Shown here: positions 1 to 46,688 of the stretch, piece by piece | Layout: every line of letters begins with the position of its first letter | Numbering within the stretch: position 1 is the stretch's first letter | Origin: Patescibacteria group bacterium | GTDB lineage: Bacteria > Patescibacteriota > Patescibacteriia > Patescibacteriales > GWC2-42-12 | Direction of reading: 5' to 3' | Assembly: GCA_028707005.1 (NCBI GenBank) | Contig: JAQTVB010000007.1 | Span: forward strand, 1-46,688 | DNA length: 46,688 nt | Made by a program: the position numbers and the translations under genes | Notes under the pieces: generated by a model | Seen by the model: the letters and a program-made list of their open reading frames with translations, nothing else | Databases searched by the model: none | Told to the model about the DNA's origin: nothing

Positions 1-469
1 TGTAAATCGTTACGATAGGAAACTTTAGTGTCCTACCGCTGTTTGACTGATGCGCTCTAATGATATTTATCAATGAACCGGTAAAAGATTGCTAACATCT
101 GAACACTTGATTTAATTTATAGGTAAATTTATTTTTATACCACAACCTTCCCGAGAATGGGGGTTATGGTAAGATTAAAAAATTTATTCTTGATTATTTA
201 ATCATAGCATAAAAAACGACCTCAATAAAGTGAATTAACAAAAACCGGTCGCATAGCAAAACGACCGTCCCCCTATTAGGGGTCGGTCGTTTAGAACTTT
301 TTTTATTTGCTCCGCGAATTACATATTTACCGAACTATACAACATCTATCGGCTGGTAAAAATCAGTCTGGAAAAGTTCGATAAACTTTGTTTTATTAAG
401 TAATTCGTCCCAATAGTAAGATAATATTTAATCTACTAAGAAAAAGGCAGCACTATTAGGACGGATATT
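1..469. other. Gene-free AT-rich window edge
   Basis: No ORF in the track and none that I recognise. The stretch contains a small inverted repeat near the left edge (TAGGA..TCCTA around 16-35), an imperfect hairpin around 139-170 (ACCA..TGGT outer arms, CCC..GGG inner arms) and the strong terminator-like hairpin listed separately. Composition matches the AT-rich island that follows. It may be the downstream flank of a gene outside the window. Confidence 0.5.
259..292. terminator. Strong hairpin, probable terminator
   Basis: The arms AAACGACCG/CGGTCGTTT and CCCC/GGGG form a 14-bp stem with one T-T mismatch and a 6-nt loop (CTATTA). A CTTTTTTT run follows about 4 nt later on the plus strand, so it best terminates a plus-strand transcript entering from outside the window. 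A shorter T-run on the other side could also serve minus-strand transcripts. Confidence 0.6.
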
Positions 470-1438
470 TTATCCTGCTGATTTCTGTACTACTTTTATA
501 TAACCGTAAAAAGGTGCCTTTTTGCTCGACTCTTCAAGCTTTTCTAAAACTTCTGTTTCTGAAAATTCTATTGACCCTTTAGGGCTAATTTCTCTTTTCA
601 TATCATCCATATAGTCTCTCGACCCCAAAGGAGAAGAAAAAGAATTTGTTTTATAACCTTTTGTTTTAATAAAATCTTCTGCATAAGATAAAACATAATC
701 GGCTTCTACATGATGTCCAATATATGCTCCTCCGGGAACCAGGACCCTGTCCATCGCCTCGGAAACATGTTTCTCAAAGTCTTCTTTACTATTCTCAAAT
801 CTCCCACCACCTTCTGGATTCGGATGCATATTATGAGTATAAATAACATCTGCTTTTCTTCCCTTCATACATTCTTCAATGTTTTCCCAGCTATCATTAA
901 TAAATTCTACATTCGGATACTTTTTTAAAAAATCATCGCCGGGATGCTCAACGTCTATTGCAATAGTTTTTGCCCCACGGGAGGCAAGATACGCCAATAT
1001 CGCTACTCCTTCTCTTCCTGGCCCAACCTCTACTATGGTTCTACCGCTTAAGTCTTCTCCCAATAAGGTATGTATTAAAGCAATATCTGGTACATAGCAA
1101 GTTTTTACTTGCGAACCTTTGGGCTCTTCCCAAAAATTTTTTAAATCTTGCCATCTTTTTAAAAGCATATTTGGGCTAAGTCCAACTGCTTTGTTTTTCG
1201 CCATATGGTGCATAAATTCTAAAGTCCCTAGACTTGCCCCAAATTTTTTATTCAACTTTTCTACTTTTTTATTCCACTCCTCAATTTTTAATCCTTTATA
1301 CCAAAGTAACTTTCTTTCTTTAGTTATTTTTTCAATTTTATCTTTTAGGGCAACCACATCTGGTGAATTATACAATTCATCAATATTTGTAATTTTTACA
1401 TCTGCCTTTTTTGGCTCTTCGAGTCTTATTTCTTTCAT
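470..1438 (-). CDS. Class I SAM-dependent methyltransferase, substrate unknown
   Basis: The 322-residue protein has a charged helical N-terminal region of about 130 residues. A Rossmann-type SAM-binding domain follows: motif I is EVGPGREG (about 137-144) and the acidic post-I residue lies in AIDVEHP (D162). The segment after motif IV (HNMHPNPEGGG) is glycine rich and does not match DNA-methyltransferase signatures such as DPPY, so this is more likely a small-molecule, lipid or protein methyltransferase. It is the leftmost gene of the AT-rich island and reads away from the HEPN gene. Its promoter has a good -10 (TATAAT) and a weak -35 overlapped by a CGAAC-N8-GTTCG palindrome, suggesting regulation. 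Family recognition is firm; substrate and pathway are unknown. Confidence 0.75.
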   Translation of the reverse strand: MKEIRLEEPKKADVKITNIDELYNSPDVVALKDKIEKITKERKLLWYKGLKIEEWNKKVEKLNKKFGASLGTLEFMHHMAKNKAVGLSPNMLLKRWQDLKNFWEEPKGSQVKTCYVPDIALIHTLLGEDLSGRTIVEVGPGREGVAILAYLASRGAKTIAIDVEHPGDDFLKKYPNVEFINDSWENIEECMKGRKADVIYTHNMHPNPEGGGRFENSKEDFEKHVSEAMDRVLVPGGAYIGHHVEADYVLSYAEDFIKTKGYKTNSFSSPLGSRDYMDDMKREISPKGSIEFSETEVLEKLEESSKKAPFYGYIKVVQKSAG

Positions 1439-1463
1439 AGTATATATTATTTATCCTTATATC

Positions 1464-1490
1464 ATTATAACACGAACAATACAAAGTTCG
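1464..1490 (-). promoter_or_regulatory. Promoter -10 with overlapping palindrome CGAAC-N8-GTTCG
   Basis: On the minus strand a consensus -10 TATAAT (plus 1464-1469) lies 25 nt upstream of the methyltransferase ATG. No good -35 is present at 16-18 bp. The perfect inverted repeat CGAAC/GTTCG (1473-1477 and 1486-1490, 8-nt spacer) occupies that position instead. This resembles a repressor or activator site. The half-sites are those of Gram-positive SOS boxes, but the spacer is 8 rather than 4. Confidence 0.5.
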
Positions 1491-1505
1491 GAAAAAGTAA
1501 TCTGG

Positions 1506-1904
1506 TTATAAAAAAATTACCCTGATATTAGGGTAATTTTCGTTATGCTCCGAACGCTGAACGAAATCCGAACTTTTTTTAGCGAAAATCCGAACGCTGA
1601 ATTTTGAAAAACTTTCGCTTAAATCCTTGCGAGAGTCAGTTTCTTTGAGTTGATTGTATAAATTAACCAAATTGTGTGCCTTTTCTCCTCGCTTATCAAA
1701 TTTTATATTTTTAATACGATGCACTGTTTTTAAATATTTCTCTATCGCTGAGTTAGATAAAATAGCTCCTTGAACTAATAGTCCTCTTCGTATGAGGGTG
1801 CGAGCAGCGAGGTAATCATTGTCGGCTAAGCTAAGCCAAGCGGTTATATCGCGTGCTTGATTTTGATATGCCGTATCTTTGATAATGGGATCAGTTTTAT
1901 TCAT
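1506..1904 (-). CDS. HEPN-domain protein
   Basis: The 132-residue protein looks like a HEPN four-helix protein. It has the pattern WLSLADNDYLAAR (about 23-35), then AILSNSAIEKYLKTV (about 47-61), equivalent to the family's 'hxxQQAxEKxLKAL' helix, then AHNLVNLYNQL (76-86), equivalent to the 'GHDLxxLL' motif. HEPN proteins often act as RNases or pair with MNT nucleotidyltransferases in toxin-antitoxin or defence loci. No MNT partner is adjacent, and I see no clean R-x4-6-H catalytic motif. The gene is divergent from the LexA-methyltransferase gene and shares its promoter region. The last ~12 codons lie inside a terminator hairpin and the C-terminus contains a repeated TCCGAACGCTGAA, so the 3' end may be frameshifted. 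The near-leaderless ATG at 1904 fits a TATTAT -10. Confidence 0.7.
   Translation of the reverse strand: MNKTDPIIKDTAYQNQARDITAWLSLADNDYLAARTLIRRGLLVQGAILSNSAIEKYLKTVHRIKNIKFDKRGEKAHNLVNLYNQLKETDSRKDLSESFSKFSVRIFAKKSSDFVQRSEHNENYPNIRVIFL
1513..1540 (-). terminator. Terminator of the HEPN gene, inside its last codons
   Basis: AAAATTACCCT/AGGGTAATTTT forms an 11-bp stem with a 6-nt loop. On the minus strand it runs into a T-run, the expected form for a HEPN transcript. It overlaps the annotated stop codon region (1506). Confidence 0.75.
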
Positions 1905-1914
1905 AAAACTTTTT

Positions 1915-1957
1915 ATAATACACTGTTTTTGACTTCGGTAAATTTTCGGTATATACT
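1915..1957. promoter_or_regulatory. Overlapping divergent promoters with direct-repeat operator TTCGGTA-N4-TTCGGTA
   Basis: On the plus strand, TTGACT (1929-1934), a 17-bp spacer and TATACT (1952-1957) predict a start about 5 nt before the ATG at 1969. On the minus strand, TTTACC (plus 1937-1942), a 16-bp spacer and TATTAT (plus 1915-1920) predict a start about 4 nt before the HEPN ATG. Between the plus-strand boxes lie two direct TTCGGTA repeats (from 1934-1935 and 1945) with an 11-bp period, one helical turn, also covering the HEPN -35. One bound regulator would control both genes. The LexA-type domain encoded next door is the obvious candidate (inference). Confidence 0.6.
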
Positions 1958-1968
1958 ATAAATATAAC

Positions 1969-3426
1969 ATGTGGATAAATAATGTCAATAATATGCAAAC
2001 TCTAACAAAGAGACAAAAACAGATTTTAGATTTTATTGGGGGATATATTAAAAAGCGCAACATATCCCCTACTTATAAAGAAATAAAGAAACGCTTTAGA
2101 CTTTCCGCGCTTTCTACTGTTCACCAACATGTTGAAGCATTGATAAATAAGAATTACCTATTTAAAAATGACAACTCTTCAAGAGGAATAGAAATTAAAA
2201 AAACTGTTGATGATTTTATACAAATCCCACTCGAAGGAACTATTGCCGCAGGACAACCGATAGAAGCGATTGAAGAAAAAGAAACTATCGCGATACCAAA
2301 AAGCTCACTACCGAGAAGCGGCAATATTTATGCATTAAAAGTGGCCGGTGATAGTATGATTGAAGAGAATATTAATGATGGTGATATAATTTTAGTAAAA
2401 AAACAAAATACTGCTGTTAACGGTCAGAAAGTCGTAGCTCTTATTGATAACCAGGAAGCAACTTTAAAACAATTTTATAAGGAAAAAAAATACATTAGAT
2501 TGCAACCTGCTAATAAAAATTTTGAACCAATTATCATAAAGAGAGATAAAGAATTTTCAATCCAAGGTGTAGTTCTCGATGTAATAAAGAATGAAAAAAA
2601 TGAATTATTACATATAACAGACCTAGAAAAAAAACAAAAAAAATTGCCTCTTAATAGAATTATTTGCGGAGATGCAGTTGATATTATGCAATCAATACCT
2701 GTCGACTCCATAGATTTAGTAGTCACTTCACCTCCATATGACAATCTAAGAAGCTATAATGGATACTCGTTTGATTTTGAAGGTATGGCAAAAGGTTTGT
2801 TCAGGGTTATGAAAAAAGGCGGAGTTATAGTATGGGTTGTCGGAGACCAAACGATTAAGGGCGATGAAACAGGTACATCTTTTAGACAAGCTCTATATTT
2901 CAAGCGAATAGGATTTAATCTTTTTGATACAATGATATACCTAAAAACTCCGCGAGGTGCCGTTGGTAATAATAATACATACTGGCAGGCTTTTGAATAT
3001 ATGTTTATATTAAGTAAGGGTACGCCAAAAACAATAAACCTTATTAAAGATAGGGAAAATAAAGATGAACGTGATGGTGATAACGGCACAAAACGACTAC
3101 ACGATGGTACGCTATTAAAGCAAAGGAGGGCTGGATATTCTAAGTATGGAAGAAGAACGAATGTTTGGGAATATCTTATAGGAAGGGGCCATTCTTCGAG
3201 TGATAGTATTGCTTATAAGCATCCTGCTATATTCCCGGAAAAATTGGTGCGAGATCATATTATAAGTTGGACAACTCCTGGCGATGTGGTATTAGACCCT
3301 ATGTGTGGCAGTGGAACTACATGCAAAATCGCTAAACTTAATAAAAGAAATTTTATTGGAATTGATATTTCTTCTGAATATTGTAAAATAGCTGAAGAAA
3401 GATTAAAACAAAAATCTCTATTTTAA
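1969..3426 (+). CDS. LexA repressor fused to a DNA amino-methyltransferase
   Basis: The 485 residues are one uninterrupted ORF. Residues about 9-78 form a LexA winged helix (LTKRQKQILDFI, SPTYKEI..RF.LSALSTVHQHV). Residues about 83-205 form an S24 autoprotease domain with a cleavage site in IAAGQP (Ala94-Gly95), Ser129 in GDSM and Lys167 in EATLK. The spacings 35 and 38 match E. coli LexA (35 and 37). After a lysine-rich linker (about 215-228), residues 229-485 are a beta-class DNA methyltransferase: catalytic TSPPY (253-257) first and the SAM loop DPMCGSGTT (443-451) last, with the target-recognition region between. SPPY favours N4-cytosine, but N6-adenine is possible. The ATG at 1969 fits the promoter; Met9 (1993) aligns better with LexA starts. 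The 3' end overlaps the facing nuclease gene by 9 nt. SOS-type self-cleavage separating DNA-binding and methyltransferase parts is inference. Confidence 0.85.
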   Translation: MWINNVNNMQTLTKRQKQILDFIGGYIKKRNISPTYKEIKKRFRLSALSTVHQHVEALINKNYLFKNDNSSRGIEIKKTVDDFIQIPLEGTIAAGQPIEAIEEKETIAIPKSSLPRSGNIYALKVAGDSMIEENINDGDIILVKKQNTAVNGQKVVALIDNQEATLKQFYKEKKYIRLQPANKNFEPIIIKRDKEFSIQGVVLDVIKNEKNELLHITDLEKKQKKLPLNRIICGDAVDIMQSIPVDSIDLVVTSPPYDNLRSYNGYSFDFEGMAKGLFRVMKKGGVIVWVVGDQTIKGDETGTSFRQALYFKRIGFNLFDTMIYLKTPRGAVGNNNTYWQAFEYMFILSKGTPKTINLIKDRENKDERDGDNGTKRLHDGTLLKQRRAGYSKYGRRTNVWEYLIGRGHSSSDSIAYKHPAIFPEKLVRDHIISWTTPGDVVLDPMCGSGTTCKIAKLNKRNFIGIDISSEYCKIAEERLKQKSLF

Positions 3427-3867
3427 AGTACCCCGTAGCCATTTTATTGCCCGTTTTAATATAATCTCATTATCCTCCATCATTCCCATACTATTATTAC
3501 ACATTCTGCAAATCCAACCCCTTATCTCGCCAGTACTGTGGAAGTGATCTAACACAACATCATTTTTATATTGCCTGATTATTGTTCTATCGCAAATAGG
3601 GCAATGAAAGGGTTTACCTATAGGAGGCTGTGGGCTTGTTTTTTCAAATTCCTCTCTTGCTTTTTGGGGCATAGGTCGTTTCCACTTGCGACATTCTCTG
3701 CATTCACCCCTTCTTGATACTTTACCACGAATCGTTTTTTGATTCTTTTCAAATTCAAAAATGCTTTTCCGTTGTTGACACCTTCGGCATATTTTTGTTT
3801 CATTAAAACAGGATTCGCAAAAGCTTTTCCGAGTTGCTTTATTACGATTACATTCAATACATTTCAT
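3418..3867 (-). CDS. Endonuclease VII-type HNH nuclease, putative restriction enzyme
   Basis: The 149-residue protein has three zinc-binding modules. The first is CIEC..FCESC at the N-terminus. The second is CRRCQQRKS..F with CREC (about 27-62), typical of small phage HNH proteins. The third is a C-terminal CPIC..DHFHSTGEIRGWICRMCNNSMG that matches the recombination endonuclease VII family signature, with catalytic D-H-x-H and the G-x-I-R-G-x-[IL]-C-x2-C-N motif. It is transcribed with the controller-like gene, starting 2 nt after that gene's stop. Its stop overlaps the end of the LexA-methyltransferase gene on the other strand. Position and pairing suggest the restriction subunit of a type II R-M system. 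A homing or phage-derived nuclease is the alternative. Confidence 0.8.
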   Translation of the reverse strand: MKCIECNRNKATRKSFCESCFNETKICRRCQQRKSIFEFEKNQKTIRGKVSRRGECRECRKWKRPMPQKAREEFEKTSPQPPIGKPFHCPICDRTIIRQYKNDVVLDHFHSTGEIRGWICRMCNNSMGMMEDNEIILKRAIKWLRGTLK

Positions 3868-3869
3868 AT

Positions 3870-4088
3870 TTATTTTAGAAAAAAATTAATATCTTTTTTA
3901 TAAATTTCAGCAAACTTCCTTAACTGAACTACATCGATTTTGCGCTGACCAGATTCAATTTTCGATAAATAGGATTGAGAACGACCCAATTTTTTAGCTA
4001 CTTCAATTTGATTAAGACCCACTTCAAGACGGGCTTTTATTAATTTCTGGACTATAATTTTATGTTCCTTTGAATATAAATTGCTCAT
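3870..4088 (-). CDS. XRE-family regulator, probable R-M controller (C) protein
   Basis: The 72 residues are almost entirely one HTH_3 domain: a helix with LIKARLEVGLNQIEVAKKLG, a recognition helix RSQSYLSKIESGQRKID and a final helix ending IYKKDINFFLK. C proteins of type II R-M systems have this size and architecture. The gene precedes the HNH nuclease with a 2-nt gap, the usual C-R order. A 19-bp palindrome inside its own promoter supports autoregulation. No Shine-Dalgarno sequence is visible and the predicted 5' leader is only about 17 nt. Confidence 0.8.
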   Translation of the reverse strand: MSNLYSKEHKIIVQKLIKARLEVGLNQIEVAKKLGRSQSYLSKIESGQRKIDVVQLRKFAEIYKKDINFFLK

Positions 4089-4111
4089 ATTATTGCTATG
4101 TATCTATTTAT

Positions 4112-4140
4112 ATGATATATTACAAAATGTAATATGACAA
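4112..4140 (-). promoter_or_regulatory. Promoter of the C-R operon with a palindromic operator
   Basis: On the minus strand, TTGTCA (plus 4135-4140), a 17-bp spacer and TATCAT (plus 4112-4117) form a promoter. The spacer is filled by the perfect palindrome ATATTACA-AAA-TGTAATAT (4117-4135). This is where a C-protein dimer would bind to repress its own transcription; the assignment to this XRE protein is inferred from position. Confidence 0.65.
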
Positions 4141-4341
4141 AATGGAATACAAGAAAAAAGAAAAGTTTACTTTTGACTTAAAATAAAGTTCGAGCCGATA
4201 TTTTTTACAGGTTCTTTGGCAGTTTTTTTAAAGCCGGGCTTTGCCCGCGAGGAAATTATTGCTTTTAAAAGCTTTATATAAAATCGTTTAAAACCTTTTT
4301 TTAAATTCAGTTCGAGCTTCGGTATAAAATCGGAGCAAATA

Positions 4342-4370
4342 AAACAATCTGGCAAAAGGCCAGATTGTTT
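4342..4370 (-). terminator. Terminator after tRNA-Asn
   Basis: AAACAATCTGGC/GCCAGATTGTTT gives a 12-bp stem with a 5-nt loop and a TTTTATTT tail on the minus strand, starting 4 nt beyond the tRNA CCA end. The stretch 4141-4341 between this and the C-gene promoter holds no credible gene. Confidence 0.8.
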
Positions 4371-4373
4371 TCT

Positions 4374-4448
4374 TGGCTCCCGGGGTCGGATTCGAACCGA
4401 CGACCAACGCGTTAACAGCGCGCTGCGCTACCGCTGCGCTACCCGGGA
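4374..4448 (-). tRNA. tRNA-Asn (GTT)
   Basis: The cloverleaf reads from the minus strand: acceptor TCCCGGG/CCCGGGA, anticodon loop CTGTTAA giving GTT, T-loop GGTTCGAATCC, discriminator G and a genome-encoded CCA (plus TGG at 4374-4376). Its 3' end faces the AT-rich island, the usual side for integrated elements. Confidence 0.95.
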
Positions 4449-4454
4449 ATAAAT

Positions 4455-4603
4455 TCAATTATCAATTAGCAATTAAAAATTACGAATTAACTTGCATTAA
4501 TTCGTATAAACGCAATTCTTAATTTTGACTGATAATATATTAAATTAAAACCGGCCCACTGTCAAATAGCATTCGTAATTCGTAATTTTTAATTGATAAT
4601 TGA
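4455..4603. repeat. Long inverted repeat of the 'AATTACGAATTA' family
   Basis: The left arm (4455-4490, TCAATTATCAATTAGCAATTAAAAATTACG...) and right arm (4571-4603, ...CGTAATTTTTAATTGATAATTGA) are nearly complementary over about 30 nt, around an 80-nt centre. The same words recur at 38750-38790 (inside recG), near 43313-43332 and at 45419-45492. Confidence 0.75.
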
Positions 4604-4604
4604 C

Positions 4605-5876
4605 CTACTGGTAATCTCTCAACTTCTTGATGCCGGCATGCTTCTGAATCCGTTCAATCGCCTTGGCTTCAATTTGCCTGATGCGCTCGCGGGTGACGTC
4701 AAACTCGCGGCCGACTTCTTCCAGTGTATGGGCTACGCCGTCTACCAAGCCAAAACGCAATTCCAAAATTTTTTGTTCGCGCGGCGTCAACTCTTTAATC
4801 ACGTCTTTCACGTAATCTTTTAGTAAGCGCAAAGCGGCCGAACGATCAGGCGTGACATTCTTCACGTCTTCAATAAAATCTTCCAGCGTGGAATCTTCAT
4901 CATCCTCGCCGATGGTGGTTTCCAGGGAAATCGTATCCTGGGATATTTTTATGACATGTCTTACCTTATCAATCTCCTCGCCCATCTCCGAAGCAATTTC
5001 CTCCGGCAAAGGCTCGCGGCCCAAATCCTGGATCAGCTGGCGCTGAACCTGCTGGAATTTATTGATGGTTTCCACCATATGCACCGGAATCCTAATAGTG
5101 CGGGACTGGTCGGCCAGCGCCCGGGTGATCGCCTGCCTGATCCACCAGGTGGCGTAAGTGGAAAACTTGTAGCCTTTGCGGTTCTCGAATTTTTCCACGG
5201 CGCGAAACAAGCCGATATTGCCTTCCTGAATCAAATCTAAAAGCGACAGCCCCTTTGAGCCGGTAAACTTTTTAGCGATGGAAACCACCAAGCGCAGGTT
5301 GGCTTCAATCAGCTTCCTTTCCGCTTCTTTATCGCCCTTTTCCTTGCGCTTGGCCAATTCCACTTCTTCCTCGCTGGATAAGAGCGGCACTTTGCCGATT
5401 TCCCTTAAATACATCTGGATTGAATCGGCGCTTAATTCCGAGATGTCGTACTTTTTCTTTTCATTAAAGCCGCTGATTTGCGAGGTTTTTTTCTTAATAT
5501 CGTCGCCCAAACCCAAAAATCCGCCCGTGTCTTCAATGATCTGGATGCCATTTTTCTGCAATTCCTCCAAAGTCAACTCGTAATCAAAAATATATTCTTC
5601 AACTTCCGGAAAAATATGAAGCAATTCGGTTTCGGTGATAAAACCGCGCGAGCGACCTTTAACGATTAAATTTTTTATCTGCTCCTCGGTCGGCTTGGCA
5701 ATCAGATGCTCTGCCTGCGGTTCGGCTCTCTTGCCCGCTCCCCTTTTTTGCTTCGCCTTCTTCGCGTATTTTTTAAAGTATTTATGCCGCGCTTTATCCG
5801 CCTTTTTCCGCTTGAATTTCGGCTGATATTTTCTTTGCCTGGATTTTTTGCTGTTTTTTTTATTTTTCTTCGACAT
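4605..5876 (-). CDS. rpoD: Primary sigma factor RpoD (sigma-70)
   Basis: Group 1 sigma factor directing housekeeping transcription. After a very basic lysine-rich N-terminus come region 1.1-like sequence ([16 protein letters not shown]), region 1.2 ([17 protein letters not shown]), region 2 with the -10 reading segment ([35 protein letters not shown]), region 3 and region 4 with the -35 helix-turn-helix ([23 protein letters not shown]). It lies immediately downstream of dnaG, the classic macromolecular-synthesis pair, and the two are probably cotranscribed. I chose Met8 of the track ORF (MSKKNKK) as the start because the upstream ATG directly abuts the dnaG stop; the longer start at 5897 cannot be excluded. 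Confidence 0.95.
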
Positions 5877-5897
5877 ATATCTTAATAGTTGGATCAT

Positions 5898-7838
5898 TTA
5901 TTTTATTTCTATCAATTTGATTTCTTCGGTAATGGTTTTAAACTCCTCCATCAGTTCCTTTAATTCCCCGGCGCTCTCTTCCGTCTTCGCCTTTTCAGCG
6001 CTGGCGATCAGCTTGATGATTTGCCGGCGCCGCTTATTCAAACTGTTGATTCTTAAAGCCGCCACCAAACTGATCACTTCGGCCTTGGCCTGCTCTACCG
6101 TGTAATCGTAGAAATCTTTGTCGGCCAAAAGAACCAGCTTATCCAAAAGAACCAAACACTTTAAACAGTCGGACTGATAGTCCATTTCATCAACATCCGA
6201 ATTTAGCGATAAATTGCCGGGATTATTCAACCAGTCTTTAAAATCATGATAATTTATTGCCAAATCAAAACTGCCTCCCTCATGAGTCCAGAAATCTATG
6301 AGCTTATTATAATAGATAATTAAATTTTTGTAAAATGATTTGTTGCTGTCGCCGGCCAAATCATCGGGCGCTAAATGGTTAATGATATATTCCAGCTGCG
6401 GCCAATACTTTATCGCCAAAGCCAAAAGCGTTTCGCTTAGTTTAATTTCCCTGCTTTGTTTTGCATCATCGGCAACCGCTTCCGCGCGACCGGTTGATTC
6501 TGCTATCGGCCGGCCTGGCCGATTGAATTTTTTGTCCAAAGCGCGCTCTTGAGCCGCCATGATCTCGCTTAACTTCTCTCTTAAAGAATCTTCCTTGGCG
6601 TCAATCTCCTGGCTTAATTTCCTCAGCCAAAAATCCTGCTCAATTTTCGCGCCGAATTTGGCGATTATCGGCAAAATAATATTGACGCTTTGCCGCTGGC
6701 CCGCGAGTTCATTTTTATTGAACTTGGCGAAAGTCTTGTTAAAATAATATTGCATCATGGGCTTAGCTTCTTTAACCGCCTGGCGCCAAGCGTCTGGATT
6801 TTCCCGAATGCACTCATCCGGATCTTTGGCTCCGATAATTTCAATGACTTTAATCTGCATTTCCGCCGCCATGGCCGTGGCGATGCCCCGTTCGGACGCC
6901 AAGTCGCCGGCCTGGTCCATGTCAAATGACAAAAATAAATTATTGGTATAGCGTTTTATCAAACTTACTTGCTCGGCGGTAAGCGCCGTGCCCGAAGAAG
7001 CAACCACGTTTTTGAAGTTATTCTGCTGGGCGGTAATGCAGTCCATTTGGCCCTCCACCAAGACCGCCGCGTCTTCCGCCTTGATCGCCATTTTGGCTTT
7101 GTCCAGGCCGAAGAGGATTTTTGATTTATCATAAATCATGGTCGCCGGCGTATTAATATATTTACCCATCTTTTCCTCCGCTTCTCTTTCCGGGCTTACC
7201 CGGGCGCTAAAACCGACGGCGTTGCCGCCGATATCGCATAGAGGAAACATGATTCTGCCTCTAAAGCGATCATAAAACCCCGGCGCTTTTTCTTTCTTGA
7301 CGATTAAGCCGGCCAAAAAAATCTCGTTTTCCTTAAAGCCTCTGCCGCGTAAAAAATTCAATAGCGTGTCCCAGGCGTTCGGGCTATAGCCAAGGCGCCA
7401 ACCGGTAATCGTCTCGTCGCTCAACCCTCTTTTCTTTAAATAAGCGCGGGCGGCCTCGGCCGCCGGGCTGGCCGTAAGCACTTTATGGTAAAATTCCACG
7501 GCCAAATCCATAATATCCAACAGGCTATTCCTTTTAGAAGTAAGCGCGGGATCGGATTTTTTTAAAGTAACGCCGGCTTTTTTGGCCAACAGCCTGAGAG
7601 CTTCAATAAAACTCAAGCCTTCAATTTCCATGATGAAAGAAAAAATATCGCCGCCCTTGCCGCAGCCGAAACAATGCCAAATTTGCTTTTCCGGGCTCAC
7701 CATGAAAGACGGGGTTTTCTCCCGGTGGAACGGACAATTGGCGCGAAAATTATAGCCGGCCGCCTTAAGCGGAACATATTCGCGGATCACTTCCACAATG
7801 TCCAGTTTAGATTTTATTTCATCAGAAGGGTTTGGCAT
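5898..7838 (-). CDS. dnaG: DNA primase DnaG
   Basis: Synthesises RNA primers for chromosome replication. The N-terminal CHC2 zinc finger is C35-x2-H38 ... C56-x2-C59 (CPFH, CFGC). It is followed by the primase core with RFRGRIMFPL (191-200). The TOPRIM domain has the catalytic glutamate in LVEGQMD (E262) and the DxD pair in SFDMDQAG (306-308). A helical C-terminal region of about 250 residues would hold the helicase-binding domain, the least conserved part. Length (646) is normal. The start MPNPSDEIK places the zinc finger as in other primases. It reads directly into rpoD. Confidence 0.97.
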   Translation of the reverse strand: MPNPSDEIKSKLDIVEVIREYVPLKAAGYNFRANCPFHREKTPSFMVSPEKQIWHCFGCGKGGDIFSFIMEIEGLSFIEALRLLAKKAGVTLKKSDPALTSKRNSLLDIMDLAVEFYHKVLTASPAAEAARAYLKKRGLSDETITGWRLGYSPNAWDTLLNFLRGRGFKENEIFLAGLIVKKEKAPGFYDRFRGRIMFPLCDIGGNAVGFSARVSPEREAEEKMGKYINTPATMIYDKSKILFGLDKAKMAIKAEDAAVLVEGQMDCITAQQNNFKNVVASSGTALTAEQVSLIKRYTNNLFLSFDMDQAGDLASERGIATAMAAEMQIKVIEIIGAKDPDECIRENPDAWRQAVKEAKPMMQYYFNKTFAKFNKNELAGQRQSVNIILPIIAKFGAKIEQDFWLRKLSQEIDAKEDSLREKLSEIMAAQERALDKKFNRPGRPIAESTGRAEAVADDAKQSREIKLSETLLALAIKYWPQLEYIINHLAPDDLAGDSNKSFYKNLIIYYNKLIDFWTHEGGSFDLAINYHDFKDWLNNPGNLSLNSDVDEMDYQSDCLKCLVLLDKLVLLADKDFYDYTVEQAKAEVISLVAALRINSLNKRRRQIIKLIASAEKAKTEESAGELKELMEEFKTITEEIKLIEIK

Positions 7839-7895
7839 ATTGAAAATTGAAGCATTAAAAATTGTTTAAAAATTAAAAATTAAAAATTTTTCCTG

Positions 7896-8210
7896 TTATA
7901 CCCGAAAACTCGTCGGCACATAACTCTTAATTCTGGCTATTTCCTGCTCTACCAGCTCACCGTCGTACTCGGCGTTATGCGCGTGCGCGCCCGAATAGCT
8001 GGCCTGTTTTTGATCCAAATGCAAATTAATGACGATCTGCCCATTCTCTCTGGCAACATAGACATGGAATCTGGGATAAAAACCGCGATTGAACGGCCGG
8101 GTAAAACTTTCCTGGCCGCTGCGCGGATCCACGAAATACTTATAGCCGGCTTGCCTCAAAAGATTTTCCGGCGCTTGATCAAGTTGATTTTCGTCTAAAA
8201 TTAGCTTCAT
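7896..8210 (-). CDS. Small conserved-looking protein of unknown function
   Basis: A 104-residue soluble protein with no signal peptide or membrane segment. The composition looks like a folded beta-rich domain (YKYFVDPRSGQESFTRP, YPRFHVYVARENGQIVINLHLD, then SGAHAHNAEYDG, then a short amphipathic tail). Histidine and acidic clusters (GAHAHNAEYDGE) could bind metal, but this is only suggestive. Codon usage and GC match dnaG, it shares strand with the dnaG-rpoD unit about 57 nt downstream, and no competing frame is plausible. I do not recognise the family. Confidence 0.6.
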   Translation of the reverse strand: MKLILDENQLDQAPENLLRQAGYKYFVDPRSGQESFTRPFNRGFYPRFHVYVARENGQIVINLHLDQKQASYSGAHAHNAEYDGELVEQEIARIKSYVPTSFRV

Positions 8211-8477
8211 AAATTAAAATCGTTTAAATCAGCCTACTAACAATTTTATCATAGTTTAAAAATTTGATTAGGTCAAAGCGCCGGTCGGCCAAGTCTCCAG
8301 ACAAAAATGGCATAAGCGCGCCGCTTATGCCGTTTTTGTTGTCTATGATAATCAAGGATTTATTTAACATGTTGTCTGACCGCAGGATGATGATTGCCAT
8401 TATGGCACGCCAATTGATCATTGACTTGCATGCTAGTATATACGCATCATGGTTTTTTTTCTTCATGGGCAATAAAA
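8211..8477. other. Gene-free stretch with an orphan strong hairpin
   Basis: Overlapping ORFs on both strands here (8224-8472 minus, 8264-8491 plus) run through hairpins and look non-coding. The main feature is GGCATAAGCG-CGC-CGCTTATGCC (8309-8331), extended by A-tract/T-tract arms on both sides to about 18 bp, which could terminate either strand. Upstream on the minus strand about 140 nt are unassigned; a small RNA ending at this hairpin is possible but unproven. Confidence 0.45.
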
Positions 8478-8511
8478 AGAGGAAGGGCTAACCCCATAGA
8501 GCCCTTCCTCT
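8478..8511 (-). terminator. Terminator of the secreted repeat-protein gene
   Basis: AGAGGAAGGGCT/AGCCCTTCCTCT gives a 12-bp GC-rich stem with a 10-nt loop and a TTTTTATT tail on the minus strand, about 30 nt after the stop at 8543. Confidence 0.85.
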
Positions 8512-8542
8512 TCTCTTATTTATAGACCGCTGTTCGGCCTAA

Positions 8543-9199
8543 TTAATTATTGGTTTCAGTTTTGTCTGCACCCATGAATCTGCCGCCGCCGAAGCCGCGA
8601 TCGCCATTCGGACCATGGCCCGGGCCTCTGCCGCCTATCGCTGCCGGACCATTAACGCCCAATTCTTGCAAAATAGTATCGGCCTGCTGTCTTAAGTTGT
8701 TGGCTTGGACATAGCGGCTGAAATTATTGGCGTTGACCTTGTCTAAGATCGGCGCGCTGGCATCCAACGCCTTAACGGCCGCCACCCAAGCATTGTAATC
8801 GCCATTCTTCAGCGCGGTCTTTACCGCCGCGGCCTTGGTCTGCTGTTCAGCCATTTTGGCTTCCCCGTCCTTGAATTTGGCTGCATATTCGCTGAAATTG
8901 CCGGTCGTGACCTTCTTCAATTCCGGAGCATTCTCATTTATCGCTTTCACGGCCGTTACCCAGGCGTTGTAATCGCTGTTTTCCAGCGCGGTTTTCACCG
9001 CCGCCGTTTTGGTTTGCATGGCCGCTTTCTGCGCTGCGGTTAATTCAGCCGGCTTATTTTTCCGCTCTCCGCCGAAGAATTTGCCAATTATCGGCAAAGA
9101 GCCGGCATTATCGGCGGCTAAAACGGTTGAAGCTATGCCGGCGGTCGAGGCCAATAAAGTCAAAGCGATAGCCGCGGTAATTAATTTTTTTTGTTTCAT
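8543..9199 (-). CDS. Secreted protein with two 'DYNAWVxAVKA' repeats
   Basis: The 218-residue protein has an obvious Sec signal peptide (KQKK, then ITAAIALTLLASTAGIASTVLAA, probable cleavage near residue 29). The mature part has two tandem helical repeats of about 50 residues, each TK.AAVKTAL.N.DYNAWV.AVKA followed by a short linker and NFS.Y. The tail is Gly/Arg/His-rich (GGRGPGHGPNGDRGFGGGRF) and low complexity. It acts outside the membrane; no enzymatic motif is visible. It sits downstream of the ECF-like sigma and three-helix membrane genes on the same strand but has its own terminator and about 130 nt of upstream space, so it may be separately transcribed. It is superficially like a periplasmic stress protein; function unknown. 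Confidence 0.7.
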   Translation of the reverse strand: MKQKKLITAAIALTLLASTAGIASTVLAADNAGSLPIIGKFFGGERKNKPAELTAAQKAAMQTKTAAVKTALENSDYNAWVTAVKAINENAPELKKVTTGNFSEYAAKFKDGEAKMAEQQTKAAAVKTALKNGDYNAWVAAVKALDASAPILDKVNANNFSRYVQANNLRQQADTILQELGVNGPAAIGGRGPGHGPNGDRGFGGGRFMGADKTETNN

Positions 9200-9330
9200 A
9201 GTTTTTATGCTTCTGCCATAAAATAGCTTGGTTGCTGATTTATGGCGGAAGACGATTAATTGTTAAGGGGAGATATATTTTTTAACGTCGCCCTGTTTAA
9301 TAATACGCAGGCGATATTTTTTTCTTCAAA

Positions 9331-9361
9331 AAGAAAAAGCCGTCTGCTCAACGGCTTTTTC
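9331..9361 (-). terminator. Terminator after the three-helix membrane protein gene
   Basis: AGAAAAAGCCGT/ACGGCTTTTTCT forms a 12-bp stem with a 7-nt loop and a T-rich tail on the minus strand, 18 nt past the stop at 9379. Confidence 0.85.
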
Positions 9362-9378
9362 TGAAAAATATTTTCTGC

Positions 9379-10155
9379 TTAAGGAGAAAATTCTTGGTCC
9401 CGCTCCAATCCGGGCGGAGGCAGATTGTTGAAACGCAGGAAGAACCCGCTGCCGGAAGGAATGGCCGGTAAAATTTCTTCAGCCCTGAAATAATGATCAT
9501 CCTGCGCTTCGCCCAAGAAACGGGCCGGCAGGCCGATGATTATTTGAGCGCGCCGATCTCTTTTCGCGCCGGCCGTTAACACAGCCCATCTGATGCCGCT
9601 TCCGTCTAAGAGCAGATATTCGTCGGCATTGGTTTGCTGGGTAATAACGCCCACCAGCCGGCCGGCCGTCGGTTGCGACCAGAAATTTATGCCCGGATTC
9701 ATAATCCGGTCATAGAATGGCGCTCGTCGGCCCAAGGCATCGTCCACTATTTTACCCACTCCCAGCAGGTGAAAAGCTCCGCCCAAAATGACGCTAGTTA
9801 AAATAATAATGGACAAAACCGCCACCAAAGAATAGCGATAGCCCTTTTTGGTAAGCTTAAAATCATAGAAAACGAACAATATAAAAAGGATCAGGCAAAC
9901 CAGCCAAAACAAAGGCACAATTAGTAAGGCTTCGTTCCAAATTTGTCCGCCAGCTCTTCGATAAACGTCCAACTCATCATAGCGCAACATATACAAAACC
10001 AGCGCCATGGTGACCGAACCCAAAACCAGCGACAGCGCGCCCAATAGCCAAACAATATAATTTTTTAGCAAAAATTGCCATCTGGGTTTTGGCTGAAGAT
10101 GCTGATTGTCGATTTTATTAAGCAATTCCTGGCCAAAATTTTTATCTAATGTCAT
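9379..10155 (-). CDS. Three-helix membrane protein, possible sigma-factor regulator
   Basis: The 258-residue protein has a short cytoplasmic N-terminus (about 30 residues, ending KPRWQFLLKNYIVW). Three hydrophobic helices follow (about 33-55, 75-95, 106-130), then a C-terminal domain of about 120 residues, probably outside, with beta-rich sequence (GRLVGVITQQTNADEYLLLDG...). It lies about 220 nt downstream of the ECF-like sigma gene on the same strand. A short cytoplasmic segment plus membrane anchor plus outside sensor would suit an anti-sigma factor, but no zinc-binding anti-sigma motif (HxxxCxxC) is present. The regulatory role is therefore inference from position only. Confidence 0.55.
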   Translation of the reverse strand: MTLDKNFGQELLNKIDNQHLQPKPRWQFLLKNYIVWLLGALSLVLGSVTMALVLYMLRYDELDVYRRAGGQIWNEALLIVPLFWLVCLILFILFVFYDFKLTKKGYRYSLVAVLSIIILTSVILGGAFHLLGVGKIVDDALGRRAPFYDRIMNPGINFWSQPTAGRLVGVITQQTNADEYLLLDGSGIRWAVLTAGAKRDRRAQIIIGLPARFLGEAQDDHYFRAEEILPAIPSGSGFFLRFNNLPPPGLERDQEFSP

Positions 10156-10192
10156 ATATTTATAATTATAAATTGCACCAATTAATTTGCTT

Positions 10193-10355
10193 ATCTCGGT
10201 TAAATTTATTTAATTTTTTGAGCGAGGATTGTTTGAGTCATCTCCAGCTCGCGAAAACAACACCGGCTGGTTTGGCCTGGCCTCGGATAATTTCAGTAAA
10301 GTCAACAGTCGGCGAGCTCCGCAGTGAAAAAAAATTAAATAAATTTAACTGAGAT
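10193..10355. repeat. Element with 27-bp terminal inverted repeats
   Basis: The left arm (10193-10219, ATCTCGGTTAAATTTATTTAA...) and right arm (10329-10355, ...TTAAATAAATTTAACTGAGAT) are complementary over 27 nt with a single G-T pair, enclosing about 109 nt of GC-richer sequence. It fills the sigma/membrane-protein gap. The structure would suit a MITE-like element or a structured RNA; no ORF is present inside. Confidence 0.7.
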
Positions 10356-10376
10356 TCTATAGCTAACATCGCCCAT

Positions 10377-10961
10377 TTATAATTTAATTTTTTGCTCCGC
10401 TAATTCTTTTTTAAATTCCGCCTTAGCTCGATTAATCATTGAACCGACCGTGCCAATCGGTTTTTTAATGATGTCGGATATTTCCTGATAGCTTTTTTCT
10501 TCCAAAAATTTCAAAACCAAAACTTCGCGGTATTTTTCTCCCAACCCGTCCAAAATCTTAAGGATCTTTTCTTTCTGCAACGCCAAATCCAGGTCTTTTT
10601 GCAAATCAAGGTTGGAGATTATTTTATTAACGCCTTCGTCTTCCAGCGCGATGGCATGGCCCTCGGCCCTGGCCTGCAATTTGCGATGGCGGCTGATCAC
10701 CTGATGGCGCGCTATCGCGTAAGCCCAGGAAGAAAATTTCAAGCTGCGGTCAAAGTCGTTTAAATTTAAATAAATTTTAAGAAAAATTTCTTGCAGCAGA
10801 TCTTCCGCGTCTTCACTGCTTACTTTAGTTATGCGCCTGATGAAATTATACAGCTTGACCTTATAACGATTGATAATAAATAAAAAATTATCCTTGTTTT
10901 GCAAGGTTAATTCAACGATCTCTTCGTCGCTTAGTTGATCAGTCGAAGAATTAGGAACCAT
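10377..10961 (-). CDS. ECF-type RNA polymerase sigma factor
   Basis: The 194-residue protein has sigma region 2 (FLFIINRYKVKLYNFIRRI..SSEDAEDLLQEIFLKIYLNL..FDRSLKFSSWAYAIARH) and region 4 (LGEKYREVLVLKFLEEKSYQEISDIIKKPIGTVGSMINRAKAEFK), with no region 1.1 or 3, so it is a group 4 (ECF) alternative sigma. It would direct a small regulon, possibly including the membrane and secreted protein genes downstream on the same strand. The start MVPNSSTDQLSDEEI is reasonable. There is no adjacent classical anti-sigma gene. Confidence 0.9.
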   Translation of the reverse strand: MVPNSSTDQLSDEEIVELTLQNKDNFLFIINRYKVKLYNFIRRITKVSSEDAEDLLQEIFLKIYLNLNDFDRSLKFSSWAYAIARHQVISRHRKLQARAEGHAIALEDEGVNKIISNLDLQKDLDLALQKEKILKILDGLGEKYREVLVLKFLEEKSYQEISDIIKKPIGTVGSMINRAKAEFKKELAEQKIKL

Positions 10962-11018
10962 GGCGTGAATTTAGGACCTACTACTTATTAGTACGCGCCA
11001 GCCGGCAAAATCTTCATG

Positions 11019-11363
11019 TCAGGCGGCGCTGGCGTTGCTTAATAAAATCACAGCCAGGACGGCCGTAATGACGCCAAGCACGCCTACGGCGTTTAATTTT
11101 TCTCCGAAAATCAAAATGCCAATCAAGATGGTGGTGAGCAAGCTGAGAACCGACCAAATCGTGCCCACGATTGACAGCTGATTTTTTTGCAAAATCGCCG
11201 GCAGCCAAGCCAAAATTCCCAGGCCGTAAGCCAAATAAATAAGCGCCACCCAGCTTAGCTTGGGATTAAGCGCGAATTTTTTTGACAAAAATTCGCCGGC
11301 GGCGAAAAATATCCCGGAAACCGCCAGCCAGACTAAATAATTGATGGATAAAATAAATTTCAT
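11019..11363 (-). CDS. Small EamA/SMR-like membrane transporter
   Basis: The 114-residue, four-helix protein resembles one repeat of the drug/metabolite transporter superfamily: helices at about 5-25, 38-57, 64-86 and 91-110, with GEFLSKKFALNPKLSWVALIYLAYGLGILAWL and a final FGEKLNAVGVLGVITAVLAVILL like the EmrE C-terminus. Such proteins dimerise to make an antiporter for cationic compounds. The conserved EmrE Glu14 equivalent could be Glu24 (AAGEFLSKK), which is uncertain. It follows a four-helix membrane gene by 9 nt and is probably cotranscribed with it. Confidence 0.65.
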   Translation of the reverse strand: MKFILSINYLVWLAVSGIFFAAGEFLSKKFALNPKLSWVALIYLAYGLGILAWLPAILQKNQLSIVGTIWSVLSLLTTILIGILIFGEKLNAVGVLGVITAVLAVILLSNASAA

Positions 11364-11372
11364 ATTGAACGA

Positions 11373-11765
11373 TCAGCGCTGGCGGCGGGTATAAAATGCT
11401 CTGGAGCCGCGAGAAGCGATAAATAAAGTCACCACCACCAGATAGGTGGAAATCGTATCCTGCGATATATGATAAGAAGAGCCGAGATAAGCGTTGGAAA
11501 TGATTAAAATGAAAATCAAAACAGTCCAAATAACCAAAGCGATTTCTCCCGGATGATGGCCCTGATAATGATTAAACCAGCGCTTGAATTCTTTGGAGCC
11601 GATATAAACCGTGAGCAAGGTAATGTAAAGAAGAGAAATCGGCGAAATCAAATAGGTATAGTGGCCGCCGGACCAAAAATCAATAATAATGATAAAGACA
11701 ATCACGGCCAGCCAGATGTTGGCCAGCCAGCGCCAATATTTTTCCGAATGACTTTGTTTAGCCAT
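11373..11765 (-). CDS. Four-helix membrane protein, unknown function
   Basis: The 130-residue protein has a short basic N-terminus (AKQSHSEKYWRW) and four hydrophobic segments (about 13-31, 38-54, 76-92, 101-118). A charged cytoplasmic loop between helices two and three contains KEFKRWFNHYQGHHPGE, and the tail is basic (RAFYTRRQR). No catalytic motif is visible. The ATG lies 5 nt past the 3' end of tRNA-Ser and the stop is 9 nt before the SMR-like gene, so these probably form one transcript. I do not recognise the family. Confidence 0.65.
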   Translation of the reverse strand: MAKQSHSEKYWRWLANIWLAVIVFIIIIDFWSGGHYTYLISPISLLYITLLTVYIGSKEFKRWFNHYQGHHPGEIALVIWTVLIFILIISNAYLGSSYHISQDTISTYLVVVTLFIASRGSRAFYTRRQR

Positions 11766-11770
11766 AGTTG

Positions 11771-11857
11771 CGGAAGAGGAGGGATTCGAACCCTCGAAGG
11801 CTTTTACACCTTACACGCTTTCCAAGCGTGCGCCATCGACCACTAGGCGACTCTTCC
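11771..11857 (-). tRNA. tRNA-Ser (GGA)
   Basis: Acceptor GGAAGAG/CTCTTCC, anticodon loop CTTGGAAAG giving GGA, a long variable arm (GTGTAAAAGCC...) typical of tRNA-Ser and T-loop GGTTCGAATCC. Discriminator G. CCA is not genome-encoded (CAA follows), unlike tRNA-Asn and tRNA-Ser(GCT). Confidence 0.95.
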
Positions 11858-11868
11858 TAAAATATTAT

Positions 11869-12435
11869 CTAAATTGACCGGTAAATAAAAACCGAAACCA
11901 CGGCAAAGGCGATGGCCAAATAGAAACACCAGGTTGCTGAAATCAAGAATAACGGCAGGCTAGATAAAATATAGACGAATAAAAGAATAAGAGCAAGTAC
12001 CTGGGTCGCCATTTTGACTTTGCCCATGGCTTGGGCTTTAATCCTCTTCTGCGTCGTTAATTTTAAATGCAGGGCCACAATGATCAATAAAAGCTCTATG
12101 CCGACGATCAGCCCGGCGACAAAAACGCTGATATACTTTGTCACCAAAACCATCACCACAACGCCAACCAAGAATTTATCCGCCAAAGGATCAAAGAACT
12201 CCCCCCATTCGGTTATCTGGTTTCTGGTGCGCGCCATGGCGCCGTCTATGGCGTCGGTTAAAGCCGCGACAACAAACAAGACAAAAGACCAAAGCATCTG
12301 ATCAATCAGCAACAAGTAAGCGATCGGGGGAATCAAAATAAACCTTAACATGGTGACGTGGTTTGGTAAAACAAGCCTGGGAATCAGGCGGAGAATTGAT
12401 TGGGCAAGCAAATTATCAAAAAATTTTTGAGTCAT
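11869..12435 (-). CDS. pgsA: CDP-alcohol phosphatidyltransferase (PgsA-like)
   Basis: Integral membrane enzyme transferring the phosphatidyl group from CDP-diacylglycerol to an alcohol, most likely glycerol-3-phosphate, in phospholipid synthesis. The full signature D-x2-DG-x2-AR-x8-G-x3-D-x3-D is present as DAIDGAMAR...GEFFDPLADK (about 61-87). About five or six hydrophobic segments surround it and length (188) is normal for PgsA. The substrate is not determined by the motif, so the symbol is a best guess. Its start abuts the DsbA-like gene upstream (stop at 12436), indicating an operon. Confidence 0.85.
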   Translation of the reverse strand: MTQKFFDNLLAQSILRLIPRLVLPNHVTMLRFILIPPIAYLLLIDQMLWSFVLFVVAALTDAIDGAMARTRNQITEWGEFFDPLADKFLVGVVVMVLVTKYISVFVAGLIVGIELLLIIVALHLKLTTQKRIKAQAMGKVKMATQVLALILLFVYILSSLPLFLISATWCFYLAIAFAVVSVFIYRSI

Positions 12436-13092
12436 TTATTTGAGCAAATTGCTGATAATTGTCTTCATACCCGCTTCTTTATCGCCGTTCGGGGCCGTAA
12501 AATCTTCATAAGGGTAAGCGCCCGGATAGATATTGCCGTTGACAAAAGTTGTGGGCGTGCCGGTCACGCCGGCCTGTCCGCCTTCGGCCATTTCTTCCGC
12601 CACTTTACTTTTATATTTCCCGTCGTCCAAACATTGATTAAATTTTGCCGCATCCAAACCCAGGTCGCCGGCGTCTTTCTTGTACTGCTCCGCGCTTAAG
12701 CGGCCGGCCAGATTATCGGCAAACAGCTTGTCATACATTTCCCAAAATTTGCCCTGTTCGGCTGCGCACTCGCTCGCTTCGGCCGCTTGGCCGGCCTCCG
12801 CGTGGCCTGAAAGCGGGTAATGGCGAAAAGAGATCGCCACCTTGTCAGGAAAATTTTCCGCCACTTTTTTTACAGTATCGGTAAATTGCTGGCAAAACGG
12901 ACATTCAAAATCGCTATAAATAATCATCTGCACCGGCGCGTCCGACCGTCCCCAAAGATGATCGGTGGCGTCGATGGGACGCAACGCCGACAGATTACCT
13001 TCGCCGCCCCGATTGCTTTTGGCCAAATAGACCAAACCCGCTAAAGCCAAAATGACGGCAACAAATATGATTATTTTATTTTTCTTGGACAT
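12436..13092 (-). CDS. DsbA-family thiol:disulfide oxidoreductase, membrane-anchored
   Basis: The 218-residue protein has a single N-terminal membrane anchor (IIIFVAVILALAGLVYLA, about 7-24). An extracytoplasmic thioredoxin fold with active site C64-P-F-C67 in YSDFECPFCQQF follows, and the cis-proline loop is TGTPTTFVNG. A helical insert lies between them (AEQGKFWEMYDKLFADN). This matches the BdbD/DsbA_4 group that oxidises cysteines of exported proteins. Candidate substrates in this window include the cysteine-rich GWAW-repeat protein and the pilin-like proteins with cysteine pairs (inference). The stop directly abuts the PgsA-like start. Confidence 0.9.
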   Translation of the reverse strand: MSKKNKIIIFVAVILALAGLVYLAKSNRGGEGNLSALRPIDATDHLWGRSDAPVQMIIYSDFECPFCQQFTDTVKKVAENFPDKVAISFRHYPLSGHAEAGQAAEASECAAEQGKFWEMYDKLFADNLAGRLSAEQYKKDAGDLGLDAAKFNQCLDDGKYKSKVAEEMAEGGQAGVTGTPTTFVNGNIYPGAYPYEDFTAPNGDKEAGMKTIISNLLK

Positions 13093-13095
13093 AGA

Positions 13096-13243
13096 GGGAA
13101 AATTAATTTTTAATTTTTAATTTTTAATTTCTAATTTCTAAACAATTTTCAATGATTCAATGAATTAATTTCCAAACAATAAAAAGTTATCTGTGAAATT
13201 GCCAGCCCGAGGCTGGTCGGCCTTGAGCCGAAAAATTGAAAAT
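13096..13243. repeat. AT-rich TAATTTT tandem repeat and small GC hairpin
   Basis: Upstream of the DsbA gene the motif TTTTAAT/TTTCTAAT is repeated about six times (13098-13140). Near 13201-13215 the hairpin GCCAGCC-CGA-GGCTGG occurs just before the gatA stop and may help terminate gatA on the minus strand. No ORF. Confidence 0.5.
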
Positions 13244-14743
13244 TTATATTCCTGGTTTCTCTAAGTGCCACCGGGTCGTTGCCTCATAAGCCCAGCCGAC
13301 ACGAAACAGCATGGCTTCGTCAAATCTTCTGCCGATTAATTGCATGCCCACCGGCAAGCCATTGTCAAAGCCGCAGGGTATGGACATCGCCGGCAAGCCC
13401 GACAGCGACGCTCCGGCCATAAAAATATCTTCCAAATACATCTTTAAAGGATCTGCGGATTGCGGCGCGCCGATTTTAAACGCCACGTGCGGCGCGGTCG
13501 GAGTCAAAAGGCAATCAACTTCTTGTAAAACTTTATCCATTTCTTGTTTAATTTGGGTGCGCACTTTTTGCGCCTGTAAATAATAAGCGTCATAATAACC
13601 GGCGCTCAAAGCATAAGTGCCCAGCATAATGCGGCGCTTGGCTTCGGGCCCGAAACCCTTGCCCCGGCTCCTGGTATAGACGCTCATTAAATCATTACCC
13701 CTCTCCCGCGAGGTACGAGCGGGGGAGGTTAGGGAGGGGGCCGCGCTTAAGCCATATTTGATGCCATCGAAACGCGCCAAGTTAGAGCTGATCTCTGATG
13801 GTGTAATGATATAATAAACCGGAATAGCGTATTTGGTATGCGGCAGACTTACTGATTTGAATTTAACGCCCAACTTTTTCAAGGTTGCCACGGCTTGCTC
13901 TATGGCTTGGGTCACGCCCTGGTCAGTGCCCGCGGTAAAATACTCCTTGGGCAAACCAATGGTCATGCTCTTTAAATTTACCCTCTCCTTACTAAGGAGA
14001 GGGTTGGGGTGAGGTTGATTTACCGTGGTGGCGTCATTCTCATCAACTCCCGCGATCACGGATAGCACTATGGCTGCATCCTCCACGGTCTTGGCCAGCG
14101 GTCCGGGCACATCGGTTGAACTGGTCATGGCGATCAGGCCAAAACGAGAGCTTCGCCCATAAGTCGGCTTCAGGCCGACAATGCCGCAAAAACCGGCCGG
14201 GTATCTGATGGAGCCGCAGGTGTCCGTGCCCAAAGCGAATAAGCACATGTCGCTAGCCACGGCCGCGGCTGAGCCGCCGGATGAACCGCCGGGAACGCGC
14301 GTTAAGTCCCAGGGATTATGCGTCGGGCCAAAAGCTGAATTTTCCGTGGAAGAACCATGGGCAAATTCATCCAGATTGGTCTTGCCCAAAAGCACTGCGC
14401 CGGCTTGCTTTAATTTTTTGATAATCGTCGCATCATACGGCGCGATGTAATTTGCCAAAATTTTTGAAGCCGCCGTAGTTTTTATGCCGCGGGTTAAAAT
14501 ATTGTCCTTAGCAAAATACGGGATGCCCAATAAATCCCCGCTTTCGCCTGCAGCGCGCCGCTCATCGGCCTTTTTCGCCTCTGCCAACGCTTCTTTCTCG
14601 CAGACTGTTAGACACGCCTTTATCTTCCCGTCAATTTCTTTAATGCGTTTTAAACAGGCCTCGGTTAATGCGACCGAAGTTATTTCTTTTTTTGCCAGCA
14701 ACTGGCTGGCTTGCTTTATGGTAAGCTGGTTTAATGATTTCAT
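13244..14743 (-). CDS. gatA: Glu-tRNA(Gln) amidotransferase subunit A
   Basis: Amidase subunit that releases ammonia from glutamine for converting Glu-tRNA(Gln) and/or Asp-tRNA(Asn). The amidase signature is PGGSSGGSAAAVASD. The catalytic triad Lys79 (PYFAKDN), cis-Ser154 and Ser178 (DTCGSIRYPAG) falls at the same numbers as in Staphylococcus aureus GatA. Two in-frame inserts disturb otherwise conserved stretches: residues about 244-256 (PHPNPLLSKERVN) and 333-350 (AAPSLTSPARTSRERGND). Both are translated palindromic repeats and presumably lie in surface loops. gatC lies upstream, separated by an AT-rich GxxExxY gene; gatB is not in the window. Confidence 0.97.
   Translation of the reverse strand: MKSLNQLTIKQASQLLAKKEITSVALTEACLKRIKEIDGKIKACLTVCEKEALAEAKKADERRAAGESGDLLGIPYFAKDNILTRGIKTTAASKILANYIAPYDATIIKKLKQAGAVLLGKTNLDEFAHGSSTENSAFGPTHNPWDLTRVPGGSSGGSAAAVASDMCLFALGTDTCGSIRYPAGFCGIVGLKPTYGRSSRFGLIAMTSSTDVPGPLAKTVEDAAIVLSVIAGVDENDATTVNQPHPNPLLSKERVNLKSMTIGLPKEYFTAGTDQGVTQAIEQAVATLKKLGVKFKSVSLPHTKYAIPVYYIITPSEISSNLARFDGIKYGLSAAPSLTSPARTSRERGNDLMSVYTRSRGKGFGPEAKRRIMLGTYALSAGYYDAYYLQAQKVRTQIKQEMDKVLQEVDCLLTPTAPHVAFKIGAPQSADPLKMYLEDIFMAGASLSGLPAMSIPCGFDNGLPVGMQLIGRRFDEAMLFRVGWAYEATTRWHLEKPGI
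13694..13747. repeat. Palindromic repeat inserted in-frame in gatA (copy 1)
   Basis: Sequence of the type CCCTCTCCCGCGAGG...GCGGGGGAGGTTAGGGAGGGGG, with complementary CCCTCTCCC..GGGGGAGG arms. It encodes residues about 333-350 and keeps the frame open. Confidence 0.7.
13976..14014. repeat. Palindromic repeat inserted in-frame in gatA (copy 2)
   Basis: ACCCTCTCCTTACTAAGGAGAGGGTTGGGGTGAG has a perfect CCTCTCCTTA/TAAGGAGAGG palindrome. It is read as PHPNPLLSKERV, a peptide characteristic of dispersed bacterial palindromic repeats. Confidence 0.8.
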
Positions 14744-14744
14744 A

Positions 14745-15228
14745 AATTACAAATCTACAAAATCTAACACCAATGCACAAATATCACTTTCGTATATTTA
14801 ACGGATTCAAAGCTCTAAAAAATTTGACTCCGCTCGATGTGATATTGGCAATAATCGCTAATTTTAAACCCGTAGCCTTTAAATATCCTTTAATTTGTTC
14901 AATATTTCTCCGTCCAAAATAATTCCCTGTTTTAATTTCTAAAACAATTTTATCTTCAATAATAAAATCAATGAAATATCTACCTATAACATTACCTTTA
15001 ATTGATATTTTGAATGGCGCTTGTTTATTATATTGTAAATTTGCTTGCTTTAAATAACATTCAATCGCTTTATAGTAATACTTCTCCTGATAACCATAGC
15101 CTAGATCATTATAGACATTAAACAAAACTCCGATGACTTTATAGCTAAGCTCCTTATAAATCACTTTGTCCCCCTCCTTACTCATATTCATATTTGTGAA
15201 TTTGTAGCCGATTTGTGAATTGGTAATT
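14745..15228. repeat. Imperfect inverted repeats bracketing the GxxExxY gene
   Basis: The left arm (14745-14786, AATTACAAATCTACAAAATC...CACAAATATCA) and right arm (15190-15228, ATATTTGTGAATTTGTAG...GAATTGGTAATT) are recognisably complementary over about 40 nt with mismatches. The right arm covers the gatC stop codon and the GxxExxY start. A related repeat stands at 19840-19903. Confidence 0.6.
14784..15191 (-). CDS. GxxExxY-family protein (PD-(D/E)XK nuclease-like fold)
   Basis: The 135-residue protein shows the naming motif G-Y-Q-E-K-Y-Y (GYGYQEKYYYKA, about 31-42). The nuclease-like core is GRYFIDFIIEDKIVLEIKTGN (about 70-90; candidate metal ligands D75 and E85, with K87 in EIKTG), followed by QIKGYLKATGLKLAIIANI and a basic tail. 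The family is widespread and its biological role is unsettled. The gene is much more AT-rich than gatA and gatC, sits between them on the same strand, and is bracketed by inverted repeats, all suggesting acquisition as a mobile or passenger gene. The start could also be Met3. Confidence 0.85.
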   Translation of the reverse strand: MNMSKEGDKVIYKELSYKVIGVLFNVYNDLGYGYQEKYYYKAIECYLKQANLQYNKQAPFKISIKGNVIGRYFIDFIIEDKIVLEIKTGNYFGRRNIEQIKGYLKATGLKLAIIANITSSGVKFFRALNPLNIRK

Positions 15229-15520
15229 ACTCGATTACTCTTTTCACCTTGATAAATCTTCCCTCTTTGGCCGGCGCGTCGCTCAAAGCCGCTTCAACCA
15301 GGTGCTGGGGCCAGCTCTTTATTTCATCCTCGCGCCAAATGTTTTCCAAGCCGGTCACTTGCGCGGTCGGAGCAACGCCCTCAACATCCACTTCTTTCAA
15401 CTGATCAATGTAATCTAAAACCGCGGACAATTGTCCGCCATACTTTTCCAGTTCCTGGTCCGTAAGCTCCAGGCGCGCCAACTCCGCGATATGTTTTACT
15501 TCCTCTTGAGATAAAGACAT
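15227..15520 (-). CDS. gatC: Glu-tRNA(Gln) amidotransferase subunit C
   Basis: The 97-residue protein belongs to the GatC family (HIAELARLELTDQELEKYGGQLSAVLDYIDQLKEVDVEGVAPT). It is the small subunit that wraps around GatA/GatB and stabilises the amidotransferase. The C-terminal W-x-E-D-E-I and VKRVIE end are normal. It begins 6 nt after the ligA stop, and its own stop is inside the inverted repeat that precedes the GxxExxY gene. ligA, gatC and gatA were probably contiguous before that insertion. Confidence 0.95.
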   Translation of the reverse strand: MSLSQEEVKHIAELARLELTDQELEKYGGQLSAVLDYIDQLKEVDVEGVAPTAQVTGLENIWREDEIKSWPQHLVEAALSDAPAKEGRFIKVKRVIE

Positions 15521-15526
15521 AAAAAA

Positions 15527-17593
15527 TTAAATTTTTCCCTCTATAATTTTCAAAAACCCATCTTCTCCTATCACCTTCACTCCCAGCTTTTTGGCTTTTT
15601 CCAGCTTGCTGCCCGGCTCCGCGCCGGCCACCACATAGTCGGTAGTTTTGCTTACTGACGAAGAAATATCTCCGCCCAATTCTCTTATCTTAGCCTTGGC
15701 TTGCTCTCTTGTCAATTTTTCCAGGGAACCGGTTAAAACAAAAATTTTTCCGGCTAATTTCGCGTTTTCGGAAGTTGCTTTCAAGCTTTTCACTTTGACG
15801 CCAGCCGCCGCCAATCTGGCCAAGAGCTCTAAATTATTTTTATCATGAAACCATTCATAAGCGCTTTTGGCTATAATTTCCCCAAAATCATAAATAGCGT
15901 TTATTTCAGCCAACTCGGCATTTTTAATTTTTTCCAAGCTGCCGAAATGCTTTGCCAGAAGCAAGGCCGTCTCTTCGCCCACATGCCTAATGCCCAGGCT
16001 GTAAATAAACCTGGCTAAATCAACTTTCTTTTTGGCCGCGATGGCCGCGACTAAATTCTCCGCCGACTTATCGGCAAACCTTTCCAGAGGCATTAAATCC
16101 CCCGCGGTTAATTGATAAAAATCACTAGCATCTTTCACTAAACCTTCCTTAACCAATTGTTCAATAATTTTCGGGCCCAAGCCTTCTATGTCCATGGCGT
16201 TTTTCGAGGCCCAATGGCTTAAATGCCGCAAATTAACCGCATAACAATTTTTATTGGCGCAACGATAAGCCACTTCGCCTTGAATCTTTTCCACCGCGCC
16301 GCCGCACATCGGACACTTAAGCGGCGCGGTAATTTCTTTCTCGGAACCGGTGCGCAAATCGGTTAAAACTTTCACCACCTTGGGGATCACGTCGCCGGCC
16401 CGTTCTATGATTACCGTGTCGCCGATTTTTAAATCCAAGCGCCTAATCTCATCCAAATTATGCAACGTTGCCCGGCTCACGGTCACGCCGTAGACTTTCA
16501 CCGGTTTTAAGTGCGCTGTCGGCGTCAAAACACCGGTGCGGCCGACCTGCCAAGCCACTTCTTCCACCACCGTGGTCGCTTGCTCGGCCGCGAATTTATA
16601 GGCCATCATAAATCTGGGGCCCTTGCCCACGAAGCCGAGCTTCGGCCATAAACTCAAATTATTAACCACAATAACCACGCCATCGCAGTCAAACGGCACC
16701 TGGCCGCGCCGCTTTTCCCAGTCGTCATGATAGGCGATGGCTTCGGCCAAGTTTTTACAATATTTATTTTGCTTTAAAACTTTAAAACCCAAAGCCCGGG
16801 CCACTGCATGCTCTTGCTCATGATTGGCCAGCCCCAGCGCCGTGGCCAGGGCGTAGATATGGCAATCCAAATGCCGCTCGGCCGCTAATTTCGAATCCAG
16901 TTGCCTGATTGACCCGGCGGCCGCGTTGCGCGGATTGGCCAAAAGCGCCAGGCCTTGTTTTTTATATTGCCGGTTTAAATCGGCGAAAACCCGGTTAGTC
17001 ATAATCGCTTCGCCGCGCGCTTCCAATCTGCCCTGGTCCAGCGCCTGATATAATTTTTTGATCGCTTCGCCGCTTAAACCGATTTTTTTTAACTCTGCCT
17101 TTTCCGGCCGCCTGAGAATCAGCGGGATGGCTTCAATGGTCTTTAAATTCTGGGTTACATCCTCGCCGGTTTCGCCGTCGCCGCGAGTCGCGCCCAAAAT
17201 AAATTGGCCTTTTTCATACGTAAGCGCCACGGCCAAGCCATCCATCTTCAGTTCAGCGTAATAATCAAGTTGTTCGCTCGCTAAAATTTTCTTCATCCTT
17301 TTTTCCCAGTCCCGCATATCTTCGGGGCTGAAAGCATCATATAAAGAAGTAAGGGGCGTTGAATGCTTCACTTTATTGAATTGCTCTAACGGCTGGCCGC
17401 CGACCCTTTGCGTGGGCGAATCGGGCGCAATCAATTCTGGATGCGCCGACTCCAGCCGCTGCAGTTCATTTTTTAAGCTGTCCAAGGCCGCATCGGAAAT
17501 TAAAGATTGATCCAGCACATGATAAGCATAGCGATATTTCTCAATCTCCCGCCTTAATTTCTCAATTCTTTTTTTAGCCGCGTTTTTTTCCAT
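15527..17593 (-). CDS. ligA: NAD-dependent DNA ligase
   Basis: Seals nicks in DNA with NAD as AMP donor. From the chosen start (MEKNAAKKRIEKL, codon 22 of the track ORF; the extra N-terminus overlaps the pilin gene upstream) the protein is 688 residues. It has the Ia domain (YHVLDQSLISDAALD), catalytic KxDG (ELKMDG, lysine about 116), an OB fold (VGRTGVLTPTAHLKPV), a four-cysteine zinc finger (CPMCGG...CANKNC), helix-hairpin-helix repeats and a C-terminal BRCT domain (LAGKIFVLTGSL). Length and motif order are standard. The start lies 5 nt past the stop of the PilX-like gene, so ligA may be read from the pilus transcript. Confidence 0.97.
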   Translation of the reverse strand: MEKNAAKKRIEKLRREIEKYRYAYHVLDQSLISDAALDSLKNELQRLESAHPELIAPDSPTQRVGGQPLEQFNKVKHSTPLTSLYDAFSPEDMRDWEKRMKKILASEQLDYYAELKMDGLAVALTYEKGQFILGATRGDGETGEDVTQNLKTIEAIPLILRRPEKAELKKIGLSGEAIKKLYQALDQGRLEARGEAIMTNRVFADLNRQYKKQGLALLANPRNAAAGSIRQLDSKLAAERHLDCHIYALATALGLANHEQEHAVARALGFKVLKQNKYCKNLAEAIAYHDDWEKRRGQVPFDCDGVVIVVNNLSLWPKLGFVGKGPRFMMAYKFAAEQATTVVEEVAWQVGRTGVLTPTAHLKPVKVYGVTVSRATLHNLDEIRRLDLKIGDTVIIERAGDVIPKVVKVLTDLRTGSEKEITAPLKCPMCGGAVEKIQGEVAYRCANKNCYAVNLRHLSHWASKNAMDIEGLGPKIIEQLVKEGLVKDASDFYQLTAGDLMPLERFADKSAENLVAAIAAKKKVDLARFIYSLGIRHVGEETALLLAKHFGSLEKIKNAELAEINAIYDFGEIIAKSAYEWFHDKNNLELLARLAAAGVKVKSLKATSENAKLAGKIFVLTGSLEKLTREQAKAKIRELGGDISSSVSKTTDYVVAGAEPGSKLEKAKKLGVKVIGEDGFLKIIEGKI

Positions 17594-17597
17594 AAAC

Positions 17598-18014
17598 TTA
17601 CTCCGGCAAAGGAATCGGCGCCGACTGATTAATATCCGCCTGATAAGTGCTTTCAACCGATCTTTTCACCCCGCCATAACTGCCGATCGATTTAAAAGTT
17701 ATTGAACCGTTGGCCGAATATGAAACATTATAAACACTGCCATTGGCCAGCGGCACATTGGTAAACGAATTGATATTGTCATTTTTTCTGGCTTCCCACA
17801 GGGCCCGCTCCAAACCGGCTTCGGAAGCGAAAAAAGCGACGCTGGAATAACCGCTGAGCCGATTCATTTTTATGCCGGCAAAAACCAAATCAGCCGCGCC
17901 CAAAGTTACTATTAAAATACTGCTTAAAATAAGCAGAGCCATAAGCAATATCACGCCTTTTTGATTCTTCTTTATTCTGCCCCCTTGATAAAGGGGGTTA
18001 GGGGGATTTTTCAT
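17598..18014 (-). CDS. PilX-like minor pilin
   Basis: The 138-residue protein has a class III-like leader ending KKNQKG, then a hydrophobic helix VILLMALLILSSILIVTLGAADLVFAG, as in PilX/PilX_N proteins (no Glu5). It continues with YSSVAFFASEAGLERALWEARK, the PilX family motif, and a short beta-rich C-terminal domain ending with a proline-rich tail. It is the last gene of the pilus cluster. The leader peptide MKNPPNPLYQGG is the translation of a dispersed palindromic repeat, so the start codon itself may come from the repeat. It may be needed for pilus initiation or adhesion. Confidence 0.8.
   Translation of the reverse strand: MKNPPNPLYQGGRIKKNQKGVILLMALLILSSILIVTLGAADLVFAGIKMNRLSGYSSVAFFASEAGLERALWEARKNDNINSFTNVPLANGSVYNVSYSANGSITFKSIGSYGGVKRSVESTYQADINQSAPIPLPE
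17980..18007. repeat. Palindromic repeat 'CCCCCTTGATAAAGGGGG' in the minor-pilin leader
   Basis: CCCCCTT/AAGGGGG arms followed by GGTTAGGGGGAT. A related element is present inside recG (39405-39449). Here it encodes NPPNPLYQGG of the PilX-like leader. Confidence 0.7.
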
Positions 18015-18059
18015 ATTTTATATTCGCGGCATTCGCATATATTCGCGGATTAGCATTAT

Positions 18060-18614
18060 TTATTCGTAGTATCTTGAGGAAACCGTAATTTGAATTTTCA
18101 TATTCTGCCCATGCATGGCCTGGCCCAAAGCTTTTATGTCCAGCACCATGGTGACGTAAGGTTGAAGGCTATGAAAAGCGCCGATTAAATCATCGCCCAC
18201 GTAAAACTTTAAATTGCTTACTTCCAGGCTGCTGGGAGTAATAAAATCAGAGACTACTCCGACGACCGTTATTTTTAAACGGCTATTTTCTAAATAGTAT
18301 TTAACGCAATTGCCGTCTTTGTTCTTAAAATACAACTCGCTAGTGCTGCTGGCCGTATTAAAAACTTTGTTAACCGCCGCGGGCAAGCAGGCGTCATTGC
18401 TTAATTGCGCCATTCTTATTTCTTTGCTCATTCTTTCTAAAGCATAACGCATGTTCTCCTGAACATTTTGCGCGCTGATGGCGTTCCTTTGGCCGTCTAC
18501 CACCATTTTAAAGATTGAAGTCGCCGACAAAATAATAACCGTAAACATAGTTACTGCCACTAGCAACTCCAACAAACTTACGCCTCTTTGATTTTTGATT
18601 TGCGGTATTCGCAT
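18060..18614 (-). CDS. PilW/GspJ-like minor pilin
   Basis: The 184-residue prepilin has leader MRIPQIKNQRG, cleavage before VSLLELLVAVTMFTVIILSATSIF, and Glu5 present (VSLLE). A second helix QENMRYALERMSKEIRMAQ is typical of PilW/GspJ proteins, and the C-terminal domain is beta rich with one cysteine pair candidate (NDACLPA, GNCVKYY). The start codon lies in a 'GCGAATACCGC' repeat. It is cotranscribed with the neighbouring minor pilins and probably forms part of a priming complex at the pilus tip (family knowledge). Confidence 0.85.
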   Translation of the reverse strand: MRIPQIKNQRGVSLLELLVAVTMFTVIILSATSIFKMVVDGQRNAISAQNVQENMRYALERMSKEIRMAQLSNDACLPAAVNKVFNTASSTSELYFKNKDGNCVKYYLENSRLKITVVGVVSDFITPSSLEVSNLKFYVGDDLIGAFHSLQPYVTMVLDIKALGQAMHGQNMKIQITVSSRYYE

Positions 18615-18638
18615 ATTATTTTTAGTGTCCGCTTTATC

Positions 18639-19166
18639 TTACCGCCAATTATATAAATAAGTTTCCGCTTTATAATCATGGTTTTGGCTGCCTTCTTTCC
18701 AGCGGATGGTGCACTCAACGTCAAGATAATTAGTATTATCAACTACGGTAATCAAACGATAAAAGTTTGTCGGCGCATTACCTCCGTCGCTGGCGTCGTG
18801 GGTGTACAAACCGATGTACGGTTCGGCGCTTTTAATATAAAGTCTGGCCGCGGCGTCATCCGCTCCCGCTATATTGGTAATACTGCTGCGGCCGCGGTAA
18901 TCAATGGCGTAAGTGCCGTCGCCGACGATATTATCGTCCCAGACCTTGCCTGAAGTGAGCCAATTTAAATCTCTGACATTTCTTACCAGCTCCAAACCTT
19001 CCTGCGCCAACCCCGAAGCGATTAAAACGTTTTTATTAATATATTGGGCGTTAATATTTTGAATAACCAACGACATCACGCCAATCATGCCGATAACGAT
19101 TATTAAAATCGCTACGATAACCTCTAAAATGCTGAAGCCTCGATTGTTGTTTTTTAGCCTTGCCAT
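18639..19166 (-). CDS. PilV-like minor pilin
   Basis: The 175-residue prepilin has leader MARLKNNNRG, then FSILEVIVAILIIVIGMIGVMSLVIQ with Glu5, then the PilV-type helix ASGLAQEGLELVRNVRD. The C-terminal domain is beta-strand rich (GTYAIDYRGRS, YRLITVVDNTNYLDVECTIRW) and close to a DUF/PilV_C style fold. It lies between the FimT/GspH and PilW types, the standard minor-pilin order. Confidence 0.85.
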   Translation of the reverse strand: MARLKNNNRGFSILEVIVAILIIVIGMIGVMSLVIQNINAQYINKNVLIASGLAQEGLELVRNVRDLNWLTSGKVWDDNIVGDGTYAIDYRGRSSITNIAGADDAAARLYIKSAEPYIGLYTHDASDGGNAPTNFYRLITVVDNTNYLDVECTIRWKEGSQNHDYKAETYLYNWR

Positions 19167-19191
19167 GTAATGTTATATGTAAAAATTTATC

Positions 19192-19767
19192 TTACTGCGT
19201 GTCTATTAAACCGAGAAAATTCACCGTCACCACGCCGATTGAATTATTCAGGTTTTCTTTCAGAGTAACGCTGGCAATGGCGCTCCCGCTATCCCCCGCG
19301 GCCTTGCCGTTTATATAAACTACCGGATCGGGCGGCAAAAAAACCACATCAAATTTATCTGCCGGTGAGAAAGCGCTGATCGTAATGCCGGCCGGCAAAG
19401 TCTTAGTTTCTACGGCTTCTTGTTGTGGCCCATTATAAACTCTATTGTTATTAGTATCGGCAAAAATTATATATTGGCTAGGCTGATTTTTATCAAAATG
19501 CACGCCCCAGCCGCCCGGCGGCGTAGCGATTCCGTTCCAAACTTTTGAACCCAGACTGTTGTTTTGCGCCACTCTTATATCTGAAGCTAATTTCTGCTTG
19601 GCCATATTAAGCTCCGAGCGCTTGCTGGTATTATGATAACTCACCATAAAAATGCCGCTGATTAGAGTGATGACAAAAATACTTACCACCAGCTCGATTA
19701 AAGTAAAGCCCGGCCGTGAACATTTTTTAAAACCAAACTGGCCTTTTATTTTACCGCTGATTAACAT
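19192..19767 (-). CDS. FimT/GspH-like minor pilin
   Basis: The 191-residue prepilin has a long leader (about 20 residues ending KKCSRPG), FTLIELVVSIFVITLISGIFMV with Glu5, then the GspH/FimT helix LNMAKQKLASDIRVAQNNSLG and a beta-rich head with GGWGVHFDKNQPSQYIIFADTNNNRVYNG, the family signature. It is first in the minor-pilin block. FimT proteins of this type can bind DNA in natural transformation; whether this one does cannot be judged from sequence alone. Confidence 0.85.
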   Translation of the reverse strand: MLISGKIKGQFGFKKCSRPGFTLIELVVSIFVITLISGIFMVSYHNTSKRSELNMAKQKLASDIRVAQNNSLGSKVWNGIATPPGGWGVHFDKNQPSQYIIFADTNNNRVYNGPQQEAVETKTLPAGITISAFSPADKFDVVFLPPDPVVYINGKAAGDSGSAIASVTLKENLNNSIGVVTVNFLGLIDTQ

Positions 19768-19839
19768 AAAATACCCAGCCTGCGCATCTAAGTAATGCCG
19801 CTTAATATTAAAGTAAATTTTGTTATAAGATGATTATTT

Positions 19840-19903
19840 AATTACCAATCTACAAATCAAATACAAATTCACAGATAAATTTGATTTGTAGATTCGTCAA
19901 TTA
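19840..19903. repeat. Inverted repeat 'ACAAATCAAAT ... ATTTGATTTGTAGATT'
   Basis: The left arm 19840-19862 (AATTACCAATCTACAAATCAA..) and right arm 19879-19903 (ATTTGATTTGTAGATT..CAATTA) are complementary over more than 20 nt with a 16-nt loop. Same family as the arms flanking the GxxExxY gene. Confidence 0.7.
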
Positions 19904-19907
19904 CCCT

Positions 19908-21437
19908 CTATTCCGGCTTAACCTCTTTCCAGTTCGGCAGATTGGCGTTAACGTTAACTAAAATAGGAATTGTGCTGTAATACGGGGTGGCGCCGGTGTC
20001 GCCATTGTCAGTCACTGTCAAATATACAGTGTTGGCGTTGGCGTTATTAAAAACTATAACCGTGGTTGAGGCGGTAGGACTAGTAATAGTGGCATTGTCC
20101 GCAACCCATTGCCAGCGGCAGGTGCTTTCCTGGCAATCGCGCGCCGCGGCTGGAGCGCCTGAAAAAAACCTCTGGCTGCTGGTAGCGATAAATTTGACTT
20201 CTTCGCCCTGGCTTGGTTTAGAGGGAAACCAACTGGCGCTCGGATCAGGGAATTCATGCATATAGGTCGTAAAAGTTTTATTCGCGCCATCGCCCGCTTC
20301 CGGAGGAGTGTCCGCGGTGGTATTATATTGCGTTATATCCGAAGGGGCGCCATGCTCATCCCAAACCCTAACCCACCAATAATAAGGCGTATGATAACTT
20401 AAAGATTTAGAAACATTTGACAAAGCTAACTGCAATGGGAATTGAACCGTATCCGGGCCGGCTGTACATGGTCCGTTGGGGGTGAGAGCCGTGCATTTAC
20501 CTGAATCAAAAAACGGACTACTGGTGGTATCTTGAGTGTTGACTATTATTTCGTAAGCGGATTGGCTTGAGCCGATATCTAAATCGCTAAAGGTCCAATC
20601 CAAATAAGCATTAAGCGCACTCGACTCTGCGGCCTGGGGATAGCTCCAATTTGGCGCGGTCATATTAACTACCGTGGGCAAGCTGTTGACATTACCAACC
20701 ACTTTATAATTTGCCGTGCCGCACGAGCCATTATCCGCGCAATTAAAACTTATCCAGCCAATACCGCCACCTCCGTTGTCATTGGCGTTCCAGGCCCAGC
20801 CGCTGAATTCGCCAGTAGCCTGATCGATCGACACGCCATAGTCGCCTCCGCTGTCTGATGAAGATTTGCGTAACTTAATCCAGCCGTTGTTATTATCCAC
20901 ACCTACTGAAGGCTTAAAAGATAAAATTCTCGCCCAGCCATAAACCTGATTCGTCGGCGCATAGCAAGCTGTGCAATTATGAGCGGCATCGCAGTTGCTG
21001 CCGGGTCGGCAATTAACGTTAAAGGCGTAACTATCCGGCGGATTGATTTCATTAAAACTAACCCAGCCAACACCAGGGCTCCAGGCATAGCCGCTAAAGT
21101 CGCCGGTGACTAAATCTATCTTCACGCCATAATTTGACAAAGCCGCGCAAGTATTAACGCAACTGCCGCTCGGACAATCGCTGTCGCCGGAGCACGGACT
21201 TCCGGCTTTATTACCGCCACTGCATGACATTGGCGTGTCCGTGCAATTAAAACTAATCCAGCCAATGTTTGCATTCCAGGCCCAGCCATTAACATTATCG
21301 CTGGCGCTGGCGCTGGTAAATTTTATGTTTTTTCCCAAGCCAAATTCATAATAAACCAGGGCCGAACTGAGAAAAACGGCAATAATGAATATTAGGCAGG
21401 CAATCAGCCAAAATTTTGGCTTAAAGTAGTCCTTCAT
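19908..21437 (-). CDS. Membrane-anchored surface protein with GWAW/GWISFN repeats
   Basis: The 509-residue protein has an N-terminal membrane anchor or signal (WLIACLIFIIAVFLSSALVYY). Four tryptophan-rich repeats follow (GWAWNANIGWISFNC, GYAWSPGVGWVSFNE, a degenerate GWAR..NGWIKL, GWAWNAND..GIGWISFNC), separated by beta-rich linkers of the type YGVKIDLVTGDFSGYAW. A cysteine-rich insert (CSGGNKAGSPCSGDSDCPSG) lies after repeat one. The rest is an Ig/fibronectin-like stretch with YYWWVRVWDEHGAPS and a C-terminal PKD-like domain (SPTASTTVIVF..ANTVYLTVTDNGD). Its place between pilD and the minor pilins suggests a pilus-associated or tip/adhesin protein (inference). Confidence 0.7.
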   Translation of the reverse strand: MKDYFKPKFWLIACLIFIIAVFLSSALVYYEFGLGKNIKFTSASASDNVNGWAWNANIGWISFNCTDTPMSCSGGNKAGSPCSGDSDCPSGSCVNTCAALSNYGVKIDLVTGDFSGYAWSPGVGWVSFNEINPPDSYAFNVNCRPGSNCDAAHNCTACYAPTNQVYGWARILSFKPSVGVDNNNGWIKLRKSSSDSGGDYGVSIDQATGEFSGWAWNANDNGGGGIGWISFNCADNGSCGTANYKVVGNVNSLPTVVNMTAPNWSYPQAAESSALNAYLDWTFSDLDIGSSQSAYEIIVNTQDTTSSPFFDSGKCTALTPNGPCTAGPDTVQFPLQLALSNVSKSLSYHTPYYWWVRVWDEHGAPSDITQYNTTADTPPEAGDGANKTFTTYMHEFPDPSASWFPSKPSQGEEVKFIATSSQRFFSGAPAAARDCQESTCRWQWVADNATITSPTASTTVIVFNNANANTVYLTVTDNGDTGATPYYSTIPILVNVNANLPNWKEVKPE

Positions 21438-21447
21438 GGAAAAATAT

Positions 21448-22236
21448 TTAAAATAAATTCAAGTACCAATTTAAAATTGGCGTCTGCCAGAACAAACTGA
21501 TGATCGTGCCCGCGGCCAAAAAAATGCCCAGCGGCACTTCCGAGCCCCACTTCTTCTTTCCGCTAGCCAGCAAACCGATGCCAACGGCCGAACCGATAAA
21601 ATAAGAGATGATAGTTGCCAATAAAACCCCGGGCCAGCCCAGACCCAAGCCCATCAGCAAGCCCAAGCGAATGTCTCCTCCGCCGATCCATTTTCCGCCT
21701 GAAATAACGAACTGAATTAAGAAAAAACCACCTCCTATTATACCAGAAAACAGCAGGTTCCACAAATTAAAATCCAAGATCAAATTCAAAATAAAAACCA
21801 ACAAACAAGCCGGCAAAGTTACGGTATCCAAAATCAAATACCAGCGCAGATCATAGATAAAAACCACGATCATAACGGAAATCAAGAAAAAATTTCGTAA
21901 AGTTAAAATTGAGAATTGAAAATTTGGCAGCTCATCTAGGGGCATAAACTTAAAATTAATAACAAAAGAAATCACGAAAAGAATGGCCGTAGCCAATTCC
22001 ACTGCCGGATACTGCCAGGAAATCGGCTTGCCGCAGTGCCGGCACTTGCCTCTTAGCATGATAAAGCTTAACAGCGGCACGTTATCGTACCAGCTGATTT
22101 GCTCTCTGCATTTCGGGCAATAAGACCGACCGAGCAAGCTTTCGTTTTTATGCAAACGCCAAATTAGACAGTTTAAAAAACTGCCGATAATCAGGCCGAA
22201 GGCAAAAACAAAAATTAATAACATTAACAGGGTCAT
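21448..22236 (-). CDS. pilD: Prepilin peptidase / leader methylase PilD
   Basis: Membrane aspartic protease that removes the prepilin leaders of the pilins in this cluster and methylates the new N-terminus. It has the N-terminal methylase domain with two zinc-binding CxxC pairs (CPKC.. and CRHC..). The catalytic aspartates lie in DLRWYLILD (after the first core helix) and in the conserved GGGDIRLG (second). About seven or eight membrane segments, 262 residues, normal length. It starts 12 nt past the stop of the O-antigen-ligase-like gene. Confidence 0.95.
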   Translation of the reverse strand: MTLLMLLIFVFAFGLIIGSFLNCLIWRLHKNESLLGRSYCPKCREQISWYDNVPLLSFIMLRGKCRHCGKPISWQYPAVELATAILFVISFVINFKFMPLDELPNFQFSILTLRNFFLISVMIVVFIYDLRWYLILDTVTLPACLLVFILNLILDFNLWNLLFSGIIGGGFFLIQFVISGGKWIGGGDIRLGLLMGLGLGWPGVLLATIISYFIGSAVGIGLLASGKKKWGSEVPLGIFLAAGTIISLFWQTPILNWYLNLF

Positions 22237-22248
22237 AGAATTACATTT

Positions 22249-24567
22249 TTAATTTTTACTGTTCAGCTCCTGCTGATATTTTTTAAGTTCTGCATTCTCC
22301 GGCGCCAGCTTCAGGGCCTGACTTAAATATTCTCGAGCCCGGCCCAGGTCTTGCTTGTCGCGATAAAGCAAAAACAAAGCTAACGGCCAATGATAATCGG
22401 CAGGATTAAGCATAAAACCTCTTTGATTTAAGGCAATCGCTTGATCCAATTCGCCCTTTAAATAATGAATGTCGGCTAAATTTTTATATAAAGTGACGCG
22501 GTAGGGATCAAGGGCAAGAGCCATCTTATAATATTTTAGAGCTTGGTCGTAAGCTTTCGCTTGAGTGGAGGCAAAACCCATGATTTCATAAAAGTTAGCC
22601 TCTTCCGCCTTGATTTGGCGTTTATGATCCTCATTAAGTTGCGGATGATCCAGCGGCGGAAACAATCGCTCGGCTTGTTTTAAAATCTGCATCGCGCCGG
22701 CATAATCTTCTTGCCATACTTTCATCCTGGCAAAATCTTGATAAAAAGTAAGGAAATAAGGATAATCTGCAAACAGTTTATCATATAATGCCTGCGCCTT
22801 CGCATAATAAGCCTTATTAACGTAGAAGCCGAACGAAGCATAAGCGCGCGCTACGGCCAAACGGCTTACATAGCGAGATTCCACCGATTCTAGAGAATTA
22901 ATTTGCTCCTCTATGTTATCGCGCAAAGCTAAGCGGCCGGCTTGGCTGGGAACGGCGAAAAAACAGCTCTGGCCATAAAAAATATACTGCTCTTTATAAA
23001 AAACGCTGGACGGATAATAATCAACCGCTCGCTCCATATTATCCAAAACGCCGCGGCAATCGCCTTTTCTCTCTTCAATCTTAACTTGCAAATAATAATA
23101 ATCCGCCATCAACGGATTGAAATTCTCTGAATAAAAAAATAAAACCGCCACGACCGCCAGCGTCAGCCAAATTAAGATTTTCGAAACAGGCGTTAATTTA
23201 ACACTGAATTCTTTTTCCTGGCGGCCGCTGATGATAAACCACAGCAGAGCTAAAATAAAAAACAAATAAACAAAAGAGGTGGTTAGCGAAAAACTAAATA
23301 AATTATTTATGCAATACGCCGCCAAGCTAGCGACTAGGGCGACCGCCAGCCAAACTTCTTCTCTTAATTTAGCCGCTCGGCCGAATAAAAACTTGCCGAC
23401 CTGATAAATAAAATAAGCATAGAACCAGAGCATCGCCGCCAGACCTGCCAAGCCAAAAGATAAAATCGTATCAAACAGCCAATTATGCGCTCTGTCGGGA
23501 AATGTGTTGATAACTTCGTAGACCGCCCAATCAGGCCGGTAATATTTTATAAAAACTTCGGCCAAAGTGTCCGGACCATAGCCCAGCAATAGTCTTTGAT
23601 AACTTGCCTGCCTGATTTCTTTGAGCGCATCCTGCCAATAAGCCAGCCGTAGCTTATTTGAACCGCTTTGCAAATCAACCATGCTGGTCCAGCGGCTAAC
23701 GAAATTAAAAGCGTGCACTTGGCCTTGAGGCGCCGGCCGCACAATATTTATACCAATCGCTAGCGCGGCAGCTAAAACCAGAGCTCCGGCGAAGCCCCAG
23801 GCGATCTTTCTATGGCCTTGCTGAAATAACCAAAAGAAAATCGCCAAAGCCGCCGCGGCTAAAAAACCCAGCCAGGCGGCCCGGGAATAAGTATAAACCA
23901 AACAAATCAATTCGGCTATAACCACCAGGCTGAAGCAAAATCTAACTAAGAATTTCCTGGCGATGAAGAGCCAAGCATAACAGCTTAAGGGGATGATTAA
24001 AACTAAATAATGGCCTAAAAAATTAGGCTGGCCCAAACTGGAAAAAACTCGGCCCGTATCCGAAACCTTGTCTCGCCATAGCCAGGGGTCCAGGCCGCCA
24101 AGCTGGATTAAGCCATAAAGCGAAACCGCCGCGCCAGCCATAACGGCCGTGGCAATGAGCCGCCTAACCTGTTTTAAATCGCGCAAATTTAAAATCAATA
24201 AAATAAAAAATAACCAATAATTGGCTAAGCAATAAAAACCCTGCCCTCTTTCATAACTGCCCCAAAAGCTTAGATGAGGCTGGATTGACAAAAGAGAACT
24301 GATAAAACATGAAACTAATAATAAGAAGGAAAATAAAAAAATTTTACCGCCGCCTTTAATATTAATTCTCCCCTGAATAAATATCTTCGCAATGTAGGCC
24401 GCTAAAATCAAGCTTAAGATTGCGCGGAAAACCGCCTCCCTTAAAGGGCCAAAAATACTATAAGTATTTAATGCGAAATTAAAAATCAGCGGAACCAAAA
24501 AAACTATGGCGCAAAAGCCGCAAGTAATGATAAAATCGCAAAGTTTAATTATTCTATCCTTGGGCAT
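22249..24567 (-). CDS. O-antigen ligase-like polymerase with C-terminal TPR repeats
   Basis: The 772-residue protein has about 10-12 hydrophobic segments in the first 440 residues with the Wzy_C/O-antigen ligase pattern: RGQGFYCLANYWLFF, a large periplasmic loop with YGPDTLAEVFIKYY and FPDRAHNWLFDTILSFGLAG (the family R..H.N motif). A soluble half of about 300 residues follows with TPR repeats (YDQALKYYKMALALDPYRVTLYKNLADIHYLKGELDQAIAL). Such enzymes transfer lipid-linked glycans to LPS or, as PglL/PilO-type ligases, to pilins. CPR bacteria are thought to lack LPS, so its position between pilin genes and pilD suggests pilin or surface-protein glycosylation (inference). Confidence 0.8.
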   Translation of the reverse strand: MPKDRIIKLCDFIITCGFCAIVFLVPLIFNFALNTYSIFGPLREAVFRAILSLILAAYIAKIFIQGRINIKGGGKIFLFSFLLLVSCFISSLLSIQPHLSFWGSYERGQGFYCLANYWLFFILLILNLRDLKQVRRLIATAVMAGAAVSLYGLIQLGGLDPWLWRDKVSDTGRVFSSLGQPNFLGHYLVLIIPLSCYAWLFIARKFLVRFCFSLVVIAELICLVYTYSRAAWLGFLAAAALAIFFWLFQQGHRKIAWGFAGALVLAAALAIGINIVRPAPQGQVHAFNFVSRWTSMVDLQSGSNKLRLAYWQDALKEIRQASYQRLLLGYGPDTLAEVFIKYYRPDWAVYEVINTFPDRAHNWLFDTILSFGLAGLAAMLWFYAYFIYQVGKFLFGRAAKLREEVWLAVALVASLAAYCINNLFSFSLTTSFVYLFFILALLWFIISGRQEKEFSVKLTPVSKILIWLTLAVVAVLFFYSENFNPLMADYYYLQVKIEERKGDCRGVLDNMERAVDYYPSSVFYKEQYIFYGQSCFFAVPSQAGRLALRDNIEEQINSLESVESRYVSRLAVARAYASFGFYVNKAYYAKAQALYDKLFADYPYFLTFYQDFARMKVWQEDYAGAMQILKQAERLFPPLDHPQLNEDHKRQIKAEEANFYEIMGFASTQAKAYDQALKYYKMALALDPYRVTLYKNLADIHYLKGELDQAIALNQRGFMLNPADYHWPLALFLLYRDKQDLGRAREYLSQALKLAPENAELKKYQQELNSKN

Positions 24568-24600
24568 AACTTATTATATTATAGCTTAATTGCCGCCATA

Positions 24601-24629
24601 AGAAAAACCCGCCTCGGGCGGGTTTTTCT
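24601..24629 (-). terminator. Terminator after the major-pilin-like gene
   Basis: AGAAAAACCCGCC/GGCGGGTTTTTCT gives a 13-bp stem with a 3-nt loop and a T-run on the minus strand, 40 nt past the pilin stop. It separates abundant pilin mRNA from the downstream ligase gene. Confidence 0.9.
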
Positions 24630-24669
24630 CTGATAAATCCTTAATAGGACCCTTTTAAAGATTTTGTTT

Positions 24670-25083
24670 TTATTGTATGCCGCTCGGAGTAGCTGTATGA
24701 ACTCCAAGGGTCACGCCGCCGGTGTTACCGCCCAAGCAATAACTCAGGTTGTAGCTTGTATATGGCGAACTTCCAACCACTGCGTAGGTGTAAGTAGTCA
24801 CGCTCGGGGCAGTAGAGCAATCAGACGGTGGCGGACTAGACGGCACTACGGCCATATAAGTGCCAATCGCTCCACCGCTGGTAACCGTCGCGGGGTAACC
24901 ATTGTTGTCGTTATAATATAGTTCCAGAGCGGTTTGGATTTGCTTGATATCGGAAATGCGCCTGGCGTCCCTGGATTTCATTCTGGCGTTGTTTAAAGCA
25001 ACTACGGCTAAAGTTGATAGCAAGCCGATAATGGCGATAACCACCAAAAGTTCAATCAGGGTAAAACCTTTTTGTTTTCTCAT
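24670..25083 (-). CDS. Type IV pilin, probable major subunit
   Basis: The 137-residue prepilin has leader [42 protein letters not shown] with Glu5, then DIKQIQTALELYYNDNNGYP, the standard pseudopilin/pilin alpha1. A small C-terminal domain with two cysteines (DCSTAP, SYCLGG) could form the D-region disulfide, a job for the DsbA-like protein. It is preceded by the best Shine-Dalgarno sequence I saw in the window (GGGGAGGTGAACAATG), its own extended -10 promoter, a hairpin leader and a strong terminator, all consistent with a highly expressed major subunit. Confidence 0.88.
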   Translation of the reverse strand: MRKQKGFTLIELLVVIAIIGLLSTLAVVALNNARMKSRDARRISDIKQIQTALELYYNDNNGYPATVTSGGAIGTYMAVVPSSPPPSDCSTAPSVTTYTYAVVGSSPYTSYNLSYCLGGNTGGVTLGVHTATPSGIQ

Positions 25084-25117
25084 TGTTCACCTCCCCTCTT
25101 GATAGCGAATTTAGTGC

Positions 25118-25206
25118 GAATTAACTGCGAATTATCTCGAATTAGAATAAACAAGCCCATTTTCTTTGTATATTTACTCTAATTCTCATTAATTCGCAGT
25201 TAATTC
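25118..25206. repeat. 34-bp imperfect hairpin in the pilin leader region
   Basis: Left arm 25118-25151 (GAATTAACTGCGAATTA...) and right arm 25173-25206 (...TTAATTCGCAGTTAATTC) pair over 34 nt with about five mismatches and a 21-nt loop. It lies in the predicted 5' UTR of the pilin gene. Further repeats of the kind ACTCATA..GTATC..GCAACTC (25280-25368) fill the rest of this gene-free stretch. Confidence 0.65.
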
Positions 25207-25246
25207 ATTTTTAATTCGCGGTTAATTAATAATATACTTATCCACA

Positions 25247-25255
25247 ATTATACCA
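25247..25255 (-). promoter_or_regulatory. Extended -10 promoter for the major pilin
   Basis: Minus-strand TGGTATAAT matches the extended -10 consensus TGnTATAAT exactly. No convincing -35 is seen, as expected for extended -10 promoters. It predicts a leader of about 155 nt before the ATG at 25083. Confidence 0.55.
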
Positions 25256-25370
25256 TAAAAATCACAAATCTCATATTCCATGACTAATAACTCATAATTC
25301 GTATCTCGCAACTCTTTTGTTTGATATTTGAGATGTGAGATACGGGATACGAGCTATGAGTTGCGAGGCT

Positions 25371-25856
25371 TCACCAGCCTCTGATCACCTGCAAATCAGC
25401 GCTTTCTTCAATCCGATAAACCAAGGCATATTCGCTGCCATTTGATTTGCTGATGTAGCGATAAAAGTAAATAGAATCAACGGCCGGATCGTTGGTGGGA
25501 TTTTTTGGATCCTTGGGCATGGGATTTAAGTAAGGCTTAGCGCCTCCGGTTAGGGCCTCGCCCAAAGCCACCTTGTAACAATCCGCGAAAGTTGGCGTGG
25601 GGGCTGCGCCAAAATCAGCTCTCGCGCCATCCCAGGACGACCCGCCGCAAATCGGATACTGGTTATTTTCATCATAATAAATATTGATGGCGGTCCTGAT
25701 TTGGGTCATATCAGCCTTGCGCAAAGCGTCTCGCGCCTTGTTTCTGGCGCCATTAAGCGACACCACGGCAAAGGACGATAAAATGCCGATAATACTAATA
25801 ACCACCAACAATTCAATCAAGGTAAAACCTTTCTTAAAATTATTTTTTTGTTTCAT
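25371..25856 (-). CDS. Type IV pilin-like protein (second pilin)
   Basis: From the chosen start ([10 protein letters not shown]) the protein is 161 residues. It has [58 protein letters not shown] with Glu5, and a C-terminal domain with a probable disulfide (YPICGG, FADCYK) and [21 protein letters not shown]. The track start at 25886 adds ten residues with no prepilin role. It follows pilC closely on the same strand, so it is probably expressed with the assembly genes, unlike the separately promoted pilin downstream; a core minor pilin or alternative major pilin. Confidence 0.85.
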
Positions 25857-25889
25857 AAATTTAGGCGAAAAATTAGTAACTCGCATCTA

Positions 25890-27092
25890 TTAAAAATTAC
25901 TGGCCATATTATACATGGGCAAAATCACCGCGGCCACCATGATGCCGACGGCCACACCCATAATCACCATAATGATCGGCTCCATCAAGGTCATTAAATT
26001 CGCTACCAAATTTGCAATTTCCCGGGCGTAAAAGTCCGTTATTCTCGCTAAAATAATATCCATCTTGCCGGTCTTTTCGCCAATGCTTAGCATCTGGGAA
26101 ACCATTTTGGGTATGACTTTGCTGTCCATAAAAACACTGGAAATTGAATTTCCGTCTTCAACCTCCTTGATAGTTTTCTCGATTAACTCGCGGTAGACCG
26201 CGTTATTAACCACGTCAGCCGTTACCTTTAAACCATTGGAAATGGTTACTCCGCCGACAATCAACGTATTCATGGAGCGGGTAAAGCGGACCAAATAAAT
26301 CAGCTGAAACAGATGGCCGAAAACCGGCAATTTCAATTTTATGAGATCAAACTGCCTTTTGCCTTGAGGCCGTTTCAAAAACAATTTAAAAGCGAAAATC
26401 AGCCCGCCGATTACCACCAAAAGAACCCACCAATAATTCGTTAAAAAACCGGAAGTGCCGATTAAAATTTTGGTGCTTAAAGGCAGTTCAGCGCCGCTCT
26501 CGGTAAGTATGGCGGTAAGCTTGGGCACGACAAAGATCATCATGACGACTCCGACCGCGGCCAAAGAGCATAACACAAAGGCCGGATAGATCATCGCACC
26601 TTTGATTTTACTCGTCATATCATAATCTTTTTCCATCTCATCGGCCAAATAATTAAGAACTTCATCCAATTTTCCCGAGGTTTCGCCTGATTTTACAACA
26701 CTTACGTAGAAATCGCTAAAAACATTCGAACGCTTGCCCAAAGCTTCGGACAGCGGCGAACCGGAGTCAACTTCATCAGCGACTTCGCTGATGATCATCT
26801 TCAAATTAATATTGCCTGTTTGATCAATTAAAATTTTGAGCGCCTGCACCATGGCAACGTTGGCCGCAATCAAAACGGAGAATTGGCGCGAAAAAATCAC
26901 CACATCTTTAATTTTGACACGCCCAAACAGGCTGAAACCGAATTTATTCGCGGACGACACTTGAGAAATTGTCACTATGGACAAACCCTTTTCTCTTAAT
27001 ATTTCCTCGACATAATTCCGGTTGTTCGCTTCAACCAAACCGGTCTGCAGTTTCTTTCCTTGAGTAAAAGCTTTGTATTTAAAAATCGGCAT
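25890..27092 (-). CDS. pilC: Type IV pilus inner-membrane platform protein PilC
   Basis: The 400-residue protein has two T2SSF domains, each with conserved residues before membrane helices: FSRQFSVLIAANVAMVQALKIL (about 67-88) and FTRSMNTLIVGGVTISNGLKV (about 267-287). Membrane segments lie at about 170-190, 215-235 and 370-390, the last followed by PMYNMASNF, a typical PilC/GspF end. The N-terminus MPIFKYKAFTQGKK is characteristic. It couples the ATPases to pilin polymerisation. Gene order PilB, regulator, PilT-like, PilC is conserved in type. Confidence 0.95.
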   Translation of the reverse strand: MPIFKYKAFTQGKKLQTGLVEANNRNYVEEILREKGLSIVTISQVSSANKFGFSLFGRVKIKDVVIFSRQFSVLIAANVAMVQALKILIDQTGNINLKMIISEVADEVDSGSPLSEALGKRSNVFSDFYVSVVKSGETSGKLDEVLNYLADEMEKDYDMTSKIKGAMIYPAFVLCSLAAVGVVMMIFVVPKLTAILTESGAELPLSTKILIGTSGFLTNYWWVLLVVIGGLIFAFKLFLKRPQGKRQFDLIKLKLPVFGHLFQLIYLVRFTRSMNTLIVGGVTISNGLKVTADVVNNAVYRELIEKTIKEVEDGNSISSVFMDSKVIPKMVSQMLSIGEKTGKMDIILARITDFYAREIANLVANLMTLMEPIIMVIMGVAVGIMVAAVILPMYNMASNF

Positions 27093-27141
27093 AATTTTAT
27101 GGCTAAGTAGAGATATCTAACAAGTACCCAATATCCTAATT

Positions 27142-28176
27142 TCACGCTTCTTCCTGCCTAATCTCGCCCGACTCAACCAAACTGGCTAATGATTTTTCCA
27201 AAGTGATCATGCCGTCTTTCCTTGATGTCTGCATAATGCTTTCCAGCTGATAAATTTTACCTTCCCTGATCAAAGCTTTAACCGCGGAATTATTCAATAA
27301 TATCTCATTGGCTAAAACCAGTCCTCCGCCCCGCCGCTTCACTAATTTTTGCACCACCACCCCCACCAAAATATCGGCCAAATTATAGCGTACGGCTTCC
27401 GCAGACATCTTCTGGCTCGCGCCCGCCAAGATTTTTTCCAAAACTCTTACCGAGCTGTCGGCGTTGATTTCCAACAACACCAAGCAATTGCCCGAGGCTA
27501 ATTCAAAAATCTTTGGCATCGCCCGATTGAACACCTCTTCATCTTTTATTTCACTCAAATAAATGATATCAATATCTTCATTCAAGCAATAATCCAAGCC
27601 GTCCATCACGGAATTAATGTCCGAACCAACCTGCCTTTGGGTGATCAGGCTGGACTTGCTGGTAAATAAATACTCAATCGGATTTTCAATAGTGACGACA
27701 TTTTTAACGCTGGTTTTATTAAATTCTTCAATCAGCGAAACCGCCGTAGTGGTTTTTCCCGAATTATACGCTCCGGCGATGACTAATAGGCCGGAATTAA
27801 CTTTTAAAAAATTATTGCGCGCGTCGGACAAACCCAGCTCCTGAAAATTTTTTACAGTGTTGGGGATATAGTGAAAAGACAACGACAGCAAGCCTTTTTG
27901 ATAAAAAACATTTATCCGAAAGCGAAAATTGGCGATTTCTTTCACTAAAACCAAATTTTTGCTTTCCTCCAGTTTGGCGATTTCTTCCTGGCTTAAAAAC
28001 GTTTCCGCGATTTTGTTTAAAACTTCTTTAGTCATCATTTCCTGGCCGGCCAGCGGAGAAAATTCGGCATTGACCCTTATCATGGGCGGGCTGCCGACGG
28101 TTAAATGCAAATCAGAACCGTTTTTTTTGGCCATTTCCGATAAAATTCTGTTTAATAAAATAGATGGCACTTCCAT
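27142..28176 (-). CDS. PilT-like ATPase with degenerate motifs
   Basis: From Met45 of the track ORF (MEVPSILLNRILSEMA) the protein is 344 residues. The first 44 codons of the longer ORF are translated repeat DNA. It aligns by eye with PilT/PilU: KNGSDLHLTVGSPPMIRVN, RFRINVFYQKGLLSLSFHYIP, Walker A GAYNSGKTTT, QRQVGSD and a C-terminal PilT-like helical part. Core motifs are altered: the Walker B zone reads DIDIIYLSEIKDEE rather than DVILVGEMRD, and the His box TLHTNSA is replaced by LEINADSS. It may be an inactive or regulatory paralogue of the retraction ATPase. No other pilT is in the window. Confidence 0.8.
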   Translation of the reverse strand: MEVPSILLNRILSEMAKKNGSDLHLTVGSPPMIRVNAEFSPLAGQEMMTKEVLNKIAETFLSQEEIAKLEESKNLVLVKEIANFRFRINVFYQKGLLSLSFHYIPNTVKNFQELGLSDARNNFLKVNSGLLVIAGAYNSGKTTTAVSLIEEFNKTSVKNVVTIENPIEYLFTSKSSLITQRQVGSDINSVMDGLDYCLNEDIDIIYLSEIKDEEVFNRAMPKIFELASGNCLVLLEINADSSVRVLEKILAGASQKMSAEAVRYNLADILVGVVVQKLVKRRGGGLVLANEILLNNSAVKALIREGKIYQLESIMQTSRKDGMITLEKSLASLVESGEIRQEEA

Positions 28177-28185
28177 ATAATTATA

Positions 28186-28330
28186 ATGCGAATGTTGCGA
28201 ATTCCGCCCGCCTGGCCCGATAAGCGGAGCGAGTCGAGGCGGGCAAATAATTAGATTCGCATGATTGATAATTTGCAAAATTCGCATCCTAATGCGCGGT
28301 ATTCGCACTAATATAGACGCGGATTCGCAT
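28186..28330. repeat. Cluster of GCGAAT repeats with a CCCGCC palindrome
   Basis: Short ATGCGAAT/ATTCGCAT words recur at least six times in both orientations around GCCCGCCTGG...GAGGCGGGC (28206-28244), a GC-rich palindrome typical of dispersed repeats. Similar GCGAAT clusters lie at 18013-18055, 25103-25140 and 34187-34250, all inside the pilus locus. Confidence 0.65.
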
Positions 28331-28332
28331 GA

Positions 28333-28713
28333 TTATTTATTTAAAATTTTCTTAATCTTATCCACCACTTCCGACGGCATAAAATGGGCCTTGATTAAAA
28401 AATCTTCCGCTCCCAACTTTAAGCCTTTGTCAATCTCTTCCTGCTGGCTTAAATTCGTCAACATGATTACCGGCACTTTAGCCGATGAACTGTCGGCTTT
28501 AAGCTGTTTTAAAACTTCAAAACCGTCAATCTTGGGCAGGATAATATCCAAAAGGATAATATCCGGCCGCTCCTTGCGGAAAGCCCGGAGAGCCTTTTCC
28601 CCGTCTTCGGCTATGGCCACTTTTAATCCCTCGGCTTCAAATTTAGCGGCGTACATGCCCAACAAAAACGAATCGTCTTCAACTAGAAGAATTTTAATTT
28701 TTTCTTTTGGCAT
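28333..28713 (-). CDS. CheY-like single-domain response regulator
   Basis: The 126-residue receiver domain has the acidic pair D13/D14 (LVEDDSF), phosphoacceptor Asp56 (ILLDIILPKIDG), the conserved Thr in VIMLTNLS and Lys in DFLIKAHF. There is no output domain. It is embedded between pilB and the PilT-like gene, 12 nt after the pilB stop, the arrangement expected of PilG/PilH-type regulators that act on pilus motor ATPases. The cognate kinase is not adjacent; the histidine kinase at 45768 is a possible partner only. Confidence 0.9.
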   Translation of the reverse strand: MPKEKIKILLVEDDSFLLGMYAAKFEAEGLKVAIAEDGEKALRAFRKERPDIILLDIILPKIDGFEVLKQLKADSSSAKVPVIMLTNLSQQEEIDKGLKLGAEDFLIKAHFMPSEVVDKIKKILNK

Positions 28714-28724
28714 ATTGATTGAAA

Positions 28725-30464
28725 TTAAAAATTAACTGTTCTTAAAACTTCCTCCATGGTAGTAAGGCCCAACAGCACTTTTATAATACCATCCTGCTTC
28801 ATGGTGATGAAATTCTGGTCTTTGCGCAGATCTTCAAGCGTTAAATTTTTCTTGTTATCCATGATCATTTGCTTGATCCCCTCGTCAATGTCAAGCACTT
28901 CGGCCATGGCGATCCGGCCGGTATAGCCGACCGAGCCGCAGCGAGAACAACCCCGGCCCCTAAAAAATTTTATTTTACTCATATCATAGCCGGGAAGCAT
29001 TTGATCAATCACCGCGGCCGGAGTGGCCGCCAGCTCCTGTTTGATCGCCTCCACCATATCCGGAGGCAATTTTTGCTCTTCTTTGCAATGTTCGCAAATT
29101 TTTCTGCCCAGCCTTTGCGCGATCACGACGTTTAGGGTGGAACCCAAAAGGAAAGGTTCGGCTTTCATGTCCAAAAGCCTGGGAATGGCGCCCAAGGCGT
29201 CATTGGTGTGCAAAGTGGAAAGCACGAAATGACCGGTCAAACTGGCATGTATGGCCAGTTCGGCTGTCTCATTGTCTCTGATTTCCCCCACCATGATTAC
29301 GTCAGGATCTTGCCTTAAAAGCGAACGCAGTCCCGTGGCAAAAGTAAAGCCGATTTCCGGCCTTACTTGCGACTGGTTCACTCCTTTTATGTAATATTCA
29401 ACCGGATCTTCCAAAGTAGAAATATTTATTCCTTCGGCGTTAAGGATGGTAAGAAGGGAAAATAAAGTCGTTGATTTGCCGGATCCGGTGGGGCCGGTGA
29501 TCAAAAACATGCCGTCGGTTTTTTCTAAATTCTTTAAAATAATTTTCAGCCCCTGGCCCATAAAGCCCAAATCTTCCAAAGACGGGGCGCCTTTAGTAAC
29601 ATCTAAAATTCTCATGACAACTTTTTCTTCATCCAACAGGGGCAAAACGGAAATTCTTAAATCTATCTCCTGGTTATTGTTGTTGATTCTGATTCTGCCG
29701 TCTTGCGGCGTTCGCGTTTCATCAAGCTTCAAATCAGCTAAAACTTTAATTCTGCCGACAATGGCGCTATGAATGCTCTTGGGCAAAATCAGCGAGGTGT
29801 GCAAAATACCGTCAATCCTGTATCTTACCCGGCTTTCCTTCTGCATCGGTTCAATATGAATATCGGAAGCTCGGCCCTCGACCGCGTGCCTGATAATTAC
29901 CGAAACGATTTTGGAAACCGGCGCCGATTTTATAACCTCCTCCACTTCCTCGCCCTGCAATTTCTGCTTCGCCCGCTCCAAAGCGTCTTCCTCGGCTTTT
30001 GATTTTAGCGCCCCGGAAACTTCTTTGCCCAAAGTTTTATAATGGCTTACGGCTTGGCTGAAGCTTAGGGTGGAAATTAAAAAATATTCCGGTTGGAAAT
30101 TTTGCTCCTTGGCTAAAAAATCTATCGCCTCAAACGCTTTGAAATTCTCCGGATCTAAAATGCCCACTTTCATTTTTTTCCTGTAAATTTCAAAACAGAT
30201 AATTTTATAATTTTCCGCCACTTCGGCGGGAATTGAGTTCAGAGCCTGGTCCGGAATCTTAACATCAAGCAGGCTGTGGTATTTCATGCCATAAACCTGG
30301 GCTTTAACTTTTGTGAATTCCTCAATATCAACCAAGCCGCTATCGGCAACGGCTTTTTCGGGATTGGCCATAAAAGCCGGCTGCCTTTTTAATTCAGCCA
30401 ACGCCTTGGCGGCGATCTTTTTATCTCGCACCAGTAAATTTATCAATTCATCAATTTTTCTCAT
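28725..30464 (-). CDS. pilB: Type IV pilus assembly ATPase PilB
   Basis: From Met14 (MRKIDELINLL) the protein is 579 residues. It has the N-terminal MshEN-type domain (about 30-150), the C-terminal GspE ATPase with Walker A GPTGSGKSTT, Asp box (NISTLEDPVEYY), Walker B RQDPDVIMVGEIRD, His box STLHTNDA and the tetracysteine zinc module (CEHC..CSRC). All catalytic motifs are intact, in contrast to the PilT-like neighbour. It powers pilus extension. The track start at 30503 would add an implausible segment. Confidence 0.96.
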   Translation of the reverse strand: MRKIDELINLLVRDKKIAAKALAELKRQPAFMANPEKAVADSGLVDIEEFTKVKAQVYGMKYHSLLDVKIPDQALNSIPAEVAENYKIICFEIYRKKMKVGILDPENFKAFEAIDFLAKEQNFQPEYFLISTLSFSQAVSHYKTLGKEVSGALKSKAEEDALERAKQKLQGEEVEEVIKSAPVSKIVSVIIRHAVEGRASDIHIEPMQKESRVRYRIDGILHTSLILPKSIHSAIVGRIKVLADLKLDETRTPQDGRIRINNNNQEIDLRISVLPLLDEEKVVMRILDVTKGAPSLEDLGFMGQGLKIILKNLEKTDGMFLITGPTGSGKSTTLFSLLTILNAEGINISTLEDPVEYYIKGVNQSQVRPEIGFTFATGLRSLLRQDPDVIMVGEIRDNETAELAIHASLTGHFVLSTLHTNDALGAIPRLLDMKAEPFLLGSTLNVVIAQRLGRKICEHCKEEQKLPPDMVEAIKQELAATPAAVIDQMLPGYDMSKIKFFRGRGCSRCGSVGYTGRIAMAEVLDIDEGIKQMIMDNKKNLTLEDLRKDQNFITMKQDGIIKVLLGLTTMEEVLRTVNF

Positions 30465-30524
30465 AAAATATAATCCAACCCGTGAAACGGTATTGATTAG
30501 CAAGTCACCCCGGCAAACGCAAGA

Positions 30525-30881
30525 TTAATTCGGTTTGAATGGATCTCTTTTGCCTTTTTCCGTCTCGCTTTGCATTATCAATACATTTTCTTTTAACGCT
30601 TTAAATTTTTCACTCTGAAAAATAGTCAAATCTATTTCGCTGTTATTGCCAATACTGCTGGTATCCGGCTGAATCTCCTGCGCCTGCGGCTCCGCCTCAA
30701 GGCTGCCGGCGCCGGTTTGCGGGGTCAAAATATCTTGTTGCGAGCCGGAAACAAGCGCGGCGTCCTGCCCGGTCGTCTTGTTATTTTGATAAATCATGAC
30801 GCCCGTTCCGGATAACATGACAATGATTATAGCAATACAAACAGCAAGTTTTTTGGGCGACATCTGCTTTAAAACCAGCAT
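30525..30881 (-). CDS. Small PilP-like protein of the pilus alignment complex
   Basis: The 118-residue protein has an N-terminal membrane anchor (LAVCIAIIIVMLSGTGVMIY). A flexible Gln/Ser/Glu-rich linker follows, and the end is KGKRDPFKPN, the 'RDPF' signature of PilP proteins, without the beta-domain that full PilP (about 170 residues) carries. It lies between pilO and pilB, matching the pilMNOP order. The assignment is by position and short motif; it would link PilNO to outer parts of the machine. The start may be Met7. Confidence 0.6.
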   Translation of the reverse strand: MLVLKQMSPKKLAVCIAIIIVMLSGTGVMIYQNNKTTGQDAALVSGSQQDILTPQTGAGSLEAEPQAQEIQPDTSSIGNNSEIDLTIFQSEKFKALKENVLIMQSETEKGKRDPFKPN

Positions 30882-30888
30882 ATATTTT

Positions 30889-31566
30889 TTAATTCATTAA
30901 ATAATAAGTATAAACCACCAAGGCGACTTTATCGTCCGCTACCGAATAATCTATTTGAGCGATATCAAACAATTTTATATTATTTTCAAAAGCTTTGATG
31001 ATATTTTTTAAAACTTGGTAGTTGGCCGAACTCAGGTTGATCTCCAGCCTTACCATGCCCACCCCCTGCGGCAGCTGTCCTTTAAAAATCCCTTCCGGAG
31101 CCTCTCCCTTCGCCGAAGAATCCGCGCTTATCGGGGCCTGGCTTTGGTCATTTCCCGAATCAATTTTAATAGAATTTAAAACCGCGCCGTTTTTTAAAAC
31201 AATTGAATCAACTTCGGAAATCAAACGAGTAACTTCGCTTTCCGCCGGCACCATCTCGGCGATCTTCTTTTTGTCCGTCCCGGCAATCAGCTGATATGAC
31301 TTCATTAAACTGTCAATTTTGGCGAGCTCGCCCGATTTGCTTTCATACTCGGCTTGCAGGCTCTTGCTGGTCTTTTCCCTATCCTGAGCCATTTTTTCGT
31401 ATTGAGGATAGACAAAAAAGAATAAACCGGCGGCAAAAACAATCAGCGACACGGCCAATACAAAATAATTAAAATAATAAATCAAAAAATTATTGATTTG
31501 CTTTCTTAATCGGCCATTTTCTTTATTTTCCATGTTCTCTCGCGAAAAATTATTTTTATTATCCAT
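30889..31566 (-). CDS. pilO: Type IV pilus alignment protein PilO
   Basis: The 225-residue protein has a cytoplasmic N-terminus of about 35 residues (NKNNFSRENMENKENG...), a single membrane helix (YFNYFVLAVSLIVFAAGLFFFVYP), a coiled coil (EKMAQDREKTSKSLQAEYESKSGELAKIDSL) and a C-terminal ferredoxin-like domain (GMVRLEINLSSANYQVLKNIIKAFENNIKLFDI). This is the PilO architecture. It starts 13 nt after pilN and heterodimerises with PilN in the family. Confidence 0.85.
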   Translation of the reverse strand: MDNKNNFSRENMENKENGRLRKQINNFLIYYFNYFVLAVSLIVFAAGLFFFVYPQYEKMAQDREKTSKSLQAEYESKSGELAKIDSLMKSYQLIAGTDKKKIAEMVPAESEVTRLISEVDSIVLKNGAVLNSIKIDSGNDQSQAPISADSSAKGEAPEGIFKGQLPQGVGMVRLEINLSSANYQVLKNIIKAFENNIKLFDIAQIDYSVADDKVALVVYTYYLMN

Positions 31567-31579
31567 AGGCTTTTTCCAC

Positions 31580-33010
31580 CTATTCTATGAAAATATTTTT
31601 TAGGATAGAAAGTTTCAAATCAAACGCGACGCTGGGGTTTTTGCCCGCGCCGTTGGACATAAAACTGCCACCGGCCGTTTTTACGCTCACAACTTTCTGG
31701 TTGGCTTTAAGAACATCCACCTGTCTGGAAATATCGGAAAACTTCACAGCGACCGCGTCCAGCGAATAATTGCCGCCGGTATCGCCGGAAAAACCTTTAT
31801 AATAAACATCTTTTATCGTATTATCTTCTAAAAATTTAAAAAAATTAGTCCAATATATGTGTTTGGCAAAAATTTGAGAAACCGCCTTAAGCCCGTCCTG
31901 AAAGGCCACCGCTTCTTTAAAACCAAGCTCTTTTTGTTTTATTTGCTCCGTAATCTTTTCAATCTTCGCGACCTGATCTTTTATTTTTTCCTGATTCTGG
32001 TTCTGAAAATACGCCAAGCCAAAATAAGCCAAAAAGACAATGACCGCTGGAATAACAATGGCCTTGATTAAATTGGCAATTTGCTTATGCCAATCAAAAA
32101 AAGTTATTATTTCCCCTTTAATCAGATTGGTCTCTAAAACTTTCTCCGCGTCTTTATCTATGGGTTCCGGTTTTGGCAAAATTTCTTTATCAGTCTCGGC
32201 CTCTTTTTTAATATTAATTTGATTCAAAGCCGCTGGCGGAGAAATTTTCGGCTTGGTTTCATGAAGCGGCTCCGGGATATCGGTCTTGACCGGCTTCTGC
32301 TCTTGTTTTAAGGCGGATAATCGCTCGCGCCGAGAACGTCTAGCCGCCAAATTGTCTTTAATAAATTTTAAAAACTTTGAGAAAAAACCGCCGCCAGGCT
32401 CTCGCGCCGGCTTTGCCAACGCCGGCTTTTTCACTATGAGCGGCGGATCCGGCTTTAAATTATTCTTATTTTCCGAATCGGCGAGCGCGGGCGGCCTCTT
32501 ATTATCGGTTTTGGCGTAAGCGTCTTTGGGCTTTGATGTGGCAACCGCGCTCGCGGTTTGTTCGGCAGCCAAGCCTCTTTTTATCTTCTCCCGATTAAAA
32601 ACGTGCTGATAATCTATTAAAATTTCTTTATGATTTTTAGGTTGTTTTTTCAGTTTTTCTAAAATTCCCGGAAAAAAGCGCCAGCCTTTTTTCTCGCCGG
32701 GGTTAAAACCCTCTTCGGCGGACCGGCGGGATTCTTTTTTTGATGCCGAAATTTCCTTTTGCCTGATAAGATTTAAAATTTCTCGCCGCGATTTTTTAAT
32801 TTTATCTTTATCGCTCGCCGGTTTCGGCGCCGGAGAAAGCTTCGGACTTTGGCTTGGCTTGCTTAAAAACGGCAGGTCCTTAAAACCCCCCTCTTGAGGC
32901 ATGGCTTTGCCGTGTTCCGGCTCCGACCAAATTATTTTTTCTTCGCCTTTGTTTTCGGCTTCTTGGTCGCGTGAATTTTTCTTGCCGGTTAAAAAATTAA
33001 TATCTGACAT
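31580..33010 (-). CDS. pilN: PilN-like protein with ~300-residue N-terminal extension
   Basis: The 476-residue protein is more than twice the usual PilN length (about 180-200). It begins MSDINFLTGKK, resembling the INLLP motif by which PilN binds PilM. About 300 Lys/Pro/Glu-rich, probably disordered residues follow, with basic helical patches (e.g. FNREKIKRGLAAEQ, AARRSRRERLSALKQ). A single membrane helix (about 313-335, IKAIVIPAVIVFLAYFGLAYF), a coiled coil and a C-terminal ferredoxin-like domain come next, as in PilN. The PilM-binding tip is thus tethered on a long cytoplasmic linker. Order pilM-pilN-pilO supports the call. Confidence 0.8.
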   Translation of the reverse strand: MSDINFLTGKKNSRDQEAENKGEEKIIWSEPEHGKAMPQEGGFKDLPFLSKPSQSPKLSPAPKPASDKDKIKKSRREILNLIRQKEISASKKESRRSAEEGFNPGEKKGWRFFPGILEKLKKQPKNHKEILIDYQHVFNREKIKRGLAAEQTASAVATSKPKDAYAKTDNKRPPALADSENKNNLKPDPPLIVKKPALAKPAREPGGGFFSKFLKFIKDNLAARRSRRERLSALKQEQKPVKTDIPEPLHETKPKISPPAALNQINIKKEAETDKEILPKPEPIDKDAEKVLETNLIKGEIITFFDWHKQIANLIKAIVIPAVIVFLAYFGLAYFQNQNQEKIKDQVAKIEKITEQIKQKELGFKEAVAFQDGLKAVSQIFAKHIYWTNFFKFLEDNTIKDVYYKGFSGDTGGNYSLDAVAVKFSDISRQVDVLKANQKVVSVKTAGGSFMSNGAGKNPSVAFDLKLSILKNIFIE

Positions 33011-33069
33011 AAATGATTAAAACATAAATCTCAATTGCAATTAAGGTCTGTTTAATTCCGCGCCGTCCG

Positions 33070-34107
33070 TTATTTCCTCATTTCCCTTAACGCTAAACCG
33101 ATGGCTATGGCCAAGCGCGGCGCGATTTCATCCAAGAGCGGCTTCAATTCCAAGGGATATGAAATCCTGGCCCAGGGATCGCCCGCCAGCACGTTGATAT
33201 TCACCGCTTTTGACAAATAATTAACAAAGTTCATCAACAGCGCTGAACCGCCGCTTAAAATAATTTTGTCAACTTTTTTGCCGCTTTTATTTTGAAATAA
33301 ATTCAAGGCATATTTAATTTCGTTGACGATCGGCGCGACGCTTTCAGCGATGGTCTTAGGGATGGTATTGTCCCCCGAATCCGGCGCGCTGATGCCCAGA
33401 TCATACTTGAATTGTTCGGCCCGCTCCATGCCAATATTGAGATTGTTGGCGATCGCTTTGGTAATCGTCCAGCCGCCGATATCAATGCTTCTGTTCAGGG
33501 TCGGAATATTTTGATCAATAATATTAAAACTGGTGGTCTTGGCGCCTATCTCCACGATCATAATGGTTGATTTATCGCTGCCAATCAACGAACGGATTAA
33601 GGCGAAAGTTTCGGTTTCCAGGCTCAATAAATTTATTTGGGCGGCCTGGAAAATTTCAATGTATTTTTTAACCAAAGATCTGGGAGCGCCGGTCAATAAT
33701 ATTTTCGTGTTATTCTTATTGTCCGTCTCATCTTGATTGACGATTTTTTTCCAATCCAATATCATTTCTTCAAGCGGCAAAGGAATGACTTTTTTCGCCT
33801 CCCAATTTATGGCTGAAGGCAGATCCTTTTTGCTCACGTCGGATAAATTTAAAATAGACGAAAAAACCGAAAAAGTGGGCAGGGCCGAAATGGCTTTGCG
33901 GCTTGAAATTCCCGACTCCCGGCAAATTTTGTTGATTATCGCCGAAATTTCCCCGGGATCTTTCTTATCCAGATCATCTAAATTTTCGCTAAAACCATAG
34001 GTTAAAAGCCGCACTTTGCCGCCTTCATTTTTTAACTCTACGATTTTTATGCTTGAAGAGCCGATATCTATGCCCAGAAAACTTTCATTATGAAAAAATA
34101 AACCCAT
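33070..34107 (-). CDS. pilM: Type IV pilus actin-like ATPase PilM
   Basis: From Met24 (MGLFFHNESFLG) the protein is 345 residues. It has the FtsA/actin fold with phosphate-1 FLGIDIGSSSIKIVELK, phosphate-2 TIMIVEIGAKTTSFNII and the adenosine motif KIILSGGSALLMNFVNYL. It is first in the pilMNO set and binds the PilN N-terminus on the cytoplasmic side. The longer track start (34176) adds a peptide overlapping promoter-like sequence and is unlikely. Confidence 0.93.
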   Translation of the reverse strand: MGLFFHNESFLGIDIGSSSIKIVELKNEGGKVRLLTYGFSENLDDLDKKDPGEISAIINKICRESGISSRKAISALPTFSVFSSILNLSDVSKKDLPSAINWEAKKVIPLPLEEMILDWKKIVNQDETDNKNNTKILLTGAPRSLVKKYIEIFQAAQINLLSLETETFALIRSLIGSDKSTIMIVEIGAKTTSFNIIDQNIPTLNRSIDIGGWTITKAIANNLNIGMERAEQFKYDLGISAPDSGDNTIPKTIAESVAPIVNEIKYALNLFQNKSGKKVDKIILSGGSALLMNFVNYLSKAVNINVLAGDPWARISYPLELKPLLDEIAPRLAIAIGLALREMRK

Positions 34108-34186
34108 ATAATTAACATTACTTACGCACATAAAAATTTTAGCTAATTTAAAAGATAAACTATTTATTTTTAGCAAAAACTGGGAT

Positions 34187-34250
34187 ATATAATGCGAATC
34201 TGCGAATGAAGGCGAATGCCGCGAATATTATTCGCAGCATTAGCATTATA
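34187..34250. repeat. GCGAAT repeat cluster upstream of pilM
   Basis: Words ATGCGAAT, TGCGAATG, GGCGAATGCCGCGAAT and ATTCGCAGCATTAGCAT alternate in both orientations and can fold back (ATAATGC...GCATTATA). A 10-bp exact inverted pair ACTTACGCAC (34123-34132) / GTGCGTAAGT (about 34302-34311) straddles it. The rest of 34108-34541 holds no gene except the promoter listed next. Confidence 0.55.
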
Positions 34251-34391
34251 GTTTGTTGCTTTTAATTGATAATCTATTTTAAGATCAGCTTGAAATTTAA
34301 AGTGCGTAAGTACTGTATTTAATACAAAAATACAAAAAATTTTTCGCGTTTTAACTATTTCCTGCTGTTTTTACGACCTGGCATTCGCTTT

Positions 34392-34421
34392 TTGACACTT
34401 CTACCCTTTATATTATATAAT
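34392..34421 (+). promoter_or_regulatory. Consensus promoter for the beta-propeller gene
   Basis: TTGACA (34392-34397), an 18-bp spacer and TATAAT (34416-34421) are both perfect boxes. The spacer starts an inverted repeat ACCCTTTA (34403-34410)/TAAAGGGT (34445-34452) that spans the predicted start site, a possible operator. The leader is about 114 nt to the ATG at 34542. Confidence 0.7.
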
Positions 34422-34541
34422 TATATAATAATGGCTCGAAAGAATAAAGGGTCGGCTGAATAAATTCACGTAATTATTATACCATAAATTATTGTTTTCA
34501 CAAAAAGCGCTCACTTTAAAAATTATAAATCCAATAATCAA

Positions 34542-35783
34542 ATGGATTTCCTAATCAAATACAAAAAAATCTTCGTCGCCGCCGCTCTGGCGCTGGCGGT
34601 TATTATTATCGGCTATCTGCTTTACGCCGTATTTTTTAAACCAAGCCAACCTCAAGTTAATTTGGAAAACCCCGCAGCCACCACCACGGCGGGCCGGGGA
34701 AATTTGCCGCTCACCCAAACCGGCGCCGGCCAGCCGGTTCAACTCGGCCAGGGACAGGGCGGTCTTACTACGGGGACGGGAGAAACAACGCCGGCCAGCG
34801 CGACGGCGCGGGGCGGACTTACTGAAGTAACGGCGCTAAACCAGGCCGCGAGCCTGGGCGCGGCCTTAGCCGCTAACGGCGACGATTTACTGTATTATAA
34901 CGGACAGGAGGGAAAATTTTATCGCGTTACCAAGGACGGAAAAATCACTTTGCTTTCAGACACGGTTTTCCATAATGTTGAAAAAATCACCTGGTCGCCG
35001 GACAGAACAAAAGCGATCCTTGAATATCCCGACCAAGCAAAAATTATCTACGACTTTAAAAATAATAAACAAATCACTTTGCCCAGCCATTGGCAAGACT
35101 TCGCCTTTTCGCCCGATGGTTCAAAAATTGTCATGAAAAGCCTTGCCGAATCAGCGGATAACCGCTGGCTAGCCGTCGTCAACAGCCAAGGCACTGAAGC
35201 GAAAAAAATCGCTCCCTTGGGCGATAACGATGAAACCGTTTATCCTTCCTGGTCGCCCAACAATCAGACTGTCGCCATGTACACGGAGGGCGCAACTTTC
35301 AATGAGCAAAACGTTTTCTTCGTCGGTTTGAATAATGAAAATTTCAAAGCTTTAAAAATTGCCGGGCGAGGTTTTGAGTTTGCCTGGTCGCCTCAAGGCG
35401 ACCGCTTGCTCTATAGCGTCTACACCAGCGACAACGGGCTGAAGCCGGAATTATGGATAGCCAACGCCCAAGGCGACAGTATCGGCTCGGGGCGGACCAA
35501 TCTGGAGCTTCAGACTTGGGCCGATAAATGCACCTTTTCCGGCAGTAATCTTTATTGCGCCGTACCGCAGGAGCTTGCGGAAGGCGCCGGCCTATCTAAA
35601 GAGCTGGCTCAAAACACCAAAGACAATCTATATCAAATTGACGTGCGAACCGGCGCTAAGAAGCTGGTGGCCGTGCCGGACGGCGGCTACACCATGTCCG
35701 ACCTGATTGTTTCGGACGACGGCGGCTACCTCTATTTCACCGACCAAAACACGGGTAAGATAAACCAAATCAAACTAAAATAA
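34542..35783 (+). CDS. Membrane-anchored TolB/WD40-like beta-propeller protein
   Basis: The 413-residue protein has an N-terminal membrane helix (KIFVAAALALAVIIIGYLLYAVFF), then a Gly/Thr/Gln-rich linker of about 60 residues (low complexity). Propeller blades of the TolB/WD40-type motif follow (ITWSPDRTKAIL, FAFSPDGSKIVMKS, PSWSPNNQTVAMYT, FAWSPQGDRLLYS, LIVSDDGGYLYF). Two cysteines in the fifth region (DKCTFSGSNLYCAV) may pair. It is extracytoplasmic by topology. It is the only gene with radA on the plus strand in the centre of the window and has its own consensus promoter. Exact function unknown; likely scaffold or binding protein. Confidence 0.75.
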   Translation: MDFLIKYKKIFVAAALALAVIIIGYLLYAVFFKPSQPQVNLENPAATTTAGRGNLPLTQTGAGQPVQLGQGQGGLTTGTGETTPASATARGGLTEVTALNQAASLGAALAANGDDLLYYNGQEGKFYRVTKDGKITLLSDTVFHNVEKITWSPDRTKAILEYPDQAKIIYDFKNNKQITLPSHWQDFAFSPDGSKIVMKSLAESADNRWLAVVNSQGTEAKKIAPLGDNDETVYPSWSPNNQTVAMYTEGATFNEQNVFFVGLNNENFKALKIAGRGFEFAWSPQGDRLLYSVYTSDNGLKPELWIANAQGDSIGSGRTNLELQTWADKCTFSGSNLYCAVPQELAEGAGLSKELAQNTKDNLYQIDVRTGAKKLVAVPDGGYTMSDLIVSDDGGYLYFTDQNTGKINQIKLK

Positions 35784-35784
35784 A

Positions 35785-35943
35785 AGAATTTTTAATTTTT
35801 AATTTTATAATTTTTAAATAATATACTAATTTTTAATGACTAAATATAATACAGCTCTTCAGCTTTTCACTCCGCGTATTTTATTAAAAATTTAGATATT
35901 TGATTATTGTTTAAAAATTATAAAATTAAAAATTAAAAATTCT
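35785..35943. repeat. Element with perfect 34-bp inverted repeats
   Basis: Left arm 35785-35818 and right arm 35910-35943 are exact reverse complements (AGAATTTTTAATTTTTAATT.. / ..AATTAAAAATTAAAAATTCT) around a 91-nt centre without ORF. The left arm begins 2 nt after the propeller-gene stop; the right arm ends 12 nt before the radA start. Confidence 0.8.
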
Positions 35944-35954
35944 CCTTCCTTCTT

Positions 35955-37304
35955 GTGTCTACCAAAATCTCCACAGTCTATGCTTGTTCAAACTGCGGCG
36001 CCCAGTTCCCTAAATGGAGCGGGCGCTGTTTAGAGTGCGGCGGCTGGGGCACCTTGCAGATGCAGACGGTTGACCTGAAACAAGCCGATAAAATGGCGGC
36101 GGCCAGCCCGGCGGTGGTGGTTGATTTGGAAAAACTTGATCAGACGGCGCTGGCGCAACGGCAGGCAACCAACATCCGGGAATTGGATCGGGTGCTGGGC
36201 GGCGGCCTGGTGCCGGGCTCTCTGGTTCTATTGGGCGGCGAACCGGGCGTGGGCAAATCCACTTTGGTCGCGCAAATCGCCGCGGCGATCGGCAAAACCC
36301 AAATGGTAATTTACGCCAGCGGCGAAGAATCGGCCGGCCAAATCAAAGTCCGCCTGGACCGGCTGAAAATTAAAACGGAAAGGATAAAATTTTTAAACGA
36401 AACCAACGCGGAAAAAATTATCGCCACGATTGACCAGCTAAAACCGGCTTTAGTGATTATCGACTCAATTCAAACTATTTCCACTTCCCTGCTTGCCGGC
36501 GAAGCCGGCGGCTTGAGCCAAATCCGCGGCGTCACCGTGAGTTTTTTGGAAACCGCCAAGCAAACCAACGCCGCCATCATTCTCATCGGCCATATCACTA
36601 AAGACGGCGCCTTGGCCGGACCGAAAACTCTTGAGCACATCGTGGACACCGTGCTTTATCTTGAAGCCGAAGCCAGCCATGATTATAAAATCTTGCGCGC
36701 CACCAAAAACCGCTTCGGTTCGGTGAATGAAATCGGCATTTTTGAAATGACCGACAGCGGCTTTAAAGAAATCGCCAACCCCTCGTTGATTTTCATTGAA
36801 CAGCGGCAAAACATCACCGGTTCGGTAATCAGCTCCGTCACCCAGGGCACGCGCGCTTTTTTGACCGAAGTTCAGGCGCTGGTAACCAAAACCGTTTTCG
36901 GCTATCCCCAAAGGAAAGCCTCGGGTTTTGACTTAAACCGCCTCCAGGTTTTAATCGCCGTACTGACTAAGCGCGCCAATCTTAATTTAACCAACCAGGA
37001 CGTGATTTTAAACGTGGTCGGCGGCTTGAAAATCAGCGACCCCGGACTGGATTTGGCGGTTTCTCTGGCTATCGCCTCTTCTGTTTTAAACCAAGTCATT
37101 CCCAATAACACGATTGTCTTGGGCGAAGTCGGCCTGGGCGGAGAAATCCGGCCTGTGGCCAGGCTGGAGCAAAAATTAAAAGAAGCGGAAAGGCTGGGCT
37201 TTGCTAAAGCCATTATCCCGGCCAGCGAGGTTATGTCCAAAAAATTAAAACTCATTAAAATAAAAAATGTTCAAGAAATGGTTGGACAGATAATCGGAAA
37301 GTAA
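35955..37304 (+). CDS. radA: DNA repair protein RadA
   Basis: Branch-migration ATPase in recombination repair and transformation. It has the N-terminal zinc finger (C11-x2-C14 ... C25-x2-C28), a RecA-like core with Walker A GGEPGVGKSTL (94-104), Walker B VIIDSIQTI, the RadA-specific KNRFG motif (TKNRFGSVNEIGIF) and a C-terminal Lon-protease-like domain (NVVGGLKISDPGLDLAVSLAIASS, GEVGLGGEIRPV). Length (449) is normal. The start is GTG with no Shine-Dalgarno sequence; the preceding bases are instead CT-rich and adjoin a 34-bp inverted repeat, which may affect expression. Confidence 0.97.
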   Translation: MSTKISTVYACSNCGAQFPKWSGRCLECGGWGTLQMQTVDLKQADKMAAASPAVVVDLEKLDQTALAQRQATNIRELDRVLGGGLVPGSLVLLGGEPGVGKSTLVAQIAAAIGKTQMVIYASGEESAGQIKVRLDRLKIKTERIKFLNETNAEKIIATIDQLKPALVIIDSIQTISTSLLAGEAGGLSQIRGVTVSFLETAKQTNAAIILIGHITKDGALAGPKTLEHIVDTVLYLEAEASHDYKILRATKNRFGSVNEIGIFEMTDSGFKEIANPSLIFIEQRQNITGSVISSVTQGTRAFLTEVQALVTKTVFGYPQRKASGFDLNRLQVLIAVLTKRANLNLTNQDVILNVVGGLKISDPGLDLAVSLAIASSVLNQVIPNNTIVLGEVGLGGEIRPVARLEQKLKEAERLGFAKAIIPASEVMSKKLKLIKIKNVQEMVGQIIGK

Positions 37305-37342
37305 AAAAAGCTTCCCGAACAAGCATGCTGCTCGCGGGAAGC
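37303..37342 (-). terminator. Terminator of the 67-residue orphan gene
   Basis: GCTTCCCG (37310-37317)/CGGGAAGC (37335-37342) with an inner GCATGC loop, followed on the minus strand by seven Ts. It overlaps the radA stop region, so transcription from both sides converges here. Confidence 0.75.
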
Positions 37343-37360
37343 CATTGAACTGCCAGACGA

Positions 37361-37564
37361 TCAATTCGGCACCAGGTCTTTTGGCGCAACTTCTTGGCCT
37401 CTGATAAAGGCCTGCAACGCCCCACTGGTGATGAAACGTTGGTGGGTTCTCTTCATAAAGGCAAGAACCCGACGACCGTGTTGTTCGTCCACGCGGATGA
37501 TTTCCACGTCACCTTTTGTGTGCCCAACAGGCACCCGGTAACACCTTGAAACACTGGCTGACAT
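37361..37564 (-). CDS. Small orphan protein, function unknown
   Basis: The 67-residue soluble basic protein (MSASVSRCYRVPVGHTKGD..., KRTHQRFITSGALQAFIRGQEV) has no recognised domain. It is supported as a gene by a TTGACA-17-GAGAAT promoter about 100 nt upstream, a strong terminator directly downstream and GC-richer, ordered codon use. It resembles in style (monocistronic, GC-richer than its surroundings) the two orphan genes at 39935 and 40754. No Shine-Dalgarno sequence is seen. Confidence 0.55.
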   Translation of the reverse strand: MSASVSRCYRVPVGHTKGDVEIIRVDEQHGRRVLAFMKRTHQRFITSGALQAFIRGQEVAPKDLVPN

Positions 37565-37661
37565 ATGTTTTCTGGTTTGTTTTTTTGTTTTTTTCTAACG
37601 AGACCGTACTAACTGCAAAAACACCGCCTAGTTTAAAAAGAACGCCTTCTGTATTATTCAC

Positions 37662-37690
37662 ATTCTCCCACTAATTAAGCTAACTGTCAA
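37662..37690 (-). promoter_or_regulatory. Promoter of the 67-residue orphan gene
   Basis: On the minus strand, TTGACA (plus 37685-37690), a 17-bp spacer and GAGAAT (plus 37662-37667). Predicted leader about 90 nt. Confidence 0.5.
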
Positions 37691-37700
37691 GCAAAATCAA

Positions 37701-39851
37701 TTACTCCAAATGCGTCTTCTTTTCCCACGCGCCCAGTTGATCTTGTAAGGCTGGCCAGCGGCTCAAAGTCGGGTCAATCGCCAACAGTTTGATGGCCTGA
37801 TCGCGAGCCGATTTCATCAGAGTATAATCAAATAAAGACGCCATCTTCAGTTCAGGAAAGCCTTTTTGCTCGGTGCCGTAAACTTCGCCCGGGCCGCGGA
37901 ACTTTAAATCCAGTTTAGCCAGAGCAAAACCGTCATGGTTTTCTTCCAGCGCCCGCAAACGCTTTTGCGTCGCTTCTCCGGCCGACTCGGTAAATAAAAA
38001 ACAATAGGACTGATGAACGCTGCGGCCTACCCGGCCGCGGAATTGATGCAGCTGCGCCAGCCCAAAGCGGTCCGCGCCTTCAATCATCATCACCGCGGCG
38101 TTGGACACGTCCACGCCGACTTCTATAACCGAAGTGGCCACTAAAATGTTAATCTTATTTTCTAAAAATTTCGCCATGATCGCTTCTTTTTCCTTAGGCT
38201 TTAACCGGCCATGCAGCTTGCCGATGGCCAAATCGGGAAAAATAATCTTTTTAAGCTTTTGATATTCTTCTTCAACTGATTTCACGCCCAATTTGCTCGC
38301 CTCGCTGGCGCTTAAAGGGCGAAGCGGGTCGGACAGGTCAATTAGCGGACAAATCACAAAAACCTGCCGGCCCGCGCTAATCTGCTCACGGATAAATTTA
38401 TAGGCAACCGCCCGCTGATTTTCCGGCACCAGCCTGGTGATGATTCTTTTTCTGTCTTTGGGCATTTCGTTGATCATAGACAGCTCCAAATCGCCGTACA
38501 AAGCCAGGGCCAGGCTCCGCGGAATCGGCGTAGCGGTCATGCTTAAGAGGTGCGGCACCAGCTCGCCGCCGGTTTTTTCCATCAGCGCTTTTCTCTGCTC
38601 CACGCCGAAGCGGTGCTGTTCGTCAATCACCGCCAAAGCCAAATTCCTGAATTTTATGTCCTCCTGGATTAAGGCATGCGTACCGATAATTAAATCTGAA
38701 TTATGAATAATGAATGATGAATCACGGTCTTTAATTTTTGTCTTTTCTCCATAATTCGTAATTCGTAATTCGTAATTCGTAATTTTCTGATTGCTAGTCA
38801 TCAGTCCCACTTTCATGCCAAAGCCCGACAGCAGGCGGCTCACTGTTTCATAGTGTTGCCTGGCCAGTATTTCCGTCGGCACCATCAATGCCGCCTGTTT
38901 TTTATTAAGCGCCACATTAAGCATGGCCATGATAGCCACTAAAGTCTTGCCACTGCCGACTTCGCCTTCCAAGAGCCGAGACATGGGCCGGTTTTTTTCC
39001 ATGTCCAATAAAATTTCCCAGGCGGCTTTTCTTTGTGCGTTGGTTAAGGTAAACGGCAAACTATCAACAAATTGCTTGGTCTCCGCTTCGTGGAATTTTA
39101 TGGCCCAGGCCCGGCTTAAATTTAAGCTCCGCTTCACCAATTGCGACTGCAGCTGAATTAAAAAAAGCTCGTTAAAGGCCAAGCGCTCGCGAGCTTTTTT
39201 AATCTCTGAACTATTTTTGGGAAAATGAATCTTCTTGATTGCTTCGGCTAAACTGATCAGCCTGGCCGGCTGCTTAATTTCCCAGGGCAGCCAATCCGGC
39301 GTTTGATTGGCCAGATTAATCACCTGTTTAATTAAAAACCTTACCTGCTTATGCGTCAAATTGGCGGTAAGATGATAATTGGGCACTAGTCCCTGCGTAT
39401 GAATGGCATTTATCCCCCCTGACAAGGGGGGAATAAGGGGGGTTTGTATCTTTTCATAAACCGGCGACATCATCACTAAGCCGCCATAATCGTCTTCCAC
39501 CTTGCCGGCCAGCGAGACTTGATCGCCCGCCTGCAAAACGCGCGCCAAAAAAGGCTGATTGAACCAAATCACTTTTAACGTTTCCGCACCATCGCCGATT
39601 AACGCTTCGGTAATATTCATTCTGCGCTTCCAACTCCGTTTATTCTGAATTAATTCAATCTGGCCGACCACGTTCGCGCTGGTCCCGGCCTGCAATTTTT
39701 CAATCGGCGTTATTTTGGAAAAATCGTCGTAGCGGAAAGGAAAATAAAATAACAAGTCGCGCACCGTGGCCACGCCCAATTTTTTCAGCTTCTTGGCCGT
39801 GGCCGCGCCCACGCGGGTGATATGAATAATGTCGGTATCTAAAGTCAACAT
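37701..39851 (-). CDS. recG: ATP-dependent DNA helicase RecG
   Basis: Branch-migration helicase for stalled forks and recombination. It has the N-terminal OB/wedge domain (about 1-160), Walker A LEGEVGSGKTLVA (about 294-306), DEQH box (410-413: VIDEQHRFGVEQR), motif III LLSMTATPIPRSLAL, helicase C with TSVIEVGVDVSNAAVMMIE and QFRGRVGRS, and a TRG/wedge C-terminus. Two in-frame repeat inserts are evident: residues about 135-149 (IQTPLIPPLSGGINA) and about 354-385 (NQKITNYELRITNY..SSFIIHNS). The second lies between helicase motifs Ia and II, where RecG normally has a short variable segment. The frame is intact throughout. Confidence 0.96.
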   Translation of the reverse strand: MLTLDTDIIHITRVGAATAKKLKKLGVATVRDLLFYFPFRYDDFSKITPIEKLQAGTSANVVGQIELIQNKRSWKRRMNITEALIGDGAETLKVIWFNQPFLARVLQAGDQVSLAGKVEDDYGGLVMMSPVYEKIQTPLIPPLSGGINAIHTQGLVPNYHLTANLTHKQVRFLIKQVINLANQTPDWLPWEIKQPARLISLAEAIKKIHFPKNSSEIKKARERLAFNELFLIQLQSQLVKRSLNLSRAWAIKFHEAETKQFVDSLPFTLTNAQRKAAWEILLDMEKNRPMSRLLEGEVGSGKTLVAIMAMLNVALNKKQAALMVPTEILARQHYETVSRLLSGFGMKVGLMTSNQKITNYELRITNYGEKTKIKDRDSSFIIHNSDLIIGTHALIQEDIKFRNLALAVIDEQHRFGVEQRKALMEKTGGELVPHLLSMTATPIPRSLALALYGDLELSMINEMPKDRKRIITRLVPENQRAVAYKFIREQISAGRQVFVICPLIDLSDPLRPLSASEASKLGVKSVEEEYQKLKKIIFPDLAIGKLHGRLKPKEKEAIMAKFLENKINILVATSVIEVGVDVSNAAVMMIEGADRFGLAQLHQFRGRVGRSVHQSYCFLFTESAGEATQKRLRALEENHDGFALAKLDLKFRGPGEVYGTEQKGFPELKMASLFDYTLMKSARDQAIKLLAIDPTLSRWPALQDQLGAWEKKTHLE
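38697..38792. repeat. Dispersed 'ATTCGTAATTCGTAATT' repeat inside recG
   Basis: A tandem ATTCGTAATTCGTAATTCGTAATT block (about 38752-38784) preceded by ATGAATAATGAATGATGAATCA. It is read in-frame as ITNYELRITNYG and SFIIHNS in RecG. The same words occur in the intergenic repeats at 4455-4603, 43310-43332 and 45419-45492. Confidence 0.8.
39405..39449. repeat. Palindromic 'CCCCCCTGACAAGGGGGG' repeat inside recG
   Basis: CCCCCCT/AGGGGGG arms followed by AATAAGGGGGGTTTG, related to the repeat at 17980-18007. It is translated as TPLIPPLSGGI. Confidence 0.75.
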
Positions 39852-39886
39852 GCTTACATTTTAACACAAAAATCGTAATAAAAAAG

Positions 39887-39911
39887 CCCCTAAAACTAAA
39901 AGTTTCAGGGG
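39887..39911 (-). terminator. Terminator of the 162-residue orphan gene
   Basis: CCCCTAAAACT/AGTTTCAGGGG (one mismatch, 3-nt loop) with a GCTTTTTTATT tail on the minus strand, 24 nt past the stop at 39935. Confidence 0.8.
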
Positions 39912-39934
39912 TTGAAATGGATAGGGGCAACAAC

Positions 39935-40423
39935 CTAGCAATTTTCCGCCAGGAATGCCCAGTCTTTAGGCCAGCGGCTCTGCGGCCCGAGAATGGTCGC
40001 CAGGCAAAGCGCGCGACCTTGACCGTCGCGATAAACGCACAGAAAAGAGGAACTGCCGCTTGGATCCTTAAAGATCGCTCGAACATTATCCGGCTCGGCG
40101 GCAACAAGGCTCTTGCATCGTAATTCCTCCGGCATGTCGCCTTCCCGTACTTGCGCCATCAGCCCTAACAGATAGTTGGGCGCTTGGCGGCAGTGTTGCA
40201 TACTCAGCTCCTGAAGAAGACCGGTGCTCTCTGCTTCTCTGATGGGGCGGCCGAAGCAGACTAAATAGAGATTCTTGGCTCCTTGAGCCGTCTCAAGCGC
40301 CACTATTTGTCCGATGTTTTGCGGATGGTAAGTATGATAGCCACCTGTCTCGATTGTCTCGATTGTATTGACAGGCGGGATGTCGAAAAACTCACGGACG
40401 ACCAGATCAGATGTAGTCGGCAT
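39935..40423 (-). CDS. Orphan cytosolic protein, function unknown
   Basis: The 162-residue soluble protein has an alternating strand/helix pattern (IGQIVALETAQGAKNLYLVCFGRPI, LLQELSMQHCRQAPNYLLGLMAQV, VRAIFKDPSGSSSFLCVYRDGQGRALCLATIL). It has no signal, no membrane segment and no motif I recognise. It is monocistronic, with a strong terminator downstream and a 15-bp hairpin in its upstream region. GC and codon use are higher than the AT-rich flanks. It neighbours the 275-residue orphan and a fragment of alr, so the block 39.9-41.7 kb looks like an accessory insertion. Confidence 0.6.
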   Translation of the reverse strand: MPTTSDLVVREFFDIPPVNTIETIETGGYHTYHPQNIGQIVALETAQGAKNLYLVCFGRPIREAESTGLLQELSMQHCRQAPNYLLGLMAQVREGDMPEELRCKSLVAAEPDNVRAIFKDPSGSSSFLCVYRDGQGRALCLATILGPQSRWPKDWAFLAENC

Positions 40424-40446
40424 AATATTATGTGTTTGAAGTTTTC

Positions 40447-40496
40447 AGTGAACTGCCTTAAATCCCCTGCCAGAAAGAGACTTAAGGCAATTCACT
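40447..40496. repeat. Hairpin in the leader of the 162-residue orphan gene
   Basis: AGTGAACTGCCTTAA (40447-40461) and TTAAGGCAATTCACT (40482-40496) pair at 14 of 15 positions with a 20-nt loop. It sits 24 nt upstream of the ATG, so it could be an operator or a leader RNA structure. Confidence 0.55.
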
Positions 40497-40576
40497 TGCC
40501 GCAAGACATGACTTTTAAAAGAACAAAATGGCTAATAAAATATCCTAACATACCCATACACTGCTGTCTAGTTCTA

Positions 40577-40661
40577 TTAATTTTTAATCACTCTCCGCCT
40601 TAAATGCGCTGGGATGTGGACTAAAATTTCCCAAGGAATCATGCCGACGGCTTTGGCTATA
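40577..40661 (-). pseudogene. 3' fragment of a second alanine racemase gene
   Basis: Minus-strand reading gives IAKAVGMIPWEILVHIPAHLRRRVIKN-stop, matching the alr C-terminus in this window (IAKAVGTIPWEILVHIPAHLRRVVN) with differences in the last residues and about 90% nucleotide identity over 60 nt. Similarity stops abruptly after GGCTATA at 40661. It is a remnant of a duplicated or replaced alr copy in the same orientation as the intact gene about 1.2 kb away. Confidence 0.85.
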
Positions 40662-40693
40662 CAAGCCGATGCCTAAATGGTTGAATTTTCAAC

Positions 40694-40724
40694 AAAAAAA
40701 GAAGCTGACGCGCGCGTCAGCTTC
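40694..40724 (-). terminator. Terminator of the 275-residue orphan gene
   Basis: A 24-nt perfect palindrome GAAGCTGACGCG/CGCGTCAGCTTC, followed by seven Ts on the minus strand, 30 nt beyond the stop at 40754. Confidence 0.85.
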
Positions 40725-40753
40725 GTGAAAACTCAATTTGCCTCCTCTGCTTG

Positions 40754-41581
40754 TTACCGCCTTGCTAGCGGCGGGAGTTGGTCCGGCCCGGAGGTTGCAA
40801 TATATATGCGGCGCAACAGCCGATGATATTCGCCCCCAAAAGAACCCTGGAACAAGTTCCAGTTCTTTACCCATAGAGAGATATCCCAATCGACAACAAA
40901 TATTCCCTCACCAAACTCCTCGCTAGAATGGCGCCAAGCTGGAAAAACAAACCCCACTCGACCCTGCAGACTTTTGGGGATATCTTTTTGATGTTGCAGG
41001 ATGTGCTCCCCGTCCTCCTGGCCGAGATTGACGTTCAGCTCCTGGACCCGCCCCACCATAATATGGCCAGGCACCGGCGCGACTCCCTTTGTCGGGATCT
41101 TAACAATCTCGTAGGTGCGGCCGCCCACCACCATCCGGGCAGGCAGAGCGTCGCCCTGGCTGGGTTCGCCGCCAGGCTTTTCAGCCTCCTTCGTGCCGCC
41201 GGCAGCAAGCCCCATCTCGTCCTCGAGCGCTAGCTCGTTGGGCGTGGCTCGCTTTTGAGTTTCCAAGACCCAGGCGGGATTCTCCATCTTGCCCTGGCGC
41301 GTCTGAAGGTTGAAACGGCATTGAACGTTGACCTTGACGGAGCTGCCTTGAGAGGTCGGCGCCATAAGCATCGTCTCAAAGACTTCATTGTCCGCGCCAG
41401 TTATAAGGTCGCGGCAGCAAAAATTTCCACCGCAGATCCTGAACGATTGATAATTCAGATATTGGCCTTGCTTTTCCTGCACGGCGAAAGTTATTGGCCT
41501 GCCGGCGAAAACAGCCAACATCATGCTCCAGCGGCCCGGACCTCTGGTGATTGTCAGCACTCTTGTTATTGTTGAGCTCAT
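40754..41581 (-). CDS. Orphan protein of 275 residues, function unknown
   Basis: Soluble protein with no signal peptide. Its N-terminal half is beta-rich (SSTITRVLTITRGPGRWSMMLAVFAGRPITFAVQ, SVKVNVQCRFNLQTRQG), with a clustered cysteine segment (FRICGGNFCCRD). An acidic/glycine-rich linker follows (LALEDEMGLAAGGTKEAEKPGGEPSQ), then a second domain (GRTYEIVKIPTKGVAPVPGHIMVGRVQELNVNL). No family is recognised. It has a clear Shine-Dalgarno sequence (AAAGGAGTTCGTATG), its own promoter and terminator, and lies between an alr fragment and the intact alr, i.e. it is flanked by direct repeats of the alr 3' end. Probably a recent insertion. Confidence 0.65.
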   Translation of the reverse strand: MSSTITRVLTITRGPGRWSMMLAVFAGRPITFAVQEKQGQYLNYQSFRICGGNFCCRDLITGADNEVFETMLMAPTSQGSSVKVNVQCRFNLQTRQGKMENPAWVLETQKRATPNELALEDEMGLAAGGTKEAEKPGGEPSQGDALPARMVVGGRTYEIVKIPTKGVAPVPGHIMVGRVQELNVNLGQEDGEHILQHQKDIPKSLQGRVGFVFPAWRHSSEEFGEGIFVVDWDISLWVKNWNLFQGSFGGEYHRLLRRIYIATSGPDQLPPLARR

Positions 41582-41697
41582 ACGAACTCCTTTTGATTTG
41601 CATTGTGCAACGCCTTAATCAGGGAAAGCGTCTGACCCTCTTATTCCTTGCAGAACGACCTAACCATACAGCTAGGAATTAACTAACAAGCTAACTT

Positions 41698-41727
41698 ATC
41701 ATAAATTGATAATTTTGTAAATATCAA
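41698..41727 (-). promoter_or_regulatory. Promoter of the 275-residue orphan gene
   Basis: On the minus strand, TTGATA (plus 41722-41727), an 18-bp spacer and TATGAT (plus 41698-41703). An ACAGG..CCTGT imperfect hairpin with a T-run (41731-41762), which may terminate alr, sits just upstream. Confidence 0.5.
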
Positions 41728-41770
41728 AAAACAGGCCGTCTGATAATGACCAAACAACCTGTCGCTGAAT

Positions 41771-42925
41771 TTAATTTACGACTCGTCTTAAATGCGCCGG
41801 GATGTGGACTAAAATTTCCCAAGGAATCGTGCCGACGGCTTTGGCTATATTGTCAACCGAATTTTTGTCATTTTGCTTATTGCTGATAATTACCACTTCA
41901 TCGCCCGATTTTATATCCTGCACTGCCGAGACGTCTAGGGAAGTAATATTCATGCTCACTCGGCCGACAATTGGGCAAAACTGGCCGCGCACTTTTAAAA
42001 AGCCGCAATCAGACAGTCGCCGATCCACGCCCTCATAATACCCGGCCGGTACCGTAGCGATTATCGCATCGCGCTTTAATTCATGAGTCAGATTATAGCC
42101 CAAGCGCTCTCCGGCTTTAAGCCGCTTGACCGAACTGATGATTGACCGCATGGCCAAAACCGGCTTGAGCTTCAAGCTAAGCCGCGGCGACGGCTTAAGG
42201 CCATACAAACCGATGCCCAGCCGGGCCACGTTATGATCAATTTGGTCGCCATATAACATCCCGGCCGTGGCCGCCAGATGAAAATATTTTATAGTAGAAA
42301 AATTATGCCTAAAAATCGCCGCTGCTTTCGCCCACTGCTCAATCTGCGATTTGGTAAAAGCTTCTTCCGGCCCGTCCGCGTCGGCCAGATGCGAGCAAAC
42401 GCCTTCCAAAATCAAAAATTTATTTCCTTTAATGATTTTCACGGCTTGATCAATCTGGCTGAATAAAATCCCCTGCCGATGCATGCCGGTATCTATTTTT
42501 AAATGAATCGTTAATGGCGAAAATAAATTTTCGGCAACCGACGTTAAGTGCTCCAGGCTGGTGATGGTAAAAGAAAAATTTTTCCGCTGGAAATTTTTAA
42601 CATTTTCCGCATGGGTATAGCCAATAATCAAAATTTTGGATTTTATGCCATGATGCCTTAAACTCAGGGCCTCGGCTAGCGAATCAACAACAAAAAAAGG
42701 GATTTTCTCCCTATCTAAAATTTCGGCGGCCGGCGCCAAGCCATGGCCGTAAGCATTGCTTTTTAAAACCGGCGCCAAAGCCAGAGCCGGATAGGCTCGC
42801 TGGAATTCATGCAAATTGTCCAGCAAATTTTTCCTGGAAATTAAAACTTCCACCAGCGGGCGGAAGCGGGAAAAACGCTGCCTGATTTTTCTCAAAAAAT
42901 TTAAAAATTTCATAAAAGGAGTCAT
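41771..42925 (-). CDS. alr: Alanine racemase
   Basis: PLP enzyme making D-alanine for peptidoglycan. The PLP-lysine motif is APVLKSNAYGHG. Further family motifs are HLKIDTGMHRQG, AATAGMLYG, RLGIGLYGLKPS, the catalytic-tyrosine region AGERLGYNLTHEL and the C-terminal VGRVSMNITSLDVS, in normal order; length about 384. The track start is a TTG inside the tRNA-Arg acceptor stem, so I use the ATG at 42925 (Met7; Met11 at 42913 is possible). The gene starts about 10 nt after tRNA-Arg and is probably read from the same transcript. Confidence 0.95.
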   Translation of the reverse strand: MTPFMKFLNFLRKIRQRFSRFRPLVEVLISRKNLLDNLHEFQRAYPALALAPVLKSNAYGHGLAPAAEILDREKIPFFVVDSLAEALSLRHHGIKSKILIIGYTHAENVKNFQRKNFSFTITSLEHLTSVAENLFSPLTIHLKIDTGMHRQGILFSQIDQAVKIIKGNKFLILEGVCSHLADADGPEEAFTKSQIEQWAKAAAIFRHNFSTIKYFHLAATAGMLYGDQIDHNVARLGIGLYGLKPSPRLSLKLKPVLAMRSIISSVKRLKAGERLGYNLTHELKRDAIIATVPAGYYEGVDRRLSDCGFLKVRGQFCPIVGRVSMNITSLDVSAVQDIKSGDEVVIISNKQNDKNSVDNIAKAVGTIPWEILVHIPAHLRRVVN

Positions 42926-42934
42926 TCTAAAATG

Positions 42935-43006
42935 TGCCCTCAAGAGGAATTGAACCTCTGTCCCAAGCTCCGGAGGCTTGTACTCTATCCGTTGAGCTAT
43001 GAGGGC
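42935..43006 (-). tRNA. tRNA-Arg (CCG)
   Basis: Acceptor GCCCTCA/TGAGGGC, anticodon stem CAAGC/GCTTG with loop CTCCGGA giving CCG, T-arm AGAGGTTCAATTCCTCT. Discriminator A, CCA not encoded (ACA). All stems are fully paired. Confidence 0.93.
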
Positions 43007-43034
43007 AAATAATACTCAACTTTTAAAGCTCCGG

Positions 43035-43066
43035 CCTGCCCGCCAAAGCTTTAGCGGCGGCGGGAG
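43035..43066. repeat. CCCGCC..GGCGGG palindromic repeat
   Basis: CCTGCCCGCCAAAGCTTTAGCGGCGGCGGGAGG: GC-rich arms around AAAGCTTTA. Related elements lie at 28206-28244 and 44705-44740. Together with the tRNA remnant and the element at 43180-43240 it fills the gene-free stretch 43007-43337. Confidence 0.65.
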
Positions 43067-43095
43067 GCTTACGCTCCCCGCCCGCCTGACTCGTC

Positions 43096-43170
43096 TGGTG
43101 GCCCCAGCAGGAATTAAACCTGCATCTTGGGCTTCGGAGGCTTACGCTCTATCCTTTGAGCTATGGGCGC
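43096..43170 (-). pseudogene. Decayed tRNA-Arg (CCG) copy
   Basis: It aligns along its length with the tRNA-Arg(CCG) next door (CATAGCTCAAAGGATAGAGCG, CTCCGAA loop, GCAGGTTTAATTCCTGC). The acceptor has two mismatches (GCGCCCA against TGGGGCC), the anticodon stem two (TAAGC against GCCCA), and the T-loop is TTTAATT. CCA is encoded. Most simply a tRNA pseudogene; an unusual functional tRNA is less likely. Confidence 0.7.
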
Positions 43171-43179
43171 ATCATCACT

Positions 43180-43240
43180 TGTCATTGCGAGGAGCCCGCT
43201 CAGCGCGCCAGCGCCTGAGCGGGCGACGCGGCAATTTCTG
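43180..43240. repeat. 'TGTCATTGCGAGGAGC ... GACGCGGCAATTTC' dispersed repeat
   Basis: Inner stem GCCCGCTCA (43194-43202)/TGAGCGGGC (43216-43224) flanked by GTCATTGCGAGG and CGACGCGGCAAT. This is a widely occurring bacterial dispersed-repeat type; only one copy is in this window. Confidence 0.7.
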
Positions 43241-43337
43241 ACCAAAAGGCACTAACTAATTAAAGATGAAATTATCTAAGCAAAAAAACCTATTAGCCAA
43301 GGCGTTTTCTCATAATTCGTAATTCGTAATTCACTTG

Positions 43338-44579
43338 TTATCTGCCGCGCCGCCGGCCCATAATCGGCGGCCTGGAGCGCCGGACGGCCGATCGTCCGAA
43401 GCTCATGGTCCGGCCGTAGCGCCTGAAAGTCGGGCGCGTGCCAGCCTGCTCCAGTTCGACGAATTTTTTCAAAGTAAGCTTTTTATTAATCAATCTTTCA
43501 ATGCTCCTAACGTCTTTGCCCTGATCGGGCGTGGCGAAAGAAATCGCTTTGCCGACCTTGCCGGCGCGGGCGGTGCGGCCGATGCGATGCACGTAATCTT
43601 CCGAATCGTCCGGCAAATCATAGTTCACCACCAGCTCAATATCCGAAACATCAATGCCGCGCGCGGCAATATCCGTAGCGATAAGAATCCGGTATTTCCG
43701 GGATTTAAAGCCGGACATTGATTCCTTGCGCTGATTAAATGATAAATTGGAATGAATTTCCGCCACTTCATGCCCGCTCTGCTCTAAAGTCCTGGCTAAA
43801 TTTCTCGCGCCATATTTAGTCCTGGTAAAAACCAAAACCGAGCCCCGGTATTCATGAAGAATCTTTTCCAACTGGCCGCGCTTATCCTCTTTCCTCATAA
43901 CATAAACTTCTTGATCAACCAACTCCACCGTAGTTCCCGGCGGAGCTACTTCAATATGAATCGGCATGATCATATGAACCGAAGCCAATTTTAAAATCGC
44001 CCGAGGCATGGTGGCGGAAAAGAGCATGGTTTGCCGTTTTTTCGGCACCCGTTTAATAATTTCTTCTATCTGCGGAGCAAAACCCATGTCAAACATCCGG
44101 TCGGCTTCGTCCAGAACCAAAATTTTAACCCGGTCCAATCTCACCGAACCGCGCCTAAGATGATCAATCATCCGGCCCGGCGTGGCGATATAGATATGAG
44201 GATTTCTTCTAAGGCTTTGCAATTGGCTGCCGATGCCCTGGCCGCCAATCAGCGAGATGGTCCTAAGGCCAAGCTTGCCGCCGAGCTGGCGCAAACTCTC
44301 ATCAACCTGCAAGGCCAGTTCGCGGGTCGGCAATAAAACCAAGCCCTGGCCGCCGCTAACGGCCAGCCGCTCAATCATGGGAATGCCGAAAGCGAAAGTT
44401 TTGCCCGTGCCGGTTTGGGCCACGCCGATTAAATCCTGGCCGGTTAAAGCGACCGGAATTGATTTGGTCTGAATTGGTGTGGGCGTGTCTAATTTTAGAC
44501 TATTGAGCACGTTTAAAATTGAGGCGCTAACGCCCAAATCTTTAAAAGTAGATTCGGTTGGTTTGGTTGGTAGAGACAT
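43338..44579 (-). CDS. DEAD-box RNA helicase (RhlE-like)
   Basis: The 413-residue protein has Q motif TPTPIQ (32-37), motif I AQTGTGKT (54-61), Ia PTRELA, Ib TPGR, II VLDEADRMFDMGF, III SAT, and helicase C with VFTRTK, IATDIAARGIDV and HRIGRTARAG. The C-terminus is a short basic Arg/Gly-rich tail (RRYGRTMSFGRSAVRRSRPPIMGRRRGR) as in RhlE/CsdA-like RNA remodelling helicases. It probably acts in ribosome assembly or RNA decay. The ATG is 4 nt from the 3' end of tRNA-Arg(GCG), so the two are likely cotranscribed. Confidence 0.95.
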   Translation of the reverse strand: MSLPTKPTESTFKDLGVSASILNVLNSLKLDTPTPIQTKSIPVALTGQDLIGVAQTGTGKTFAFGIPMIERLAVSGGQGLVLLPTRELALQVDESLRQLGGKLGLRTISLIGGQGIGSQLQSLRRNPHIYIATPGRMIDHLRRGSVRLDRVKILVLDEADRMFDMGFAPQIEEIIKRVPKKRQTMLFSATMPRAILKLASVHMIMPIHIEVAPPGTTVELVDQEVYVMRKEDKRGQLEKILHEYRGSVLVFTRTKYGARNLARTLEQSGHEVAEIHSNLSFNQRKESMSGFKSRKYRILIATDIAARGIDVSDIELVVNYDLPDDSEDYVHRIGRTARAGKVGKAISFATPDQGKDVRSIERLINKKLTLKKFVELEQAGTRPTFRRYGRTMSFGRSAVRRSRPPIMGRRRGR

Positions 44580-44583
44580 AATG

Positions 44584-44655
44584 TGCTCTCGGCAGGAATT
44601 GAACCTGCATTTCTTCCTCCGCAGGGAAGTGTCCTATCCGTTGAACGACGAGGGC
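44584..44655 (-). tRNA. tRNA-Arg with GCG anticodon
   Basis: Acceptor GCCCTCG/CGAGAGC with one C-A mismatch (3-70), D-arm GTTC/GGAC, anticodon stem CTTCC/GGAAG fully paired with loop CTGCGGA giving GCG (reads CGC/CGU, Arg), T-arm GCAGG/CCTGC with TTCAATT. CCA not encoded. A GCG anticodon is uncommon in bacteria, which usually use ACG edited to ICG. Confidence 0.8.
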
Positions 44656-44859
44656 GTAATATTATTTTATAAACATCGGCAGAAAATCTGGACTTGCGTC
44701 CTACTTGCCCGCCGAAGCTTAGGCGTAGACGGGTCCATTGTCAGACCAGGGCTGATCCGCCTTGGGCGGAAACGACGAGTGCGTAATATTAACACGGCAC
44801 AGGATATTACCCTGTGCCATGAAAGCGAGGATATATATCCTCGACTAACAAATTGTCAT
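44656..44859. repeat. Gene-free stretch with a tRNA 5'-end duplicate and palindromes
   Basis: ACGACGAGKGCGTAATATTA, the 5' end of tRNA-Arg(GCG) plus its upstream flank, occurs at 44645-44664 and again at 44772-44791 (19/20 identical), so a second, wrecked tRNA start lies upstream. Between them are a CCCGCC-type palindrome (44705-44740) and TCCGCC..GGCGGA. Next come GGCACAGG/CCTGTGCC (44796-44818) and the perfect palindrome CGAGGATATATATCCTCG (44826-44843), followed on the minus strand by CTTTC, a possible weak terminator for the 44860 gene. Confidence 0.6.
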
Positions 44860-45360
44860 TTATAATTTAAACAATTTGGCTAAAGCTTCGGAAACCGGCT
44901 GGTCAGTCCGCTCCAGGTCTTCCGGCAGGTATTTTAGCAAATTTTCCCGAATTGGCAAGGGGTTTAAGTTATTAAGCGGTATTGACAGCCGGGGCTTGAC
45001 CGGATTCTTAAATTCAAAATATAAATTTTTTACATTCTGATGCGGCTTATAAACAATGGAAAAATCCTTAACAACGTCGTAATCATAAAATTTTCTGCCC
45101 ACCACCAAGCCCTGGTCGGTGATACTGAAATCTACCTGGAGCGGCTCTTGTCCGTCATGAATGATCATAATTAAAGCGCCGATAATTACAATGGCGGCAA
45201 ACAAAAAATCACCGCTCAAAAAAGAATAAACGATAAAGGCCACGCCCACGATACCGGCGATGATATACCAGGCTTTGGTCCGCTCGTGCTTATCGTATTC
45301 CGGCACGCTCCAGCTAATGATTTTTTTGCCTTGTTCGGTTGTTTTCGTCATTTCTGCCAT
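44860..45360 (-). CDS. Two-helix membrane protein with PH-like domain
   Basis: The 166-residue protein has a hydrophilic N-terminus (ISWSVPEYDKHERT), two closely spaced membrane helices (AWYIIAGIVGVAFIVYSFLSG and FLFAAIVIIGALIMII, about 30-70) and a cytoplasmic beta-rich domain (VDFSITDQGLVVGRKFYDYDVVKDFSIVYKP...LYFEFKNPVKPRLSIPL), resembling bacterial PH/bPH membrane proteins. The 'W.VPEYxKxERxxxWY' opening is a pattern I associate with CPR membrane proteins, without a known function. The start could be Met4. Confidence 0.65.
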   Translation of the reverse strand: MAEMTKTTEQGKKIISWSVPEYDKHERTKAWYIIAGIVGVAFIVYSFLSGDFLFAAIVIIGALIMIIHDGQEPLQVDFSITDQGLVVGRKFYDYDVVKDFSIVYKPHQNVKNLYFEFKNPVKPRLSIPLNNLNPLPIRENLLKYLPEDLERTDQPVSEALAKLFKL

Positions 45361-45369
45361 AGTTTTTTA

Positions 45370-45398
45370 TTGACATTATTGGATAAATTGGCTATATT
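45370..45398 (+). promoter_or_regulatory. Promoter of tRNA-Ser (GCT)
   Basis: TTGACA (45370-45375), 17-bp spacer, TATATT (45393-45398). Predicted start near 45405, about 90 nt before the mature tRNA, with the inverted repeat 45419-45492 in the leader. Confidence 0.6.
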
Positions 45399-45418
45399 TA
45401 TTGTAGCACGAAATAAAT

Positions 45419-45492
45419 CAATTATCAATTACGAATTAAAAATTACGAATTAAATTTTTGATTCGTAATTTTTAATTGTTAATTCGTAATTG
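45419..45492. repeat. Inverted repeat of the 'AATTACGAATTA' family
   Basis: CAATTATCAATTACGAATTAAAAATTACG... followed by its imperfect complement ...CGTAATTTTTAATTGTTAATTCGTAATTG; about 25-30 paired bases with a bulge. Same family as 4455-4603 and the recG insert. Confidence 0.75.
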
Positions 45493-45496
45493 AATT

Positions 45497-45586
45497 GGAG
45501 AGGTGGCTGAGCGGCTGATAGCAGCACCCTGCTAAGGTGTTAGGCTTTAACGAGTCTCGAGGGTTCGAATCCCTCCCTCTCCGCCA
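45497..45586 (+). tRNA. tRNA-Ser (GCT)
   Basis: Acceptor GGAGAGG/CCTCTCC, anticodon loop CTGCTAA giving GCT, long variable arm (TTAGGCTTTAACGAGTCTC), T-arm GAGGGTTCGAATCCCTC, discriminator G and encoded CCA. Confidence 0.95.
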
Positions 45587-45600
45587 ATCGGAATGAAGAG

Positions 45601-45631
45601 CCCTTTGATAAATATAATCAAAGGGTTTTTT
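45601..45631 (+). terminator. Terminator after tRNA-Ser (GCT)
   Basis: CCCTTTGAT/ATCAAAGGG, 9-bp stem, 7-nt loop, then TTTTTT on the plus strand, 14 nt after the tRNA CCA. Confidence 0.9.
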
Positions 45632-45712
45632 GTATGAGATTAGTATTTTTCCGTCGAATTTAAAAGTCGTAGTTCGCGCAACATTCGCGCAAGAAACTAA
45701 TATACTGAAAAC

Positions 45713-45738
45713 AAAAACCTCGTTATTACGAGGTTTTT
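45713..45738. terminator. Bidirectional terminator before the histidine kinase stop
   Basis: AAAAACCTCG/CGAGGTTTTT, 10-bp stem with loop TTATTA. It serves the minus-strand kinase gene (stop at 45768) and could back up the plus-strand tRNA terminator. Upstream (45640-45712) a TTCGCGCAA direct repeat occurs but no gene. Confidence 0.8.
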
Positions 45739-45767
45739 ATGCTATTAAGAATTTAATATGCTATAAG

Positions 45768-46628
45768 CTATTTTTGCGCCAGCGGCAATTCCAGATAGAA
45801 GATACTGCCCTTGTCCTTGCCCTCGGACTCGGCCCAGGCGCGGCCGCCGTGCGCTTCTATGATCATTCTCACCGTGTAGAGACCGTAGCCGGTAGAGTCA
45901 ACATTTATTCTTAAGGAGTCCTTGCCGCGGCCGCCTTCTTTAAAAAGATTGACTTTGTCTTCGTCGGTGATGCCCACGCCCGTGTCTTTAACCGAAAAAA
46001 GAATTTTATGAGTTGCTTTATACAATTTAACGGTAATACCGCCCCGCAAAGTGTATTTAACCGCGTTGTCTATTAAGCTATAAACTATTTCTTTAAGCCA
46101 GAAAGCGTCGCCCATGATCGTGAAGTCATCGTCCGCCAAATCGCCGGCGAGCTTCAAATTTTTGTGTTTCGCCGGGCCTTTTTTATCTTGGATGGCTTCT
46201 TCAACGATTTTTTTGAAATCCAGAGGCTTCATGTCAAATTTTACTTTGCCGGCTTGAAAGTTGGCCGCGTTTAAAACCAAATCAACCGTAGCGATGCCCT
46301 CATTGTCCGAGTCCAGGCCTTGCTGGGCGATATTTTTCACTTTGGCGGAAATCGGGCCGAAAGTACCTTCCAAAAGTTCGGCAAAAATGTACTTTGAACG
46401 AGTGAACGAACCTTTGACTTTATGGGTCACTAAATGGACTAGGCTTTCTCTCTGCTTGATGGCATTTTGCAGATCAACATTAAGTTTGGCCAACAATTCT
46501 CTTTGGCGGACTTCGGCTTTAACTGAGCGTACCAGCCACCAGCCAAAAGCGGCAACTATCACCAAGGTAATGCCGGTCAGAACTCTGTTGGTCGGATTTT
46601 GAATAAAAGCGTATTGCGAGGCGATCAA
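45768..46628 (-). CDS. Membrane sensor histidine kinase, N-terminus uncertain
   Basis: The 286-residue ORF has a membrane helix (VLTGITLVIVAAFGWWLV, about 16-33), a coiled linker, a HisKA-like dimerisation helix with phosphoacceptor His69 in LVTHKVKGSFTRSKY and a HATPase_c domain with N box LIDNAVKYT, G1 DTGVGI and G2 STGYGLYTV. The H-box HKVKG differs from the usual HELRTP. The ORF begins at a TTG; the same frame stays open upstream with more hydrophobic codons (ALVVGIIILIA) until a TAA near 46658-46660, with no ATG. So the start is unclear, or a sensor region was lost by frameshift at the window edge. The partner regulator is not adjacent. Confidence 0.85.
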   Translation of the reverse strand: MIASQYAFIQNPTNRVLTGITLVIVAAFGWWLVRSVKAEVRQRELLAKLNVDLQNAIKQRESLVHLVTHKVKGSFTRSKYIFAELLEGTFGPISAKVKNIAQQGLDSDNEGIATVDLVLNAANFQAGKVKFDMKPLDFKKIVEEAIQDKKGPAKHKNLKLAGDLADDDFTIMGDAFWLKEIVYSLIDNAVKYTLRGGITVKLYKATHKILFSVKDTGVGITDEDKVNLFKEGGRGKDSLRINVDSTGYGLYTVRMIIEAHGGRAWAESEGKDKGSIFYLELPLAQK

Positions 46629-46688
46629 AATGATAATGCCGACGACCAGGGCCTGGGCTTAAACCAATTTTATATTGAAAGATTTGTA

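Follow-up and report, generated by a model that had tools for sequence, protein, structure and literature searches.

Small dispersed hairpin-forming repeats have probably struck recG of a Falkowbacteria-like bacterium three times

The recG gene of an uncultured, Falkowbacteria-like bacterium has very probably been struck three times by different small dispersed hairpin-forming repeats, which are tolerated as loops of the encoded protein. The gene lies in a window of 46,688 nucleotides, the whole stretch of DNA analysed, taken from a draft genome of 1.08 Mb in 43 contigs; the nearest relatives share only ~75% protein identity. Its three inserts, termed A, B and C, belong to unrelated dispersed repeat families, and each of them is in frame (Table 1). 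The three families are multicopy DNA elements that occur both between and inside genes. An earlier note on this DNA had described two unrelated repeat families in frame in recG; their coordinates and the kept reading frame agree with our analysis, in which the ORF of 716 residues is intact, but the count of two falls short by insert C.

The product of recG contains the RecG_wedge, DEAD and Helicase_C domains (Pfam) and passes the RecG-specific NCBIfam model NF008168 with 808.9 bits, compared to a cut-off of 718. Wedge domain, helicase domains and a score above the curated cut-off are thus combined in one protein, which also matches Thermotoga maritima RecG (PDB 1gm5) with an E-value of 9.7e-148. 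Its named RecG relatives come mostly from Candidatus Falkowbacteria and other Parcubacteria. The ORF listing gives a frame uninterrupted over its full length, and the frameshift that was sought as a refutation is absent from all insert sites. Insert A is flanked by helicase motifs Ia (PTEILARQH, residues 325-333) and II (DEQH, residues 410-413), as the earlier note had placed it. The AlphaFold2 model, predicted from 40 sequences, has a mean pLDDT of 81.3 and a pTM of 0.71. Segments with pLDDT below 50 comprise residues 138-147 (B), 363-372 (A) and 508-522 (C), in addition to 443-452, 654-666 and the C-terminus. As all three inserts fall in such segments, they are predicted to form flexible loops, where the low pLDDT may stem partly from a thin alignment.

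Table 1. Positions of recG, its inserts and related repeats in the window
Feature	Positions	Strand	Description
recG, ATP-dependent DNA helicase	37701..39851	minus	716 aa, open frame with three repeat inserts
Insert C in recG	38295..38327	minus	CCGCTTCGCC..AGCGAGGCGAGC, 33 nt, read PLRPLSASEAS, aa 509-519
Insert A in recG	38697..38783	minus	AATTACG heptads and imperfect inverted second arm, aa 357-385
Insert B in recG	39414..39446	minus	AAACCCCCCTTATT + CCCCCCTTGTCAGGGGGG hairpin, read TPLIPPLSGG, aa 137-146, wedge domain
B copy in leader of pilin-like ORF	17980..18009	minus	MKNPPNPLYQGG
gatA loop 1	13976..14020	minus	CCCTCTCCTTAGTAAGGAGAGGG palindrome, read NQPHPNPLLSKERVN
gatA loop 2	13691..13741	minus	repeat-derived APSLTSPARTSRERGND
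Intergenic A hairpin	45415..45496	not assigned	two heptad arms, adjoining tRNA-Ser
Intergenic A arms	4452..4603	not assigned	inverted, between tRNA-Asn and sigma-factor-like gene 4605-5897
Intergenic A copy	43313..43331	minus	at 3' end of DEAD-box helicase gene 43338-44579

Family A is an array of degenerate AATTANN heptads (AATTACG, AATTAAA, AATTATC and similar). Its 19-mer AATTACGAATTACGAATTA has 50 matches in the 1.08-Mb draft genome, counted with at most one mismatch and with overlapping registers included, versus none for the reversed control. Between genes, A often folds into a hairpin whose two arms are inverted, as it does next to tRNAs; inside genes it usually consists of one arm. The recG copy is a two-armed imperfect palindrome, in which the heptads read ITNYELRITNY and the second arm reads SSFIIHNS. 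In the genome stretches fetched around matches, A is found in frame in 13 genes (recG, murG, murC, queA, cca, valS, rsmI, leuS, ruvX, ileS, miaB and prmC, the last two with two sites each, and a methyltransferase-like gene). The stop-free orientation is used at 14 of the 15 in-gene sites, as selection on the frame demands, since the complement contains TAA. These copies also agree at synonymous sites: all 9 of the 9 copies have CGA as the codon of the central arginine, though one, on contig C6, may precede the true start; in 20 genes of the window, CGA makes up 6.4% of arginine codons. The A copies are therefore homologous at the DNA level, and the same shared codons lead us to reject peptide convergence as their source. 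Two further arrays were observed. On contig C38 of this genome (G000:C38:2194-7995), two-armed A hairpins stand between several successive genes and could serve as inter-gene hairpins or terminators; in a genome of the same family, a long unbroken AATTACG array with 12 overlapping 19-mer registers (G009:C14:30501-30596) is likely a slippage expansion.

In family B, a tag, AATCCCCC.., precedes a CCCCC..GGGGG hairpin. Its palindrome form CCCCCT..AGGGGG has 100 matches per strand in this genome, versus 3 for the control. One copy occupies the leader of a pilin-like ORF, where the earlier note had reported a recurrence of the repeat.

Family C is a palindrome of roughly 30 nt, with 3 strict copies in this genome, 24 in G024 and 39 in G035, the highest number per genome; the control gave 1 match across 111 genomes. 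In the recG product, insert C splits the sequence between LIDLSD and KLGVKS. The identical codon boundary is occupied by C in four genomes (G000, which is the one studied here, G021, G024 and G035) representing four families of the order. With the flanks intact, the insert measures 30 nt in G021, 33 nt in this genome and 180 nt in G024, where tandem amplification has produced six copies of 30 nt. In those relatives from the same genus and family whose sequence spans the site, recG is uninterrupted there, and on an insert-free tree, drawn without support values, each C-bearing recG stands beside C-less relatives, a distribution that requires precise events, about four if they were gains or about ten if they were losses. 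By eye, no target-site duplication was recognised at this site, and hairpins are present. A search for a target consensus revealed that several intergenic copies of C lie within another palindrome, TCATTCCCGC..GCGGGAAT, a context that the recG site lacks. At four loci (L278, L281, L286 and L303), C is nested within a dispersed palindrome TCATTCCCGC..GCGGGAATC, as repeats inserted into repeats.

Comparison with relatives revealed presence/absence variation at all three insert loops of recG, as the earlier note had proposed to look for; each loop is either empty, filled by the same family or filled by a different repeat. The wedge-domain loop (SPVYEK..HTQGLVP) is short and lacks insert B in G003, G007 and G011, and is filled with varied B-type or other peptides in G001, G006, G018, G024, G035 and G044 (for example, NPPSPLYQGG in G018 and LTPALSFARRG in G035). 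The A loop is of the NYE.GIMN..IHNSLFIIHNS type in many genera and of the SNDKFPMSNQ type in others; G047 and G059 have a short one. In this genome the loop is longer than the corresponding loop of T. maritima RecG. It is not a plain addition of 32 residues: in this part of the tree, the loops of most relatives are similar in length and filled with other repeats. The loop of cca is short (MALKSDGRTIIDLFGG) in G006 and G008, and elsewhere holds heptads, SIFNFQFSI, NSKFQIPN or KVKSQKSKV; ileS, murG, valS, leuS and gatA follow the same orthologue pattern. Repeat-bearing genomes amount to 39 (A), 24 (B) and 21 (C) of the 111 genomes of the order, and A occurs in 8 of 380 genomes of a phylum-wide sample. 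Since the loops of relatives carry other repeats or none, essential genes of this lineage have been decorated repeatedly by small mobile-looking DNA. An assembly or binning artefact, for which a draft in 43 contigs might leave room, is extremely unlikely, as relatives with independent assemblies show inserts of the same kinds at these loops; moreover, the frame is intact at all sites.

In gatA, the two inserts belong to a further palindrome kind, CCCTCTCC..GGAGAGGG, which is neither A nor B; the recurrence in gatA claimed by the earlier note therefore stands for repeat inserts as such, but not for the same families. Both gatA loops of relatives carry B-type peptides, and loop 2 is alternatively short. 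Additional repeat-like peptides in the same proteins include AYAEASAGKP, LPTGRQA and PHPNPLLSKER. Among other features of this genome, a putative alpha/beta-hydrolase-like stretch (HFVILHGYTATGLSNGPARGSSDNW...) seemingly lies inside the leucyl-tRNA synthetase (L160:1-3216). A 66-nt direct repeat occurs in the window at 40596-40661 and 41784-41849 with 95% identity; its second copy overlaps the 3' end of an alanine-racemase-like gene (41771-42943), which points to a partial duplication. An Rfam search of the window revealed tRNAs only.

The length of the loops bears on how they were filled. Insertions into recG (B and C) and cca are additive. The situation in leuS, ileS, murG and gatA loop 1 counts against simple insertion: there, the repeat peptide stands in for loop residues and the net length hardly changes. 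Near-constant length with differing repeat content would be expected if hairpin-driven template switching or gene conversion between repeats overwrote the loop DNA; likewise, residues of a short predicted helix are encoded in this genome by the second arm of insert A in recG, and in relatives by other sequence. We nevertheless consider such conversion unlikely, given the clean additive insertions of C (30, 33 and 180 nt) and B in recG and that in cca, and given that insertion followed by trimming of old residues would look alike. We take the equal-length loops as insertion followed by trimming. The occupation of one codon boundary by C in four families also counts against insertion of dispersed repeats, as do the missing link to a transposase and the failure to recognise a target-site duplication; a combined reading, in which repeats overwrite tolerant loops by templated conversion from genus to genus and C site-specifically targets this boundary in recG, is likewise improbable.

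A selected protein feature was also considered, in which the inserts would act as functional linkers, such as the β-hairpin-like KIKNYELRI. The heptad peptides alternate hydrophobic and polar residues, several of them sit where hairpin tips are expected, and the loops recur. Such a role is nonetheless very unlikely, as the same DNA occurs in intergenic hairpins, the copies in genes agree at synonymous sites, the same loop holds unrelated peptides or none, and model confidence is low at the inserts. Most likely, the peptide inserts are carried along with nearly neutral effect.

The genome encodes one RAYT (NF047646, E=1.3e-31) and two IS200-type proteins, and across genomes the presence of Y1 correlates with A, B and C at odds ratios of 7-9, uncorrected for phylogeny or genome completeness. 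The RAYT gene (L142:1345-2187; G000:C2, ~24403) contains a tandem duplication of a segment, GEDIYPRLHDEYENFSN.., that includes in frame the gene's own palindrome, GAAGGCGAGGATATATATCCTCGCCTTC; a related palindrome directly follows the gene end. These features would suit direct mobilisation of A, B and C by a RAYT/IS200-type transposase of the lineage, whose REPs they would be. Against this stand the 29 RAYT/Y1 loci, scored by presence in the fetched stretch without gene distances and with many Y1 ORFs missed: most of them have palindromes other than A, B and C, with C near none, A somewhere within the stretch of three, and one B-like core inside a longer palindrome at one. Copy-rich genomes without a Y1 match also exist (G002, G003 (B) and G009 (A)). 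Furthermore, GTAG or CGTC tags within 8 nt of the core, scored for B and C, are not enriched (1 of 29 and 1 of 35, respectively, versus a random background of 138 of 2000, or 7%). Direct mobilisation by this enzyme is accordingly doubtful. As a class, an RAYT/IS200-type (HUH) transposase is the most plausible mobilising enzyme, without a link to A, B or C. The active spread put forward by the earlier note holds as turnover between species and genera only, and the analysis connected no enzyme with the three families.

Overall, we favor repeated insertion of dispersed repeats into recG. The elements would spread by a copy-and-insert process resembling that of REP, RPE or MITE elements, and tandem slippage may assist, as the six C copies in one relative suggest. 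Selection would remove the insertions that break frame or fold, so that survivors collect at a few tolerant loops of housekeeping proteins, where they may later decay or be overwritten.

Rickettsia, Wolbachia and some bacteria with REPs were already known to have protein-coding repeats; in the present case, a small patescibacterial genome is shaped by several repeat families together, and in different genera repeats have struck the same loops time and again. For RecG, tRNA synthetases and cell-wall enzymes, the inserts amount to insertion experiments done by nature, and they account for unusual loops by which annotation, structure prediction and phylogeny could be misled. The system also makes it testable how hairpin repeats get into genes without a visible transposase.

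In the literature searched, with most subscription journals outside its reach, no report of such elements in CPR/Patescibacteria was found. Heptamer repeats occur in cyanobacteria. Like these and the heptamers of Beggiatoaceae, such as TAACTGA (cited in PMC4853749), family A lines up 7-nt units between genes in both direct and inverted arrays, but its unit is AATTANN, and it also lies inside coding sequence, where the stop-free strand is used. Intragenic MITEs, such as the Correia/NEMIS and RU elements (PMC2229807, PMC2759123), are likewise small repeats fused in frame with a preference for stop-free versions in genes; compared to them, A, B and C are much shorter, and an unsystematic inspection recognised no TA duplication or matching IS ends. 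REP/REPIN elements with RAYT transposases (PMC3733652, PMC3116915, PMC2817692) share the short palindromes, the many copies, some of them intragenic and in DNA-repair genes, and the RAYT in the genome. They differ in that B and C lack GTAG/CGTC enrichment, the RAYT genes go with other palindromes, and A is a heptad array rather than one hairpin.

The Rickettsia palindromic elements (RPEs) of Ogata, Claverie and colleagues and their Wolbachia equivalents, as reviewed in PMC2229807 and PMC3733652, are also palindromes, found outside coding DNA as well as in frame in conserved genes, where they are tolerated, with several families per genome and no identified mover enzyme. Activity was reported for a guanylate kinase that contains an RPE (PMC2229807). 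As with RPEs, the same palindromic repeat is found here between genes and in frame in conserved genes, and orthologues without the insert exist. However, RPEs belong to another phylum, and A, B and C, of ~30-90 nt, show no sequence relation to them when compared without alignment. RPE-4 and RPE-6 carry a CGTC end tag, which is not enriched in B and C, and here the same loops are struck in different genera by different families. The closest precedents for the inserts in recG are RPEs of Rickettsia and intragenic REPs, among them those in repair genes (PMC3733652, PMC2229807).
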